Source of the DNA: Pseudomonadota bacterium
Lineage (GTDB): Bacteria > Pseudomonadota > Alphaproteobacteria > Geminicoccales > Geminicoccaceae
Assembly (NCBI GenBank): GCA_030549795.1
Contig: JAUQQO010000044.1
Location: 1-64,000, forward strand
DNA length: 64,000 nucleotides
Direction of reading: 5' to 3'
Shown here: positions 1-64,000 of the stretch, one piece after another
Position numbering within the stretch: the stretch's first letter is position 1
How the letters are laid out: every line of letters begins with the position of its first letter
Position numbers and translations under genes: made by a program
The notes under the pieces: generated by a model
Databases searched by the model: none
The model's input: only the letters and a program-made list of their open reading frames with translations
What the model was told of the DNA's origin: nothing

Positions 1-538
1 GCACCGAATGCTCGCCCGCGGGACCGGGCTCGCTTCCGATGATGTCGTTGCCACCGGCAGAGAAGAGCAATCCGCGTACCCGCGGTCCGATGTCCGGGTC
101 GACGAGCGGCTCCACATATTCGCGTCCCGGCCCCGTCATGTTCGCAATGGTGTCGCCCGCGGCATCGAGACTCCACACGAGATAGTGCTTAGAGAGATGG
201 TCGATGGTGTCATCGAGCAGAAAGGGGAACTGGAACCAGCTGTCTCCTTCCGAGACGAGCACCGGGCGATCCTCGCCGGAAGCGAGACGACGGCGAAACC
301 GTTGTTGCCGGCGCCAACGCGACCAGCTGTTGGCCCAACCGACGAAATCGAGACGCTGGATGCGGATCTGATCGAGCGGGCGCAGGTCGACCGTTTCGGG
401 ATCGGGCAGGACTACGGGGTCGAAGGCCAGCGACTGGTCGGGGACGGACCGCAGATAGGGCCTTATCGCCGCATCCGGAACATCGGGATCGGCGAGCATC
501 GCCTCGAGTTCGTCCAACGACAGTTTTTCGGCACTCAT
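1..538 (-). CDS. SGNH/GDSL-like hydrolase, N-terminal part (runs off the left edge)
   Basis: Reading from ATG at 538 gives 179 in-frame residues with no stop before the window edge, so the C-terminal part is missing. A GGGAG ribosome-binding site lies 8 bases upstream. Family hallmarks of SGNH hydrolases are visible: a GDSW block with the candidate nucleophile Ser100, a glycine in block II (AAGDT, about residues 126-130), and the GGND block III at 162-165. The catalytic His/Asp of block V would lie outside the window. No signal peptide is visible, so a cytoplasmic esterase or lipase-like role is possible; the substrate cannot be told. It points the same way as the cobalamin genes but is separated from cobS by about 100 bases. 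Confidence 0.7.
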   Translation of the reverse strand, partial: MSAEKLSLDELEAMLADPDVPDAAIRPYLRSVPDQSLAFDPVVLPDPETVDLRPLDQIRIQRLDFVGWANSWSRWRRQQRFRRRLASGEDRPVLVSEGDSWFQFPFLLDDTIDHLSKHYLVWSLDAAGDTIANMTGPGREYVEPLVDPDIGPRVRGLLFSAGGNDIIGSEPGPAGEHSV

Positions 539-636
539 GGGCCGTGCTCCCGCCCCGCGAACGCCCACCTCGCGCACCCCTTGGCGCCGCCTCTCTCACG
601 CCAGCCGCAACGCCACGAGCGAAATGTTTTAAAAGT

Positions 637-1362
637 CTACACTGGCCAGCCGGCAGAAGCGAGGGCGAAGAGAAACGCGAGCTCGCCCATCTGTTGGACC
701 ATGCCTAATGCGTCGCGATCGCAGCCTCCCAAACGGCGGCGGAGGTAAAGAGCGCTCAGCATGCCGGCCACGCCGGCCCACAAAGCGCCGGCCAACACGA
801 AAAACGGCGGCAACAGCACGAGCGCAATCGCCAGCGCAAGCCCAAGACCCAAAAGCGCTCGCGTGCGTTCGGGCCGCAGTGAAGTGGGTGAAGGCAGGCT
901 CACGAGCACAAGGGGAATGAGAGCGCGGGAGAATGCGGCAGCGGCGATCGCTGCGGCTGCGAAACTCCACGGGCTCCAAAAGCTCAAGAGCGCTGCAACG
1001 CGCGCGAGTACGAGAAGGGCGAGTGCGAGCGTCGCAAAATAAACACCGCGCTGCTCGCGCGCCGGGGGGCTGGGCGATCGCGTTTCGGCGAGCGTTTCGA
1101 TCGTGCGCGCGACGCCGACTTCGTGCTGCGCTCCGCTCGCGAGCAGCTGTCCGGTAAGCGCGACGAGAAGGGCGCACAGTCCGGGCAGGCCGAGTGCATT
1201 CGCCGCGAAATAAAGACACGAGGCCGCAAGTCCGACCGCAGCGCCCGCGAGCGGAAACCACGGCATCGCTGCTTCGATCTCGTGCGGGCGGGGTGGCGCG
1301 CGCAGCCGACTGGGAAATCGGGTCAAAGCGGCGAAGGCCACTTCAAGGTCGTAAAGCGGCAA
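637..1362 (-). CDS. cobS: Divergent adenosylcobinamide-GDP ribazoletransferase (CobS-like)
   Basis: CobS joins adenosylcobinamide-GDP and alpha-ribazole in the last steps of cobalamin synthesis at the inner membrane. The 241-residue length, several hydrophobic segments, the N-terminal FAALTRFPSRL and the C-terminal LGMVQQMGELAFLF fit the family. The conserved HxDGLxDxxD stretch is damaged: residues 80-89 read HEVGVARTIE, so the expected aspartates are Val82, Arg86 and Glu89, and the following DSRxGxxG stretch is also not recognisable. Catalysis is therefore doubtful. Position at the end of a cobI-cobB run supports the family call. It may be a degraded paralogue, with the working CobS elsewhere. 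Confidence 0.7.
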   Translation of the reverse strand: MPLYDLEVAFAALTRFPSRLRAPPRPHEIEAAMPWFPLAGAAVGLAASCLYFAANALGLPGLCALLVALTGQLLASGAQHEVGVARTIETLAETRSPSPPAREQRGVYFATLALALLVLARVAALLSFWSPWSFAAAAIAAAAFSRALIPLVLVSLPSPTSLRPERTRALLGLGLALAIALVLLPPFFVLAGALWAGVAGMLSALYLRRRLGGCDRDALGMVQQMGELAFLFALASAGWPV

Positions 1363-1436
1363 GGCGGATCCGTTCTGGTGGGGGAGATGGCACCAGAGCC
1401 CGCGGGCGCGGTGCCGCGTTCGGTTGGCGATAAGCT

Positions 1437-2513
1437 TTAAAGCGGCACGACGATCCGACGCATGGCCAAAAGCCGTGCGTCGAAACGGTCGCTGTAGACG
1501 ACCGCCTTGCGCAGGAAATTCATGAACGAGTCGTGCACCTTGCGGGCGAGTGGATCCTTGGCGGCGATTTCCTCGAAGACGGCAAAGGCTTCGCGGCCCA
1601 TGGCCCTTACGATGTCTTCAGGGAAGGTCCTGAGCTCAACGCCCTCTCCCAACAGTGGCACGAAACTCTCGACGTTGTGGTAGACGAAATCGGCCAGGGT
1701 CTCATTCGCGGTCGCCGAGGCTGCGACTTCGATGATTGCCTGCAAATCGGGAGGGAGTTTTTCCCATTCTTTTTTGTTGACCATGATCTCGAGTCCCGGC
1801 CCGGGCTCGTGGAAGGCCGGTACATAGTAATATTTGGCGACCTTGTGGAGCCCGAAGGCGCGGTCGTTCCACGGCCCGATCCATTCCGCCGCGTCGATCG
1901 CCCCGCTCATGAGATTGGGCAGGATTTCGCCCGGCGGCGTGGTGACCGGCGTGGCGCCCAAGCGGCGCATGACATCGGCGCCGAGGCCGGCGATGCGGAT
2001 CTTGAGCCCCTTAAGATCGGCAAGCGAGTTGAGCTCGCGGCGGAACCAACCTCCGGCTTGCACGCCCGAGGAGCCGGCGTAGAAGGCGACGACGTCGAAG
2101 GGGGCATAGGCCTCCCTCCAGAGCTTGCCGCCTTCTCCGTAATAGAGCCAAGCGGGCAACTCCATGGCGGTAAGGCCGAACGGCACGCCCGTGAACCAGT
2201 GCAGGGCGGGGGACTTCGAGGCCCAATAGTAAGGCGTTCCGTGGGCGATCTGGGCAGTACCCGAATGCACGGCATCGAACACCTGGAAAGGTGGGACGAG
2301 CTCGCCCGCGCCGTAGAGTTTGATTTCGATGCGCCCGCCGGACATGACCTCGACCCGCTTGGCGAAGCGTTCGGCGTTGACCGCCACCCCCGGTGTACCG
2401 CGCGGCCAGGGCATCACCATCGTCCAGCGGATCTTGCCCTGGGCGATGGCGGGGGCGGCAAGGCCAGCTGTGCTCGCAACAGCGGCCGAGGCGAGCAGAC
2501 GACGGCGCAGCAT
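1437..2513 (-). CDS. TRAP transporter solute-binding protein, DctP family (orphan)
   Basis: Periplasmic binding protein of a TRAP (secondary, sodium-coupled) transporter. A 358-residue protein with a twin-arginine-type signal (MLRRRLLA, then a hydrophobic run ending APAIAQ) and typical DctP blocks: the LADLKGLKIRIAG segment with the ligand-carboxylate Arg, PPGEILPNLMSGAIDAAEW, and a C-terminal helical region. Family knowledge suggests an organic acid ligand, such as an alpha-keto acid or chloroaromatic/mannitol-type. No DctQ or DctM gene is adjacent; it sits between cobB and cobS with short gaps (66 and 74 bases) on the same strand. It may work with the permease encoded at 39843-41758, but that is inference. 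Confidence 0.85.
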   Translation of the reverse strand: MLRRRLLASAAVASTAGLAAPAIAQGKIRWTMVMPWPRGTPGVAVNAERFAKRVEVMSGGRIEIKLYGAGELVPPFQVFDAVHSGTAQIAHGTPYYWASKSPALHWFTGVPFGLTAMELPAWLYYGEGGKLWREAYAPFDVVAFYAGSSGVQAGGWFRRELNSLADLKGLKIRIAGLGADVMRRLGATPVTTPPGEILPNLMSGAIDAAEWIGPWNDRAFGLHKVAKYYYVPAFHEPGPGLEIMVNKKEWEKLPPDLQAIIEVAASATANETLADFVYHNVESFVPLLGEGVELRTFPEDIVRAMGREAFAVFEEIAAKDPLARKVHDSFMNFLRKAVVYSDRFDARLLAMRRIVVPL

Positions 2514-2579
2514 GGCGGCTTCTCCCTCGAGGCGTTTGACGCTGCTGCTAGGCCAAAGCGCAGCGGTTGGTAAGAGGGG

Positions 2580-3893
2580 TCAGCTCTCGCAGTCGATGAG
2601 ATGCACAAACGAGCCCGCGACGGTGCCGTGGCGGCAGCCCACCCCGCCCAGGCGGCGTCCGGCTACGTCGCGGATTTCCGCGAACAGTGCGCCGCGGCGG
2701 CACGATTCGCGGGCGAGATGGAACTCGTGCCCGCGAAAGCGCGCGCCCTTGGGGCCCAAGGGGCCGGAGGCGAAGAGGGTAAGGCGCCGCCAGCCGATGC
2801 GCGGCTCGGGCTCGGCGAGGGTGCTCGCGACGGGGAGCAGCCCGAGCATGGTGTGCGCGGTGCCCCCTGCGTCGATCAGCGTCTCGCCGAGCACCATATA
2901 GCCGCCGCATTCGCCGAACACGAAGGCACCGCGCGCCGCAGCCGCCAAAAGCCCGGCGCGAAAGCGCTCGGCCGCGGCGAGCCGGCCGGCATGGAGCTCG
3001 GGATAGCCGCCGGGCAGATAGACGGCGTCGGCAGCGGCATCGGGCGCTTCGTCGGCGAGCGGTGAGAAGAAGCAGAGTTCGGCTCCAGCCGCCCGCCAAC
3101 CCTCGAGCGTCGCGGGATAGGCGAAGGAAAAGGCGACGTCGCGGGCCACCGCGATCCGTTGTCCGAGCGGGGGCAGGGGACGCGCGCCGCGCGCGAGCCC
3201 GGCTACGCTCGGCGGACGGGCGAGGCGCAAGAGCCGATCGAGATCGACATGTTGGGAAACGAGCTCAGCGGCGCGGGCAAGCGTGCGCGCAAGTTCGGGC
3301 AGCTCCTCGGGCTGCACGAGCCCGAGATGACGGCTCGGCAAAACGAGCAGCGGATCCTCAGGCAACCAGCCCAAAACGCGGGTGGAAAAGCGCGCTTCGC
3401 AGGCTTGGATCAACAGGGCGGCGTGATCGGGACCGCTCACCCGAGCCAGCAACAGCCCCACGATCTCGACCTCGTCGCGCCAGCGCAAGAAGCCCTCAAC
3501 GAGCGGGGCGATCGAGGCGCCGAGCTTGGCGCAGTCGATCACGAAGACGACCGGCAGGCCGAGCAGTGCGGCAAGGTCACCGGTCGAGCCGGTGCCGTCG
3601 GGAGCCCCGTCGGCGAGCCCCATCATGCCTTCGCCGATGAGCAGATCGGCGCCCGCGCTTGCGCGCTCGAGCAGACCCACAAGCGTCGCAAAGCGCATCG
3701 CCCAGCAGTCGAGGTTGAAGGTGGGCTTGCCCGTCACGGCGCTGTGAAAGAGGGGGTCGATGAAATCCGGGCCGACCTTGAAGGAGGCCACCGACAGACC
3801 GCGCTTTTGGAGCGCGCCCAAGACACCGAGCACGGCCACGGTCTTGCCGGAGCCGGTGAAGGGTGCGGCGAAGAGGAGGGTGGGCGCACTCAT
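2580..3893 (-). CDS. cobB: Cobyrinate/hydrogenobyrinate a,c-diamide synthase
   Basis: ATP- and glutamine-dependent amidation of the a and c side chains of the corrin ring. The 437-residue protein opens with a P-loop (APFTGSGKT, residues 9-17) and the VGPDFIDP motif of the synthetase domain; the C-terminal class I glutaminase-like domain carries the Cys nucleophile in FGECGGYM and ends with GSFVHLID. Lies between cobI and an orphan TRAP binding protein in a minus-strand cobalamin run. Whether it acts before or after cobalt insertion (CobB versus CbiA) cannot be read from sequence alone. Confidence 0.92.
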   Translation of the reverse strand: MSAPTLLFAAPFTGSGKTVAVLGVLGALQKRGLSVASFKVGPDFIDPLFHSAVTGKPTFNLDCWAMRFATLVGLLERASAGADLLIGEGMMGLADGAPDGTGSTGDLAALLGLPVVFVIDCAKLGASIAPLVEGFLRWRDEVEIVGLLLARVSGPDHAALLIQACEARFSTRVLGWLPEDPLLVLPSRHLGLVQPEELPELARTLARAAELVSQHVDLDRLLRLARPPSVAGLARGARPLPPLGQRIAVARDVAFSFAYPATLEGWRAAGAELCFFSPLADEAPDAAADAVYLPGGYPELHAGRLAAAERFRAGLLAAAARGAFVFGECGGYMVLGETLIDAGGTAHTMLGLLPVASTLAEPEPRIGWRRLTLFASGPLGPKGARFRGHEFHLARESCRRGALFAEIRDVAGRRLGGVGCRHGTVAGSFVHLIDCES

Positions 3894-3953
3894 CGCCCCC
3901 TCGGCAGCTAGGGGCGGGCGGGGCGATCGGGTGGTGGAGGCGGGGCGCGCACT

Positions 3954-4688
3954 TTAGCGCGCCACCGAAGGTGCCGGCCGCGCAGGCCTTTCGCTCGGAG
4001 CGGGGCTCTCGCGCGCCGCGAGCACGATTGCAAGCGGCCCAAGCGGTTCTTCGCCTGCCTCTTCCAAGCGTCGCGCCGGCTGACCCGGGCTCTCGATGAG
4101 CAGCGCGCTGCGCGCCATCCGTGCGGCGGCGAGCGCCTCGCGCACCTTGGACAGGTTGCGGCCGACGCGCAGCAACACCGCGCGGTCGACCGAGCGCAGG
4201 ATCTCCGCCAGCCGGCGCGGTGGCAGCGTCGCGCTCACGATCGCAAGCGCCTGTTCGCGCAGGACAAAAGGCCAAAGCGCACCCGCAGCGGCAGCGGCGA
4301 AGGGCGGAATGCCGGGCACGGCCACGCATTCGAAGCGGTGCGCAAGGCGCTCGAGGAGCTGCGCGAAGGAAGGGTTGAAGAGCGGATCGCCCTCGCAGAG
4401 GAACACGACATCCTGGCCTTGACCGAGTTCGCCCACGATGCCGGTTGCGAGTTGCGCATAGGCGCGCGCGGTGGCGGCAGGGTCGGCTTGCGACGGCAAG
4501 ACGGCGACGAGCTCGCGGGTCCCGGGCTTGAGATGGCCGGATACGATCTCGCGCGCCCGGCTCGTTCGGCCAGCGGCCGCCACGAAAGCTACGATCTGGG
4601 TGGCCTCGAGGATCCGCACCGCCTTGACGGTGAGGAGTTCCGGGTCGCCGGGCCCGACACCCAGGCCGATCAATCTGCCGCGCCGCAT
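3954..4688 (-). CDS. cobI: Precorrin-2 C20-methyltransferase
   Basis: SAM-dependent methylation of C20 of precorrin-2 in corrin ring synthesis. The protein (244 residues) starts with the family signature GLGVGPGDPELLTVKAVRIL and has the substrate/SAM-binding EGDPLFNPSF and the VPGIPPFAAAAA block of tetrapyrrole methylases. It is the first gene of the cobI-cobB run, 60 bases ahead of cobB. The C-terminal 25 residues are rich in Pro and Ala and look like a non-conserved tail. CbiL (the cobalt-precorrin-2 version) cannot be excluded, but the neighbouring cobS-cobB order suits a cob-type pathway. Confidence 0.88.
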   Translation of the reverse strand: MRRGRLIGLGVGPGDPELLTVKAVRILEATQIVAFVAAAGRTSRAREIVSGHLKPGTRELVAVLPSQADPAATARAYAQLATGIVGELGQGQDVVFLCEGDPLFNPSFAQLLERLAHRFECVAVPGIPPFAAAAAGALWPFVLREQALAIVSATLPPRRLAEILRSVDRAVLLRVGRNLSKVREALAAARMARSALLIESPGQPARRLEEAGEEPLGPLAIVLAARESPAPSERPARPAPSVAR

Positions 4689-5036
4689 CCCCTGACCACT
4701 GTCCGTTCGGGTTTCATCCGCTCAAGGCGCGATCCGAGAGAAGCCGCACCCATACCAAAACGCACCACGGTTTCGCCACCGTGGCCGAAGCCGCCCTCCC
4801 TTCTCTGCGCGTTGCTTAGCCTTTCTGTTCTTTTCCGTCCATGGCGGGGGGAGAGGAGCAGAGAACGCAGCTCGAGCGCGCTTTCGGCCGGTGCGCGCGC
4901 TGGCGCACAAGCTAAGCGAAGAGAAATTCCTTACACCCAAGACTGTAAAAGCCCGCCTGCAACAACAACCGAGCAACCGAGCTCGGCCGAAGGGAGGAGA
5001 GCGCCCGGTCGTCGACCGGTTGCAGCCGCGTGTTTT
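4689..5036. other. Intergenic region upstream of cobI
   Basis: About 350 bases without a convincing gene, between asnB and cobI (both minus strand). It holds a 7-bp stem with a 6-base loop at 4765-4784 in the cobI leader and an inverted repeat TTACA-N8-TGTAA at 4931-4948, which is a possible operator. I looked for the cobalamin riboswitch B12 box here and did not find it. Confidence 0.5.
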
Positions 5037-6941
5037 CTAGTTGAAGGTGGGAGCATGCGGTTTGGGTTCGAAAGAGGCGAGCCATGCCTCCACTTCGGCG
5101 AGCGTGCGGCCCATAAGAAAGAGACGGCCCCAGATCTCGAGCGTGATCAGCCCGAACAGCGCCTGCACCCACCGCTCGCCGCGCGCCACCAATCGCGTAA
5201 TTCCTGAGCGTTTGAACCCCAAATGGGTCTCGAGAAAGCCGTCGGAGAAAAAGTCAGGGCGCACGTAGGGGCGCGTCCACTGCCAAAGTGGCAGAGGAAA
5301 GCCCATTTTCTTTCGCACGACGAGCTCTTTCGGCATGTGGCGAAGAGCAACCTGTTTGAGGATCCATTTATCGGCATGTCGGCCCAATTTATAGTCTAGT
5401 GGAAGATTGACTGCGCGGGCCACCAGTCGCGGGTCGAGATACGGGACGCGGCATTCCACCGACGCACCCATGCTCATTCGATCAAGACGACGCAGGAGCG
5501 GGCTTAAGAAATCGCCGAGATCGGCCAGCATGGCCCCCAGCACTTCGCGGTCTTGTTCTCTGTCCACGAACCCGTAGGCCTCGATGCAGGTCTCGAGCCA
5601 TTCACGGCGCGCGAAACGGTCGAGCATGAGCACGGTGGGAGGCATGAGTTCGCGGAAGCGAATCGACGTCACCGGTAGCTCGGCTTCGGCGTAGATTAGG
5701 AGAGCCAAACCCTCGCGGATCAGCGGTGGGATCTTGTCGAGCCAAGGGCGCAGGCGCTGCAGGCGGCGGCGGCGGCGGTAAGCCCAAGCGTAGCCGCCGA
5801 ACAGTTCATCGGCCCCTTCTCCGGCCAGGGCGACGATCACCCCGTGCTCGCGGACGACCCGGCTGATGAGGTGGTAGGCGACCGAGTTGGGGTGGGTAAG
5901 CGGCAGATCCGACAGCCACACGGTGCGGGCGAGGGCGGCGCGAAAGGCCCCGCCGTCGAGGCGCATGGTTACAAAGGTGAGGCCTTTGCGGCGGCACAGA
6001 GCCTCGGCGTAGGGCCGCTCGTCGTGATCGGGAAACCCGGCGACCGAGACGTGGAAGGCGGTGAGATCGGATCGATAGCGAGCGGCGAGGGCGGTCAACA
6101 GGGAGGAATCGAGGCCGCCGGAGAGCAGGGTCCCGACCGGAACATCGGACACGAGCTGCTCGCGCACCACGGTGGCGAGCGTGTCTTCGATCTCTTCCGC
6201 CAGCGCTTGGGCGGTGAGGGTTTCGGCACGGCGGTAGGCGGTGGCATCGACCGCTGTCGGCGGTCGAAAGTAAAAGCGATGCTGGCGCACGCCGTTGACA
6301 ATTTTGACGATTTCGCCTGGTAGAACAGACTCAATACCACGCACGAGGCTTTTGCGATCAGGGAAATCGAGATTGCGGTAGAGCGACCATTGAAGAATAG
6401 ACAAATCGTCGACTCGCGGATCGGGATGTTCCGGGATGAGTGCTTTGATCTCAGAAGCGAACAACAAAATGTCGCCCAATTCGAGATAATAGAGGGGTTT
6501 GACCCCGAGATGATCGCGGACCAGCCACAGCTCGCGACGCTCGCTGTCCCAAAAGGCGAAGGCCAAGATGCCGGCGAGCCGCGGCAACACCGCCTCGCCC
6601 CAGGCGATCAAGCTGTGCAATAGGACCTCGGTGTCTCCGGTCGAGCGGAAGCGCACGCCGCGGGCTTCGAGCTCACGCCTGAGCTCGGGGGCGTTGTAGA
6701 GCTCACCGTTGTAGGCGAGGACGTAGCGTCCCGAGGGATCGACCATGGGCATGTGGCCGGCGGGCGAGAGGTCTTGGATGGCGAGCCGGCGCGAGCCCAA
6801 GCAGATCGGTCCGTCGTGCCAGATTCCCTCGTCATCGGGGCCGCGATGGGCGATCCGCTGGCACATGCGCGCGACCACGGGGGCGTATTGGGCGCCGGTC
6901 ATCCCGGGAACACGGCACAAGACGCCGGCAAGACCGCACAT
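5037..6941 (-). CDS. asnB: Asparagine synthase (glutamine-hydrolysing) family amidotransferase
   Basis: The 634-residue protein has an N-terminal class II glutaminase whose Cys2 nucleophile follows the start (MCGLAGV), with the RHRGPDDEG-type and YNGELYN blocks, and a C-terminal AMP-forming synthetase domain with the pyrophosphate loop LSGGLDSS. Family members either make asparagine or amidate sugars or acids in surface-polysaccharide clusters. It is the last gene of the minus-strand cluster of glycosyltransferases and phosphatase-fold proteins, 56 bases after the preceding gene, so a role in modifying that product is plausible. The true substrate is not shown by sequence. Confidence 0.88.
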   Translation of the reverse strand: MCGLAGVLCRVPGMTGAQYAPVVARMCQRIAHRGPDDEGIWHDGPICLGSRRLAIQDLSPAGHMPMVDPSGRYVLAYNGELYNAPELRRELEARGVRFRSTGDTEVLLHSLIAWGEAVLPRLAGILAFAFWDSERRELWLVRDHLGVKPLYYLELGDILLFASEIKALIPEHPDPRVDDLSILQWSLYRNLDFPDRKSLVRGIESVLPGEIVKIVNGVRQHRFYFRPPTAVDATAYRRAETLTAQALAEEIEDTLATVVREQLVSDVPVGTLLSGGLDSSLLTALAARYRSDLTAFHVSVAGFPDHDERPYAEALCRRKGLTFVTMRLDGGAFRAALARTVWLSDLPLTHPNSVAYHLISRVVREHGVIVALAGEGADELFGGYAWAYRRRRRLQRLRPWLDKIPPLIREGLALLIYAEAELPVTSIRFRELMPPTVLMLDRFARREWLETCIEAYGFVDREQDREVLGAMLADLGDFLSPLLRRLDRMSMGASVECRVPYLDPRLVARAVNLPLDYKLGRHADKWILKQVALRHMPKELVVRKKMGFPLPLWQWTRPYVRPDFFSDGFLETHLGFKRSGITRLVARGERWVQALFGLITLEIWGRLFLMGRTLAEVEAWLASFEPKPHAPTFN

Positions 6942-6997
6942 GCTCTCCTCCTGCGCGCGGGCGCGAGCGAAGGCCGTCCTTGCGACCGCCGCCCACT

Positions 6998-8578
6998 CTA
7001 AACGGGATCGGTCAACGCACGCTTAGCGAGCTCGCGGCTGCGGTCGCGGCCTTCGAAGTGGCGCGGCGGCTCGACGCCGAGCAGACCGAACACGGTCGCC
7101 GGCACATCGAGAATGTGACCATCGGCGATGCGCGCCCCGGCCGTAATCCCGGCGCCGGCAGCGAGCAGAAAAGCGTTGGGTCGATGGTTACCGGTATAAT
7201 AGGCGGGAGTCTCATAGCCGCATTTGCCGCACACGAGCCCAACACTCGGCCCTTCGAGGCGATCGAGGATGCGCGCATTCTCGTCCCAGCTGATCACGAG
7301 ATCCGGCAGATGCGGCCGCTCGCTGCCAGGAAAGAGCGTATCGATACGGTACACGCGTCCCGCCGGCTGCCGGTTTGAGGGATTGCGCAAGGCGCGCAGC
7401 TCGAGCTCGAGCCGCGCGAGGAGTTCCTCATAGGCCGCACCGGGGGTGACGATCCCGCGCGGCTCGCGCCCGGCGAGGTTGATGCGCACGAAGCCCTCGT
7501 TGTTGTTGTGGATCGGAAACGCCCGTGTGCGCGACCAATCGATGTCGGCGTTGAGCCATTTGAGCGACAGTTGTGTCTTAAGGCGGCGCGGAAGACAACG
7601 GCTCACCGCCATGCGCACCGGCAAGGGCACGAGCGCGCGCAGGCGAGAAGCGAGGCTGGCCTTGGGCGCCGGGGCGGAGCCGGAGCGGGCCTGGCCGACC
7701 CCGGGGGCGTGGAAGAGATCGAGAGCGTGCAAGAGTTCGCCCATGAGATGGGCGCCCGAGTAGTTGGGCCCCATGCCGTCGCCGGAGACGAGCAGAACCG
7801 TGGTGCGGTCGTCGAGATGGCGGGCGAGGATGTCGCCGATCGCGCGATCGACGGCCGCGTAGACGTCGAGCAGTGGATGCGGCAGATTTGGAATGGGACG
7901 GTGCAGCGGATAATCCGGATCGCCTGAGTGCCACAGATAGTGGCCGCCGCCGTGCGGCTCGCCGAAGGTGACGAACGCCATCTCCCAGGGATGGTGAGCA
8001 AGCAGCCAGTCGACCGCCCGGGCTTTGAGCGCAGCTGCGGCTACGAGGCGGTCGCGGAACCAGCGCTGGTCCGGAACCGTCACCTGCTGGCTGTGCTCGG
8101 GCGCCGGATAGGGGCCGATTTCCCGGATGAGCCGGTCGCGCAAACCGTTCGGACGCGAGAAGGGCTCGCCGAACCAGGTCCACGTGCCCCATTCGCCGAT
8201 CTGGATGCCGGAAAATCCCTCGGTCGGCGTGTCCATGAAGGCGTCGAAGACGATGCACCGACGCCCGGCGGCATCGAGGAATTTCCAAAAGGGCGGCACC
8301 GCCATCCAGCGCGGGTCGGTGCGGTGGATCCGCTGATCGCCGGCGCGCACCTGATAGGCGTGGTAAAGGCCGTGCCGGCCGGGGTTCACACCCGTATAGA
8401 TGGTAGGCCAAGCCGAAACGTGCAGCACTTCGGCGGTGGTGCGCAGGCGCGACCACGATCCCTCGCGCATCAAGCGCGCGAAGGTCGGCAGGTGCCCTGC
8501 GGACGTCCACCGCTCGATGAGTTCGGCATCGGCGGCATCGAGGCCGATCAGCAGAAGGCGACGCGCGGGCGCACTCAT
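6998..8578 (-). CDS. Alkaline-phosphatase-superfamily protein, type I phosphodiesterase-like (first of a pair)
   Basis: A 526-residue protein with the fold signatures of the type I phosphodiesterase branch: LLLIGLDAADAEL at the start, PTIYTGVNPGRHGLY, RINLAGREPRGIV, and a C-terminal DVPATVFGLLGVEPP block with Asn-His in YYTGNHRP. The active site differs from the usual family: the nucleophile region reads LHVSAW where LTxPAW is expected, and the metal-binding Asp-His pair (SDHG) reads SGDG. It overlaps the oxidoreductase gene by four bases (ATGA) and is about 1.1 kb from a second, related protein at 9621-11168. No signal peptide is visible. Probably cuts or transfers a phosphate-containing group, or is a non-catalytic relative. 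Confidence 0.75.
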   Translation of the reverse strand: MSAPARRLLLIGLDAADAELIERWTSAGHLPTFARLMREGSWSRLRTTAEVLHVSAWPTIYTGVNPGRHGLYHAYQVRAGDQRIHRTDPRWMAVPPFWKFLDAAGRRCIVFDAFMDTPTEGFSGIQIGEWGTWTWFGEPFSRPNGLRDRLIREIGPYPAPEHSQQVTVPDQRWFRDRLVAAAALKARAVDWLLAHHPWEMAFVTFGEPHGGGHYLWHSGDPDYPLHRPIPNLPHPLLDVYAAVDRAIGDILARHLDDRTTVLLVSGDGMGPNYSGAHLMGELLHALDLFHAPGVGQARSGSAPAPKASLASRLRALVPLPVRMAVSRCLPRRLKTQLSLKWLNADIDWSRTRAFPIHNNNEGFVRINLAGREPRGIVTPGAAYEELLARLELELRALRNPSNRQPAGRVYRIDTLFPGSERPHLPDLVISWDENARILDRLEGPSVGLVCGKCGYETPAYYTGNHRPNAFLLAAGAGITAGARIADGHILDVPATVFGLLGVEPPRHFEGRDRSRELAKRALTDPV

Positions 8579-9624
8579 CGTTGGGGATCTGAGCTCGCGG
8601 GAATAAAGCGGCCGTCGGCGACCTCGGCGATCGCCACCCGACGGGCCTCGGCGGACGAGCGCTTGGCGGCTTCGAGCATGGCGATCGTCCAGATGTTGTC
8701 CTCGCCCCGTGTCTCCGCCGGTTGGCCTTTTTCGACCGCCGCTTGCAGGGCCATCAAAAGCGCGGTCGTGCCGCCGCGGGGATAGGACTCCTCGTCACCC
8801 GGCGGAACCGGCACGTTCTTGACCGGAAAGAACCAACGGCTTGTGCCGCGGCGCAAGAAGACCCAGCGGCGATTGGTCCAAATCGTACCCTTTTCCCCCT
8901 CGATGCGGATGGCGCAGGCATAGCGCGGGGCGCTCATCGTTCCTGTATAGCTCACTTGGATGGAGCCGAAGTCGATCTGGGCCTGGGTGGCATCGAAGCC
9001 CTCATAGTCCGACCAGGGTGCTCGCCAGGTCTTGACCGCGAGGCTGTGCGGACGGCCGAACCACATGCGCATCGAATCGAAGTGATGTACGGCGACCGCC
9101 TGCAGCTGCGGATAGTCGATGCGCGCGAGCCACGGGCCTTCGTTGGCAGCGCGCATCGCGCGATGATCGATGAAGATGCAATGGTCGATGCGGCCGATGC
9201 GTTCCTCTTCGAGGAGTTTTTTGACCGTGCGCTCTGCTGCCCAGAATCGGTATTGCTCCGCGACGATTACTTGGCGGCCGAGTTCCTGCGCGCGGGCGAG
9301 CACCCGCGCCGCCTCCGCCACCGTGGGCGTGAACGGCTTTTCCACCATGACGTGCAAGCCGCGTTCGAGGCAGGCAAGCGTCTGCTCGGCGTGCAGCCGA
9401 TCCGGGCTCGCGATCAAGGCGGCATCGGCTTCCACTTCTTCAAGCGCGCTCGCAAGATCGGTGAAGGTCTTACAGCCGGCCGGCAAAAGCGGCTTCGCTC
9501 TCTCCAGATTGGCGGCATCGGGCTCGACCACCGCCACGCACTCGGTACCCGGATAGGCTTTGAGATATTCGAGCCAATGGCGGCCGCGGATTCCCGTTCC
9601 GACCTGCACGACCTTGATGGTCAC
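8575..9624 (-). CDS. Gfo/Idh/MocA-family NAD(P)-dependent oxidoreductase
   Basis: A 349-residue protein with an N-terminal Rossmann motif (VGTGIRG, residues 8-14) and the family EKPF motif preceding the C-terminal alpha/beta substrate domain. Members oxidise or reduce sugars, inositols or sugar nucleotides. The start is a GTG that overlaps the preceding stop by four bases, and its own stop overlaps the next start by four, so it is translationally coupled on both sides to the two phosphatase-fold proteins. That context suggests a modified sugar as substrate. Confidence 0.88.
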   Translation of the reverse strand: MTIKVVQVGTGIRGRHWLEYLKAYPGTECVAVVEPDAANLERAKPLLPAGCKTFTDLASALEEVEADAALIASPDRLHAEQTLACLERGLHVMVEKPFTPTVAEAARVLARAQELGRQVIVAEQYRFWAAERTVKKLLEEERIGRIDHCIFIDHRAMRAANEGPWLARIDYPQLQAVAVHHFDSMRMWFGRPHSLAVKTWRAPWSDYEGFDATQAQIDFGSIQVSYTGTMSAPRYACAIRIEGEKGTIWTNRRWVFLRRGTSRWFFPVKNVPVPPGDEESYPRGGTTALLMALQAAVEKGQPAETRGEDNIWTIAMLEAAKRSSAEARRVAIAEVADGRFIPASSDPQR

Positions 9625-11168
9625 GAGCGCGCTCCTTCGAGATTACAAATCAAGCGCCAGGGACGGCCCTCGAGATGCGAGGGCGGATCGATGCCGAGGG
9701 CAGCGAGGACGGTTGGAGCGATATCCTCAACCCGCGCATCCCGCGGCAGCGCTCCCGGGTCGATCCCCGGGCCGGCCAAGAGCGCAAAGCCGGGGCCGGC
9801 GTGGGTTCCCGGCCGCGGATCGGGGAAGACGCCTTCCACCCGTCCGATCCGCGGGCTTTCGAGCGCACGGATCGGACGGTCGCTGTGCCAATGGACGACG
9901 AGATCGGGCAAATAGGCGCTCTTGGGCCCCGAGAGTTCGCGGTCAGCGCGCAGGACCCTCGCTACCGCCGGAGCGCCGGTGTCGGGATGACGCAGGGCCA
10001 GCAGTTCGTGCTCGAGTTCGTCGAGGAGGCTGGTGTAGGCGTCTTGGGGGACGATGCCGAGCGGCTCGCGACCGGCGAGATTGATGCGAATACAGCCTTC
10101 GAGATCGGTGATCAGACAATAAGCGCGGGTTTTCGACCAATCGATACTGGCGGTATCCACCCGATGGGCGAGCCGATCGCGCAGGCCACGCGGCAGTAAA
10201 TCAACGAGTTTCTTGCGCAGATCCTTGGGCAACAAGTCGCGCACGACTTTCACGGGATCGAAGCTCTTTGCGGGCGCGGCCTGCGCCACCCCGGGCCGGC
10301 TCAGATCGGAGGAGACAAGATAGCCCAAACGGGCGAGTACCTGCGGCAAGAGGTGCCAGCCGGCGCGATTGGGGCCGATCGCGTCGCCCGAGACGAGCAG
10401 GATCATCGTCTCGGGCCCGGCTGCTTCGAGGATCACGCCGAGGCAACGGTCGAGTGCTCGGTATACGCGGATGAGATGGGGTTGCTGCGCGGGGGGCTCG
10501 AGCGAACCGTCGTGAGGAGGGATCCAGCAGTAATGGGCGGCGGGATGGGTTTCATCGAGGCAGGTGACGAAGAGGTCCCACCGCCGCTGTTTCATGAGCC
10601 ACACGGTGGCGCGGGCACGAACCTCGAGCGCGGCCGCGAGTTTTTCCGCCATCTCATGCGGATCGAGGGGAGCAAAGCCGATGGCGTGGGCTTCGAGCCC
10701 GAGCGGATGGCGCCCGACCGAGCGGACGAGTTCCGCTAAGAGACCCGAGGGCAACGAGCGCGGGGTCAAATACTGGGCCCAGGTGCCCCATTCCAGGACG
10801 AGGTCGCCTGCAAAGCCCGGCTCCGGATGAACGTAGGGGGTATCGAACACGACGCAGCGGCGGCCGGCGGCGGCAGCGAGGGCCCAAAAGGTGGGCGCGC
10901 CATAGAGGCCGGGGGCGAAGCGGCGCCAGCCCTGCACCCCGGGCGCGGGCTGGAAGGTGAACCAGACACCATGGCGCGCTGGACCGACGCCTGTGTAGAG
11001 CGAGGGCAGGGCGGCGACATGCAGCAGCTCAGCTGGTGTGGAAAGCTCACCGAATCGTGCGCGGGCGAAGAGGCCGCGCAGATTGGGAAGTTCGCCGCTC
11101 TCCGCCCAGCTCCGCAGATAGCGGGCATCACCGAGCTCGAGCGCGAGGACGAGCACGTTCCGGTTCAC
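9621..11168 (-). CDS. Alkaline-phosphatase-superfamily protein, type I phosphodiesterase-like (second of a pair)
   Basis: I take the GTG at 11168, which overlaps the upstream stop by four bases, giving 515 residues; a longer reading frame upstream only repeats the neighbour's DNA. It shares the whole layout of the protein at 6998-8578: LHVAALPSLYTGVGPARHG, IRINLAGREPLGIV, PDLVVHW, GTHAGPG, and the terminal DIAPTVLAALGIDPP. Active-site positions are altered in the same way: LHVAAL where LTxPAW is expected, SGDA for SDHG, and the first metal Asp region reads LALEL. Two divergent copies in one operon suggest separate steps or a heteromeric complex. Substrate unknown. Confidence 0.75.
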   Translation of the reverse strand: MNRNVLVLALELGDARYLRSWAESGELPNLRGLFARARFGELSTPAELLHVAALPSLYTGVGPARHGVWFTFQPAPGVQGWRRFAPGLYGAPTFWALAAAAGRRCVVFDTPYVHPEPGFAGDLVLEWGTWAQYLTPRSLPSGLLAELVRSVGRHPLGLEAHAIGFAPLDPHEMAEKLAAALEVRARATVWLMKQRRWDLFVTCLDETHPAAHYCWIPPHDGSLEPPAQQPHLIRVYRALDRCLGVILEAAGPETMILLVSGDAIGPNRAGWHLLPQVLARLGYLVSSDLSRPGVAQAAPAKSFDPVKVVRDLLPKDLRKKLVDLLPRGLRDRLAHRVDTASIDWSKTRAYCLITDLEGCIRINLAGREPLGIVPQDAYTSLLDELEHELLALRHPDTGAPAVARVLRADRELSGPKSAYLPDLVVHWHSDRPIRALESPRIGRVEGVFPDPRPGTHAGPGFALLAGPGIDPGALPRDARVEDIAPTVLAALGIDPPSHLEGRPWRLICNLEGARS

Positions 11169-11596
11169 GTCCAGCCCCGCACGATCACGACCGAGCAGGC
11201 GACGATCGTCGCTGCGGCGGCCATGTTCACCCAAGCGGCGAGAGCGGCCGGGCGATGACCCCAGATCGCCTGGTAGAGGATCATCCAAAAAACGAGCCCA
11301 AGCTTAAGGGCAAGGAAAGCCCCATCGGGCCGATCGAGAAACGATAGGGTGATAAGATCGAGTGGCGAAATCCCGCGCAACCACACGAGATAGAGCCCGC
11401 TCGGTACGAGGATCGCAAGCGCCGGCCAGCCAAGCCCGCCCAAATAGCGCATGCGCTCGCGTAAAAACGTCGCTTCTTCGGGCGGTTCGACCGCTTTGAG
11501 CGCAGGCCCGGTGATGAGCGACCACACGAACATGTGGCCGATCCACAAGACGACCGCGAGCACATGGGCGGTTACGACGAGGTGATAGAGGCTCAC
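11165..11596 (-). CDS. Small four-helix membrane protein, CopD/DUF2269-like
   Basis: Starting from GTG at 11596, nine bases after the previous stop, gives 143 residues with about four hydrophobic helices and the motif TAHVLAVVLWIGHMFVW near the start, resembling CopD-type membrane proteins; the two His residues flanking the Trp could bind a metal or heme. A longer reading frame to 11671 exists but would overlap the neighbour. It overlaps the following phosphatase-fold gene by four bases (GTGA). The exact role is unknown. Confidence 0.65.
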   Translation of the reverse strand: MSLYHLVVTAHVLAVVLWIGHMFVWSLITGPALKAVEPPEEATFLRERMRYLGGLGWPALAILVPSGLYLVWLRGISPLDLITLSFLDRPDGAFLALKLGLVFWMILYQAIWGHRPAALAAWVNMAAAATIVACSVVIVRGWT

Positions 11597-11604
11597 AGCC
11601 GCCC

Positions 11605-12036
11605 TCAGCGCAACAGAGGAACCGACAAGACCACCGCGAGAAGCGCAAGCGGCAAGGCGCTGAGCGCCCAAGCAGGACGCGGCCTTTGAGCGAGGGCGGC
11701 GTGGACGGCGAAGAGCAGGATCACCGCGGCGAGTTTGAGCCAGAAGATGAGCCCCCGCGGTTCAAGTCCGCCGACAAGGCCGGCTAAGGTTCCGCTCGCA
11801 GCCGCTCCAAGGAGCAAGAGCCAACCGACCATCGGCAAGGGCAGGCGCCAGCGGTACGGAACGAAGACGTGCGGCCAGCGCGCCCGAGCCACCGTGCGGA
11901 GATGGCGTTCGACCTCTGCCGCATCGCGATCACGTCCGAGCGCGCGGGCCATAATGGCCCAAAACAAGCAATAGCCGACGACCAAGATGGCCATGAGGAT
12001 GTGGAAGAAGGCCGCGAGTTGCCAACGTCCCGTCAC
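11605..12036 (-). CDS. Small membrane protein paired with the CopD-like protein
   Basis: GTG at 12036 overlaps the upstream glycosyltransferase stop by four bases and gives 143 residues, the same length as its neighbour. About four hydrophobic helices; the first carries FFHILMAILVVGYCLFWAIM. Between helices 1 and 2 lies a charged loop rich in Arg. It resembles the companion protein in layout, so the two may form a heterodimer. No enzyme motif is recognised. Confidence 0.6.
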   Translation of the reverse strand: MTGRWQLAAFFHILMAILVVGYCLFWAIMARALGRDRDAAEVERHLRTVARARWPHVFVPYRWRLPLPMVGWLLLLGAAASGTLAGLVGGLEPRGLIFWLKLAAVILLFAVHAALAQRPRPAWALSALPLALLAVVLSVPLLR

Positions 12037-13310
12037 GATGTTCTCCCCACGGCCGAAAGCGCCCGTTCGCAGGCCATCAAATAGCCGCGCGCGGTATCGT
12101 CCCAGCTCGGTTGCGGATGGGCGAGGGCGGCACAACCCATAGCCGCGAGCCGCTCGCGTGACGGCAGCTCGGTAAGGAAACGCAGCCAAGATTCGCGGGA
12201 AAAGTCAATCAAGAATCCGAAGGCGCCATCGCCCAAAAGGGTGCGCATCCGCGCGCTCGGGCTGCCGGCTACGGCGCGACCGACGGCGAGATATTCGGGA
12301 ACCTTCATCGTCGCATAGCCGAGATCACCGGTCGCGAACGCGCGCGGCTCATAGGGCGCAAGACACAGGTCAGCGGCGGCGATCCACAAGGGCACGGTTT
12401 CGTGAGGGACGCGTCCGTGCAGGATCACCGCTCCATTCGCAGCCGCAGCTTTTTGCGCGTAGAGCACACCGCGCACACCGTCCCCCAAGACGTGCAGCTC
12501 GACTCCCGGCAACTTCAGGCTCGCCAACGCTTCGATCGGTCCATCGAGGGTGTGGGTCTCATCCAACACCCCGACATAGAGCATCACGAAGCGGTCCAAA
12601 GGGATCCCGAGCTGTGCTCGCGCGGTTGCCTGATCCAAGGGCTTAAAGAGGGCGCGATCGACACCGAGCGGCACCACCGCGATCCGCTCTGGGGCGAGGC
12701 CCCACACCCGAACCATAGCCTTTTTAAGCTCCTCGGTTTCTGCGAGCACCACCGGAAGACGCCGCAGTGCCGCACCGGCAAGGCTGCGGCCGAGTGCGAT
12801 GCGCAAGCGCTTGGCCAAGCCGGCATCGCGATGGCGCGCGGCGGAGGGTACGACATTTTCCACCGGCACGCCGGGAATTCCCAAGCGAAGTCCATAGGCA
12901 GAGAGAGAGCCCGAAAGGATCCAGCTCTTCTCGAGAAAGACGTCGAAGCGCGCGCGCGCCTCGCGCACGAAGCGGCGCAGACGCGCGAGATAGCGCGCGA
13001 ATTCGAGCGCGCTCATACCCCGCATGGCGGCATCGTCGACCACGCGATCCGGTCGGCGCTCGGGTTCGAGTTCGATGACGCGCATGTCATCGCCGAGGCC
13101 GTCGTCGAGCCGGTAGCGTACGGCGATGGTTACATCGGCGTAGGCAGCAAGCGCCCGCGACAGCGACAGCACGTTGCGTGACGGGCCGACGGTGGGAAGG
13201 AGTCCATGTCCCGGGACGAGATAGCAGATCCGCAACCGGGAACCGACCTGCCCCCGCCGGTGCGCAGGCGGCGTGGGCGTCGTCGTGGCTGCCCCCAGCG
13301 TAGGAGCCAT
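12033..13310 (-). CDS. Glycosyltransferase, GT4-like (GT-B fold)
   Basis: The ATG at 13310 with an AGAGGA ribosome-binding site, just after the preceding stop, gives 425 residues. After a low-complexity Thr/Pro head of about 25 residues comes the N-terminal Rossmann half (RICYLVPGHG...GPSRNVLSLSRAL) and the C-terminal half with VVPLGVDRALF, FVMLYVGVL and the donor-binding region leading to YATMKVPEYLAVGRAV, all usual for family 4 retaining glycosyltransferases. It acts next to a GT2 protein, so the pair probably builds a glycan or glycolipid. Sugar and acceptor are unknown. Confidence 0.85.
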   Translation of the reverse strand: MAPTLGAATTTPTPPAHRRGQVGSRLRICYLVPGHGLLPTVGPSRNVLSLSRALAAYADVTIAVRYRLDDGLGDDMRVIELEPERRPDRVVDDAAMRGMSALEFARYLARLRRFVREARARFDVFLEKSWILSGSLSAYGLRLGIPGVPVENVVPSAARHRDAGLAKRLRIALGRSLAGAALRRLPVVLAETEELKKAMVRVWGLAPERIAVVPLGVDRALFKPLDQATARAQLGIPLDRFVMLYVGVLDETHTLDGPIEALASLKLPGVELHVLGDGVRGVLYAQKAAAANGAVILHGRVPHETVPLWIAAADLCLAPYEPRAFATGDLGYATMKVPEYLAVGRAVAGSPSARMRTLLGDGAFGFLIDFSRESWLRFLTELPSRERLAAMGCAALAHPQPSWDDTARGYLMACERALSAVGRTS

Positions 13311-13315
13311 GTCCT

Positions 13316-14386
13316 CTAAATCCACCCCGCCGCGAGGCGCCACCAGCCGATCGCTACGGCATCGAGCAACCGTCGCATCAAGCGCTCGGCTGGGGTAGTG
13401 GTCAGCTCCGAGCGAAACGGCACCACTCCGCCGCACAAAACAGCGCGGTCCGGAAGCCGCCGTTTGGATTGGATGCGCCGCCTCTCGGCCAGGATGGTGC
13501 GGCGATGGGCGACAATCCAGCGCACAGCCGCCCACCACTCGCGAAGCCAGCCCTTCTTCGCCGCGATCAGCAGCTGACCGACTTCGAAAACAAGAAGGGC
13601 GGGCGAGAGCATGAGCAGCGTGCGGCCCGAATAGTTCTTGAGCAAGAGCAGCCACCGGTTGCGAATGAGGAGGTAAACACGTCGCGGCGTGTAGGTGCCA
13701 ACGGCGCGGATCGACAGTCCCTCCGCCCCGTCCCCGTGCAGGCACAACGCTTCGGGCACGGAGAGGATGTCGCGTCCCATCAGCCGCAAGCGCAAGCCGA
13801 AGTCGTGGTCTTCGGCATAGATGAAGAAATTAGGGTCGAAAGTCTCCCCATCGAGCCGTGAACGGGCGACCATGAAGGCGGCGCTCACCACGCCGTCGAC
13901 CGGACGCGTTGTGGCCTGTGCTTGCGCGCGCGGCAGATCTTGATGGTGCAGGATCATAAGGCCGAGGTAGTGGTTGTCGGCTCCATCGTACTGCACCACG
14001 TCGGGTCTATGGGCATAGAGGATGCGCGGTGCTGCAACCGCCGCGTTGGGATGCTCCCGAAGAGCGCGCAGGAGCAACGCGGCGCAGCCGGGCTCCGGTA
14101 CGACATCATTATCGATGAACAAGACGAACTCGCTCTCGGCAAGGGAAAGGCCGACGTTGCGAGCACGCCCGGGCCCGTCGTTGCGCTCGAGGCGCACGAC
14201 GCGCATCTCGGGGAAAAGTTCCCTGGCAAGTGCGAGGCTGTTGTCCTCGGAAGCGTTGTCGATCAGCAGCACTTCCGCGAACTCGTCGCGGATCCTGTGC
14301 ACAGCGGGCAAGGTGCGGGCAAGGTGCCGTGCTCCGTTGTAGTTGATGATGCACAGCGTCGGGCGCGTCGGTTCACACGTCGTCAC
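13316..14386 (-). CDS. Glycosyltransferase family 2
   Basis: GT-A fold enzyme starting PTLCIINYNGARHL, with IDNASEDNS and the metal-binding FIDNDVVPEPG (DxD-type) motif, and a C-terminal hydrophobic stretch (LLMLSPALLVFEVGQLLIA) suggesting membrane association. GTG at 14386 gives 356 residues; an upstream in-frame extension to 14497 adds a non-conserved head and is less likely. First gene of the minus-strand cluster running to asnB, six bases ahead of the GT4 start. Confidence 0.85.
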   Translation of the reverse strand: MTTCEPTRPTLCIINYNGARHLARTLPAVHRIRDEFAEVLLIDNASEDNSLALARELFPEMRVVRLERNDGPGRARNVGLSLAESEFVLFIDNDVVPEPGCAALLLRALREHPNAAVAAPRILYAHRPDVVQYDGADNHYLGLMILHHQDLPRAQAQATTRPVDGVVSAAFMVARSRLDGETFDPNFFIYAEDHDFGLRLRLMGRDILSVPEALCLHGDGAEGLSIRAVGTYTPRRVYLLIRNRWLLLLKNYSGRTLLMLSPALLVFEVGQLLIAAKKGWLREWWAAVRWIVAHRRTILAERRRIQSKRRLPDRAVLCGGVVPFRSELTTTPAERLMRRLLDAVAIGWWRLAAGWI

Positions 14387-14583
14387 GGCAGTTCCAGCAT
14401 TGAGCGCGAGCGCGAACCGCTCGACCCCGAAAGAGAACGAAAAGACGTATAGCCGAGTTCGCGCATGCCGGCTAGCGCCGCGCATCCTCCGGTACACAAT
14501 GGGTGCAGAGGAACATCGTCAGCAGCAGTGGCAGAGGTGCCGTCCCGCCGGCTAGACTCCCTGCAGAGTCTTGGGAGCGTCCG

Positions 14584-16047
14584 ATGCCGCACTCGCAGAC
14601 CGCCGTGTTCCGCCGCCTCGTGCGCGACCATATGGCCGCAGCACCGGTCGTCGTGCCGCTCGGCAGCACCGCTGCCGAAACCGTAGCGCAGATGTCGCGC
14701 AATCGTGCCTCGGCGGCGGTGGTGGTGGACGCAGATGGCACCATCTGTGGCATCCTCACCGAACAGGACGTGGTCCGCCGGATCGCCTGCCGACGCATCG
14801 GCGAGCAACCGATCGACGGGCTCATGACGCAACCGGTGCTCACCGTGCGCGCCGACGATCCGCTCTATCGCGCCATCGGCTTTATGCGTCGCAAGCGTCT
14901 GCGCCACATGCCGGTGGTCGACGACGGCGGACGGCTCGTGGGCATGCTGTTCCTGCACGACGCCTTGGGCTCGGCGATCGGCCCCTTGCTCGAGGAGATC
15001 GACCGTCTCACCCACGAGGACACGATGGAAGGGCTCGCGCAGGTGAAGGCGGCGCAGGTCGCGCTCGCGCGCCGACTCCTCGCCGATGAGGTCCCCGCTC
15101 CGGAGATCCAGGCCCTGGTTTCCGATATCAACAACGATCTCTATCGGCGCGTACTGGATCTGGTCGTTGCCGAGCTCGCAAGCGATGGATGGGGGCCGCC
15201 GCCCGTACCCTTCGCCGCCATCGTGATGGGCTCCGGCGGACGCCGCGAGAGCTACCTCTTCCCCGATCAGGACAACGGCTTCGTGCTCACCGATTATCCC
15301 GATGAAGCCCACGCCGCCATCGATCCGTGGTTCATCGAATGCGCCGAGCGCATGACCCGGGCTCTCGACCGGCTCGGTTTTCCTTTGTGCAAGGGCGGCG
15401 TAATGGCCACCAACCCGCTCTGGCGCAAGAGCTTATCGCAGTGGAAAGCACAGATTACGGGGTGGATGCGAAAAAAACAGGAAGCGATGCTCTTGTTTTG
15501 CGACATTTTCTTCGACTTTTTGCCGGTATGGGGAGAGCGTCGTCTCGCTGAAGATCTGCGCGAGTTCGTAACCGAGACGGTACCGAAAAACCCGATTTTT
15601 TTGCGCGAGATGTTCGGGATCCAAGCCGATCACCGCGCAGCGATCGGGCTCTTCAACCGATTCATTACCGAACGGCAAGACCCGGCGCATAAAGGGCACA
15701 TCAATTTGAAGCTCATGGGCACGCTCCCGCTCGCCGAGGCTGTGCGCCTTTGGGCTCTGCGCCATGGGGTGTCCGAGACGGGCACGCTTGCGCGGATCCA
15801 GGCATTGCAGGCGCGGGGCGAGATGACCGCCGATGAGGCCGATCGCTTGCGCGCCGCTTTCGTCTTCATCACCGGGCTGCAATTGCGTCAGCAGATCGCC
15901 GACTATGACGCGGGGCGGCCGGTCGGCAACTTCCTCGACCCCAAAACACTCACCGATCGCGAGCGCGAGACCCTTAAGAATGCGTTTCGTGCCATCAACG
16001 ACTTCCGCACCCGGCTCAAGAGCGAGCTCACCGGCACCTTGTTGTAG
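14584..16047 (+). CDS. CBS-domain protein with DUF294 nucleotidyltransferase-like domain
   Basis: From ATG 14584 the protein has 487 residues: a CBS pair (about residues 15-135, with GILTEQDVVRRIA and GMLFLHDALG), then a nucleotidyltransferase-like domain with GSGGRRESYLFPDQDN (about 220-235), then a helical C-terminal domain (DUF294 C-terminal). Family members are predicted signalling proteins often found with a DnaQ-like exonuclease and a transporter-histidine kinase controlling acetate or carbon use. Such genes lie 5 kb downstream in this window. No membrane segment is visible. Confidence 0.82.
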   Translation: MPHSQTAVFRRLVRDHMAAAPVVVPLGSTAAETVAQMSRNRASAAVVVDADGTICGILTEQDVVRRIACRRIGEQPIDGLMTQPVLTVRADDPLYRAIGFMRRKRLRHMPVVDDGGRLVGMLFLHDALGSAIGPLLEEIDRLTHEDTMEGLAQVKAAQVALARRLLADEVPAPEIQALVSDINNDLYRRVLDLVVAELASDGWGPPPVPFAAIVMGSGGRRESYLFPDQDNGFVLTDYPDEAHAAIDPWFIECAERMTRALDRLGFPLCKGGVMATNPLWRKSLSQWKAQITGWMRKKQEAMLLFCDIFFDFLPVWGERRLAEDLREFVTETVPKNPIFLREMFGIQADHRAAIGLFNRFITERQDPAHKGHINLKLMGTLPLAEAVRLWALRHGVSETGTLARIQALQARGEMTADEADRLRAAFVFITGLQLRQQIADYDAGRPVGNFLDPKTLTDRERETLKNAFRAINDFRTRLKSELTGTLL

Positions 16048-16191
16048 TAAGCGGCCGCAGTTGGTTCGGGATCCGGGTGGTGCGGGAGGACGGGTACGGG
16101 CAGCGAGATCCCCTTGCTCTCGCCGGCATCCAGTTCTCGGGCTAAGAGCGAACCGAGCGCGCGCTCAGGGCAACCGCGATTGGGGGGGGCG

Positions 16192-17073
16192 ATGTTCGAA
16201 GGGTTCGAGCGCCGCACGGTGCATCTCGAGGTGGGGGACTTCCCGGTCCTTCTAGGCGGCTCGGGCCCGCCGGTTCTGCTGCTTCACGGCTACCCGCAGA
16301 CCCATGTCATGTGGCGAAGCGTAGCTCCGGTACTCGCCCGGTTCGCGACTGTGGTGCTCACCGATCTGCGCGGCTACGGCCGGGCGCCCAAGCCTCCCGG
16401 CGATCCTAAGCATCGCGGTTATTCCAAGCGGGTGATGGCCGCCGACATGGCGGCGCTTATGAGCGCGCTCGGCTTTGCGCGCTTTGCGGTTGTGGGGCAC
16501 GACCGCGGCGGGCGCGTCGCCCATCGACTGGCGCTCGATCATCGCGAGCGGGTCGAGAAGCTCGCAGTCCTCGATATCGTGCCGACGCGAACCGTATTTT
16601 CATCCACCAGCCGCGAACTCGCGCTCGGTTATTTCCATTGGTTCTTCTTGGCCCAGCCGGCGCCGCTGCCGGAGCGGATGATCGGCGCCGATCCCGATTT
16701 CTGGCTCGAGACGGTGCTCGCGCGCTGGTCGGGAACACAAGACCTCGCGCCCTTCTCGGGGCCTGCGCTCGAAGCCTATCGCGCTGCGTTTCGCAATCCG
16801 GCCACTATCCATGCGAGTTGCGAAGACTATCGCGCGGCGGCGACGATCGATCTTGAAGACGACACCGCCGATGCCGATCAGCGGATCGTATGTCCTGTGC
16901 TCGTACTCTGGGGCGAAAAAGGGCTCATGCACCGTCTGTTCGACGTACTCGCGACTTGGCGGGAAAAAGCCACTGGTCCGATCGCCGGTCGCGCGCTCCC
17001 CTGCGGGCATTTCTTGCCCGAAGAACTGCCCGAGGGTACCGCAGCAGCGCTCGAGGAATTCCTCAAGGCATAA
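16192..17073 (+). CDS. Alpha/beta hydrolase of fluoroacetate/haloacetate dehalogenase type
   Basis: The ATG at 16192 gives 293 residues, the usual dehalogenase length. Compared with the known Rhodopseudomonas enzyme, every functional residue is present at matching spacing: nucleophile Asp104 with Arg105 and Arg108 (HDRGGR), Asp128, the halide-binding His149-Trp150, Tyr213 and the catalytic His273 (CGHFLPEE). Such enzymes hydrolyse fluoroacetate or chloroacetate to glycolate in the cytoplasm. Close homologues can have other substrates, so the activity is predicted only. It stands alone between a DUF294 gene and a convergent channel gene, 11 bases from the latter's stop. Confidence 0.8.
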   Translation: MFEGFERRTVHLEVGDFPVLLGGSGPPVLLLHGYPQTHVMWRSVAPVLARFATVVLTDLRGYGRAPKPPGDPKHRGYSKRVMAADMAALMSALGFARFAVVGHDRGGRVAHRLALDHRERVEKLAVLDIVPTRTVFSSTSRELALGYFHWFFLAQPAPLPERMIGADPDFWLETVLARWSGTQDLAPFSGPALEAYRAAFRNPATIHASCEDYRAAATIDLEDDTADADQRIVCPVLVLWGEKGLMHRLFDVLATWREKATGPIAGRALPCGHFLPEELPEGTAAALEEFLKA

Positions 17074-17084
17074 GATAAGATACC

Positions 17085-18242
17085 TTAGGTCTTTTGGCTC
17101 GCGCGGCTTTCCAAGCGTTGCTTGGCCTCGGCCAAGAGCACCTCGCGCAGCTTAGGATCGCCGCCGATCAGGCGATGAAAATCGGAGGCGTGCAGCTCGA
17201 GCAATCGGCAGGGGGTCAAGGTGGTCACACTCGCTTCGCGCGGTCGGCCTTCGAGCAGGGCGAGTTCGCCAAAGAAACTGCCGGGTCCGAGGATGATCCG
17301 CCGTTCACCGCGCAAAACGAACACCCGGCCGCGGTCAATGAAGTACATTGCCTCGGGATGTTCTCCTTTGCGCAGGATCGTGTAGTGCGGCGGCAGATCG
17401 CGCTGGTGCAGGAGTGCGGTGAGCTCGGCGAGCTGGGCGGGGCCGAGGTGGCGGAAAAGAGAAACGCGCGCGACCATCGAGGCGCGCGCCAAGAACTCCT
17501 GCTTTTGCAATTCGCGCGCGAAGCCGGCACCTAAAATCGCGGTCGGAAAGGCGAGCGTGGCGACGCTTAAAAGTGAGGTGAAGGAGGCCACCAACTTGCC
17601 GAGCGGCGTAAGCGGGACGACGTCGCCATAGCCCACCGCGGCGAGGGTGACCACAGCCCAGTACAGGGCTTGGGGGATGGATCCGAACTTGTCGGGTTGG
17701 ATATCGGCCTCGATCGCGTGCATCAGGCCGGCGGACAAGATCAACAACACGGCGACGAAGAGAAACACCGAGCCCAAGGCGCGACGCTCGTTGTACAAGA
17801 CCACGCGGAACGTCGCGAGGGCGGGTGAATAGCGAGCGATCTTGAGCACGCGCAACAAGCGCAATATACGCAGTAGCAAAAAATTAGAAGGCACAAAAGC
17901 GTTCAGGTAAAAGGGCAAAATCGCGGCCAGGTCGACCAGCGCCATGGGGGTGACGATCCATCTCAGACGACCCCAAAGAGGGTGGTTCCAACGACCGGCG
18001 CGGTCCTCGACCACCGACCACAGCCGCAGCCCGTATTCGAGCGTGAAGACGAGGGTAAAGGTGGTCTCGACAAGACCGAACAACGCGTGCCACACGCGCG
18101 GGATCTCGGGCATCGTGTCGAGGATCGTGGCCGCCGCCGCAAGCAGAATGAGCCCGGCGAGCGCGCGGCGCACGCGCCGGACCTGCGGGCCGGTCGCCTC
18201 TTCATCCTCGAGCAGTTCGTAGATTCGCGCCCGCGACCACAT
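17085..18242 (-). CDS. Six-helix potassium channel with C-terminal cyclic-nucleotide-binding domain
   Basis: A 385-residue protein laid out like MlotiK1: an S1-S4 region with an S4 that has regularly spaced basic residues (LLLRILRLLRVLKIARYSP), a pore, and a C-terminal cNMP-binding domain (about 265-380) whose phosphate cassette reads FFGELALLEGRPREASV, keeping Glu and Arg. The selectivity filter reads AAVGYGD (residues 201-207): the usual TVGYG threonine is Ala202. It probably gates K+ flow across the inner membrane in response to cAMP or cGMP. Convergent with the dehalogenase gene. Confidence 0.85.
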   Translation of the reverse strand: MWSRARIYELLEDEEATGPQVRRVRRALAGLILLAAAATILDTMPEIPRVWHALFGLVETTFTLVFTLEYGLRLWSVVEDRAGRWNHPLWGRLRWIVTPMALVDLAAILPFYLNAFVPSNFLLLRILRLLRVLKIARYSPALATFRVVLYNERRALGSVFLFVAVLLILSAGLMHAIEADIQPDKFGSIPQALYWAVVTLAAVGYGDVVPLTPLGKLVASFTSLLSVATLAFPTAILGAGFARELQKQEFLARASMVARVSLFRHLGPAQLAELTALLHQRDLPPHYTILRKGEHPEAMYFIDRGRVFVLRGERRIILGPGSFFGELALLEGRPREASVTTLTPCRLLELHASDFHRLIGGDPKLREVLLAEAKQRLESRASQKT

Positions 18243-18677
18243 GGGAGCAAAAACCCGGCGCTAGCGAGTCACGCGTGGGCAGCACGCGTAAGACGGCACA
18301 ATCGAACAGGTAAGGCGAAACGATCCGATCAAGAAGGCGCCGCAGTCGGTTGGCTCGCCGCAGCCGGTGCGCGGCGCCCTACTTGGCGCGAACGTCGCGC
18401 TTGCGCGTAAGAGCGCGCGGGCTCGGCGCACGCGCGGCGAGCACAACGGCCAAAAACGCCGGTTGCCGCCGGCCGATGCGCGCAGGTGCGGCGAGAACAC
18501 CATGGCCGATCGGGTACCGTTCGGGCATTTCCCATCCGGCTCGCCCTTACCGCGCACCGGCCGAGCTTTCCTCGCGACGTTCCGCTCGCTGCGATCCCCG
18601 GCCGGGTTCGGCCGGAGCGGCGTCCACCGTCTCGAGCGTCGCGCGTGTTCGTCTGCGCACCTCAGGTGCGGTCGAAC
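18243..18677. other. Intergenic region without a supported gene
   Basis: About 435 bases between the channel gene and ettA. Reading frames here are Arg/Ala/Pro-rich in all phases without family motifs. I see no RNA gene, repeat or clear terminator. It may hold the channel promoter and the ettA 3' end. Confidence 0.5.
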
Positions 18678-20360
<1,683 letters not shown>

Positions 20361-20555
20361 CCGGTTCCTCGAGTGTTGGGGGTTAGCAGAAAAGTGCAGC
20401 GAGGTGCGCGTTTTTTAGCGTGCGAGGCGCGTGGGCGGAAGAGCCGCGGCATGGCGCGCGGCTTAGTCTTGCAGGATTGGCGCAGATGACCGAAACGAAG
20501 CGAACGGCCAGGCGAAGCTGAACGCGTGCGAGCGCCGGGTCCAGGGAGGCTACCA

Positions 20556-20927
20556 ATGGCGAAGCGGGTCTTGGTGGTCGACGACGAACCGAACATCGTC
20601 TTGAGCCTCGAATTCCTCATGCGTCGCGCTGGCTTCGAGGTCCAGGTCGCGCGCACGGGCGGGGAAGCGCTCAAAGCGCTCGAAGGCGAGCCACCGGATC
20701 TCGTGCTCTTGGATGTGATGATGCCGGAAGTAGACGGCTACGAAGTCTGCGAGAGGCTGCGCGCGCGACCAGAATGGCGCAAGACCAAGATCATCATGCT
20801 CACCGCCCGCGGTCGCGAAGCCGAGCGGGAGCGCGGTCTCGCGCTCGGCGCCGACGCCTATATCACTAAGCCCTTTTCGACCCGCGAGCTGGTCGAACAG
20901 GTCAAGCGCATGCTGGAGGTCGCTTAA
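20556..20927 (+). CDS. Stand-alone response-regulator receiver protein
   Basis: The ATG at 20556, with a GGGAGG ribosome-binding site, gives 123 residues consisting only of a CheY-like receiver: the acidic pocket VVDDEPN, phospho-acceptor Asp53 (LLDVMMPEVDG), the conserved Thr in MLTARG, and Lys in YITKPFS. No output domain. It is 9 bases upstream of the exonuclease-fusion gene and in one operon with a histidine kinase 2.7 kb downstream, its likely partner. Confidence 0.9.
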   Translation: MAKRVLVVDDEPNIVLSLEFLMRRAGFEVQVARTGGEALKALEGEPPDLVLLDVMMPEVDGYEVCERLRARPEWRKTKIIMLTARGREAERERGLALGADAYITKPFSTRELVEQVKRMLEVA

Positions 20928-20936
20928 AAGCGGGCG

Positions 20937-23015
20937 ATGCGCGACAGCCGCCGCCTGGTCTTCGCCGTAGGCGGGGCGCTTGCCCTCGCGTGCCTGGCCC
21001 TTGCTATCTTCGCCTCGGCTGCCCTGCATGCGACAGCGCCGCGCCAAGGAACCGCAGCCCTCGGACTCGGTGCTCTGTTGGCGGTGGCGATCCTGGGCAC
21101 AGCTGTGCTCGTGGATGTCTTCCTTCTGGCCCCGGCACGGCTGCTCGCGCGCTTAGCTGAGGTCGTTCTCGCCACCGGCCGGCTCGGTCATCTCAGCTGG
21201 CCCGAGCGGCACCTTCTGGGTGCCTTGCCGCTGCGGGTGCGCGCCCTCGTTGAGCAAGTGGCGAGGGCGGAAGAGCGGCTGAGCGAAGAGCGGGCTCGGG
21301 CGCGGGCGGCTGCGGAAGCCGATCGCCGCCGGCTGGCGGCGATCCTCAAGGACGTCGGGGAAGGGCTCATCCATGCCACATCCGACGGCCGCATCCTCCT
21401 TTACAACGATGCCGCGGTCACCCTGCTCGGTGTGCCGGCCGGCTTGGGCCTCGGCCGTTCGGTCTTCGAGGTGCTGGCGCGCGAGACCCTCGCCCATCAT
21501 CTCGACCTGGTCCGCCGCCTTGCGCGCGGCGACGCCTCGGTGCGCGGCAGCGAACCGTTCATCGTTACCGCCACCGAGACCGGCCGGCTGTTGCGCTGCC
21601 GGCTGAGCCTCATCGGCGACGATCCCCCGGGGGGCGAGGGCTTCGTGCTCGTCCTCGCCCAAGCTGGCGTGCCGGTCTCCGGCGGGACCGGCCGCCTTTT
21701 GGACCAACTCGAGACCGGTTGGCGCGGGCCGGTGGCGGCGATTCGCGCCGCCGCAGAGGTCCTACGGGAAAACAGTTCCGACGAGCAGACCGCCTGGTTC
21801 ACCCGCGTGGTGGTCGAAGAAACGGCGCGCCTTGAGCATCTCATGTGCGACCTCGCGGCCGAAGCGCGCGCGATGGTTCTCCAACAATGGCCGCTCTATG
21901 ATGTCGCCACGAGCGATCTCGCGGAGGTCCTCTCCGAGCGGCTCGCGGCACGCGGTATCGCCATCCAGCTCGGTGTGGAGGGCGAGAGCGCGTGGGCGAG
22001 CGCAGACAGCGGCACGCTCCTCGCCTTGCTCGCGAGTTTCCTTGACCATCTCGCGCGCAAAGGCGTTAAGAATGCGGTTCTATCCGCGCGCAACCGCGCG
22101 AACGGGGTGACCCTGCGGCTCGCCTGGCAGGGGCCGTTGCTCGAGCGCCCCGAGTTCGAGAGCTGGCTGTCCGCCCGGCTCGAGGCCTGGGGCTTGCCGT
22201 TCACACCGCGCGAGATCGCCGAGCGGCACGGCTCCGAGCCCTGGCTCGCGACCTCTTCTGCGGGCGGCGTACTGCATCTGCCGCTGCCGCCGCCCACCGG
22301 TGCCCACCAGGTGCGCGCCTTGCCTGCCCTGCCGGCTCGGCCCGAGTTCTACGACTTCGAGCTCGAGGCCCTACCTGCCGACCTCGAGCGCCAACCCTTG
22401 CGCCAAGCGAGCTATGTGGTCTTCGACTGCGAGACGACAGGGCTGGATGTCGAACATGATGAGCTTATCCAGCTCGCTGCCGTCCGGGTGGTCAACGGTC
22501 GGGTGCTCTACGGCGAAGTGTTCGACTGTCTTGTCGATCCCGGCCGTCCGATCCCCGAGACCTCGATTCGCTTCCACGGTATTACAGCGGACATGGTGGT
22601 GGGTAAGCCGCCGCCAGAGGTGGTGGTGGCGCGCTTTGCACGCTTCGCGCAGGGATCGGTGCTGGTCGCCCACAACGCCGCGTTCGATCTCTCCTTCTTA
22701 CGCAAATATGAGGAGCGTGCGGGTGTTCGCTTCGACCAACCGGTGCTCGATACGCTCTTGATCGCCGCCTTCCTCGAAGACCACCGAGGCGATCACAGTC
22801 TCGATGGGGTCGCAGCACGGCTCGGGATCGCCATTCGCGGTCGGCACACGGCTCTTGGCGACAGTGTGGCGACCGCCGAGATCTTGGTGCGACTTTTAAG
22901 CATGCTCGAAGCGCGCGGGATTACGACCCTCGGCGAGGCGATTCGGGCAAGCCGCTCGATGGTGGAGATCCGCCGCCAGCGCGCTCGGCCGCCGGAGGTC
23001 GCAGGTGGCGTCTGA
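20937..23015 (+). CDS. Membrane-anchored PAS/pseudokinase protein fused to a DnaQ-type 3'-5' exonuclease
   Basis: A 692-residue protein. Residues 1-65 hold two hydrophobic helices; about 100-130 is a coiled coil; about 130-230 looks like a PAS fold (DVGEGLIHATSDGRILLYND). Residues 250-460 resemble a histidine kinase, but the phospho-acceptor His is missing (GWRGPVAAIRAAAEVL where SHELRTPL is usual). The C-terminal DEDDh exonuclease is complete: Asp497-Glu499 (DCETTG), Asp584 (HNAAFD) and His637/Asp642 (HTALGD). Its substrate is unknown. It sits between a receiver gene and a transporter-kinase gene, overlapping the following small gene by 11 bases. Confidence 0.88.
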   Translation: MRDSRRLVFAVGGALALACLALAIFASAALHATAPRQGTAALGLGALLAVAILGTAVLVDVFLLAPARLLARLAEVVLATGRLGHLSWPERHLLGALPLRVRALVEQVARAEERLSEERARARAAAEADRRRLAAILKDVGEGLIHATSDGRILLYNDAAVTLLGVPAGLGLGRSVFEVLARETLAHHLDLVRRLARGDASVRGSEPFIVTATETGRLLRCRLSLIGDDPPGGEGFVLVLAQAGVPVSGGTGRLLDQLETGWRGPVAAIRAAAEVLRENSSDEQTAWFTRVVVEETARLEHLMCDLAAEARAMVLQQWPLYDVATSDLAEVLSERLAARGIAIQLGVEGESAWASADSGTLLALLASFLDHLARKGVKNAVLSARNRANGVTLRLAWQGPLLERPEFESWLSARLEAWGLPFTPREIAERHGSEPWLATSSAGGVLHLPLPPPTGAHQVRALPALPARPEFYDFELEALPADLERQPLRQASYVVFDCETTGLDVEHDELIQLAAVRVVNGRVLYGEVFDCLVDPGRPIPETSIRFHGITADMVVGKPPPEVVVARFARFAQGSVLVAHNAAFDLSFLRKYEERAGVRFDQPVLDTLLIAAFLEDHRGDHSLDGVAARLGIAIRGRHTALGDSVATAEILVRLLSMLEARGITTLGEAIRASRSMVEIRRQRARPPEVAGGV

Positions 23016-23208
23016 TCGCTTGGCGCGGCTGTGCGCGGTGGCGCTCGTGGCCTTGGCCCTGTTCAACTTCCCGATGGTCGAGGTGGTCGAGCGGTGGGCG
23101 AAGGTTACGAGCGTGCCGCTCGTTCCGCTCTACTTCTTCGTCGCCTGGGCGGGGGTGATCGCGCTTGCCGCCTGGCTGCTCGAACGGGGAGGGGGAGGCG
23201 AGCCGTGA
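23005..23208 (+). CDS. CbrX-like small two-helix membrane protein
   Basis: A 67-residue protein from GTG 23005, with two hydrophobic segments (about 9-23 and 40-59) and a Gly-rich, acidic end. It begins inside the upstream exonuclease gene (11-base overlap) and ends with a four-base GTGA overlap with the following transporter-kinase gene. The arrangement matches the small membrane ORF known as cbrX that is coupled to cbrA in Pseudomonas; homology of the proteins themselves is weak by eye. A role in translational coupling or in assembling the kinase is likely. Confidence 0.75.
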   Translation: MASDRLARLCAVALVALALFNFPMVEVVERWAKVTSVPLVPLYFFVAWAGVIALAAWLLERGGGGEP

Positions 23209-25940
23209 GCCACTTCGCCGCTTGGGCGATCGCGATCTCTCTCGCCTACCTCGGCTTGCTGTTCGCGCTCGCCTCCTTCGGCGACCGCCGTGCCGAACAG
23301 GGGCGGAGCGTCATCGCCAATCCCTACATCTACACTTTGTCCCTCGCCGTCTACTGCACGGCTTGGACCTATTTCGGCAGCGTCGGCGTCGCCGCCAGCC
23401 AAGGGGTGGCGTTCCTTCCCGTCTACCTCGGCCCGACGCTCCTTGCGCTCTTGTTCTTGGGGCCGGTACGCAAGATCCTGCTCATCGCCAAGGCCTATGG
23501 GATCACCTCGATCGCCGACTTCGCATCCGCCCGCTACGGTAAGAGCGGCACGGTCGCGGGCCTGGTGACGATCGTCGCGCTCCTCGGGTCGATCCCCTAC
23601 ATCTCGCTTCAACTCAAAGCCGTTGCGACCGGCATCGAGCTCCTCTTCGCCCACGATGGCGTGAGCGAGCGGGGGGCGCTCGGCGCCGACAGCGCGCTTT
23701 TGGTGGCGCTCGTGCTCGCTGCCTTTAGCATCCTCTTCGGCACCCGTCACATCGATGCGACCGAGCATCATCAGGGCATGGTGCTCGCGATCGCGTTCGA
23801 GAGCGTCGTCAAACTCCTGTGTTTTCTGGTCGTAGGCATATTCGTAACCTGGGTTCTCTTTTCTGGACCGAGCGATCTGCTCGCGCGCGCCGAGGCGGCA
23901 GGGGTCGTTGACCGATTACATTTCTCTGCGACGCGGTTGAGCTACGCCGACTGGTTCCTGTTGACTTTGCTGTCGGCCTTCGCGGTTCTGTTGTTGCCGC
24001 GACAGTTCCAGGTCATGGTCATCGAAAACCTCGATATAAGGCACTTGCAACGCGCCAGTTGGATGTTTCCCCTCTACTTGCTTGTCATCAATATTTTCGT
24101 TCTGCCGATCGCGCTCGCCGGTCTCATCCTCGGGGGAACTGTCGCCGAAGCGGATAGCTTCGTGCTCGGACTGCCGCTCGTCCACGGTCAGGCCTGGCTT
24201 GCCATCCTCGCCTTCTTAGGCGGTCTCTCCGCCGCCACGGCAATGGTGATCGTCGAGACCGTGGCGGTGTCGACCATGATCTCCAACGATCTGGTCATGC
24301 CGCTGTTGTTGCGCATTCGCGCGCTCGGACTTGCGCAGCGGCCTGACCTCACCGGTCTCATCCTGGGTGTGCGGCGGGCGGGCATCATCCTCGCCGTCGC
24401 CGGCGGCTATCTGTTCTTCCACAGCGTCGGCGAAGCGATGGGCCTTGTGAGCATTGGCTACATCGCCTTTGCCGGTGTCGCCCAGTTCGCACCCCTGCTG
24501 CTGTTGGGCATCGCCTGGAAGGGGGCCAACCGCAATGGTGCCGTGGTCGGGCTGCTCGCCGGTTTTCTCGTCTGGCTCTATACGCTTGTGCTTCCCTCCT
24601 TCGTGATTGCCGGCGTGCTGCCCGAGAGCATCCTGCGCGAGGGGCCGTTTGGGATCGCGCTTTTGCGCCCCACCGCGCTCTTCGGTCTTGAGGGGTTGCA
24701 TCCGGTCGCCCACTGCGCGCTTTGGAGCCTGACCATCAACAGCGCGCTTCTCGTGCTCGTGAGCCTGCTCTCCTCCGCTTCCGATCTCGAGCGGCTGCAG
24801 GCCATTTTGTTCGTCGATGTCGAGCAGAGCCGGGGTACGCCGCGGCTGTGGCGGGGTGAAGCCAAGGTCGGCGCGCTCGAAGAACTGCTCGTGCGCTTTC
24901 TCGGCCGACCCGCGGCCGAGGCGATCTGGCAGGCGGAAACGGCGCGGCGCGGGCGCCCGCTTAATCCCGATGAGCCGGCCGATGCCGGGCTGGTCGAGCG
25001 GGCGGAGCGGCAGCTCGCGCGTGCCATCGGTGCTGCCTCAGCACGCGCGGTGGTCGCCTCGACCGTACGGGGCGAGAGCATCGGACCCGATGCTCTTTTG
25101 GAGATCCTCGACGAAACGCAGAAGGTTCTGGAATATAGCCGCAGGTTGGAGCAGAAGTCACGTGAGTTAGAGGTGGCGACGGCGGAGTTGAGGCGCGCCA
25201 ACGAGCGGCTGCGTGAGCTGGACAGGCTCAAAGACGACTTTTTGGCGACTGTGAGTCACGAGCTCAGGACGCCGCTGACATCGATTCGCTCCTTTTCTGA
25301 AATCCTGCTCGATAACCCCGATCTGGAAGCGGAAGAGCGCGCTCGGTTCTTGCGCATCATCACCAGCGAATCGGAGCGGCTGACCCGCCTCATCAACGAT
25401 GTGCTGGATCTTTCCAAGATCGAATCGGGTCGCATGGAGTGGAAGATCGGCCCGGCCGACTTGGTCGAGCTCGTGCGCGAAGGCATTCGAGCGGCAGAGG
25501 GGCTCATGGCCGAGAAAGGGGTGGAGCTCGAGGTCGCGATCCCCGACGAGCCGGCGCCTGTGACCTGCGATCGGGACCGCATCGTTCAGGTGGTGCTCAA
25601 TCTTCTCTCCAATGCCTGCAAGTTCGTGCCCCGGCCCGGCGGTCGCGTGCGCGTCGAGCTGCGCCGCAAGGGCTCGGTGTTCGAGATCCGAGTAGAAGAC
25701 AACGGCCCGGGTGTACCGCCCGAGGCACGCGAGTTGGTGTTCGAGAAATTCCATCAGCTCACCGGCAATTTGAACACGCAAAAACCGACCGGAACTGGGC
25801 TGGGCCTTGCGATCTCAAAGCAGATCGTGGAGCACTTCGGCGGGCGGATCTGGATCGAAGAGGCTACTCTCGGCGGCGCGGCGCTCTGCTTCACCTTGCC
25901 GGTGAGCGAGGAGGCGGGCGCAGCCCGCGTCGCCGCCTGA
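23205..25940 (+). CDS. Sodium/solute-symporter-like sensor histidine kinase (CbrA/CrbS type)
   Basis: GTG at 23205 gives 911 residues. The N-terminal ~570 residues are a multi-pass SLC5/SSF transporter-like domain (YIYTLSLAVYCTAWTYFGSVG). Then comes a STAC-like linker (AIGAASARAVVASTV) with a coiled coil, and a complete kinase: phospho-acceptor His685 (SHELRTPLTSIRSFSE), N box NLLSNACKFV, and ATP loops VEDNGPGV and GTGLGLA. No PAS domain is seen. Such proteins sense a transported substrate and control carbon or amino-acid use; the neighbouring receiver gene is the natural target. Ligand unknown. Confidence 0.9.
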   Translation: MSHFAAWAIAISLAYLGLLFALASFGDRRAEQGRSVIANPYIYTLSLAVYCTAWTYFGSVGVAASQGVAFLPVYLGPTLLALLFLGPVRKILLIAKAYGITSIADFASARYGKSGTVAGLVTIVALLGSIPYISLQLKAVATGIELLFAHDGVSERGALGADSALLVALVLAAFSILFGTRHIDATEHHQGMVLAIAFESVVKLLCFLVVGIFVTWVLFSGPSDLLARAEAAGVVDRLHFSATRLSYADWFLLTLLSAFAVLLLPRQFQVMVIENLDIRHLQRASWMFPLYLLVINIFVLPIALAGLILGGTVAEADSFVLGLPLVHGQAWLAILAFLGGLSAATAMVIVETVAVSTMISNDLVMPLLLRIRALGLAQRPDLTGLILGVRRAGIILAVAGGYLFFHSVGEAMGLVSIGYIAFAGVAQFAPLLLLGIAWKGANRNGAVVGLLAGFLVWLYTLVLPSFVIAGVLPESILREGPFGIALLRPTALFGLEGLHPVAHCALWSLTINSALLVLVSLLSSASDLERLQAILFVDVEQSRGTPRLWRGEAKVGALEELLVRFLGRPAAEAIWQAETARRGRPLNPDEPADAGLVERAERQLARAIGAASARAVVASTVRGESIGPDALLEILDETQKVLEYSRRLEQKSRELEVATAELRRANERLRELDRLKDDFLATVSHELRTPLTSIRSFSEILLDNPDLEAEERARFLRIITSESERLTRLINDVLDLSKIESGRMEWKIGPADLVELVREGIRAAEGLMAEKGVELEVAIPDEPAPVTCDRDRIVQVVLNLLSNACKFVPRPGGRVRVELRRKGSVFEIRVEDNGPGVPPEARELVFEKFHQLTGNLNTQKPTGTGLGLAISKQIVEHFGGRIWIEEATLGGAALCFTLPVSEEAGAARVAA

Positions 25941-25944
25941 GCGG

Positions 25945-26562
25945 CTAGGCGAGGCGGCGGCGCATCTCCGCAAGCAGCCCCTCCAAACCGGATCGACCCA
26001 CGATCTCGGCGGCTTCCGAGCGCTGGGTGACCACCATGCTCACGCCTTCGGCCACGATGTCGATCACCACGAAGCGGCCGCCGAGATTGCGCACCCGCCA
26101 ATCAACCGCAATCGGCTCGCCAGCGGGGCGGATGATGCGCGTGGAGACCATACTATCGCGCTCGTCCACCGCAACCGAGCCCAAGACCTCGTAAGTTTCG
26201 CCCCCGTAACTGTCGAGCCGCTCGCTCATCGTCTTGAGCACAAGACGCCGGTACAGGTTCACGAATTCGCGCCGCTGCGCTTCGCTCGCTTCACGCCAAT
26301 AGCGTCCGAGGACGAGACGGGCCACGAGTTCGAGATCGGTGGCCTCGTCGAGGATCGCGCTCAAGCGCGCAAGACGCGTTGCGCGATCGGAACTGCGGTC
26401 GTTGAGCACCGCGAGCACGCGACGACCGAGCTCATCGACGAAACCGGCCGCCGCCTGAGCGCTCCAAAGCGGGCGGGGAAGCAGGAAGAGGCCACCGGCA
26501 GCGAGGATGAGTTTGCGACGCTGCCATCCGCTACGCCGATCAACGCCCGTTTGCCACGCCAT
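25945..26562 (-). CDS. mlaC: MlaC periplasmic phospholipid-carrier protein
   Basis: The ATG at 26562, just after an AGGA-type ribosome-binding site, gives 205 residues with an N-terminal signal (RRKLILAAGGLFLLPRPLWSAQA) and the MlaC layout: a LARLVLGRYWREASEAQRREF segment and the C-terminal VAEGVSMVVTQRSE block. In family knowledge MlaC shuttles phospholipid between MlaA at the outer membrane and MlaFEDB at the inner membrane. Its start lies 23 bases inside the mlaA gene, so the two are coupled. No mlaFEDB genes are in the window. Convergent with the kinase gene, with only four bases between them. Confidence 0.88.
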   Translation of the reverse strand: MAWQTGVDRRSGWQRRKLILAAGGLFLLPRPLWSAQAAAGFVDELGRRVLAVLNDRSSDRATRLARLSAILDEATDLELVARLVLGRYWREASEAQRREFVNLYRRLVLKTMSERLDSYGGETYEVLGSVAVDERDSMVSTRIIRPAGEPIAVDWRVRNLGGRFVVIDIVAEGVSMVVTQRSEAAEIVGRSGLEGLLAEMRRRLA

Positions 26563-27307
26563 TTCCTTCTTCCTCCTGGAAGATCGCTTCATAGCCCCGT
26601 TCACCGGCAGGGGGGCGCCGGTTGCGGATTTCGGCTGCGCGGCGTTGGAGGTAGGCGGAACGAACCGTGGCATAAGGATCCAGACTCGAGCGGCGCAGGT
26701 CTTGGATGACGGGATCGAGCCGGTGGCGGGTGTCGATCGTCTCGCCGATCGCTCGCGCCGCCGCAACCTCGCGCGCAGCGAATTGGGAGAAGGGATCGAG
26801 AGCGCCGCGATCGACGACCAAACCGACAGTGTCGCGCACGGTTGAGGGGCCGAGAAGGGGCAGCATCAAGAATGGCCCCTCACCGATTCCCCAAACGGCA
26901 AGTGTCTGGCCGAAGTCTTCTTTGTGAGCAGGATAGCCCAATTCGCTCGCCAAATCGAACAAGCCGAAGATGCCAATCGTGCTGTTGATGAAAAGCCGCG
27001 CAAACGTATTTCCGGCGCGGTCGAATTCGCCTTGGAGGAGATCGTTAACGAGCGTAACCGGCGAGCTCAGATTGTCGAGCACGTTGCGCACAGCGGTGCG
27101 AAGCGGCTGGGGCAGTTCGCCATAGGTCTGGGCGAGCGGACCGATGAGCAGCACGTCGAAGAGCTCGTTCAACCCGTAGATGGTGCGGTTGAGCGGCTCG
27201 AGCGGATCGTGCACTTCGGCCCCCCGCGCCGGCACCGCGGCTTGGAGGGCGAGCAAAAAGAACGCGAAAAGCCCGAGTAGACGCCGCGGCGCTTTCATCC
27301 TCACCAT
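26540..27307 (-). CDS. mlaA: MlaA/VacJ outer-membrane phospholipid-transport protein
   Basis: Removes mislocalised phospholipid from the outer leaflet of the outer membrane with MlaC. ATG 27307 has a good GGAG ribosome-binding site and gives 255 residues. The signature DPLEPLNRTIYGLNELFD and GEGPFLMLPLLGPSTVRD are clear. The signal region (LLGLFAFFLLALQAAVPARGA) has no cysteine, so it is not a lipoprotein, unlike the E. coli protein; a type I signal peptide is more likely. Precedes mlaC in a two-gene operon. Confidence 0.9.
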   Translation of the reverse strand: MVRMKAPRRLLGLFAFFLLALQAAVPARGAEVHDPLEPLNRTIYGLNELFDVLLIGPLAQTYGELPQPLRTAVRNVLDNLSSPVTLVNDLLQGEFDRAGNTFARLFINSTIGIFGLFDLASELGYPAHKEDFGQTLAVWGIGEGPFLMLPLLGPSTVRDTVGLVVDRGALDPFSQFAAREVAAARAIGETIDTRHRLDPVIQDLRRSSLDPYATVRSAYLQRRAAEIRNRRPPAGERGYEAIFQEEEGNGVANGR

Positions 27308-27631
27308 GGTCGCTCGCTCCACCGCGGATGCAACCAACGGTCTGCCGCGCTCACTTATGCGCAGGGTCGCCGACCGGCAAGGCGCCCTCAGCGCGGCGTA
27401 CCGCAGCTTGCCTCCGCGTCGGGGCCGTTTCTAACCGTAGCCCGTTAATTTACCGTTATTGCTGTTTTGGCAATCGCAGCGTTGCAAGCGGTTGGAAGGC
27501 GCTGGGGCTGTGCCGGTACCGAGGCCGCAACCGTCTTTTGTCGGTGCGACCGTTGGTCTTGGCGGCAAGGCGCGGGGGGGCATGGCCTGAGCGCAGGAGC
27601 CGGGTGGGCCAAAGGGCAGATGAGAACTGTC

Positions 27632-27660
27632 TTGCATAGCTATATTCGCACATGTATATA
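27632..27660 (+). promoter_or_regulatory. Candidate sigma-70-type promoter of the ArsR-metF-metH operon
   Basis: TTGCAT (27632-27637) and TATATA (27655-27660) are separated by exactly 17 bases. The expected transcription start falls near 27667, which is the ATG itself. No Shine-Dalgarno sequence is seen upstream of the ATG, consistent with a leaderless mRNA. Confidence 0.55.
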
Positions 27661-27663
27661 TGC
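27634..27663 (+). promoter_or_regulatory. Imperfect inverted repeat overlapping the promoter (candidate operator)
   Basis: Two 12-base arms, 27634-27645 and 27652-27663, separated by six bases, match in inverted orientation at nine of twelve positions (GCATA...AT outer bases kept). The repeat covers the spacer and -10 region of the candidate promoter, the usual place for an ArsR-family autorepressor. Confidence 0.5.
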
Positions 27664-27666
27664 TCC

Positions 27667-28677
27667 ATGAGTTCCGAACGCGACATTCCGTCGAACTCCC
27701 GCACGCTCGCGCAGTTGTTCGAGGGGTTGCGCGCCGCTGCCGAACCGACGCGGTTGCGCCTGCTCGCCATTTGCGCCGAGGGCGAATGGACGGTCAGCGA
27801 GCTGGTGCAAGTGCTCGGCCAGGCCCAGCCCGGTGTGTCGCGTCATCTCAAACTCTTAAGCGAGGCCGGACTGCTCGAGCGCTTCCGCGAAGGCAGCTGG
27901 GTCTTCTATCGCAAGGCGTCCCGCGGTGCGGGGGCGGCGCTCGCCGAAGCCCTCGTGCGCTTGTTGCCGGTCGATGATCCAATGCTGCAGCTCGATCGCG
28001 AGCGGCTGGCGGCGGTGCGCGCGGCTCGCCGCGCGCTCGTGGCGCGTTGGTTCGACGAACGGGCGCTGGCTTGGGACAGCGAGCGCGATCTCGCCGTCGA
28101 AGGCGCCCAAGTGGAGGCGATCTTAGAGCGCCTCTTCAGCGAGTGCCGCCCGACCAACCTCCTCGACATCGGTACCGGGACCGGACGCATCCTCGAGGTC
28201 CTCGCGCCCTTCGTCGAGGAAGGGGTGGGGATCGACATTTCGCGGGATATGCTCAAGGTCGCCCGCGCTCATCTCGACCGCGCGGGTCTTCGCCACTGCC
28301 ACGTCCGCTGGGGTGACATGTATCGGCTGCCGGTGGCGTCCGGCAGCTTCGCGGCGGCGACGCTGCACCAGGTCCTCCACTTCGCCGATGATCCCTTCCG
28401 CGTCCTCGCCGAGGCGCGGCGCGTTCTGCGCCCGGAGGGCATCCTCGTCGTCGTCGATCTCGCGGCGCACGACTGCGAGCGCCTGCGCAGCGAACGCAAA
28501 CACCGCCGGCTCGGCTTCACCGAGGCTGAAATGGCGCGCTGGTTCGAAACGCTGGGGCTGGTCGCGGACGCCCCGGTGCGGCTGCAGGGGCCAGAGCTCG
28601 CCGTGCTGATCTGGGTCGCGCGCGTGCCCGCCGACGCGCAGTCGTCCGGGCTTCAATCCCAAAGGAGGGCGGCATGA
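27667..28677 (+). CDS. ArsR-family regulator fused to a SAM-dependent methyltransferase domain
   Basis: Residues 10-90 form an ArsR winged helix (LRAAAEPTRLRLLAIC, VLGQAQPGVSRHLKLLSEAGLL); residues 140-320 form a class I methyltransferase domain with the SAM loop LLDIGTGTGRILEVLAP and motif VRWGDMYRLPVASGSFA. Such fusions sit ahead of methionine-cycle genes in many proteobacteria and probably sense SAM or S-adenosylhomocysteine to repress metF-metH. The ATG at 27667 is chosen (336 residues) because the upstream ATG at 27652 lies inside the operator. Overlaps metF by four bases. Confidence 0.88.
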   Translation: MSSERDIPSNSRTLAQLFEGLRAAAEPTRLRLLAICAEGEWTVSELVQVLGQAQPGVSRHLKLLSEAGLLERFREGSWVFYRKASRGAGAALAEALVRLLPVDDPMLQLDRERLAAVRAARRALVARWFDERALAWDSERDLAVEGAQVEAILERLFSECRPTNLLDIGTGTGRILEVLAPFVEEGVGIDISRDMLKVARAHLDRAGLRHCHVRWGDMYRLPVASGSFAAATLHQVLHFADDPFRVLAEARRVLRPEGILVVVDLAAHDCERLRSERKHRRLGFTEAEMARWFETLGLVADAPVRLQGPELAVLIWVARVPADAQSSGLQSQRRAA

Positions 28678-29594
28678 ACACAGGGGGCAGTGCAGCGCGC
28701 AGGGTGCGGGCGGCCGGCTGGCTGGACGAGCCCTTACCCCCCGTTCGGCTTTCGATCGAAGTGTTTCCGCCCAAGACCAAAGAGGCAGCGGAGCGTCTGT
28801 GGCAGAACCTCGAGCTCTTCGTGGAAGCCCGCCCGCGCTTCCTTTCGGTTACCTGTGGCGCCGGTGGCATTGGCGCGACCACGACCTACCCGCTCGCCGT
28901 TGCGATCCAAGAGCGCTTTAGAGTTCCCGTCGCTGCCCATCTCACCTGTGCCGCCGGCTCGCGCGCGGAGATCCGCGCCCTCCTCGAACGCTACCGCGCA
29001 GCAGGAATTACCCGCATCGTGGCCTTGCGCGGTGATCCACCCAAAGGCGTCGCCGGGTTTGTCCCGCCTGCAGATGGCTATGCCTACGCGGTCGATCTCG
29101 TGCGCGCGATTTCCGAGCTCGGGGGGTTTGAGGTCAGCGTAGCCTGCTATCCTGAAGTCCACCCGGAAGCGCCCTCGCCCGACTTTGATCTCGACAACCT
29201 CAAGCGCAAAATCGATGCCGGGGCTGTTCGTGCGATTGCACAGTACTGCTTCGACACCGACCGCATCCTTCGTTTCCGCGACGCGATGGTGCGTGCCGGT
29301 ATTAGGTGCGAATTCGTACCCGGGATCATGCCGATCCACAGCTTTCAACAGATCAAACGTTTCTCACAAGCGTGCGGCGCCTCGATCCCGGCTTGGCTCG
29401 CCGAACTGTTCGAAGGCGTCGCTGAGGGCTCGGCGCTTCATGGAATGATCGCGGCAACGGTGGTAAGCGAACAGGTTCGTCGGCTGGCCGCGGAAGGCTT
29501 CCGCGCGCTCCACCTTTACGCCTTGAACCGAGCCGAGTTGCCGCTGTTCATCGTTCAAATCCTGCGCGCGTCACGAGTATCGACAGCGGATTGA
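28674..29594 (+). CDS. metF: 5,10-Methylenetetrahydrofolate reductase
   Basis: Flavin enzyme that makes 5-methyltetrahydrofolate for MetH. The 306-residue protein has the family blocks: SIEVFPPKTKEA with the catalytic Glu, FLSVTCGAGG, HLTCA, IVALRGDPP, and VACYPEVHPEA. The start overlaps the regulator stop (ATGA) and follows a strong AAAGGAGG ribosome-binding site. Followed 7 bases later by metH, so the pair is co-transcribed. Confidence 0.94.
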   Translation: MNTGGSAARRVRAAGWLDEPLPPVRLSIEVFPPKTKEAAERLWQNLELFVEARPRFLSVTCGAGGIGATTTYPLAVAIQERFRVPVAAHLTCAAGSRAEIRALLERYRAAGITRIVALRGDPPKGVAGFVPPADGYAYAVDLVRAISELGGFEVSVACYPEVHPEAPSPDFDLDNLKRKIDAGAVRAIAQYCFDTDRILRFRDAMVRAGIRCEFVPGIMPIHSFQQIKRFSQACGASIPAWLAELFEGVAEGSALHGMIAATVVSEQVRRLAAEGFRALHLYALNRAELPLFIVQILRASRVSTAD

Positions 29595-29601
29595 AAAACA
29601 A

Positions 29602-32600
29602 ATGGTCGATCTCTTTGATTATGCCCGCGAACGCGTCGTACTCTTCGACGGTGGGATGGGAACGCAGATCCAGGCGGCTGGACTGTCGCTCGATGACTTT
29701 TGGGGTCTCGAGAACTGCTCGGAGGTCCTCAATCTCTCCCGTCCCGATCTCATTCGCGACATTCACCGGAGATATCTGCTCGCGGGAGCCGATGCACTCG
29801 AGACCAACAGCTTCGGGGGGTCGCCGGTTACCCTCGGCGAGTTCGGACTTGCCGATCGCGCGCGCGAGATCAATCGGCGGGCTGCCGAGCTTGCCTTCGA
29901 AGCGATCTCGGATCTGCCCAAAGATGGTCGCACCCGTTTCGTCGTCGGTGCTATTGGCCCCGGAACGCGTCTGCCGTCTTTGGGACATATCGACTACCGC
30001 ACGCTCGAGGCCGCCTTCTGTGAGCAGGCAACAGGGCTTCTCGAGGGTGGTGTGCATGCGCTGTTGATCGAGACTTGCCAGGATCCGCTGCAGATCAAGG
30101 CGGCAGTCAACGGTTGTCGCAAGGCGATGGAGCAGCTCGGTCGCCGAGTGCCGCTTATGGTCCAGGTGACGGTCGAGACTACGGGCACGCTCCTCGTCGG
30201 CACGGATGTGAGCGCTGCTGCGGTGATCATTGGCGCGCTCGGTGTTACGTCACTCGGCCTTAACTGCGCGACCGGGCCGAAGGAAATGGCGGAGCACGTT
30301 CGCACGCTCTCGCAGATCTGGCCTGGGCTGCTCTCGGTGCAACCGAATGCCGGTTTGCCGGAGCTGCGCGACGGGAAGACGTTCTATCCGCTGCTGCCGA
30401 GCGAGCTTGCGCACTGGCTCGAGCGTTTCGTTGCCGAAGACGGGGTCAACTTCATCGGCGGCTGCTGCGGTACCAACGAGCACCACATCGCTGCCTTGGA
30501 TGCGATGCTGCGGCGACTGGCTGAAGACGGGTTCCGTCCGCGCCCCAAGCCGCGCACTCCAAAGCCCACGCCCGCCCTCGCCTCGCTGTTCTCAGCGGTG
30601 CCCTTAAGGCCCGAAGGGGCCTATCTCGACATCGGGGAACGGTGCAACGCCAACGGCTCCAAGCGCTTTCGCGAGCTGCTCGCCGCCGAGGCGTGGGACG
30701 CCTGTGTGGCGATGGGGCGCGAGCAGGTGCGGGAGGGGGCGCACGCCCTCGATGTCTGCACCGCTTATGTGGGGCGCGACGAGCGTGCCGACATGGTCGC
30801 GCTCGTAAGCCGTATGCGCGGACAAGTCGACGCTCCGCTGGTTATCGATTCGACCGAATTACCGGTCCTCGAAGCTGCGCTTGAGCTCTACGGTGGCAAG
30901 CCGGTCATCAACTCGATCAATTTCGAAGATGGCGAGGGTCCGGCGAAGGCCAGGCTCGAATTGGCGCGCAAATTCGGCGCGGCAGTGATCGCGCTTACGA
31001 TCGACGAAGCGGGTATGGCCAAGCGTCCGGAGGACAAGCTGCGCATCGCCCGCCGCCTCTTCGCGTTCGCTTGCGATCGTCATGGTTTACCGGCGAGCGA
31101 TCTTATGATCGACCCGCTCACCTTTACCATCTGCACGGGTAACGAAGACGACCGCAAGCTCGCGCTGTGGACGCTCGAAGCGATCGAAGCGATCGCGCGC
31201 GAGTTGCCGGAAGTCCAGATCCTTTTGGGCGTTTCGAACGTCAGTTTCGGCCTGGCTGGTCCGGCTCGCCAGATCTTGAACTCGGTTTTCCTCGACGAGG
31301 CGAGAAAACGCGGGCTCACCGCTGCCATCGTGCATTCTTCCAAGATCGTTCCGCTCCACAAGATCCCGGAAGAGGAAGCAGAAATCGCCCGCGATCTCAT
31401 CTTCGATCGCCGGCGGCCGGGCTATGATCCATTGCAGGCGTTCATATCCCTTTTCGCCGGTCGGAGCACGGACAAGCGGGCACGCGAACGGCCGGCCTCG
31501 GTCGAAGAGCGGCTCAAGCGGCGCATCGTCGACGGCGATCGGCAGGGCCTCGAGGAGGATCTCGAGGAGGCGTTGCGTCGCTACGATCCGCTCACCATCA
31601 TCAACGAGTTTCTGCTCGACGGGATGAAGACGGTCGGCGATCTGTTCGGCAGCGGCAAAATGCAGTTGCCGTTCGTTCTCCAATCAGCCGAGACGATGAA
31701 GGCGGCGGTTGCCTATCTGCAACCCAAGATGCCCAAAGTAGAAGGGCATCACAAAGGGACGATCGTCCTCGCGACGGTGAAGGGAGACGTCCACGACATT
31801 GGTAAAAATTTGGTCGATATCATACTCTCAAACAATGGATACAAGGTAATCAATCTCGGTATCAAGCAGCCGCTCTCGAATATTTTAGAAGCTGCGCAGG
31901 CGCACAAGGCCGATGCGATCGGCATGTCGGGGCTGTTGGTAAAGTCGACCTTGATTATGAAAGAAAACCTCGAGGAGATGGCGCGAAATCAAATTCGTAT
32001 CCCAGTTCTTTTGGGAGGGGCGGCACTCACGCGCGCCTTCGTCGAGGAGGATTGTTACAAGGCCTACGGGGGACGGCCCGTGGCCTACGCGCGCGACGCG
32101 TTCGAGGGGCTCGCCCTCATGGACAAAATCATGGCGGGGACGTTCGCCGCCTACGTCGAAGAGCGGGCGGCAAAAGCGGCGATGCGCGCCCGATCATCGA
32201 AAAAATCACGATCAGCTGTTGCCCAAGATGAACCCAAGCGACCGCCACGGCCGATCGATCTTGAGGAGATCCGCCTGCGCCGCGAGGCGCTGACGCGCGA
32301 CGTCCCGGTTCCCAAGCCGCCTTTTTGGGGGGCACGAGTGATCGAGCGGGTGCCCGTTAAGGCACTTCTGCCCTTTCTCAACGAGCAGATGCTCTACCAG
32401 TTCCACTGGGGATACGAAAAACAGGGGCGAAGATTGGATGAGTTCTTGGCGTGGGCGGCGAAAGAACTCAAGCCGATCCTTCTCGATCTTCTTGCGCGAG
32501 CCGAAGCGGAGCAGATCTTCGCTCCGCAGGCAGCCTACGGCTATTTTCCCGCAGCTGGTGATGGCAACGATATCGTCATTTTCGAGCCGGGCACCGATCG

Positions 32601-33099
32601 CGAAATCGTGCGCTTCCGCTTACCCCGCCAGCAAAGAGAAGGGGGACTTTGCATCGCCGATTTCTTGCGCGACATCCGCGATCGCGAGCGCGACGTGATC
32701 GCCATGCAGGTCGTCACCATCGGCCCGCGGGCATCGGAAGTGGCCCGTGCCTGGTTCGCGCAGAACCGCTACCGCGATTACGTTCGGCTGCACGGACTGA
32801 GTGTCGAGCTCGCCGAGGCTCTGGCGGAATATGTCCACGCGCGCATTCGCGCGGAACTCGGCTTCGGCCATGAGGACGCAGCGGACAAGCGGCAGCTGCT
32901 CAAGCAAGGCTATCGCGGCAGTCGCTACAGCTTCGGTTATCCCGCCTGTCCCAATCTGGCCGACCAGGGTCCACTGCTCGAACTGCTCGAAGCGCACCGC
33001 ATCGGGGTCGAGCTCGGCGAGGAGGATCAGCTGTGGCCGGAACAGAGCACCTCGGCGATCGTGCTCCATCACCCCCAGGCGCGCTATTTTAGCATCTGA
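29602..33099 (+). CDS. metH: Cobalamin-dependent methionine synthase
   Basis: Full-length MetH of 1165 residues. Order: homocysteine domain (FDGGMGTQIQ, zinc ligands in GLNCATG and GGCCGT), folate domain (GERCNANGSKRF), cap domain, B12-binding domain with the cobalt-ligating His in GDVHDIGKN, and the reactivation domain (QFHWGYEKQG, RYSFGYPACPNL). It transfers methyl from methyltetrahydrofolate to homocysteine in the cytoplasm, and needs the cobalamin made by the cob genes at the left of the window. No cobalamin riboswitch precedes it; control probably comes from the ArsR-type regulator. Confidence 0.97.
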   Translation: MVDLFDYARERVVLFDGGMGTQIQAAGLSLDDFWGLENCSEVLNLSRPDLIRDIHRRYLLAGADALETNSFGGSPVTLGEFGLADRAREINRRAAELAFEAISDLPKDGRTRFVVGAIGPGTRLPSLGHIDYRTLEAAFCEQATGLLEGGVHALLIETCQDPLQIKAAVNGCRKAMEQLGRRVPLMVQVTVETTGTLLVGTDVSAAAVIIGALGVTSLGLNCATGPKEMAEHVRTLSQIWPGLLSVQPNAGLPELRDGKTFYPLLPSELAHWLERFVAEDGVNFIGGCCGTNEHHIAALDAMLRRLAEDGFRPRPKPRTPKPTPALASLFSAVPLRPEGAYLDIGERCNANGSKRFRELLAAEAWDACVAMGREQVREGAHALDVCTAYVGRDERADMVALVSRMRGQVDAPLVIDSTELPVLEAALELYGGKPVINSINFEDGEGPAKARLELARKFGAAVIALTIDEAGMAKRPEDKLRIARRLFAFACDRHGLPASDLMIDPLTFTICTGNEDDRKLALWTLEAIEAIARELPEVQILLGVSNVSFGLAGPARQILNSVFLDEARKRGLTAAIVHSSKIVPLHKIPEEEAEIARDLIFDRRRPGYDPLQAFISLFAGRSTDKRARERPASVEERLKRRIVDGDRQGLEEDLEEALRRYDPLTIINEFLLDGMKTVGDLFGSGKMQLPFVLQSAETMKAAVAYLQPKMPKVEGHHKGTIVLATVKGDVHDIGKNLVDIILSNNGYKVINLGIKQPLSNILEAAQAHKADAIGMSGLLVKSTLIMKENLEEMARNQIRIPVLLGGAALTRAFVEEDCYKAYGGRPVAYARDAFEGLALMDKIMAGTFAAYVEERAAKAAMRARSSKKSRSAVAQDEPKRPPRPIDLEEIRLRREALTRDVPVPKPPFWGARVIERVPVKALLPFLNEQMLYQFHWGYEKQGRRLDEFLAWAAKELKPILLDLLARAEAEQIFAPQAAYGYFPAAGDGNDIVIFEPGTDREIVRFRLPRQQREGGLCIADFLRDIRDRERDVIAMQVVTIGPRASEVARAWFAQNRYRDYVRLHGLSVELAEALAEYVHARIRAELGFGHEDAADKRQLLKQGYRGSRYSFGYPACPNLADQGPLLELLEAHRIGVELGEEDQLWPEQSTSAIVLHHPQARYFSI

Positions 33100-33144
33100 T
33101 CCGCTCGCTGCGCCGCGCTCTGAGGGTTTGGCGACCGTTCGGCG

Positions 33145-34926
33145 TCAAGGCCCGTTATGCTCCCGCTCGGCAGCCAGCAGGCGGGCGAAGCGCTCGGCCG
33201 ACATCGCTTTGCCGAGCAAGTAGCCTTGGCCAAGATCGCAACCTGCCGCCTGCATGGCGCGCAGCTGCTCTATGGTTTCGATACCCTCGGCGACCGCAAC
33301 CAGTCCGAGATCGTGGGCGAGCCGGACCATACTGCGGACGAGGACGCGCTGGCGCGAGCCCGCTTCTGCTATGACGAACGAGCGATCGATCTTGAGCTCG
33401 TGGGCACGGATTTTCTGTAATAGTGCAAGTGAAGAATAGCCTGTTCCGAAATCATCGATCGACAACTGCACGCCCAGCGCCCGCATGCTCGCGAGAACCT
33501 GTGCGACCGGATGGCTATCGGCTAACAACGAGGTCTCGGTGAGCTCGAGCGTGAGAACATCCCCAGGCAGCCCGTGTTCGGCGAGCGCTTGCTCGATGTG
33601 GGCGGTGAGCCCGTCATCAAAGAGTGCGCGCGCAGCGACATTAACGGCTACGCTGAGCTGCGCCCCGCTTTTGCGCCAGCGGGCGAGGTCTGCGAGGGCG
33701 GTTGCAACCGTCCAGCGGGTGAGTGCGACGATCGAGCCCGTCTGTTCTGCAAGCGGTATGAATTCCGAAGGAGGGATGGGGCCGTGTTCGGGGTGGTCCC
33801 AACGCAAAAGCGCCTCGCACCCCACGATGCGCCCGCTGCGAAGATCGAACTTGGGCTGATAGGCGAGGCCGAGCTGCCCTTCGCGCAGCGCCCGGCGAAC
33901 CGCCGTGATCGCGACCAGGCGGCGGATACTGTGGGGATCGTTGCTCTGATCGTAGAGCTGGACCGGGCCACTGCCGCGTTTGGCGGCATACATGGCAACA
34001 TCGGCACAGCGCACGAGCTCTTTTGCTTCCGATGCGTGCAGAGGCCCGAGCGCGATGCCGACGCTCGCTTCGACCTCGACCGCAAGCGCTTCAGCGAGCG
34101 AGTACGGTCGTTGCACCATCTCGAGTAGGCGCTGCGCCACCTGTACCGCGCGCTCGCACGAGCAGGGTGGCCGCAACAGCACCGCGAACTCATCACCCCC
34201 GATCCGTGCTGCGAGATCGTCGCCAGTGAGGCCCTCGCGTAACCGCGCGGCGACGAGGCGCAAAAGACGATCGCCTGCCTCGTGTCCGAGGGTATCGTTG
34301 ACTTCCTTGAAGCGGTCGAGATCGACTAAAAGCAAAGCGAGTGAAGTTCCGTCCTCGATTGCGCGAGCGAGGTCATGCTCCAAGAGTTCATAAAGAAGAG
34401 TACGATTGGCAAGGCCGGTAAGATCGTCATGGGTCGCCTGATAACGAAGACGGTCCTCATGCTTTCGCCGCTCGCTTGTATCGCGAGCTGTTAACAAGAA
34501 CAATAGCTCGTCGTCTGCGTTCACCACCGCAAGCGCCAGTTCGACCGGAACCATCGATCCATCGGCGCGCCGAAACTCCGTCTCGAAGCGACCGGCGCGG
34601 GCGCGTAGGCCCTCGGCATCGAGGCCGGCGAGCGCGGGCACGAACAGCCGCAATGGGAGGTCTGCGAGATCATCGGGCGCGCGCCGGCCGAGCAGGACAG
34701 CCGCCGCGCGGTTGGCGAGCCGTACCCGAAGATCTCTGCCGAGCAGCACGATCGCGTCGAAGGCCTGGTGGACGATGGCTCGGAACTGGACGTCGAGCCC
34801 GGCGATGGTTCGCGCCCGTTCGACGGCGAGCGAAGCCAGACTCCGTTGCCGCTCGCGCGCGAGCTCGGCGCTATAGCGCCCGAGCAGGGAGCTCGATTTA
34901 TGCCAGGGAGCGAAAATAGCCGCCAC
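33145..34926 (-). CDS. PAS-GGDEF-EAL cyclic-di-GMP turnover protein
   Basis: GTG 34926 follows a GAGGTGA ribosome-binding site and gives 593 residues; an in-frame ATG at 34968 is the alternative. A short coiled-coil head and PAS domain (VHQAFDAIVLLGRDLRVRLAN) are followed by a GGDEF domain with an intact RIGGDEF active site and then an EAL domain with all usual motifs (CEALLRW, ELTETSLLA, DDFGTGYSSL, LKIDRSFV, AEGIE). Both synthesis and breakdown of c-di-GMP are possible. No membrane segment. Divergent from the HerA gene and convergent with metH. Confidence 0.9.
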   Translation of the reverse strand: MAAIFAPWHKSSSLLGRYSAELARERQRSLASLAVERARTIAGLDVQFRAIVHQAFDAIVLLGRDLRVRLANRAAAVLLGRRAPDDLADLPLRLFVPALAGLDAEGLRARAGRFETEFRRADGSMVPVELALAVVNADDELLFLLTARDTSERRKHEDRLRYQATHDDLTGLANRTLLYELLEHDLARAIEDGTSLALLLVDLDRFKEVNDTLGHEAGDRLLRLVAARLREGLTGDDLAARIGGDEFAVLLRPPCSCERAVQVAQRLLEMVQRPYSLAEALAVEVEASVGIALGPLHASEAKELVRCADVAMYAAKRGSGPVQLYDQSNDPHSIRRLVAITAVRRALREGQLGLAYQPKFDLRSGRIVGCEALLRWDHPEHGPIPPSEFIPLAEQTGSIVALTRWTVATALADLARWRKSGAQLSVAVNVAARALFDDGLTAHIEQALAEHGLPGDVLTLELTETSLLADSHPVAQVLASMRALGVQLSIDDFGTGYSSLALLQKIRAHELKIDRSFVIAEAGSRQRVLVRSMVRLAHDLGLVAVAEGIETIEQLRAMQAAGCDLGQGYLLGKAMSAERFARLLAAEREHNGP

Positions 34927-35102
34927 GGGTTCACCTCGTGCACCGCTGCGGCAATGGTGTGCGCACAAGCGTTAAACGATCGTTAAGACGTGACGCCTCG
35001 CGCTTCATCACTGCGCCGGCTCGAAAATTAACGGCCTGTTCAGCACCAGCGGCTACTGAACAGAGGGCTCGCACGCGCGCGGGAACAGGCGAAGGTGACA
35101 CG

Positions 35103-36653
35103 GTGGAGGGCGCAGTGATCGGACGGGTGGTCGCAGTCTCGGGCTCGCAGGTGGTGGCGACGATCGAAGAGCAACCGGCCGCCGCCGTGCGGGTCGAGAA
35201 GGGGCAATTGGTGAAAATTCCGCTACCCGAAACGACAGCTTTCGCAATCGTCTCAGCGCTCTCGATCCCCGTTCCCGACACGCCTCTACGGTTAATTGAG
35301 CTCGCGCTCGTCGGCGAATGCCGACGGGCATCGGATGGGCGTCGGTTCCATCGCGGGTTGAGCGCCTATCCCGCTCTCGGCGATCGCGTTCTCGCCGTCG
35401 AGCCCGAAGATCTCGCAGCGATCCACGGCGGCGACGGGCGCACCGGCATTCCGCTCGGCACCTTGCACCGCGGCAGCGGCCGCATCCTTCGCGTCGACCC
35501 CGATCGTTTGCTCGGCCGTCACTTTGCCATTCTCGGAGCGACTGGTTCCGGCAAATCCTGCGCCGTGGCGTCCATCTTGCATGCGCTCGTCGAGCAAGCG
35601 ACGCAAGCACATGTGCTCATCCTCGACCCGCATGGTGAGTATGCGACGGCGCTGCGTGACCACGCCGTCTCGTTGGGTCCAGAAAATCTCGAGCTACCCT
35701 ATTGGCTCCTCACCGGGGAAGAACTGATCGAAGTGGTGAGCGGGGGGCGTGATGTTGCCGCTTATCGCGCGGCCGAGCTCCTCCTCGAGCTCGTCACCCG
35801 TGCCAAGCGGATGTACCGAGAGGCACGCGGGGAAGGCCAAGTCACTGCCGACACGCCGGTCCCTTACCGTCTGAGCGATCTCGAACGGTTGATCGACGAG
35901 GTATTGGGTCGGCTCGATCGCACCGAGGGGGTGGCACCCTACCGCTGGCTCAAGAATCGCCTCGAAGCGCTCGCGCGCGATCCGCGCTTCGCGTTTCTCT
36001 TCGGCGGGATCGCCGTGCGCGACAACATGACGCGGATTCTCGCCACGCTCTTTCGGATCCCGCCGGCCGGCCGACCGATCACCGTCGTGGACCTCTCTGG
36101 GATCCCCAGCGAAGTCGTGGAGGTCGTGGTCTCGGTTCTCCTTCGGCTCGCCTTCGACCTCGCCTATTGGAGCCAGGGCCGGATCTCCGTGTTCATTTTG
36201 TGTGAAGAAGCACATCGCTTCGCACCGAGCGACAAGAGCCGCGGTTTTGCCCCGACGCGCCTCGCGATGACCCGGATTGCCAAGGAGGGACGAAAATATG
36301 GAGTGACGCTTGGGCTGGTGAGCCAACGTCCAAGTGAGCTCGAGCCGTCAGTATTGTCGCAGTGCGGTACTATCCTCGCCTTCCGCGTTACGAGTCCACA
36401 CGATCAAGAACTCGTGCATGCACTCTTGCGCGACGACGCCAATGGTCTCCTCGATTTCTTGCCGTCGCTTGGGGACGGTGAGGCGATCGTTCTCGGCCAG
36501 GCGGTACCGTTTCCGGTGCGCGTCCAATTCCCGGAACTGCCTTTAGAACAACGGCCTCGAAGGGCCATCTCAGCCTTCACGCGCGCGGGAGCGGACGAAG
36601 AGGACCCGGCCGTCATGCTCGAGGGGTTGGTCCGCGCCTGGCGTCGGCGATGA
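35103..36653 (+). CDS. HerA-like DUF87 ATPase
   Basis: GTG 35103 gives 516 residues. The N-terminal HAS-barrel (about 1-90: GAVIGRVVAVSGSQVVATI) is followed by an ATPase with Walker A GATGSGKS (about 153-160), Walker B FILCEEAHRF and a conserved arginine region SQRPSELEPSVLSQCGT. HerA proteins are hexameric DNA translocases that work with the NurA nuclease in end resection; some are defence components. No NurA, Sir2 or other partner is adjacent. The reading frame runs further upstream to 34938, but that part is low-complexity and overlaps the promoter region. Confidence 0.85.
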   Translation: MEGAVIGRVVAVSGSQVVATIEEQPAAAVRVEKGQLVKIPLPETTAFAIVSALSIPVPDTPLRLIELALVGECRRASDGRRFHRGLSAYPALGDRVLAVEPEDLAAIHGGDGRTGIPLGTLHRGSGRILRVDPDRLLGRHFAILGATGSGKSCAVASILHALVEQATQAHVLILDPHGEYATALRDHAVSLGPENLELPYWLLTGEELIEVVSGGRDVAAYRAAELLLELVTRAKRMYREARGEGQVTADTPVPYRLSDLERLIDEVLGRLDRTEGVAPYRWLKNRLEALARDPRFAFLFGGIAVRDNMTRILATLFRIPPAGRPITVVDLSGIPSEVVEVVVSVLLRLAFDLAYWSQGRISVFILCEEAHRFAPSDKSRGFAPTRLAMTRIAKEGRKYGVTLGLVSQRPSELEPSVLSQCGTILAFRVTSPHDQELVHALLRDDANGLLDFLPSLGDGEAIVLGQAVPFPVRVQFPELPLEQRPRRAISAFTRAGADEEDPAVMLEGLVRAWRRR

Positions 36654-37064
36654 GCTCGGGACCGAGTTGGCGGCGCTCGGCGTCGCTTCTTCTTGAGTAT
36701 CGGAAACCACTCTGCGCCCTTCTCGCTCACGCAGGAATGCAGCGGTCGATGGCGCGTCGCAAGAGACGATGTTCGGATCAACTGCTCACGGCCGCAAGCT
36801 GGATTCGCAGCAGATGGTGTTCGGCGCACATTCGCTTTCGAGGTCTTGTGCTGCTCTTGACGCTTGAGCGAGTAAATCGCTTGCGCTTCGATCGAACGCG
36901 CGAGATCGCTTCGGATCGTGCAAGGCCAACGCTCGCGAGAAGCGAAAAAACAACAGCGTCGGCTCGAGCGTGGAAGCCTTGCTGTTGCGCCATTTCGACA
37001 GTCGCGATACCGCCCGCATGCACGACGTCGCAAGCCCAACAGGTGGCGAGCACGGAGGAACGCG
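36654..37064. other. Intergenic region upstream of the ureohydrolase
   Basis: About 410 bases, ending with the GGAGG ribosome-binding site of the agmatinase-like gene. I looked for guanidine riboswitch motifs because of the downstream enzyme and found none. No gene, repeat or RNA supported. Confidence 0.45.
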
Positions 37065-38033
37065 ATGAGCGAGCAGCGATCGTATCTGCCGGTTTCGGGA
37101 ATGGAGCTTCCCCGTTTTGCCGGCATTGCCACCTTTGCGCGCTTGCCCTGGGTGCCGCTCGAGGAGGCCGCGGAGGTTCAGATCGGGATCGTGGGCATAC
37201 CGACTGATGTCGGCACCACCAACCGCCCCGGTGCCCGGCACGGACCGCGGCAGATCCGCGATGCCTCGACGCAGATCCGCCTCATCAATCAGGCGACCGG
37301 CGTCGCACCGTTCCACCTCGTGCGCTGCGCCGATCTCGGCGACAGTCCGGTTAATCCGGCCGATACCATCGATTGTCTTGCCCGCATCGAGACATTTCTC
37401 AAAGGCGTAGTCGATCGCGGTATCGTGCCGATGTGTCTTGGGGGCGATCATCTCGTCTCGCTTCCGATTTTGCGGGCTCTCGCGCGCGATCGCCCGCTCG
37501 GCATGATCCACTTCGACGCGCACACGGATTTTTACGAGAGCTATTTCGGCGGATTCCGCTACACGCACGGGACGCCATTCCGGCGGGCCGCCGAGGAAGG
37601 GCTCCTCGATCTAAAAAGAGTGGTGCAGATCGGTATCCGGGGCTCGACCTACGACGGCGAGGACGTCGCTTGGGCGCGTTCCCGGGGAGTGCGCATCGTC
37701 ACCATCGAGGAATTCTCCGAACGAGGGCCCGATGCGGTGATGAGCGAAGCGCGGGCTATCTTGGGCGATGGCCCGGTCTATGTGAGCTTCGACATCGACG
37801 CGCTCGATCCGGCCTTTGCACCCGGCACCGGCACTCCGGAGATCGGTGGGCTCACCACGCGCGAGGCGGTGCGCATGATCCGTGCCCTCGACGGGCTCGA
37901 TCTCGTGGGGGCCGATCTGGTCGAGGTGTCTCCACCTTTGGATCCGAGCAGTCTTACTGCCTGGACGGCGGTCAATCTCGTCTTCGAGTTGCTGTGCGTT
38001 CTGGCCCGCGCTGTTGCGCGCCGTGCGCGATGA
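37065..38033 (+). CDS. Agmatinase-family ureohydrolase
   Basis: Mn-dependent hydrolase releasing urea from a guanidino compound. ATG 37065 with CGGAGGA upstream gives 322 residues. Metal-binding motifs are complete: GGDHLVSLPI, HFDAHTDF and SFDIDALDPAFAPGTGTPE. Length and motifs fit agmatinase, guanidinobutyrase or guanidinopropionase; these cannot be told apart by eye. Stands alone; no transporter or amidase is linked on the same strand. Confidence 0.9.
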   Translation: MSEQRSYLPVSGMELPRFAGIATFARLPWVPLEEAAEVQIGIVGIPTDVGTTNRPGARHGPRQIRDASTQIRLINQATGVAPFHLVRCADLGDSPVNPADTIDCLARIETFLKGVVDRGIVPMCLGGDHLVSLPILRALARDRPLGMIHFDAHTDFYESYFGGFRYTHGTPFRRAAEEGLLDLKRVVQIGIRGSTYDGEDVAWARSRGVRIVTIEEFSERGPDAVMSEARAILGDGPVYVSFDIDALDPAFAPGTGTPEIGGLTTREAVRMIRALDGLDLVGADLVEVSPPLDPSSLTAWTAVNLVFELLCVLARAVARRAR

Positions 38034-38343
38034 CGCTTGCGGTTTGACGGCGTTCTTAGGTGCGACTTTTCGGGCTTTGCGCGCGCTCGAGGTGCTCGAG
38101 AAGGAACAAGCGGCGATCGTGCGTGGCCGCATCGTGCGTGGCCGCCGAGTGAGAGGCGTGCTTTCACTGCGCGCGGCCCCCGACCAGCACTCGGTGCGGC
38201 GCACACGATCGTCATGAGGATCGGTCGTGCTCGCCTCGGCTGATGGGGTGCTCGCAGGTTACCGTAGCCAGAAAGCCGCCTTAAAGGAGGGGCGGAGCGG
38301 GGCGAGGGTGCGAGGCCGAGAGCAGGGACGGTTCGCGCTGAGA
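38034..38343. other. Intergenic region between convergent genes
   Basis: About 310 bases with no supported gene. It contains a perfect tandem direct repeat of a 15-base unit at 38116-38145. No clear terminator seen. Confidence 0.5.
38116..38145. repeat. Two perfect tandem copies of a 15-base unit
   Basis: Units 38116-38130 and 38131-38145 are identical (ATCGTGCGTGGCCGC). Two copies only, in a non-coding stretch; not a CRISPR or known element. Confidence 0.8.
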
Positions 38344-38508
38344 TCACCCCCGCCCGAGCCATTCCTCCTCGAGCGCGTGCCATGCCGCCATCGCGACCAC
38401 CACCGCACCGATCACGATGAGCGGCCAAGCGACGATCTTGAAGACGATCAGCCCGATGTAGGTCGCAAAGAGAGCGAGACCCAAAAGCGAGGCGATCTTC
38501 TCGATCAT
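38344..38508 (-). CDS. Small membrane protein of 54 residues
   Basis: ATG 38508 overlaps the amidase stop by one base (TGATG). The sequence is nearly all hydrophobic (LGLALFATYIGLIVFKIV then WPLIVIGAVVVAMAAW) with a charged tail EEEWLGRG, suggesting one long or two short membrane helices. The coupling to the amidase and TRAP genes suggests it belongs to that transporter operon, possibly as an accessory component; function unknown. Confidence 0.7.
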   Translation of the reverse strand: MIEKIASLLGLALFATYIGLIVFKIVAWPLIVIGAVVVAMAAWHALEEEWLGRG

Positions 38509-39839
38509 CAAGTGGTCTCCGGATCGGCGAGGGCGCGCGAAAGCCAGGCGGCGACGCGGAACAGCCGCTCGTCGTCCTCGGGTGCGGCGACGAGCTGCAG
38601 GCCCATGGGCAGACCCGAGGGGCCGGTGAAAAGGGGCAGGGTGAGAGCCGGCGCGCCGATGAGCGTCCACGCCGTACAGAAGGCGGGATCGCCCGTGGTC
38701 GTGAGATCGGGCGCCTCACCCGCCGCTGCGGGGGCGAGCACGGCATCGATCTCGTGCATGAAGTCCACGAACTCGGCGCGCATGCGGGCGCGTGCGGCGA
38801 GGGCCGCTTGATAGTCGACGGCGGACACCCGCTCGCCTTCGCGCACCGCTTCCTTGAAGCCTTCGCTTATCCCTTCGCCGCGCTCGCGCACCAGTCGCGC
38901 GAAGCGCGCGGCGAGTTCCGCCGTCCAGATGGTGCGATGCACGGAAAGCGCGCGGGCGAAAACGGGGGGCGGCTCGAGTTCGACCACGGCATCACCCAAC
39001 GCCTCGCGCAGCTCGCCCATCGCTTCGCGCATGGCCGGTTCGGCGCGTTCGGCCGAGGGGAGCCAAAGGAGTGCCAGCCGGGGCCGAACCGGCAGGCCCT
39101 CTTCGGCGGCGCGCAGCAAGGAAGGCTTGGCCTGGGGCCGGGTGGCGGCATCTTCGGGATCGAAGCCGATCAGCGCTTCGCCCAGCATCGCTGCGTCGGC
39201 GAGATCGCGCGCGAACACGCCGAGCTGGTCGAGCGTGGGCGACTGTTCCAGCACGCCCGTGCGCGGCACGAGGCCATAGCTCGGCTTGTAACCGATGACC
39301 CCGCAGAACGCCGCCGGGCGGATGACCGAACCGTTGGTCTGCGTGCCCACCGCAAGGGGCACCATGCCAGCCGCCACCGCGGCCGCCGAGCCCGAGGAGC
39401 TACCACCCGGCGTCCGCGTCGGATCGTGCGGGTTGCGCGTCGGACCCGGGGTGAAGGCGGCGAACTCGGTGGTGACCGTCTTTCCCAAGATGACGGCTCC
39501 GGCCGCCTTGAGCGCGGAGACGAGCCAGGCGTCTTGGGCCGGGCGGTGCCCGGCGAAGAGGGGCGAGCCGTACTCGGTCGGCAGATCGGCGGTGTCGACG
39601 ATGTCCTTAACACCGACCGGAATGCCGAAGAGCGGGCCGCGCAACCGGCCGGCGCGACGCGCCGCATCGAGCCGGTCCGCCTGCGCGCGCGCAAACTCGC
39701 GATCGAGATGGGCCCAGGCGCGGATGCGGGGCTCATCGGCATCGATGCGCGCAAGACAGGTCTCGACGATCTCGCGCACGCTCACCCGGCCCTCTTCGAG
39801 CGCGCGGCGCAGGTCGCGGGCCGAAGGTTCCTGGCTCAC
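38508..39839 (-). CDS. Amidase signature family hydrolase
   Basis: 443 residues with the full Ser-cisSer-Lys triad: Lys78 in GVKDIVDT, the cis-Ser in TPGGSSSGSAAA (about 143-154) and the nucleophile Ser171 in GTQTNGSVIRPA. It hydrolyses an amide; GatA-like enzymes and many catabolic amidases share these motifs, and there is no GatB or GatC nearby, so a catabolic role is likelier. Three bases separate it from the TRAP permease gene, so it probably acts on a compound imported by that transporter. Confidence 0.92.
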   Translation of the reverse strand: MSQEPSARDLRRALEEGRVSVREIVETCLARIDADEPRIRAWAHLDREFARAQADRLDAARRAGRLRGPLFGIPVGVKDIVDTADLPTEYGSPLFAGHRPAQDAWLVSALKAAGAVILGKTVTTEFAAFTPGPTRNPHDPTRTPGGSSSGSAAAVAAGMVPLAVGTQTNGSVIRPAAFCGVIGYKPSYGLVPRTGVLEQSPTLDQLGVFARDLADAAMLGEALIGFDPEDAATRPQAKPSLLRAAEEGLPVRPRLALLWLPSAERAEPAMREAMGELREALGDAVVELEPPPVFARALSVHRTIWTAELAARFARLVRERGEGISEGFKEAVREGERVSAVDYQAALAARARMRAEFVDFMHEIDAVLAPAAAGEAPDLTTTGDPAFCTAWTLIGAPALTLPLFTGPSGLPMGLQLVAAPEDDERLFRVAAWLSRALADPETT

Positions 39840-39842
39840 GGC

Positions 39843-41171
39843 TCAACGCAGCCCGTAGATGATGTCGGGCAACCAGAGTGCGATGCCCGGGAAGAGGTAC
39901 ACGAGAATCATGGCGATGAAGACCATGGTAAGGAACGGCATGCAACCCGCGAAGATCTGGGTGAGCCGCACCTGCGGCGGCGCGACGCCCTTAAGATAGT
40001 AGGCCGACATGGCCATGGGCGGAGTGAGGAAGGAGGTCTGGAGATTGAGCGCGACCAGCACTCCGAAGAACACGGGGTCGACATTGAAGTGTTTGAGCAA
40101 AGGCAAGAAAATAGGAACGAAGATAATGATGATCTCCGACCACTCGAGCGGCCATCCCAAAAGGAAAATGATGAGCTGGGTAAGGATCAAAAACGTGACC
40201 GCATCGAGATTGAGACCGAGAATGAAATGTTCGATGACCTTCTCGCCACCGAGGTAAGAGAAGACACTCGAGAAGTTCCACGAACCGATGAACAAGAAGC
40301 AGACCATGGCCGAAGTGCGCGCCGTTAAGAACACAGCCTCTTTAAGGCGCGGCCAGTCGAGCGAGCGGTAGGCGGCGGCGAGGAGAAGGGCCCCCAAGGC
40401 GCCGATCGAGGCCGCCTCGGTGGGAGTGGCGAGGCCGAAAAGGATCGCCCCCAACACCGAGAGGATGAGAACCACGAGCGGAACGAAGGAGGTGAGCAGG
40501 CCGAACCACATCGCAGCCCGCGTGACCTTAGCGAATTCGGTTTCGGGCAGCTTGGGAGCGAGCGCCGGATTGAGCGTAGCGCGGCCGATGACATAGATCA
40601 GATACAGCCCAGCTAAAAGGAAGCCGGGCAGCATCGCGGCAGCGTAGAGCTTAACGACCGAGGTGCCGGACGCCGCGGCGTAGACGATGAGCATGATCGA
40701 GGGCGGGATGAGGATCCCGAGCGTACCGCCCGCGGTCACCACGCCTGCCGACAAGCGGGTGTCGTAGCCGGCTTTGAGCATGGCCGGAAAGGCCAAGAGG
40801 CCCATGAGCGTGACGACGGCACCGACGATGCCGGTGGCGGTGGCGAAGAGCGCACAGGTGATGAGCGTCGCCACCGCGAGCGAACCGGGCACCCGCCGCA
40901 TCGCGAGCTGGATGCTGAAGAATAGACGATCGAGAATATTGGCGCGCTCGACCACATAGCCCATGAAGAGGAAGAGCGGCACAGCGACGAGTACGTCATT
41001 CGCCATGATGTCGTAGGTGTTCTGCACGAGAAGGCTGAACACCCGCGGGCCCATAGCGTAGAGGCCAAAGAAGACGGCAAGTGCGAGAAGCGTGAACGCG
41101 ATCGGGAAGCCCAAGAAGATCGCGACGATGAACAAGACCATCTGCAAGATGGCCATTTGCGGATCGGTCAT
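39843..41171 (-). CDS. dctM: TRAP transporter large permease subunit
   Basis: 442-residue integral membrane protein with about 12 hydrophobic segments and DctM blocks such as GIPPSIM-type GILIPPSIMLIVYAAASGTSV and SFLTPPMAMSAYYLKG. It is the ion-coupled pore of the TRAP transporter. Its ATG overlaps the dctQ stop by four bases. With dctP (41858) and dctQ it forms one complete TRAP system. Confidence 0.93.
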   Translation of the reverse strand: MTDPQMAILQMVLFIVAIFLGFPIAFTLLALAVFFGLYAMGPRVFSLLVQNTYDIMANDVLVAVPLFLFMGYVVERANILDRLFFSIQLAMRRVPGSLAVATLITCALFATATGIVGAVVTLMGLLAFPAMLKAGYDTRLSAGVVTAGGTLGILIPPSIMLIVYAAASGTSVVKLYAAAMLPGFLLAGLYLIYVIGRATLNPALAPKLPETEFAKVTRAAMWFGLLTSFVPLVVLILSVLGAILFGLATPTEAASIGALGALLLAAAYRSLDWPRLKEAVFLTARTSAMVCFLFIGSWNFSSVFSYLGGEKVIEHFILGLNLDAVTFLILTQLIIFLLGWPLEWSEIIIIFVPIFLPLLKHFNVDPVFFGVLVALNLQTSFLTPPMAMSAYYLKGVAPPQVRLTQIFAGCMPFLTMVFIAMILVYLFPGIALWLPDIIYGLR

Positions 41172-41758
41172 CGCGCGACCTCCCCGCGGGCGCGCATCGC
41201 CTCTTGTTCATGCAAGATGGCGGTTTCGAGTTCCTCGACATCGTGCAGACGCAGGGGCCATTTGCCGTCGCGCAGGCAGAGGAGGCAACGGCAGATCTCG
41301 GCCAGGCCTTGGACCACGAGCAGCGCTCCTGCGATCGGGATCAGCGTTTTCATAGGATAGATCGGCACACCGGCCGGACTGTAGATGCTAACTTCCCACT
41401 GCTGCCAGGACCGCAGCGCAAAGTTCCAGCCCGAATAGACGAGAGCAAGCGAACCCGGGAGCAAAAAAGCAAGATAGAGAAGGAGGTCAATTGCCGCCTG
41501 TACCCGCGGCGGCCAAAGGCGATAGAGAAAGTCAGCGCGCACGTGACCGTTGCGCGACAAGGTGTATGCGCCTGCCATGAGGAACAAGGCGCCGTACATC
41601 ATGTAGCTCATATCGAACGCCCACGTCGTCGGTGAGCGCAGAATATAGCGCACGAAAACTTCGTAGCCTGTGCCGAACGTCAAGATCAGAATCGTCCAGG
41701 CGAAGCTGTGGCCGATCCAAAGGTTCAGCTTGTCGATCGTGCGGATAAAACGTACCAC
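41168..41758 (-). CDS. dctQ: TRAP transporter small permease subunit
   Basis: Four-helix DctQ protein, 196 residues from GTG 41758, which follows an AAGAGAG ribosome-binding site; an in-frame start at 41797 would add 13 residues. Motifs GTGYEVFVRYIL, NGHVRADFLY and the C-terminal hydrophobic helix are typical. The last 35 residues are charged and cytoplasmic. Confidence 0.85.
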   Translation of the reverse strand: MVRFIRTIDKLNLWIGHSFAWTILILTFGTGYEVFVRYILRSPTTWAFDMSYMMYGALFLMAGAYTLSRNGHVRADFLYRLWPPRVQAAIDLLLYLAFLLPGSLALVYSGWNFALRSWQQWEVSIYSPAGVPIYPMKTLIPIAGALLVVQGLAEICRCLLCLRDGKWPLRLHDVEELETAILHEQEAMRARGEVAR

Positions 41759-41804
41759 GGACGCGCTCTCTTGGTTTGCGCAGATCGCACCGAGCACAGC
41801 ACAA

Positions 41805-41830
41805 GACGGGGCGGTCGAAACCGCCCCGTC
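41805..41830 (-). terminator. Strong stem-loop between dctP and dctQ
   Basis: A perfect 11-bp GC-rich stem with a 4-base loop, 28 bases after the dctP stop and 46 bases before the dctQ start. It has only a weak T-tract (TTGT), so it may act as partial terminator or mRNA-stability element that lets the binding protein be made in excess. Confidence 0.6.
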
Positions 41831-41857
41831 CCTGCTTTGATCCTTTATGCACCCACC

Positions 41858-43012
41858 TTAGAGGTTGAGTTTGCCGAAGTGATGTTCGTAGGCGAGCCGC
41901 TGGTCAGCAGCGTTGAAGAGTTCGTAGGCGACGACGCGCTTGACCCATGCTTTTTGGCTGTCAACGACCTTCTTAAAGAAGGGATCCTTGAGAAGGTCAC
42001 CGAGCACTTCGTCCCACGCCTTAAGCTGCGCATCGAGAATGTCTTGTGGCGTGCGCGAGACCTTAACGCCGTGCTTTTCCTGCAGCTCGAAGAAATCCTT
42101 GGAGTATTGATCGAGCGCGGTCGCAGTGTTAGCAGTGCTCGCTGCTTCCGCGGCATACTCCAAGATCGCCTTGTGTTCAGCAGGCAGGGAGTCGAACTTT
42201 GTTTTGTTGAAGATGATTTCGAAGTACTCGGTCGCCTGATGGTAGCTGCCCATCACGTAGTGCTTGGCGACGTCATGAGCGCCGAAGCGCTTGTCCGATG
42301 TCGGATTGTTGAACTCGAAGGCGTCGATCACGCCGCGTTCCATGGCCGGCAGGATCTCGCCGCCCGGCAGCTGCGCCACGGAAAGCCCCATCTTCTGGAA
42401 GAGATCGGCGGCAAGACCCACGGTGCGATACTTGAGCCCTTTAAGGTCGGCGAGGCTGCGGATGGGTTTCTTGAACCAGCCGAGCGGCTGCGTGGGCATC
42501 GGCGTGCTGAAAAAGCCGACAACGTTGAGCTTCAAAATGTCGTGGATGAGCTCATTGTAGAGCTCTTTACCACCGCCTTTGTGGATCCACGCCAGACCCT
42601 GAGTCGCATTCCAACCGAAGTAAGGGCCAGTTCCGAAGAGCGATGCTGCCTTGTGTTTGCCGTACCAGTAAACAGTCACGTGATGGCCGGCATCGAGAAC
42701 ACCCTCGTGCACGGCGTCCATGATCGAGAACGGTCTGACAACGGCGCCGGCAAGCAAATATTCGATTCGGAGGCGATTGCCGGCCATCTTGTTGACGCGG
42801 TCGACGTATTCCATCGCCATGTCGTTGAAGATGTCGGTCGCCGCCCAGGCACCCTGCATCTTGAGCACCACGGTCTGGGCGCGGCTCACATTCGGCATGG
42901 CGATGGTCGCAGCGCCGCCGGCGGCGAGGGCTGTGGTCGCCTTGAGGAATCGACGCCGGGTCTTGCAGCCGTCGGCGTCGCGCTCTTGGACGACGACGCG
43001 GGTCTGGGTCAT
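41858..43012 (-). CDS. dctP: TRAP transporter solute-binding protein, mannitol/chloroaromatic subtype
   Basis: ATG 43012 follows a strong GGAGGGGAGGTGGAG ribosome-binding site and gives 384 residues. A twin-arginine signal (RRRFLKATTALA) is followed by DctP blocks: LADLKGLKYRTVG with the ligand-binding Arg, GGEILPAMERGVIDAFEFNNP. YFGWNATQGLAWIHKGGGKE is typical of the mannitol/chloroaromatic subgroup, whose real ligands are mostly organic acids. First gene of the TRAP-amidase operon. Confidence 0.93.
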   Translation of the reverse strand: MTQTRVVVQERDADGCKTRRRFLKATTALAAGGAATIAMPNVSRAQTVVLKMQGAWAATDIFNDMAMEYVDRVNKMAGNRLRIEYLLAGAVVRPFSIMDAVHEGVLDAGHHVTVYWYGKHKAASLFGTGPYFGWNATQGLAWIHKGGGKELYNELIHDILKLNVVGFFSTPMPTQPLGWFKKPIRSLADLKGLKYRTVGLAADLFQKMGLSVAQLPGGEILPAMERGVIDAFEFNNPTSDKRFGAHDVAKHYVMGSYHQATEYFEIIFNKTKFDSLPAEHKAILEYAAEAASTANTATALDQYSKDFFELQEKHGVKVSRTPQDILDAQLKAWDEVLGDLLKDPFFKKVVDSQKAWVKRVVAYELFNAADQRLAYEHHFGKLNL

Positions 43013-43120
43013 CTCCACCTCCCCTCCTGGTGTTGACCTTGGCCGGGAACTTGAATGAGCATGGCGCAAATGTCTACACCGAACGCGTCGAGGCCGAGAT
43101 CGGGGGGCGGGAGGAGCGCG

Positions 43121-43876
43121 TTGCAGTTGAAGGGTAAGGTGGCACTGGTGACCGGCGCGGGCGCCGGGGTGGGGCGCGGCATCGCCCAGGCGCTCGCCGA
43201 GGCGGGGGCGGCGGTGCTCGTCACCGACGTCGATCGCGCCGCTGCCGAACGGGTGGCCGCGGAGCTCCGCGATCGAGGCGCGCGGGCAGTGGCTTTCCGC
43301 TTCGACGTGCGCGATCCCCAAGAGGCCGAGGCGGCCTGCGCAGCAGCAGTCAACGAGCTGGGCGGGCTCGACATCGCGGTTGCCAACGCCGGCTCGACCG
43401 CGCGCATGCCCTTTCTCGAAACGTCGCTCACGTTTTTCGAAGAGATCATAAAACTCAATCTCACCGGCACCTTCATTACGTGCCAGGCCGCGGCCAGGAA
43501 CATGATCGCGCGCGGCGTGCCGGGCCGTATCATCACCATAAGTTCGAATTCCGGCCGCTTCGGTGGACGTGGCCGAGCCGCCTACAGCGCCTCCAAAGCC
43601 GGCATCATCGCGCTTACCCAAACCATGGCGATCGAGCTCGCGCCGTTTGGAATCCTCGTCAACTGCGTGGCACCGGGGCCGATCCGCACCGAGAAGGTGA
43701 CAAGCGAGCGCCCGAGCGAAGCCTTCACCTGCCGCATGGCCTTGCCGCGCTTCGGCGAGCCGATCGAGGTCGGCCGCGCGGTGGTCTTTTTAGCCTCCGA
43801 TGCCTGCAGCTTTACGACCGGGCACACGCTTGGCGTCGACGGTGGTCTTACCGTTACCGGCATTATGGAGGGGTGA
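43121..43876 (+). CDS. Short-chain dehydrogenase/reductase
   Basis: NAD(P)-dependent SDR. I choose the TTG at 43121, which has a GGAGG site 7 bases upstream and gives 251 residues, the usual SDR length; ATGs at 43055 and 43070 add an unconserved head. Cofactor loop TGAGAGVGRG, NAG motif (VANAGS), catalytic Ser in ISSNSGR and YSASK with Tyr/Lys. The substrate is unknown. Divergent from the TRAP binding-protein gene, so the two probably share a promoter region and perhaps a substrate; archease follows after four bases. Confidence 0.85.
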   Translation: MQLKGKVALVTGAGAGVGRGIAQALAEAGAAVLVTDVDRAAAERVAAELRDRGARAVAFRFDVRDPQEAEAACAAAVNELGGLDIAVANAGSTARMPFLETSLTFFEEIIKLNLTGTFITCQAAARNMIARGVPGRIITISSNSGRFGGRGRAAYSASKAGIIALTQTMAIELAPFGILVNCVAPGPIRTEKVTSERPSEAFTCRMALPRFGEPIEVGRAVVFLASDACSFTTGHTLGVDGGLTVTGIMEG

Positions 43877-43880
43877 GCGG

Positions 43881-44300
43881 GTGAGCGGGCGCTTCGAACA
43901 CTTCGTCCACGGCGCCGACATCGGCATCCGCGGCATCGGACCCACCCTCGAGGAGGCGTTCGCGCAAACGGCGCGAGCCCTCACCGCCGTCATGGTCGAT
44001 CCCGAGCAGGTCGCACCGCGCGAGCCGGTAACGATCGCGGTGAGCGCTCCGGATGAGGAGACCTTGCTCGTCGATTGGCTCAACGCTCTTTTGTTCGAGA
44101 CCGCGACGCGCCACATGCTGTTCAGCCGCTTCGCGGTGCGGATCGCGGGCAATCGTCTCGAGGCCACAGCGTGGGGCGAGCCGATCGACCCGCTCCGTCA
44201 CCAGCCGGCGGTAGAAGTCAAGGGCGCCACGATGACCGAGCTCGCCGTCCGCAGGCAGCCGGACGGTACGTGGCTTGCGCAGTGCGTGGTGGACGTCTGA
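43881..44300 (+). CDS. Archease (RtcB-activating protein)
   Basis: GTG at 43881 gives 139 residues with the archease hallmarks: HGADIGIRGIGPTLEEAF (metal-binding Asp), LLVDWLNALLFE and the C-terminal AVEVKGATMTEL. In other organisms archease helps RtcB load GMP and use it several times. Located directly upstream of rtcB (52 bases) and behind the SDR gene (four bases). Confidence 0.92.
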   Translation: MSGRFEHFVHGADIGIRGIGPTLEEAFAQTARALTAVMVDPEQVAPREPVTIAVSAPDEETLLVDWLNALLFETATRHMLFSRFAVRIAGNRLEATAWGEPIDPLRHQPAVEVKGATMTELAVRRQPDGTWLAQCVVDV

Positions 44301-44352
44301 CGCCAGGGGGTTCGAAGCGGGTTCGGCATCGTCCTTTAAAGGGGGGACGGGA

Positions 44353-45783
44353 GTGGATACGTCGCGGCTGGTACGGGTCGATGAAGCGACGTGGCGGCTC
44401 GAGCCCGAGGGCGCCATGCGCGTTCCCGCCATCATCTACGGCACCGAGGACCTGGTGCGCGCCATGGACGACAAGGTCCTCGAGCAGATCCGCAACGTCG
44501 CGTGTCTTCCGGGCATCGTCAAAGCCGCCTACGCGCTGCCCGATGCCCATTGGGGCTATGGTTTTCCGATCGGTGGCGTAGCCGCCTTCGATGCCGAGGC
44601 GGGCGGCGTGGTCTCGGCGGGCGGCGTCGGCTTCGACATCTCCTGTGGCGTGCGCACGATCACAACCGGCCTCGAGCGCGCGGAAGTTGAACCAGTGGTC
44701 GAGAAACTCGCCGATGCGCTCTACGCTGCCGTGCCGGTGGGGCTCGGCCGCACGGGGCAGATCCGGCTGAGCGACGCCGAGCTCGATGCCATGCTCGAGG
44801 GCGGCGCGCGCTGGGCGGTGGCGATGGGATGGGGCGATCCGGCGGACCTCGAGCGGATCGAAGAGAAGGGGCGCATGGCAGGAGCCGATCCGGGCGCGGT
44901 CTCCAAAAAGGCCAAGGAGCGCCAGCGGGCCGAGATGGGCACGCTCGGCTCGGGCAACCACTATCTCGAGATCCAGGTCGTCGACCGCATCCTCGACCCT
45001 AAGGCGGCTGCCGTCTACGGTCTTGTGAAGGACCAGGTGGTGATCACCATCCACTGCGGCTCGCGCGGCCTCGGCCATCAAATCGGCACCGAGTTCTTGC
45101 GCGAGATGGCACTCGCCGCCCCGCGTTTTGGCATCGTGTTACCCGATCGCGAACTCGCCTGCGCACCGTTGCGTTCCGAGCTCGGCCAACGCTATCTCGG
45201 AGCCATGCGGGCTGCGATCAATTGCGCGCTCGCCAATCGCGAAATCATCGACCATCTCGCGCGCGGGGTGCTGCGCCGATTGTTCCCACGTGCCAAGATG
45301 GCGCTTCTGTTCGACGTGTCGCACAATACCTGCAAGCTCGAGCGGCACCGCATCGACGGCGAGGAGAAAGAGCTCTTCGTCCACCGCAAAGGCGCCACGC
45401 GCGCCTTCGGACCCGGTCACCCGGACGTTCCCGAACCCTTGCGCAGCGTGGGCCAGCCGGTGCTGATCGGCGGCAGCATGGGGACGGGCTCTTGGGTGCT
45501 CGCCGGTGCCGCGACGAGCGAAGACAAGAGCTTCGCTTCCGCCGTCCACGGCGCGGGGCGGGCGATGAGCCGGCACGAGGCGACCCGGCAGTATCGCGGC
45601 GACCAGATCGTCGCCGAACTTCGGGAGCGGGGCGTGATCGTACGCGCCCCCTCGATGCGCGGAGTCGCCGAGGAGGCTCCGGCCGCTTACAAGGACGTCG
45701 ATGCGGTCGTGCTCGCGGCCGAGCGAGCCGGGCTCGCACGGAGAGTGGCCTACTTGCGGCCGATCGTGTGCATTAAGGGTTGA
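44353..45783 (+). CDS. rtcB: RNA-splicing ligase RtcB
   Basis: Joins RNA 2',3'-cyclic phosphate or 3'-phosphate ends to 5'-OH ends using GTP and Mn. GTG 44353, with a GGGACGGGA ribosome-binding site, gives 476 residues. The metal-binding DAHWGYGFPIGGVAA, GVGFDISCGVR and GSGNHYLEIQ are all present, and the guanylated His399 lies in HGAGRAMSR. Follows archease and precedes the HPF-cold-shock fusion gene; the three form a stress-type RNA-maintenance set. Confidence 0.96.
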   Translation: MDTSRLVRVDEATWRLEPEGAMRVPAIIYGTEDLVRAMDDKVLEQIRNVACLPGIVKAAYALPDAHWGYGFPIGGVAAFDAEAGGVVSAGGVGFDISCGVRTITTGLERAEVEPVVEKLADALYAAVPVGLGRTGQIRLSDAELDAMLEGGARWAVAMGWGDPADLERIEEKGRMAGADPGAVSKKAKERQRAEMGTLGSGNHYLEIQVVDRILDPKAAAVYGLVKDQVVITIHCGSRGLGHQIGTEFLREMALAAPRFGIVLPDRELACAPLRSELGQRYLGAMRAAINCALANREIIDHLARGVLRRLFPRAKMALLFDVSHNTCKLERHRIDGEEKELFVHRKGATRAFGPGHPDVPEPLRSVGQPVLIGGSMGTGSWVLAGAATSEDKSFASAVHGAGRAMSRHEATRQYRGDQIVAELRERGVIVRAPSMRGVAEEAPAAYKDVDAVVLAAERAGLARRVAYLRPIVCIKG

Positions 45784-45807
45784 TCGACAACGCCAGCAGG
45801 GGCGGAC

Positions 45808-46374
45808 ATGCAACAAGAGCCGGAAATCACCTTCAAAGATGTCCCGCATTCGGATGCTGTGGAAGCGCGCGTGCGCGAATATATCGCGGATCTCGAGCGG
45901 TACTGCGATCGTATTATCGCCTGCCGTGTCGTCCTCACCAAGCAAAACGCAGGTCACCACAAGGGAAACCTCTATCAGTGCCGCATCGTCATACTCGTGC
46001 CGGGTAGCGAAATCGCGGTAAATCGCGCTAATCCCAATAGCCATGCCCATGAAGACATTTATGTCGCGATCCGCGATGCCTTCGATGCCGCGCGTCGCCA
46101 ACTCCAAGACTATGTTCGCAAGATACGCGGCCAAGTGAAGGCGCACGAGCCGCCGCCTCACGGCCGCGTGAAAAGCCTGTTCCCCGACCACGGCTTCATC
46201 GTCACGCCCGACGGCCAAGAGGTCTATTTCCATCGCAATGCGGTCGTGAACCACGGCTTCGACAAGCTCCAAGTCGGTGACGAAGTCCGCTTCGTCATGG
46301 TCGAAGGCGAGAGTGCAGCCGGACCTCAGGCGACCACGGTTCACCCGGTGGGCAAGCACCACATCGTCGGCTGA
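45808..46374 (+). CDS. HPF/RaiA ribosome-hibernation domain fused to a cold-shock domain
   Basis: 188 residues. Residues 1-105 are an HPF/RaiA-like fold (ITFKDVPHSDAVEARVREYI, then a basic helix region); residues 118-186 are a cold-shock domain with RNP motifs HGFIV and VYFHRNAV and the ending LQVGDEVRFVMVEGES. HPF proteins bind the ribosome A and P sites in stress or stationary phase; the cold-shock domain adds RNA binding. 24 bases after rtcB, so probably co-transcribed. Confidence 0.9.
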   Translation: MQQEPEITFKDVPHSDAVEARVREYIADLERYCDRIIACRVVLTKQNAGHHKGNLYQCRIVILVPGSEIAVNRANPNSHAHEDIYVAIRDAFDAARRQLQDYVRKIRGQVKAHEPPPHGRVKSLFPDHGFIVTPDGQEVYFHRNAVVNHGFDKLQVGDEVRFVMVEGESAAGPQATTVHPVGKHHIVG

Positions 46375-47117
46375 GACAGCCCACCGAGCAGGACAAAAGG
46401 GCCATCCCACCGAGCGCGCTCGGTGTGCGCGCACGAGCCAGCTGCTACCGCAGAGCCAGTGGTGACAAGCGCAAACGCCGTTTAGAGCGCAAAGAAAGGA
46501 AGGAAAGCCATCGGAGATGGGCGCCGTCTGCTCCGTGATCGCACCGCCGGCGCGCCGATCGGCTCGGCGATGGGCGCAGCGGGCCGCGCTGTGGGCTGGC
46601 GCTGATCGCAAGCGCAGGCGGTGCGCCCCTGAGCGCTGCCCACCCGATCGCGCGCCGCGCGATGCGGGCATCGCCTTAAAGCGGTGCCGCGGCTTCGGAT
46701 CAGCAGCGGCCGGCTCGCGGGTACCGCCCGGCGCGCGCACCCCGCAGCGGCATCGATGCCGGCGATCGCCCAACGCGAGGAGCTCTTGCGAGCCGAAGCC
46801 GATCGCCCTGCGCAGGTGCAAAGAAGGGTGCTGGCTTTCGGTGCGATCGTGCGGTCAGAGCCGAGCGCGCATGCGAGGGGCAACGCCACAAAAGAGCCCC
46901 GGGCGGGGCGCTGAAGACGTGCGCCGGCGGTGGGTGACCCAAATGCGTGCCGAGGTTCGAGGATTGCGGCCGTGGTCGCGGCTTTCGCCCCTGCACCCTT
47001 TTTCAGCCGAACGGTGAGCTGGAGCTCGCATAACGGAGGGGGCACGATCGCCCGCGGCGTGCGCCGGCCGCACGGACGATTCGGCCATCACAACGGGCCG
47101 GCGACCCGGTTCGCGCG
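46375..47117. other. Long intergenic region without a supported gene
   Basis: About 740 bases, the longest gene-free stretch. Open frames in it are Arg/Ala/Pro-rich on both strands and have no family motif. It contains an 18-base perfect palindrome near its left end (listed). I found no tRNA, riboswitch or repeat array. A broken gene or a structured RNA cannot be excluded. Confidence 0.5.
46408..46425. repeat. 18-base perfect palindrome downstream of the HPF-cold-shock gene
   Basis: CACCGAGC-GC-GCTCGGTG, starting 34 bases after the stop codon. It could form a cruciform or hairpin; no T-run follows, so a rho-independent terminator is not well supported. A binding site for a dimeric regulator is another possibility. 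Confidence 0.5.
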
Positions 47118-48893
47118 ATGACCACCCCCCAGCTGCTCCTTCTCCTCCTCCTCGGCTTTTCGCTCCTGCTCTTTGCCTGGGGCCGCTGGCGCCACGATGT
47201 GGTGGCCTTGGGCGCGCTCTCGCTTGCCGTCCTCTTGGGGCTCGTTCCGGCGCGCGAAGCCTTTTCGGGCTTCGCCGATCCGGCGGTGATCACGGTTGCC
47301 TGTGTGCTCGTGCTCTCGCGCGCGATCCGCGATTCCGGCTTGCTCGATCGACTGTTGGAGCCGATCGCGGGCAAGCTCGGCACCACCACGCGCCAGGTGG
47401 TGACGTTGGGCGGCCTGACCGGCCTTCTGTCGATGTTCATGAACAATGTGGGCGCAGTGGCGCTCATCATGCCGGCGGCGATTCGGCTTGCGCGCCGTAC
47501 CGGGACCTCGCCTGCCCACCTCCTCATGCCGTTAGCCGCGATGTCGCTCTTGGGCGGGCTCGCAACACTCATTGGCACGCCGCCCAATCTCGTTGTCTCG
47601 GCGCTGCGGCGCGAGCAGGTCGGTGCCGATTACGCCATGTTCGACTTCGCGCCGATCGGCCTGCCGCTTACGCTTGTGGGCTTGCTCTATCTCGCGTTGG
47701 CATGGCGGCTGTTGCCGCGCCGACGGGGCGCCCACGAGGAAGAGGAACCGCCGTTTCGGATCGAAGACTATATCGTCGAAGTCGTGGTGGTTGAAGGTTC
47801 GCCCTTTCGCGGCCGCTCGATTGGTGAGCTCGAGGCGGCGCTCGAGGGGCGGCTGCGGGTACTTGCTCTTCTGCGCCAGGACCGGCCACGCAACATCGCC
47901 ACCCGCTTTCGGCGACTTTTCCCGGGCGACGTTCTCCAAGTCGAAGTCGAACCGGCCCAGTTGCGGGAGCTGTTGGCGCAGGCGGGCCTTGAGCTTGCGG
48001 GTCGGGCGGAGAGCGAGAGCGCGAAGGGTCTCACCGTCGTCGAGGCGGTGGTGACCGCCGGCTCGCCTCTGGTCGGTCGAACTGCCGCCGAATTCGCGTT
48101 GCGCGAGCGCTACGGCATGAACCTCTTGGCGATCCGCCGCGGCGGCGACCCACCGCAGGCGCGGCTCGTGCTCGTCCCGATCCAGGCGGGCGACACGCTC
48201 ATGCTCGAGGGCCCCCCCGAGCGCATGATCGAGCAGCTGGTCGAGCTCGGCTGCTTGCCCATTCTCGACCGCGGGCTGCGGCTGGAACGGCCCGAAGTCG
48301 CCTGGCGCCCGGCTCTTCTGATGCTCGGCGCGGTCGCCCTCGTCACCGCTGGGCTTCTGCCCGCCGCGGTCGCCTTCACGCTCGCTGTCCTCGCGCTGCT
48401 CCTGCTCGACGTGATGAAGCCCGATGCCGCCTATCGGGCGATCGATTGGTCGGTGATCGTGCTCTTAGGGGCCTTCATGCCGGTGGCCGATGCGCTCGCC
48501 ACTACCGGCGCGGCCGATGTCTTGGCGGCGCTTTTGACCCGGCTCACCGCCCATGCCGATCCGATCTGGGCGCTCGCGCTCGTCTTGCTCGCCACCATGC
48601 TGATCACCCCGATCCTCAACAATGTCGCCACGGTGCTGCTCGTCGGCCCCATCGCCGTGGCCTATGCGCGAAGCGCGGGGGTGAGCGTCGATCCCTTTCT
48701 CATGGCAGTCGCGATCGGGGCCTCCTGCGATTTCCTCACCCCCATGGGCCATCAATCCAATACGCTCGTGCTCGGTCCCGGCGGCTATCGCTTCAGCGAT
48801 TACGCGCGCTTAGGGTTTCCTCTCACTGTCATCACCTTCGTCCTCGCGCTTGTACTCTTGCCGCGCGTATGGCCGTTTCTGCCACAGAGCTAG
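47118..48893 (+). CDS. SLC13/DASS-family transporter with two RCK C-terminal (TrkA-C) domains
   Basis: 591-residue membrane protein. Two membrane halves each carry the family Asn-Asn motif (MFMNNVGAVALIMPA and ILNNVATVLLVGPIA), with two RCK_C domains between them at about 213-290 and 303-390. It resembles sulfate or dicarboxylate sodium symporters. The substrate cannot be told; the neighbouring Moco and Suf-like genes make an oxyanion such as sulfate plausible. Confidence 0.9.
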   Translation: MTTPQLLLLLLLGFSLLLFAWGRWRHDVVALGALSLAVLLGLVPAREAFSGFADPAVITVACVLVLSRAIRDSGLLDRLLEPIAGKLGTTTRQVVTLGGLTGLLSMFMNNVGAVALIMPAAIRLARRTGTSPAHLLMPLAAMSLLGGLATLIGTPPNLVVSALRREQVGADYAMFDFAPIGLPLTLVGLLYLALAWRLLPRRRGAHEEEEPPFRIEDYIVEVVVVEGSPFRGRSIGELEAALEGRLRVLALLRQDRPRNIATRFRRLFPGDVLQVEVEPAQLRELLAQAGLELAGRAESESAKGLTVVEAVVTAGSPLVGRTAAEFALRERYGMNLLAIRRGGDPPQARLVLVPIQAGDTLMLEGPPERMIEQLVELGCLPILDRGLRLERPEVAWRPALLMLGAVALVTAGLLPAAVAFTLAVLALLLLDVMKPDAAYRAIDWSVIVLLGAFMPVADALATTGAADVLAALLTRLTAHADPIWALALVLLATMLITPILNNVATVLLVGPIAVAYARSAGVSVDPFLMAVAIGASCDFLTPMGHQSNTLVLGPGGYRFSDYARLGFPLTVITFVLALVLLPRVWPFLPQS

Positions 48894-48969
48894 GACGCGC
48901 AGGCGGCGGTTCCCCCACCCGGGCAGCTCGCCTATAAGCTTCGATATGGGGGTGGTTTGAGGAGGGGGA

Positions 48970-50586
48970 ATGCGCTTCGGGCCACTGCCGATCACGCAAG
49001 CGGAAGGCGGGATCCTCGCCCATCGCTTGGTTGCCCGCGAGCTCGTGCTCGCCAAAGGAGAACGGCTCGATCGCGCGCGTCTTGCAGCGCTCGCCGAGCG
49101 CGGCATCGAAGAGGTGGTGGTTGCGGTGCTCGAGCCCGGTGACGTCGCCGAGGATGAGGCCGCGGCGCAGCTCGCCGCGCTCCTCATAGGACCTGGAATT
49201 CGCGCCGACTCGCCATTTACCGGCCGCGTTAATCTCTTTGCTACCGTTTCCGGAGTACTCGAAGTCGACGCTGCCCGCGTCGACCAACTCAACGCTCTCG
49301 ACGAGCGGATCACGCTTGCGACCCTACCCCGCTTCGCGGCCGTACGCGCCGAGGAGATGATCGCCACCGTCAAGATCATCCCCTTTGCGGTGCCCGAAGC
49401 CGTGCTCGCACAATGCCTGGCGATCGCCCGCGAAGCGCCTCTGTTGCGGTTGCATCCCTTCCGCGCCAAGGGCGTGCGGTTGATCCAAACCGTGCTCGAG
49501 GGACTTGCCGAGAAGGCGCTCGATAAGACCGTGCGCGTGACCGAGGCGCGGCTGCGCGCGGTCGGCGCCACGCTCCTCTCCGAGAGTCGGTGTGCGCACG
49601 CGATTGGACCGTTGGCGGAAGAAATTCGCCGCCAGAAGCGAGCCGGCTTCGACATTTTGCTGATCGCCGGTGCCTCGGCGATCACCGACCGCCGCGACGT
49701 CTTGCCGACGGCGATCGAACAGGCCGGGGGACGCATCGAGCAGTTCGGAATGCCGGTCGACCCCGGCAACCTCTTGCTCTTGGCCGAGCTCGACGGTCGG
49801 CCGGTGGTGGGGCTTCCGGGCTGTGCGCGTTCACCCAAGCTCAATGGCTTCGATTGGGTGCTCGAGCGCCTCGCGGCCGATCTTCCCGTTCACGCCCGTG
49901 ATCTTCGCGCCATGGGGGTTGGGGGGCTGCTCATGGAGATCCCGAGCCGGCCGCAGCCGCGCGCCGAGCGTCCGAGGGCACCGGGACCCACGCGACTGGC
50001 CGCGGTGGTGCTGGCTGCCGGCCGCTCGAGCCGTATGGGCACGCTCAACAAACTCTTAGCACCGCTCGACGGCAAGCCGATGCTGTGCCATGTGGTTGAG
50101 GCCGCGCTGGCCGCCGGCCTTGCAGACGTGGTGGTCGTTACCGGTCACATGCGCGAGCAGGTCGAAGCTGCGCTCCGCGGTCTTCCGGTGCGATTCGTCC
50201 ACAATCCTGATTACCGAGAAGGTCTTGCGAGCTCGCTTAAAGCCGGGGTTGCTGCGCTGTCGCGAGACATCGACGGTGCCTTCATCATCTTGGGCGACAT
50301 GCCGCGCATCCGCGCGGACCATCTGCGCAGGCTGGCCGACGCCTTCGACCCCGCCGCGGGGCGGAGCATCGTCGTGCCGGTACACGGGGGCCGCCGCGGC
50401 AATCCGGTCTTGTGGGGACGGGCCTTTTTCGTGACCTTCGAGGGGCTGGAAGGGGACACGGGCGCGCGCCACCTCATCGACCAGTTCCCGGAAGCTGTGG
50501 CCGAGGTCGACATACCGGATGCGGCTATTTTCCTCGACGTCGATACGCCCGAAGCGCTCGCTGCGCTGGGCGCAGCACAGCTTTAA
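48970..50586 (+). CDS. Fused molybdopterin-binding (MoeA-like) and nucleotidyltransferase (MocA/MobA-like) protein
   Basis: 538 residues. The N-terminal ~335 residues match the molybdopterin-binding type (LPITQAEGGILAHRL, GRVNLFA, FDILLIAGASAITDRRD, GMPVDPGNLLLL, and PVVGLPGCARS). Residues 340-538 are an NTP transferase with LAAVVLAAGRSSRMG and the metal Asp in FIILGDMPRI, as in molybdenum cofactor cytidylyltransferase. It probably converts Moco to MCD for xanthine-dehydrogenase-family enzymes, though none is in the window. Starts about 75 bases after the transporter and ends 17 bases before sufS. Confidence 0.88.
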   Translation: MRFGPLPITQAEGGILAHRLVARELVLAKGERLDRARLAALAERGIEEVVVAVLEPGDVAEDEAAAQLAALLIGPGIRADSPFTGRVNLFATVSGVLEVDAARVDQLNALDERITLATLPRFAAVRAEEMIATVKIIPFAVPEAVLAQCLAIAREAPLLRLHPFRAKGVRLIQTVLEGLAEKALDKTVRVTEARLRAVGATLLSESRCAHAIGPLAEEIRRQKRAGFDILLIAGASAITDRRDVLPTAIEQAGGRIEQFGMPVDPGNLLLLAELDGRPVVGLPGCARSPKLNGFDWVLERLAADLPVHARDLRAMGVGGLLMEIPSRPQPRAERPRAPGPTRLAAVVLAAGRSSRMGTLNKLLAPLDGKPMLCHVVEAALAAGLADVVVVTGHMREQVEAALRGLPVRFVHNPDYREGLASSLKAGVAALSRDIDGAFIILGDMPRIRADHLRRLADAFDPAAGRSIVVPVHGGRRGNPVLWGRAFFVTFEGLEGDTGARHLIDQFPEAVAEVDIPDAAIFLDVDTPEALAALGAAQL

Positions 50587-50603
50587 GGGCGGAGGCGCGG
50601 TCG

Positions 50604-51842
50604 ATGCCGACCATGGCGGGACGCGGAGACTTCGACCTTGCCGGGCTGCGCGGCGAATTTCCGATCTTCGCGGCACAAGGGCCGCGCTTTCACTATCTCG
50701 ACAACGCCGCCACCGGTCAGATCTGCCGCGCTGCTGCCGAAGCGCTCATCGACTTCGAGACGCGCGCGCGCGCCAACGTCAAGCGCGGGGTGTATCGGCT
50801 CGCCGATGAGGCGACGCGCGCCTTCGAAGAGGCTCGGGCGCGGATCGCAGGGTACATTGGGGCGCGCGAGGCAGCAGAAGTGGTGATCACGAGCGGCACC
50901 ACCCACGCCCTCAACCTCGCCGCCCACTGCTTGTGCGCGCGACTGCGCCCGGGCGATGAGATCCTGCTCACCACGGCCGAGCACCACTCGAATATCGTCC
51001 CCTGGCAGCTCGCCGGCGCGCGAGTCGGTGCCACGATTCGCGCCATTCCACTGCAGACGGATGGGCGGCTCGATCTCGACCGCCTCGCCGATCTGCTCTC
51101 CGCGCGCACCCGTGTGATCGCTGCGACCCATTGTTCGAATGTCACCGGGGCGATCACCGACATCGGGCGCCTGGCCGAAGCCGCGCGGTCTGTGGGCGCG
51201 GTGCTGGTGGTCGACGGGGCGCAGCGCGCACCCCACGGTCCGCTCGACGTTCAGGCGCTGGGCTGTGACCTCTACGCCCTTTCTGGGCACAAACTGTTCG
51301 CGGCGACGGGCGCCGGGGCACTGTGGATCCGCTCCGACCTCGCCCAAGAGCTGCCGCCCTTTTTGGGCGGCGGCGAGATGATCCGCCGGGTGAGCATCGA
51401 ATCTTCGACCTTCGCGCCGCCGCCCCATCGCTTTGAAGCCGGAACTCCGCCGATTGGAGCAGCGCTCGCACTCGGTGCGGCTGCGGCCTGGCTTTCCGGT
51501 CTCGACTGGGAAGCGATCCACGCTCATGAACAGCGTCTGCTCGAGCGGCTGCTCGCGGGCCTCAAGGCGATCCCGGGTGTTCGGCTGCTCGGGCCCGAGG
51601 GAACCCAAGCGCGCGCTCCGCTCGTCTCCTTCGTCGTCGACGGTATCCATCCCCACGACGTGTGCCAGCTCTTGGACACATTCGGGGTGTGCACGCGCGG
51701 CGGCCATCACTGTGCCCAGCCTTTGCACGAGGCGTTGGGGGTCGAGGCGAGCGTGCGGGCCTCGATCGCGCTCTACAACGACGAGGCCGACATCGAGGCG
51801 CTGCTCGACGGTCTCGAAGAGGTGGTGCGGAGGCTCGCGTGA
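50604..51842 (+). CDS. sufS: SufS-type cysteine desulfurase
   Basis: PLP enzyme removing sulfur from cysteine. ATG 50604 with GGCGGAGG upstream gives 412 residues, usual for the group II family. Motifs: AEHHSNIVPWQ, VVDGAQRAPHG, the PLP Lys230 in SGHKLFAATGAG, and the persulfide Cys370 in RGGHHCAQPL. Its stop overlaps the start of a SufU-type protein by four bases (GTGA). The sufBCD scaffold genes are not here, so the sulfur may go to another acceptor such as Moco or a tRNA. Confidence 0.93.
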   Translation: MPTMAGRGDFDLAGLRGEFPIFAAQGPRFHYLDNAATGQICRAAAEALIDFETRARANVKRGVYRLADEATRAFEEARARIAGYIGAREAAEVVITSGTTHALNLAAHCLCARLRPGDEILLTTAEHHSNIVPWQLAGARVGATIRAIPLQTDGRLDLDRLADLLSARTRVIAATHCSNVTGAITDIGRLAEAARSVGAVLVVDGAQRAPHGPLDVQALGCDLYALSGHKLFAATGAGALWIRSDLAQELPPFLGGGEMIRRVSIESSTFAPPPHRFEAGTPPIGAALALGAAAAWLSGLDWEAIHAHEQRLLERLLAGLKAIPGVRLLGPEGTQARAPLVSFVVDGIHPHDVCQLLDTFGVCTRGGHHCAQPLHEALGVEASVRASIALYNDEADIEALLDGLEEVVRRLA

Positions 51843-52276
51843 GCGCCGAGCTCTACCATCGCATCATCGTCGAGACCGCCAAGGAAACCGCCAAGGCCAC
51901 CCGGCTCGAGACGGCTGATGTCACCGTCGAGGAGGACAATCCCTTGTGCGGCGATCGCATCCTCCTCGACCTGCTCGTCCGCGACGGTAAGGTGGCGGCG
52001 GTCGGCCATTCTACCCGCGGCTGTCTTCTTACGCGCGCCGCGGCGGTGGTGCTGGCGCGCCGCGCTCCCGGGTGCTCCGCAAAAGAGCTCGGCGATGCGA
52101 TCGCGAGCCTGCACGCGCTCCTCGAGAAAGGCGAGGGGCCGCCACTGTGGCCCGAGCTTGCCATGTTCGCGCCGGTGCAGGCGGTCAAAAGCCGCCACGA
52201 GTGCGTGCTCTTGCCCTTCCGCGCACTCGCCCGCGCGCTCGCGCTGATCGAGCGTTCGAAGGGAGCGCAGCCTTAA
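51839..52276 (+). CDS. sufU: SufU-type zinc-dependent sulfurtransferase
   Basis: GTG at 51839 gives 145 residues. The four zinc/sulfur-binding positions of B. subtilis SufU are kept in order: Cys and Asp in NPLCGDRI, Cys in STRGCLLTRAA, and Cys in SRHECVLLPF. SufU accepts persulfide from SufS; the related IscU is a cluster scaffold, but the NPLCGD/RGC spacing and pairing with SufS favour SufU. SufU-type proteins are usual in Gram-positive bacteria and less so in proteobacteria. Overlaps both neighbours, so the three genes are translated together. Confidence 0.86.
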   Translation: MSAELYHRIIVETAKETAKATRLETADVTVEEDNPLCGDRILLDLLVRDGKVAAVGHSTRGCLLTRAAAVVLARRAPGCSAKELGDAIASLHALLEKGEGPPLWPELAMFAPVQAVKSRHECVLLPFRALARALALIERSKGAQP

Positions 52277-53517
52277 TGCGCTGGACAGCCGATGCGCTGC
52301 GCGCGCTCGACGCCCAAGACCCGTTGGCGCCCTTTCGCGATCGCTTCGTTTTGCCCCGCGGCTGTGTCTATCTCGCGGCTCACCTTTTTGGGCCTATGCC
52401 GGCGCGCGCACCCGAAGCGATCGCGCGCGCGCTCGAAACGCACTGGGGGGCGGGGCTCGCCGAGCTGGGCGCGGCCGGCGCTGCCGGGGAACTGTGCGCA
52501 CAGGTGGCGCGTGACATCGCCCGTCTCATCGGGGCCGCGCCGCACGAGATCGCGGTCGGCGATACGGTGACGATCAACGCCTTCAAGCTTGTTGCCGCCG
52601 CGGTCGATCTGCGGCCCGGGCGACCGGTCCTGCTCGCCGAGCGTGGCTCGACCCCAGAGCTCATCTCGGCGGCTCAGAGCGTGAGCGAACTGTTGCGTGG
52701 CGAGGTCGAGCTGCGGCTCCTCGAAGAGGGCGAGCCGCTTGCCGAGGCGCTCGATGAACGCGTTGCCTGTTTTTTGGCAAGCCACGTCGACGATCGCAGC
52801 GGGGGAGTGCACGATCTCGCGGCGCTTGTCACCGCGGCGCACGAAGTGGGAGCACTGTTGCTCGTCGACCTGTCCCATTCGGCCGGGGTGATGCCGGTAG
52901 CACTCGATGCCGCCAACGTTGATCTCGCTATAGGCTCCGGTGCTCGATACTTATGCGGCGGACCGGGGGCGCCCGCATTCCTCTACGTCGCTGAACGCCA
53001 TCTCGAGAAGCTGCGCAGCCCGTTGCACGGCTGGGAGCGGTACGCTTACTCCAACGCCTTCGAGCTGCGCGCTCCGCTGACCCTTGGTATCGAACGGTTG
53101 GTCGTGAGCCGCCCCTCTCCTCTCGCTCTTGCGGCTCTGCACTGCGGGGTAGCGCTCGTCGGCGAGGCCGATCTCGAGCAAGTGCGCGAAAAGGCGCTGC
53201 GCTTGAGCGCAGCCTTTGCGGCCATCGCAGCCGATCGCCTCACGAGCTTCGCGGTCGCTTGCGCAAGCCCCGGGGATGCGGAGGCGCGCGGCGCACTTCT
53301 CGCGTTTGCGCATCCGCAGGCGCCGATGATCGCCCGGGCGCTCGCCGAGCAGGGGATCATGGCCGATGTGCGGCGGCCGGATCTGTTGCGCTTCGGCTTC
53401 GGCCCCTTGTGGAACAGCTACGAAGAAGTCTGGATTGCAGCCGAGCGCTTGGCCGAGGTCGTTGTCGCGCGGTCGCTCCACGACCGAAGCGCGCACACGC
53501 CTTCTCCCCCATCCTGA
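52276..53517 (+). CDS. Kynureninase-like PLP-fold protein lacking the PLP lysine
   Basis: ATG 52276 overlaps the sufU stop by one base and gives 413 residues. Kynureninase blocks are clear: IAVGDTVTINAFKL, SHVDDRSGGVHD, LLVDLSHSAGVMPV, and GARYLCGGPGAPAFLYV. The Schiff-base lysine of the YKYLNGGPG block is Arg224 here (codon CGA), so ordinary PLP catalysis is unlikely. The downstream substrate region also differs (LHGWERY; SRPSPLAL for the GTP-type loop). No frameshift or early stop: the frame is intact. It may be a pseudoenzyme or a protein of new function coupled to the sulfur-transfer pair. Confidence 0.85.
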   Translation: MRWTADALRALDAQDPLAPFRDRFVLPRGCVYLAAHLFGPMPARAPEAIARALETHWGAGLAELGAAGAAGELCAQVARDIARLIGAAPHEIAVGDTVTINAFKLVAAAVDLRPGRPVLLAERGSTPELISAAQSVSELLRGEVELRLLEEGEPLAEALDERVACFLASHVDDRSGGVHDLAALVTAAHEVGALLLVDLSHSAGVMPVALDAANVDLAIGSGARYLCGGPGAPAFLYVAERHLEKLRSPLHGWERYAYSNAFELRAPLTLGIERLVVSRPSPLALAALHCGVALVGEADLEQVREKALRLSAAFAAIAADRLTSFAVACASPGDAEARGALLAFAHPQAPMIARALAEQGIMADVRRPDLLRFGFGPLWNSYEEVWIAAERLAEVVVARSLHDRSAHTPSPPS

Positions 53518-53625
53518 ACCTGCCACTGCGACGAAAAACTCGCGCGCCTTTGCGCGGGCAGGCGCGAGACGACAGCGGACGAGCGCCGAAGGCGGGGCTC
53601 GCTTGTGGGCAGGCGCGCCTTGTGA

Positions 53626-54468
53626 TCAGGCCCCCAAGGGGCCGAGCGGGGGGACGCCCGTGCGTAAGCGCTCAAAGGCCTCGGCGGTTGCGTGAAGGAG
53701 CGCGCGGTGCAGCGCCGGCGGTGCGGCGAGGATCCCGGCGTGGGTAGGCTCGGGGCGGTTGAGCTCGAGCGGCGCGCCGCGGGCATCGCTCGCCACCGCA
53801 CCGGCCTCTTCGAGGAGGAGGAGGGCGGCGGCGATGTCCCAGTCGTGGGTGCGGCGCCAGCTCAAATAACCATCGAAGCGGCCGGCTGCGACGAGCGCGA
53901 GCTTGTAGGCGAGCGAGCCGAGGGTGACGAGCTCGACCCGGGGCAGAAGGGCGGCGAAATTGCGCCGTCGCGCTTCAAAGCGAGAAACGCAGATGCGCGC
54001 CCCCTCGAGCGTTTCGGTTCCACTTGCGCGCAAACGATCACCGCCGAGGCGCGCACCGCCGCCCCGCACCGCTTCGAACATCTCCTCTTTGGCGGGATTG
54101 TAGACGAAGCCGAGCACCGGGCGGTTCTCGATCACGAGCGCCACACTGATGGCGAACTCCGGCACTCCTTCCGCGAAGGATCGCGTACCGTCGATGGGAT
54201 CGACGACCCAGACGCGGCGCCGCATAAGCCTGAGGCGATCGTCGGCCGTCTCCTCCGAGAGCCAACCGTCGTCGGGGTGAGTCCGGCGCAGGGCGGCGTG
54301 CAGGAAGCGATCGATGGCGAGATCGGCTTCGGTCACGATCTGACCCGGGCTCTTCTCCCAGCGCGCGCAGCGGTTGCCGAAAAAGCGCATGGCGATCCGC
54401 CCGGCTTCGCGCACGGCGTCGCGCACGCGGTCGAGTTCGCCGTCCTCGAGCTTCACCTGCCCGATCAT
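53626..54468 (-). CDS. cysQ: Inositol monophosphatase-family phosphatase, CysQ-like
   Basis: ATG 54468 overlaps the ubiD stop by four bases and gives 280 residues. Lithium-sensitive metal-dependent phosphatase motifs: [25 protein letters not shown] and [16 protein letters not shown]. Best fit is 3'(2'),5'-bisphosphate nucleotidase (recycling PAP from sulfate assimilation), but inositol or histidinol phosphatases share these motifs. Confidence 0.85.
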
Positions 54469-55958
54469 CGCCAGATCGGCCGGCCGGACCCCGGCAGGCC
54501 ATATTCCGCCCACCGCCGCGAGACGAGATCGACGATCGCTTGCTCCATGTAGATCTTTTTGCCCCATTCGCGACTGGTCTCACCCGGCCATTTCTCGGTG
54601 GCGTCGATGCCGAGCTTGGAGCCGAGACCCGAAACCGGGGACGCGAAATCGAGGTAATCGATGGGCGTGTTCTCGATCACCACCATGTCACGTGCCGGAT
54701 CGACCCGGGTCGAGAGGGCCCAAACCACATCTTTCCAGTTGCGAACGTCGATGTCGTCGTCGGTGACGATGACGAATTTGGTGTACATGAACTGGCGAAG
54801 ATACGACCAAACCCCCATCATGACGCGTTTGGCATGGCCGGGGTAAGCTTTTTTGATCGAAACGCAGGCGATGCGGTACGAGCAGGCATCGGGAATGAGC
54901 CAGAAATCGACGATCTCGGGGAACTGCTGCTGCAACAAGGGCACGAAGACGTCGTTGAGGGCTTCGCCCAGAATCGACGGTTCATCAGGCGGCCTGCCCG
55001 TAAATGTCGAAAGGTAGATTGGGTCTCGACGCATCGTGATCGCAGTAATGTGGAAAACAGGAAATTTCTCGACCGCGTTGTAATAGCCGGTATGGTCGCC
55101 ATAAGGCCCCTCATCGGCGTATTCGTCGAGGCTCACGTGGCCTTCGAGGACGATCTCAGCGGTGGCAGGCACTTTAAGGGGCACTGAGACGCAATCGACG
55201 AGTTCGACGCGCCTGCCGCGCAGGAGCCCGGCGAACTGATACTCCGAGAGCGTCTCGGGGACGGGGGTCACGGCTGCGAGGATAACGCCCGGGTCGGCGC
55301 CGATCACCGCAGCAGCCGGAAAGGGGTCGCTGCGCGTCGCTTTCCAGCGCCGGTGGTGCTGGGCGCCGCCGCGGTGCGCGAGCCAGCGCATGATCGTTTT
55401 GTCGCGATCGAGCACCTGCATCCGGTAGATGCCGAGGTTGAACTTGTCCTCGCGCGCTTCGCCGGGGCCTTTCGTCACCACGAGCGGCCAGGTGATCAGC
55501 GGTGCCGGCTCGCCCGGCCAACAGGTCTGAATGGGAAAGCGCCCGAGATCGATGTCGCGGCCGCGCAGGATCACCTCCTGACAGGGCGCGCGGCTCACCG
55601 TCTTGGGCTTCATCGCGAGCGCCACTTTGACATAGGGCAGGAGCTCGAGCGCCTGGCCGAGGCTCTCGGGCGGCTGCGGCTGGCGGAAGAAGGCGAGCAT
55701 CTGGCCGAGCTCGCGCAATTGTGCGGGCTCGCGGTCCATCCCCAAAGCCACGCGCTCGACCGTTCCGAACAGATTGGTGAGCAAGGGAATGGTGAAGCCC
55801 TTGACGTTCTCGAACAGCACCGCCGGCCCCCGCTCGGCCAGAAGCCGGGTGTGAATCTCGGTGATCTCGAGCACCGGGGAGACTTCCGCCTTGACCCGCA
55901 CGAGCTGGCCTCGGCGTTCGAGCAGCTCCATGAAATCGCGCAAGGAGTCGAAGGGCAT
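54465..55958 (-). CDS. ubiD: UbiD-family decarboxylase
   Basis: Prenylated-FMN enzyme; in ubiquinone synthesis it decarboxylates 3-octaprenyl-4-hydroxybenzoate. ATG 55958 gives 497 residues, the same as E. coli UbiD; longer frames to 56447 only add a non-conserved stretch that overlaps the tRNA. Family blocks [12 protein letters not shown] (with the catalytic Glu), [28 protein letters not shown] and [14 protein letters not shown] are present. The UbiX flavin prenyltransferase is not in the window. Confidence 0.93.
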
Positions 55959-56226
55959 GGCCACCTCGAGGGCTTTGATTGCCCGAGAGTGGGGCAGGAT
56001 CGGACGCTGGCAAGAGGGGCGCGGCCCATCGGGGTGCGACCCCTTGCGATGGGTTGGCGCGCGCGGACGCGATCCCCCGGCCGACGCATCGAGGCGGGTG
56101 CGGGGTGCGGGCGCAGCCGAATTCCTGCGCAGAGCGCTCGTGTGCGGCGTCGGCGCGAGTCGCGCGGGCACGCGGCGCGCGAAGAGAAAACGGGTGGCGC
56201 GCCAAGAGGAGACTTGAAGGGGGAGA

Positions 56227-56302
<76 letters not shown>

Positions 56303-56638
56303 TCGCCCAGATCCTATGGGGTCGTGTGGGCCGCTCGTCAAGGACGGTGCGTTGGGGGTGTCGGCGATGCGGCGGCGGCCGCGGGCGCGCGGGATGGGGG
56401 GACGCAGGAGCTGCGCGAGGGGTGGCTTGGGGCGGTGATCGGACCAAGAGCAGATTTGTTGGTTTTTGATCATTTTGTTCATGGCATCACTCCGTGCAAA
56501 GGATTTATCTCCTACCAACGCCCGCACGTCAAGAGCGGCTAGGAGCGCTCCAGCGTCGCGACGCCACGCCCGACTGGTCTGGCGTTGCGGGACCGCTATG
56601 ATCCCCGCCGGGACCCGCTAAGACCCCCGGACCGGTCG
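56303..56638. other. Intergenic region between tRNA-Ala and yggT
   Basis: About 335 bases, with an AT-rich patch at about 56455-56515, in contrast to the surroundings. It probably holds promoters for the tRNA (minus) and the yggT operon (plus), but I could not place clear -35/-10 pairs. No gene supported. Confidence 0.45.
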
Positions 56639-56917
56639 ATGAACGCTCTCGCTAACCTGATAGAAACCGTCCTCACCCTCTACATCTGGCTTTTGATCGC
56701 TGCCGTCGTTCTCTCCTGGCTCATCGCCTTCGGCGTGGTGAACACCGGCAATCGCTTCGTCTACCAATTGCGAGGCTTTTTGACTCAGATCACCGAGCCG
56801 GCATTGCGCCCCTTTCGCAACATAATCCCGACCTTCGGTGGGATCGACATCTCGCCTGTGTTCGTAATCCTCGCACTTTATTTCTTACGCGATTTGGTCA
56901 ACGAGTATCTGCGGTGA
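56639..56917 (+). CDS. yggT: YggT-family membrane protein
   Basis: 92 residues with two hydrophobic helices (LYIWLLIAAVVLSWLIAF and PVFVILALYFLRDLV) flanking the conserved LTQITEPALRPFRNIIP loop. YggT proteins are of unclear function, linked to osmotic tolerance and division. Overlaps yggU by four bases, and yggU overlaps folD, giving a coupled run. Confidence 0.88.
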   Translation: MNALANLIETVLTLYIWLLIAAVVLSWLIAFGVVNTGNRFVYQLRGFLTQITEPALRPFRNIIPTFGGIDISPVFVILALYFLRDLVNEYLR

Positions 56918-57246
56918 TCAACGCCTCTACGCCTGCTCGCCTCCTCAGCGACGGCATCGAGCTCGCCGTGCGCGTGACCCCGCGCGCCAGCCGCACGCTT
57001 CTCGCTGGCCTCACGCGCGATGCGCAAGGGCAAACGTGGCTGCAGGTCCGCCTCGCTGCGCCGCCGGTCGAGGGTGCCGCCAACGCCGCCCTCTTGCGCT
57101 TCTTGGCCGAACTGTTCGATGTTCCAGCCTCCGCCTGCCGCCTGGTTGCCGGGGCGAGCGCACGCAACAAGCGGGTTCACATCAGCGGTGATCCAGCGCA
57201 GCTTCGTGCGCGGCTCGCGCCCTTGCTCGCGGGAGCATCGCGGTGA
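56914..57246 (+). CDS. yggU: YggU/DUF167 family protein
   Basis: 110 residues from GTG 56914. The family core is RVTPRASRTLLAGL, WLQVRLAAPPVEGAANAALLRFLAE and VAGASARNKRVHISGD. Function is not established; the pairing with yggT is widespread in proteobacteria. Confidence 0.9.
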   Translation: MINASTPARLLSDGIELAVRVTPRASRTLLAGLTRDAQGQTWLQVRLAAPPVEGAANAALLRFLAELFDVPASACRLVAGASARNKRVHISGDPAQLRARLAPLLAGASR

Positions 57247-58151
57247 CCAAAATCCTCGACGGGCGCGCGCTCGCTGCGCAGCTGCGCGCGCGCCTTGCCA
57301 CGGAAGTGGCGCGCTTGCGCGCCAGCACGGGCGTCGTTCCGGGACTGCGCGTGCTGCTCATCGGCGAGCATCCGGCTTCTCTTGCCTATGTGCGGACCAA
57401 GGAACGGGCGGCGCGCGAGGTCGGCATCGACGGCCGCATCGAGCGATTGCCGGCGACGATCGAAGAGGGGGCCCTGCTCGCCCGCCTTGCCGAGCTCAAC
57501 GAAGATCCGAGCGTTCACGGCGTGCTCGTGCAATTGCCGCTGCCCGCGCATATCGATCCCGAGCGCATCCTCGCTGCGATCGATCCGCGCAAAGACGTCG
57601 ACGGCTTTCATCCCCTCAACGCCGGGCGGCTCGCCCAGCTCTTAGGACCACCCCCCGACGATCTGCTCGTTCCCTGCACGCCGCGCGGCTGCCTGTTGCT
57701 GCTCGAGGAAGCTCTCGGCGGGCTCCAGGCGCTGCGTGGCAAGCGCGCGCTCGTGCTCGGCCGCTCGACCATCGTCGGCCGGCCGATGGCGGCGCTTTTG
57801 CTCGCCTACGACGCCACGGTGACGATCGCCCATTCGCGTACCCGCGAGCTCGCCCACGAGTGCCGACGGGCGGAGATCCTGATCGCCGCGGTCGGTCGCG
57901 CGGGGCTCGTGCGCGGCGACTGGCTGGCGCCGGGATCGGTCGTGATCGACGTCGGGATCAACCGCGTTGCGCTGCCGGATGGCACCTCCCGAATCGTCGG
58001 TGACGTCGCCTTTGAGGAAGCCGTGGGGCAGGTGGCGGCGATCACTCCTGTGCCGGGCGGGGTCGGCCCCATGACCGTAGCGTGTCTGCTCGACAACACG
58101 CTTCGGGCCTGCCGTGCTCAGCTGGCGCGCAACGGGAGGATTCGTTCATGA
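57243..58151 (+). CDS. folD: Bifunctional methylenetetrahydrofolate dehydrogenase/cyclohydrolase
   Basis: Makes 10-formyl-tetrahydrofolate from methylene-tetrahydrofolate. GTG 57243 gives 302 residues, with PGLRVLLIGEHPASLAYVRTK (catalytic Lys), VQLPLPAHID, the KDVDGFHPLN block, GRSTIVGRPMA NADP site and TPVPGGVGPMTVA. One-carbon units from FolD and the metF-metH set elsewhere in the window belong to the same folate pathway. Confidence 0.95.
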   Translation: MTKILDGRALAAQLRARLATEVARLRASTGVVPGLRVLLIGEHPASLAYVRTKERAAREVGIDGRIERLPATIEEGALLARLAELNEDPSVHGVLVQLPLPAHIDPERILAAIDPRKDVDGFHPLNAGRLAQLLGPPPDDLLVPCTPRGCLLLLEEALGGLQALRGKRALVLGRSTIVGRPMAALLLAYDATVTIAHSRTRELAHECRRAEILIAAVGRAGLVRGDWLAPGSVVIDVGINRVALPDGTSRIVGDVAFEEAVGQVAAITPVPGGVGPMTVACLLDNTLRACRAQLARNGRIRS

Positions 58152-58369
58152 GCGAGAAAATCGAACTCATCGTCGACGGCATGGGCTGCGAGGGCTGTGT
58201 CGCCGCGGTCGAAAAGGCGCTCAAAGCGGTCGCGGGCGTACGCGCCGTCAAAGTCGACTTGAAAACCGGGCGCGCAGAGGTCGAGCACGAGGGCGCGCAA
58301 CTCGCCCTTTTGTTGCAGGCGATCGAGAAAGCCGGCTACGAAGCACGGCCGGCGCAAAGGATGGGCTAG
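58148..58369 (+). CDS. Heavy-metal-associated (HMA) domain protein
   Basis: 73 residues from ATG 58148 after a GGGAGGA site, overlapping folD by four bases. A single HMA domain with a metal-binding GMGCEGC (usual GMxCxxC) near the N-terminus. Probably a cytoplasmic copper chaperone of CopZ type; no P-type ATPase is adjacent. Confidence 0.88.
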   Translation: MSEKIELIVDGMGCEGCVAAVEKALKAVAGVRAVKVDLKTGRAEVEHEGAQLALLLQAIEKAGYEARPAQRMG

Positions 58370-58626
58370 TCTTCCCGCTCGCATCGCAGCAGCCGACCCG
58401 CCGGCTCGGTCTCGCGGCCATCGTGCCGCCCGGGCGAGCCAACGGGTCGAGCGCGGCCGCGTTCGCAACCCTTTTTGCGCGCGTTGTCCGATTTGGTTCC
58501 CGCCCGACGCGCATCTTGGGGCGCGAGATGGTGTCGAAGCGGCATGGGCCCATCCCCGGGGCTACGCTTTTCCTGAACGAGCAAGCGCGCTAGAGCTGCC
58601 GAGCGGGCGGATGCGGCAGGAGTTCC

Positions 58627-58949
58627 GTGATGATCATCGACCACCGCACCTACACGCTCTACCCAGGCAAGATCAAAGATTTTCTCCAGATCTACGAAAG
58701 CAAAGGCTATCCCATTCAAGTCAAAATCTGGGTGAACCGTTTGGATGGTTCGTGTCCATGGACATCGGCGAGCTCAACCAAGTCGTGCATATGTGGGCCT
58801 ACGAAGATCTCGCCGATCGTGCCCGCCGACGCGCCGCGCTGCAGGCGGATCCGGCCTGGGCCGAGTATCTCGCCGCCGCCACGCCCTTGATCCAGCACAT
58901 GGTCAACAAAATCCTGACCCCGGCTCCCTTCTTCAATCTTAAGCGCTGA
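58627..58949 (+). pseudogene. NIPSNAP-family gene with a single frameshift
   Basis: The N-terminal part (MIIDHRTYTLYPGKIKDFLQ) is read from 58627/58630 after an AGGAG site, and the conserved C-terminal part (GWFVSMDIGELNQVVHMW to the stop at 58949) is in another frame. Adding one A in the AAAA run at 58723-58726 would rejoin them exactly (VKNLGEPFGWF). So it is either a real mutation, a sequencing error, or a slippage site. NIPSNAP proteins are small and often next to acyl-CoA dehydrogenase genes, as here. Confidence 0.85.
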
Positions 58950-58958
58950 GGAACGCGC

Positions 58959-60158
58959 GTGGACTTCACGCTGCCCGCCGAGCTTGAAGAGCTGCGCCTT
59001 CGCGTCGCCCGCTTCGTCGACGAACGGCTGCTGCCGCTCGAAGAGGATCCCGCGAGCTGGGGCGAGGGCGAGCAGATCCGGGAAGACCTGCTCGAAGCGC
59101 TGCGCTTAGAGGTGAAGGCGCAGGGTCTGTGGTGCCCGCAGATGCCCAAAGAGCGCGGCGGGCTTGGTGTCGGCCCGGTCGGCATGGCGGTGCTCTACGA
59201 AGAGATGGGACGCAGCCGCTTCGGGCCGGTCTGCTTCAACTGTGCCGCTCCCGATGACGGCAACATGTGGGTGCTGGAGCGGGTCGGTACCCCAGAACAG
59301 AAAGCGCGCTGGCTCGATCCGATCATCAGCGGCGCGGTGCGCTCGGCGATCGTGATGACCGAACCGCACCCCGGTGCGGGCTCCGATCCCGCCGGCATGA
59401 TGCGCACCCGCGCCGAACGGCGCGGCGACCGCTATGTCGTGCACGGCCGCAAATGGTTCATCACCGGAGCGCAAGGCGCCAAGCACTTCATCCTGCTCGC
59501 CCGCACCTCCGAGGATCCCCGCCGCGGCCTCACGGCGATGATGTTCCACGCCGATCAGCCGGGCTGGCGCATCCTCCGCCGCATCCCGATCATGGGCCCC
59601 GAAGAACATGGTGGGCATTGCGAACTCGAGTTCGACGGGCTCGAAGTTCCGGTCGAAAACGTTCTTTTAGGCGAGGGCCTGGGCATGCGGGTGGCGCAGA
59701 TCCGCCTTTCCATGGCCCGTCTTACCCACTGCATGCGCTGGCTTGGCATGGCGCGCCGGGCGCTCGAGATCTGCGATCCCTACATTCGCGAGCGGCGCGC
59801 TTTCGGCCAGGTGCTGGCCGAGAAGGAAAGCGTGCAGGGGCTTTTGGGCGAAGCGGCGATGCAGGTCGCGATCGGCCGCCTTCTCGTCATGCGCGCAGCG
59901 TTCCTGCTCGCGCGCGGCGAGCGAGCGCGGGCGGAAGTGTCGATGGCCAAGATCCAAGTCGCCGATGCGCTGCACCGCGCCATCGACACCGCGATCCAGC
60001 TCATGGGCGCCAAGGGCTATTCCAAGGACACCCCGCTTGAGTGGATGTACCGCTATGCGCGCCAGGCGCGGCTCGTGGACGGTGCATCCGAAGTCCACCG
60101 CATGGTCGTAGCGCAAGCCCTGCTTGCCGATCCGCGCGGGTTCTTCCGGTGGCCTTAA
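58959..60158 (+). CDS. Acyl-CoA dehydrogenase, ACAD10/11-like
   Basis: FAD enzyme for alpha,beta-dehydrogenation of an acyl-CoA. GTG 58959 gives 399 residues with MTEPHPGAGSDPAGM, KWFITGAQGAKHFI and RRAFGQVLAEKESVQ. At the usual catalytic Glu region the sequence reads RLVDGASEVHR, with Asp as in the ACAD10/11 group. Overlaps the following phosphotransferase gene by 10 bases; the two, plus DUF6285, form a conserved trio. Substrate unknown, possibly hydroxylated or branched acyl chains. Confidence 0.9.
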   Translation: MDFTLPAELEELRLRVARFVDERLLPLEEDPASWGEGEQIREDLLEALRLEVKAQGLWCPQMPKERGGLGVGPVGMAVLYEEMGRSRFGPVCFNCAAPDDGNMWVLERVGTPEQKARWLDPIISGAVRSAIVMTEPHPGAGSDPAGMMRTRAERRGDRYVVHGRKWFITGAQGAKHFILLARTSEDPRRGLTAMMFHADQPGWRILRRIPIMGPEEHGGHCELEFDGLEVPVENVLLGEGLGMRVAQIRLSMARLTHCMRWLGMARRALEICDPYIRERRAFGQVLAEKESVQGLLGEAAMQVAIGRLLVMRAAFLLARGERARAEVSMAKIQVADALHRAIDTAIQLMGAKGYSKDTPLEWMYRYARQARLVDGASEVHRMVVAQALLADPRGFFRWP

Positions 60159-61183
60159 GCGAAGTCGAACGCGAACGATTGGCCCTTTGGCTGGCTCGTG
60201 CGCTCTCCGCCGCGCGCGTGGAGGTGGTCGGGGTGCGCAAGCTCGCTGGTGGTGCGATCCAAGAGAATCTGGCGGTCGATGTGGTGGTCGAAGGTGGACC
60301 GCGGGCCGGGTCCCATGCCCTTGTCCTGCGCCGCGATGCGCCCTCGGGTGTGGCGGTGAGCCGCCCGCGCCTCGAAGAATACGCCGTTCTCGAGCGGGTC
60401 CACCGCGCCGGGGTACAGGTGCCGCGACCTTTTCTCGCCTGCGCCGATCCCTCGGTTCTGGGTAAGCCCTTTTACCTCCTCGCGCGGGTTGCGGGCGAAG
60501 CGCGCGGCGCACGCCTCACCAAGGACCCGCAGGTGCTGGCGCGCGGCGAGGAGCTCGTGGCCGAACTTGGCCGAGAGCTCGCCAAGATCCACAGTCTAAA
60601 GCCGCCCTTGCCGGAGCTCCCCTTCCTTGTACCGCCTAAAGGCCAACCGGCACGGGCGCGCGTCGCCGAGCTGCGCGCGCATCTCGATGCTCTCAACGTC
60701 GCGCAACCGGTCCTCGAATGGGGCCTTCGCTACGTCGAACGGCACGCCCCCGAGAGCCGGGAGATCACGCTCGTGCACGGGGATTTCCGCACCGGCAATC
60801 TCATGCTGCACGAGGGGCGGCTGGTCGCGGTTCTGGACTGGGAGTTCGCGACGCTTTCGGATCCGCTCGAAGATCTCGGCTGGATGCTCGCCAAATGCTG
60901 GCGGTTTGGGGCGGTTGAGCGCGAGTGTGGTGGTCTTGGCTCGCGCGAAGCGTTCCTTGCCGCCTACGAGGCCGCATCCGGCCGCCGCCTCGACCGCTGG
61001 GCGGTGCGGCTTTGGGAGCTCGTCGCCACGCTTCGCTGGGCGGTGGTGGCGTTGCTGCAGGCCGAGCGGCACAGGAGCGGGCGCGAGCGCTCGCTTGAGC
61101 TCGCCCTTACCGCCCACATCGTGCCGCAACTCGAAGCGGATGTGCTCGACTACATCGCGCTGCTTGAGGAACCCGCGCCGTGA
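60149..61183 (+). CDS. Aminoglycoside-phosphotransferase-like kinase (APH/ACAD10-type)
   Basis: GTG 60149 gives 344 residues. Kinase catalytic loop HGDFRTGNLMLHEGRLVAVL and the DFG-like DWEFATLSDPLEDLGW are intact. In human ACAD10/11, an APH domain is fused to the dehydrogenase and phosphorylates 4-hydroxyacyl-CoA; here the two are separate, coupled genes. Antibiotic resistance is unlikely given the context. Confidence 0.88.
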   Translation: MALSEVERERLALWLARALSAARVEVVGVRKLAGGAIQENLAVDVVVEGGPRAGSHALVLRRDAPSGVAVSRPRLEEYAVLERVHRAGVQVPRPFLACADPSVLGKPFYLLARVAGEARGARLTKDPQVLARGEELVAELGRELAKIHSLKPPLPELPFLVPPKGQPARARVAELRAHLDALNVAQPVLEWGLRYVERHAPESREITLVHGDFRTGNLMLHEGRLVAVLDWEFATLSDPLEDLGWMLAKCWRFGAVERECGGLGSREAFLAAYEAASGRRLDRWAVRLWELVATLRWAVVALLQAERHRSGRERSLELALTAHIVPQLEADVLDYIALLEEPAP

Positions 61184-61542
61184 GCCTGCCGGGCGAGTTC
61201 GTCGATCTCCTTGAGACCGCGCGTGCGCTCTTGCGCGCGCGTGTGCAGCCGGCTGTGCCGGCCGAGCTGCGCTTTGAGACGGCGATGATCGCCAACGCCA
61301 TGGCGATCGTCGCCCGCGCCGCAAAGGGAGCGATCCCGGGTGCGGCAGAAGCCGAGGGTCTGCGCCGATTGTATCCCGAGGCGGGGGACGCCGACCCCGA
61401 AAGCTTGCGGCGCAGGCTGGTTGCCGATATCCGCGCGGGTCGCATGGACGGAAGCGGGTCGCGGCTCGTCGCCTATGTGTTGTGGCCGCGCGTGCGCGAG
61501 CGCCTCGCGCTCTCCAATCCGGAATATCGGACCGGACTTTGA
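61180..61542 (+). CDS. DUF6285-like protein of the ACAD-APH trio
   Basis: GTG 61180 overlaps the phosphotransferase stop by four bases and gives 120 residues, mostly helical (PAELRFETAMIANAMAIVAR, LRRRLVADIRAGRMDG). It matches the small protein usually encoded after the acyl-CoA dehydrogenase and APH genes, given the name DUF6285 in family lists. No enzyme motif. Confidence 0.75.
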   Translation: MSLPGEFVDLLETARALLRARVQPAVPAELRFETAMIANAMAIVARAAKGAIPGAAEAEGLRRLYPEAGDADPESLRRRLVADIRAGRMDGSGSRLVAYVLWPRVRERLALSNPEYRTGL

Positions 61543-61667
61543 CGTCGATCGTCAGGCGCCTGCTCGCGTATCGACCGGCGCGCAGCGAATGCGCGATGCA
61601 AAGCGAGTCGATCTCTTCGTCCGCTAGGCGCCGAGCATACCGCAAGGACCGGGGGAAGGCCGCCGCG

Positions 61668-64000
61668 ATGGAACGCGTCGCCCGTTCGCTTTTCACCCGC
61701 GCTACGCGCCTGCTCGCGCTTTCGAGCCTGTTGGCGGCGGGATGCGCAGAGCCGCCGCGGCGCTCGCAGATCGCCCAGACGATCGAGGAGCTCTCCTTTG
61801 CGCCGCCCGCCGAGCGGGGCGTTCGGGCAACTGCGGAGACGGCCCCCGATCGCACCGGCGCCGCGCGTCCGCCCGTCCGACGTGCGGAAGTCTTCCTTGC
61901 CCGCGGCGGCCGCAGTGTGCCGACTCGTGCCGCGCTGGCACAGCGCGTTCCCGACGGTGTCCAAGTCGCGTTCGACGAGGCCGAGGTCAAAGAGGTCGTC
62001 CGCGTCGTCATCGGTGAAATCCTTAACAAGCCGTTTACGATCGATCCCCGAGTGTCCGGCACGGTCACCCTCTCCACCGCGGGACCGGTGGCCGAGCGCG
62101 ATCTCTTGCGCGTGCTCGAGACCGCCTTGCGGATGATCGGGGCAGGCCTGGCCGAGACCGACGGCGGTTATCTCGTCGCACCGATCGGCGAGCTGGTCGG
62201 CCGCAGCGAGTTCGTGCCTTTGGGTGGCCGGGAGCCGCCGCTCGTTGCCCCCGGCACGGGAGCGACGGTGGTGGCGCTGCGCCACGTGCCGGCCAACACC
62301 GCTGCGCAATTCATCCAGCCGCTTCTCAAAAAACCAGAAGACGTGCGGGTCGATCCGGCCTCCAACTTGATCCTCTTTACGGGTACGGCGGCCGAGCGCC
62401 AGGCCGTTCTCGACACGCTTGCGATGCTCGATGTCGATTGGCTCGCCAACCGTTCGGTGGGGATCTTCCCCTTGCAATATGCGACGCCGGAAGCGCTCAT
62501 CCCCGAACTCGAAGCGCTCTTCGCCGAACCCCAGCAGCCCGGGAGCGGGCTTCGGCCCTCGGTGCAGTTCTTACCCGTTGCGCGCTTGAACGCGGTGCTC
62601 GCGCTTGCCGCCACGCCCGAGCAGATGCTGGAGATCGAGCGCTGGGTGGGGCGGCTCGACCGCGGGCGTACGGTAAGCGCGCAATATTTCGTGTACGAGC
62701 TCAAGCATGCTTCCGCCGAAGAGGCGGCCAAGCTCGTCAACGAGCTCTTCGGCGAAGCGGCGGGGCCGGCGATGGCGGCGGCGCTACCGCCCTCCTTGCA
62801 GCGGCTGGGCGCACCGCCTGAGAGCCCTGCGATCGACGGCGGGCCGCCCGTCACGCCCACCGGGCCGGCGGTGCTCGCAAGCCAGGCGGCGAGTCCGACC
62901 GCTGCGGTTGCACCGGTTCCGGTCAAGGCGGTGGCCAACAAAGCGACCAACGCGGTGGTGGTCCGCGCGACGCCGATGATGTGGGAGCTGGTCGAGGCCA
63001 CTTTGCGTCGCTTGGATGTCGCTCCCGCGCAGGTGCTGATCGAGGCCACGATCGCCGAAGTCCTGCTCAACGATGCACTGCGCTACGGCGTTCAGTACTT
63101 CATCGAAGCCGGGGCCTGGCGCTTCGGTTACAACACGACGGTATCGAGCCCGAGCGGGGCGACCAATTTCCGCAATCTCGAACCCCTCGCCCGTGTCCCT
63201 GGTTTCAACTTCATCTTCACGGGCGGCGACGCCAACGTCACGATCGATGCGCTCTCGCAAGTGACCGAGGTGCGGGTGCTCTCGGCGCCTTCGGTGGTGG
63301 TGCGCGACAATGCCGAGGCCCTGCTCACCGTCGGCGATCAGGTGCCGGTGACCACCCGCACGGCGGTGAGCGTCGAGAACCCGCTCGCTCCTGCGGTGAG
63401 CAGCATCGAATATCGCGACACGGGCGTCATCTTGCAGGTCAAGCCGCGCATCAACGAGACCGGAACGGTCGCCCTCGAGATCACCCAGGAAGTGAGCCGG
63501 GTGGTCGATGCGGGGCGAAGCGAGGCCGGGGTGCCGACCCCCACCATTCAGCAGCGCAAGATCAAGAGCCGAGTCGAGGTGTTGGACGGTCAGACCGTGG
63601 TCTTAGGCGGCCTCATCCAAGAAGGGGAGGAGCGAGGCCGCGATCGCATTCCGATCCTCGGCGACATCCCGATCCTGGGCGCACTCTTCGGTTCGACCCG
63701 GACCACAAACCAACGCACCGAACTCATCGTCTTCATCACGCCACGGGTGATGCGCAACGCCGAGCAGGCGCGCGACATCAGCGACGAGCTCAAAGCGCGC
63801 ATGCGCGCCTTGCGCGCGCGCTCCCTCGGCAGTGACGAAATGCCGGAGCGCAGGGCTCGCACGAGCCTCGCTCCCGGCGGTTTCGAGCCGGCGGCTTCGG
63901 CTCCGCTTTCCTCCCCGCGCGCGGAGCGGGTGGCCGAAGCGGAACCCGGGCTGACTACCGACCGCTCAGCGGGGCCCGATGCGAGACCTCCTGCGGTGCG
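61668..64000 (+). CDS. gspD: Type II secretion outer-membrane secretin GspD (cut by the right edge)
   Basis: Open from ATG 61668 to the window end: 777 residues with no stop. A lipobox (LLAAGC, Cys26) marks a lipoprotein secretin. N0/N1 domains are seen at about 95-260 (VQVAFDEAEVKEVVRVVIGE; DPRVSGTVTLS), a low-complexity linker at about 385-420, and the secretin core with TVGDQVPVTTRTAVS, VLDGQTVVLGGLIQE and PILGDIPILGALFGST. After the core comes a Pro/Ala-rich tail. First gene of a presumed type II secretion operon continuing outside; no other gsp gene is visible here. Confidence 0.93.
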   Translation, partial: MERVARSLFTRATRLLALSSLLAAGCAEPPRRSQIAQTIEELSFAPPAERGVRATAETAPDRTGAARPPVRRAEVFLARGGRSVPTRAALAQRVPDGVQVAFDEAEVKEVVRVVIGEILNKPFTIDPRVSGTVTLSTAGPVAERDLLRVLETALRMIGAGLAETDGGYLVAPIGELVGRSEFVPLGGREPPLVAPGTGATVVALRHVPANTAAQFIQPLLKKPEDVRVDPASNLILFTGTAAERQAVLDTLAMLDVDWLANRSVGIFPLQYATPEALIPELEALFAEPQQPGSGLRPSVQFLPVARLNAVLALAATPEQMLEIERWVGRLDRGRTVSAQYFVYELKHASAEEAAKLVNELFGEAAGPAMAAALPPSLQRLGAPPESPAIDGGPPVTPTGPAVLASQAASPTAAVAPVPVKAVANKATNAVVVRATPMMWELVEATLRRLDVAPAQVLIEATIAEVLLNDALRYGVQYFIEAGAWRFGYNTTVSSPSGATNFRNLEPLARVPGFNFIFTGGDANVTIDALSQVTEVRVLSAPSVVVRDNAEALLTVGDQVPVTTRTAVSVENPLAPAVSSIEYRDTGVILQVKPRINETGTVALEITQEVSRVVDAGRSEAGVPTPTIQQRKIKSRVEVLDGQTVVLGGLIQEGEERGRDRIPILGDIPILGALFGSTRTTNQRTELIVFITPRVMRNAEQARDISDELKARMRALRARSLGSDEMPERRARTSLAPGGFEPAASAPLSSPRAERVAEAEPGLTTDRSAGPDARPPAV

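Follow-up and report, generated by a model that had tools for sequence, protein, structure and literature searches.

Gene content of the locus

The window (the whole stretch of 64,000 nucleotides that was analysed) carries a set of four genes that opens with a MocA-type fusion and closes with a degenerate homologue of kynureninase, here called the KynU-like gene. The genes, and three codons discussed below, are as follows (Pf, Pseudomonas fluorescens numbering).

48970-50586, forward strand: MocA-type fusion of a molybdopterin-binding-like domain (MoCF_biosynth, 1.1e-5) and a MobA-like NTP transferase (NTP_transf_3, 7e-44); first gene of the set
50604-51842, forward strand: SufS-type cysteine desulfurase, second copy in the genome (TIGR01979, 470 bits, cut-off 475; Aminotran_5, 6e-130)
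51839-52276, forward strand: SufU-type sulfur transferase with a GTG start and a 4-base overlap with sufS (TIGR01994, 65 bits, below the cut-off of 92.5; NifU_N, 25.5 bits, above cut-off)
52276-53517, forward strand: KynU-like degenerate kynureninase, a candidate pseudoenzyme of 413 aa, whose ATG overlaps the sufU stop by one base
52768-52770, forward strand: Cys165, Cys in all four intact copies of the genus and in <5% of other kynureninases
52945-52947, forward strand: codon 224, CGA (Arg), at the site of the PLP Schiff-base lysine (alignment to 1QZ9)
52954-52956, forward strand: Cys227 at the Pf Asn230 position, Cys in all four intact copies of the genus; 92 of the 93 other kynureninases have Asn

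The MoCF_biosynth match of the MocA fusion (25.6 bits) lies slightly under the cut-off of 26.6. In alignments, SufS has its catalytic Lys (SGHK) and Cys (RGGHHC), and SufU retains three ligand cysteines and an Asp (NPLCGD, TRGCLLT, RHECVLLP). Downstream of the set, a tRNA-Ala (CGC) is found on the minus strand at 56227-56302, between ubiD and yggT.

The KynU-like frame is uninterrupted over its 413 residues and contains ...GSGARYLCGGPGAPAFLY.... At its junction with sufU (...CCTTAATGCGC...) the sufU TAA and the KynU-like ATG have one base in common, and sufS and sufU overlap in GTGA. A sequence-only reading of this DNA had described an intact kynureninase homologue with Arg in place of the PLP lysine and with the PLP-site Asp and His kept, starting one base inside a sufU that itself overlaps sufS; the frame, the alignment and the junction sequences bear out each of these points. 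The KynU-like protein is the only protein with a KYNU_C domain in the window genome. The GC and GC3 of its gene equal those of the neighbours, so that composition is uninformative as to a foreign origin, and a literature search for Geminicoccaceae together with kynureninase returned nothing.

The SufS-SufU pair and the molybdenum cofactor

The set of MocA fusion and sufU, with or without sufS, is widespread in Alphaproteobacteria (window 48970-52276; loci L040-L069 and L177-L204). SufU of the window type occurs in 30 of the 31 genomes of the family. Of 58 family and class loci, about 49 have a MocA fusion no more than 1.5 kb upstream of SufU, whether or not sufS stands between them. In some genomes sufU lies directly behind mocA without sufS; a role of SufU itself in the maturation of the molybdenum cofactor (Moco) is suggested. 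The MocA fusion is syntenic in all six genomes of the genus, and genes of XdhC-family chaperones are also present in all six.

Maturation of the molybdenum cofactor involves MocA-type proteins and dedicated desulfurases (PMC2997495). Other contigs of the window genome carry a complete, separate SUF locus (SufB/D-type proteins beside SufS) and a SufE, which rules out the operon SufS-SufU pair as the cell's sole source of sulfur for Fe-S clusters. The separate SUF locus and the linkage of SufU to MocA make it likelier that the pair supplies sulfur for Moco maturation than for Fe-S assembly, and the whole set of MocA fusion, SufS and SufU probably sulfurates the cofactor. A general Fe-S sulfur module is not supported for the pair either, as housekeeping SUF genes and sufE lie elsewhere and SufU is tied to a MocA-like gene.

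A kynureninase fold with an altered pocket

The relationship of the KynU-like protein to kynureninase is evident from its KYNU_C Pfam match (2.5e-23, 82.3 bits, cut-off 27) and its match to P. fluorescens kynureninase 1QZ9 (5.7e-75). An AlphaFold2 model (pLDDT 90) superposes on 1QZ9 with a TM score of 0.92. Segments 61-70 and 251-270, near the active site, are modelled at a pLDDT of 56-66; when the genuine kynureninase of Halomonas cupida (L081) is modelled from an identical set of 34 sequences, the corresponding blocks reach 83-85. The model also resembles SufS (TM about 0.75), including SufS in the SufS-SufU complexes 8odq and 9ddd. The protein is nevertheless ruled out as a SufS-type desulfurase, since it scores 33.8 bits against a TIGR01979 cut-off of 475 and has no catalytic Lys.

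In kynureninases a lysine forms the Schiff base with PLP. Arg224 of the window protein aligns with this residue, Lys227 of 1QZ9. Four further residues, assigned to the pocket by reference to 1QZ9, were compared with it between 93 kynureninases from outside the genus and the four intact genus members. Lys227, Tyr226, Phe129, Trp200 and Trp256 are kept in 93 of 93 of the former. Within the genus, Lys227 is kept in two of four, Trp256 in one (the window protein) and the other three in none: the Tyr226 position reads A/D/H/S, the Phe129 position T/L/V/V and the Trp200 position Val in every copy. The window protein has A, T, V and W at Tyr226, Phe129, Trp200 and Trp256, and has thus lost three of the four. 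The Asp and His that contact the PLP ring (D198 and H201; Pf D201 and H204) and the carboxylate-binding Arg (Pf R375) are retained in all four members. As pocket residues are lost in all four, the pocket was already altered in their ancestor, before the lysine was lost. An enrichment of changes at active-site columns (9 of 13, versus 15 of 45; p=0.028) depends on a site list that was in part provisional and to which two columns were added post hoc, and is not relied on. Cys165 and Cys227 are the sole cysteines of the protein in one relative (G005, below).

The protein is almost certainly not a kynureninase, as the sequence-only reading had held. Activity of this kind is made very improbable by the pocket residues, by a score of 159.9 bits on the kynureninase equivalog TIGR01814 (cut-off 246.4) and by the lack of tryptophan 2,3-dioxygenase, which was found in none of the six genus genomes in a search that detected its controls.

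Variation within the genus

The sample consisted of six genomes of one genus, the window and G001 to G005, all of them metagenome-assembled genomes of Geminicoccaceae; the members other than the window go under the names SKYB19, KatS3mg117 and HOT.CON.139 in the contig collection. Judging from the record names, the genus appears to be of hot-spring origin. An intact KynU-like gene is present in four of the six (the window, G001, G003 and G005), always in the order mocA fusion, sufS, sufU, KynU-like. Its start falls within the sufU stop each time, at a TAATG junction in the window and at a GTGA junction in G001, G003 and G005. The other two genomes hold 5' remnants at the same place, of about 53 codons followed by an ABC-transporter region in G004 and of about 22 recognisable codons in G002. 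An ABC-transporter gene cluster occupies the place of the missing remainder in G004 (L035, 2400-5600). Loss from two of the six species marks the gene as accessory, and it is clearly dispensable.

The earlier proposal that the gene travels behind sufS-sufU thus holds for the four intact copies, with their overlapping frames, and no further. Outside the genus, no KynU-like gene was found behind sufU among the other SufU loci that the family and class searches gave, and a scan of the contig collection yielded no copy of more than 45% identity, which rules out that the set is fixed throughout bacteria. The idea that Arg is a fixed feature of it finds no support either. The PLP-lysine position is Arg (CGA) in the window, Lys (AAA) in G001 and G003 and Gly (GGA) in G005, so that two of the homologues at this locus retain the Lys and the Arg is unique to the window, while the third homologue has also lost the Lys. 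In the gene tree G003 groups with G005, and in the species tree the window groups with G001; the Lys was therefore lost in two independent events, on the window branch and on the G005 branch. An artefact of sequencing or assembly at the CGA codon has a negligible probability: the step from AAA to CGA takes two base changes, the Lys-to-Gly replacement arose independently in a complete assembly from elsewhere, and many other pocket changes accompany the Arg. The first two of these points rule out a simple read error.

Retention of the Lys in two species is compatible with a PLP enzyme of unspecified specificity that was neofunctionalised in the ancestor and remains active in the two species with the Lys; the copies without it would be recently inactive or would use PLP or PMP with no Schiff-base lysine. 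The conserved Asp, His and Arg named above would fit such an enzyme. We consider it unlikely, as Tyr226, Phe129 and Trp200, invariant in kynureninases, are gone from all four copies and Trp256 is gone from those that bear the Lys.

Selection on the KynU-like gene

Among members of the genus, the KynU-like proteins are 57-61% identical where SufS is 81-86% identical. Pairwise omega (Nei-Gojobori) is 0.27-0.39 for the KynU-like gene, and the same genome pairs give 0.11-0.18 for SufS; synonymous changes between the two sub-clades approach saturation, so absolute omega values are rough. Constraint on the KynU-like gene is weaker than on the neighbouring SufS gene by a factor of about three, which counts against a maintained pseudoenzyme. 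The main rival explanation, which we regard as somewhat unlikely, is that a redundant enzyme, once kynureninase-like, is slowly decaying under relaxed selection and that the window copy is becoming a pseudogene; loss of the Lys, erosion of the pocket and the two deletions would then be stages of one ongoing gene loss. The low identity of the KynU-like proteins, the two 5' remnants and the exchange of the Lys for Arg in one intact copy and for Gly in another all favour such a course.

Branch omegas were obtained with a custom branch codon model, from which SufU was left out on account of unstable branch lengths. On the window branch omega is 0.22 (p=6.5e-6 vs 1) and on the Gly-bearing G005 branch 0.094 (p=1.7e-6 vs 1), and on both branches some of the signal of purifying selection may date from before the Lys was lost. 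Relaxation is seen on the window branch only (0.22 vs 0.107 elsewhere, p=0.018), as expected of a decaying gene. Against decay, neutrality is rejected on both Lys-less branches, so the gene does not yet amount to a dead pseudogene; the Gly-bearing branch displays no relaxation; the stop/start coupling to sufU is kept; and four diverged copies have remained free of frameshifts and stops. Loss of the Lys without a change of rate in the Gly-bearing species also argues against an enzyme of altered specificity.

In G004, where the KynU-like gene is truncated, SufS has an omega of 0.124 versus 0.045 elsewhere (p=4e-4), and MocA and the SLC13 transporter of that genome display no such change. The G004 SufS retains outgroup residues at 12 sites changed in the other five species, which makes recombination possible, and the acceleration, a hint from one species, may be due to recombination instead. 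SufS, and apparently SufU too, are far more diverged than their neighbours in this locus (L035, 5837-7470).

Proposed origin and function

The explanation we prefer, and to which we give about an even chance, is that the KynU-like protein is a genus-restricted, dispensable pseudoenzyme derived from kynureninase, held by purifying selection of moderate strength and recruited to the MocA-linked SufS-SufU pair. A kynureninase gene would have come to the end of the mocA-sufS-sufU operon in the ancestor of these hot-spring Geminicoccaceae and become translationally coupled to sufU. Residues of the kynurenine and PLP pocket would have been lost before the species split; the lysine would then have been dispensable, and at least two species would each have lost it, while selection held the fold. 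In the window protein a catalytic residue is gone within a known enzyme fold, as in a pseudoenzyme. The place of the gene at the end of a sulfur/molybdenum-cofactor operon, together with the preserved protein, makes survival as a non-catalytic helper probable. Covalent use of PLP would be gone, and the protein would most likely bind or stabilise the SufS and SufU translated along with it, themselves most likely the sulfur source for Moco maturation; we infer the physical partner, the absence of catalysis and the Moco link. A more specific proposal makes the protein a new part of the MocA-linked SufS-SufU sulfur relay for Moco, a dead PLP fold that docks on SufU/SufS, perhaps carries sulfur on Cys165/Cys227, and whose loss alters the constraint on SufS; this we hold to be very doubtful.

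Proteins related to fold-type I PLP enzymes that lack the lysine and remain under selection are useful cases of a catalytic fold turning into a scaffold, and here related species display a series that runs from a retained Lys through Arg and Gly to loss of the gene. If the link to SufS/SufU is true, the KynU-like protein would be an extra part of a widespread and apparently uncharacterised alphaproteobacterial set of MocA fusion, SufS and SufU.

Comparison with known systems

The KynU-like protein shares with kynureninase (KynU, EC 3.7.1.3; TIGR01814, KYNU_C, 1QZ9) its fold, 34-45% identity, a C-terminal domain above the Pfam cut-off, the PLP Asp and His and the carboxylate Arg. It differs in the missing Lys, Tyr226, Phe129 and Trp200, in its score under the TIGR01814 cut-off and in its setting, beside sulfur and molybdenum genes in a genus without tryptophan 2,3-dioxygenase. 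The SufS/CsdA/NifS desulfurases (class V, fold type I) have a related fold and the gene adjoins sufS-sufU, but the protein lacks their catalytic Lys and is no desulfurase. In trypanosomatids, the deoxyhypusine synthase prozyme is a paralogue without catalytic activity that has been retained as an activating subunit (PMC3663545). Prozyme and partner are closely related paralogues, whereas the KynU-like protein is only distantly related to SufS and its binding is hypothetical. The XdhC-NifS4 system of Rhodobacter capsulatus has a desulfurase dedicated to Moco (PMC2997495), and XdhC-family genes occur in all six genomes of the present genus; here the desulfurase gene is linked instead to those of a MocA fusion, a SufU-type carrier and the KynU-like protein.
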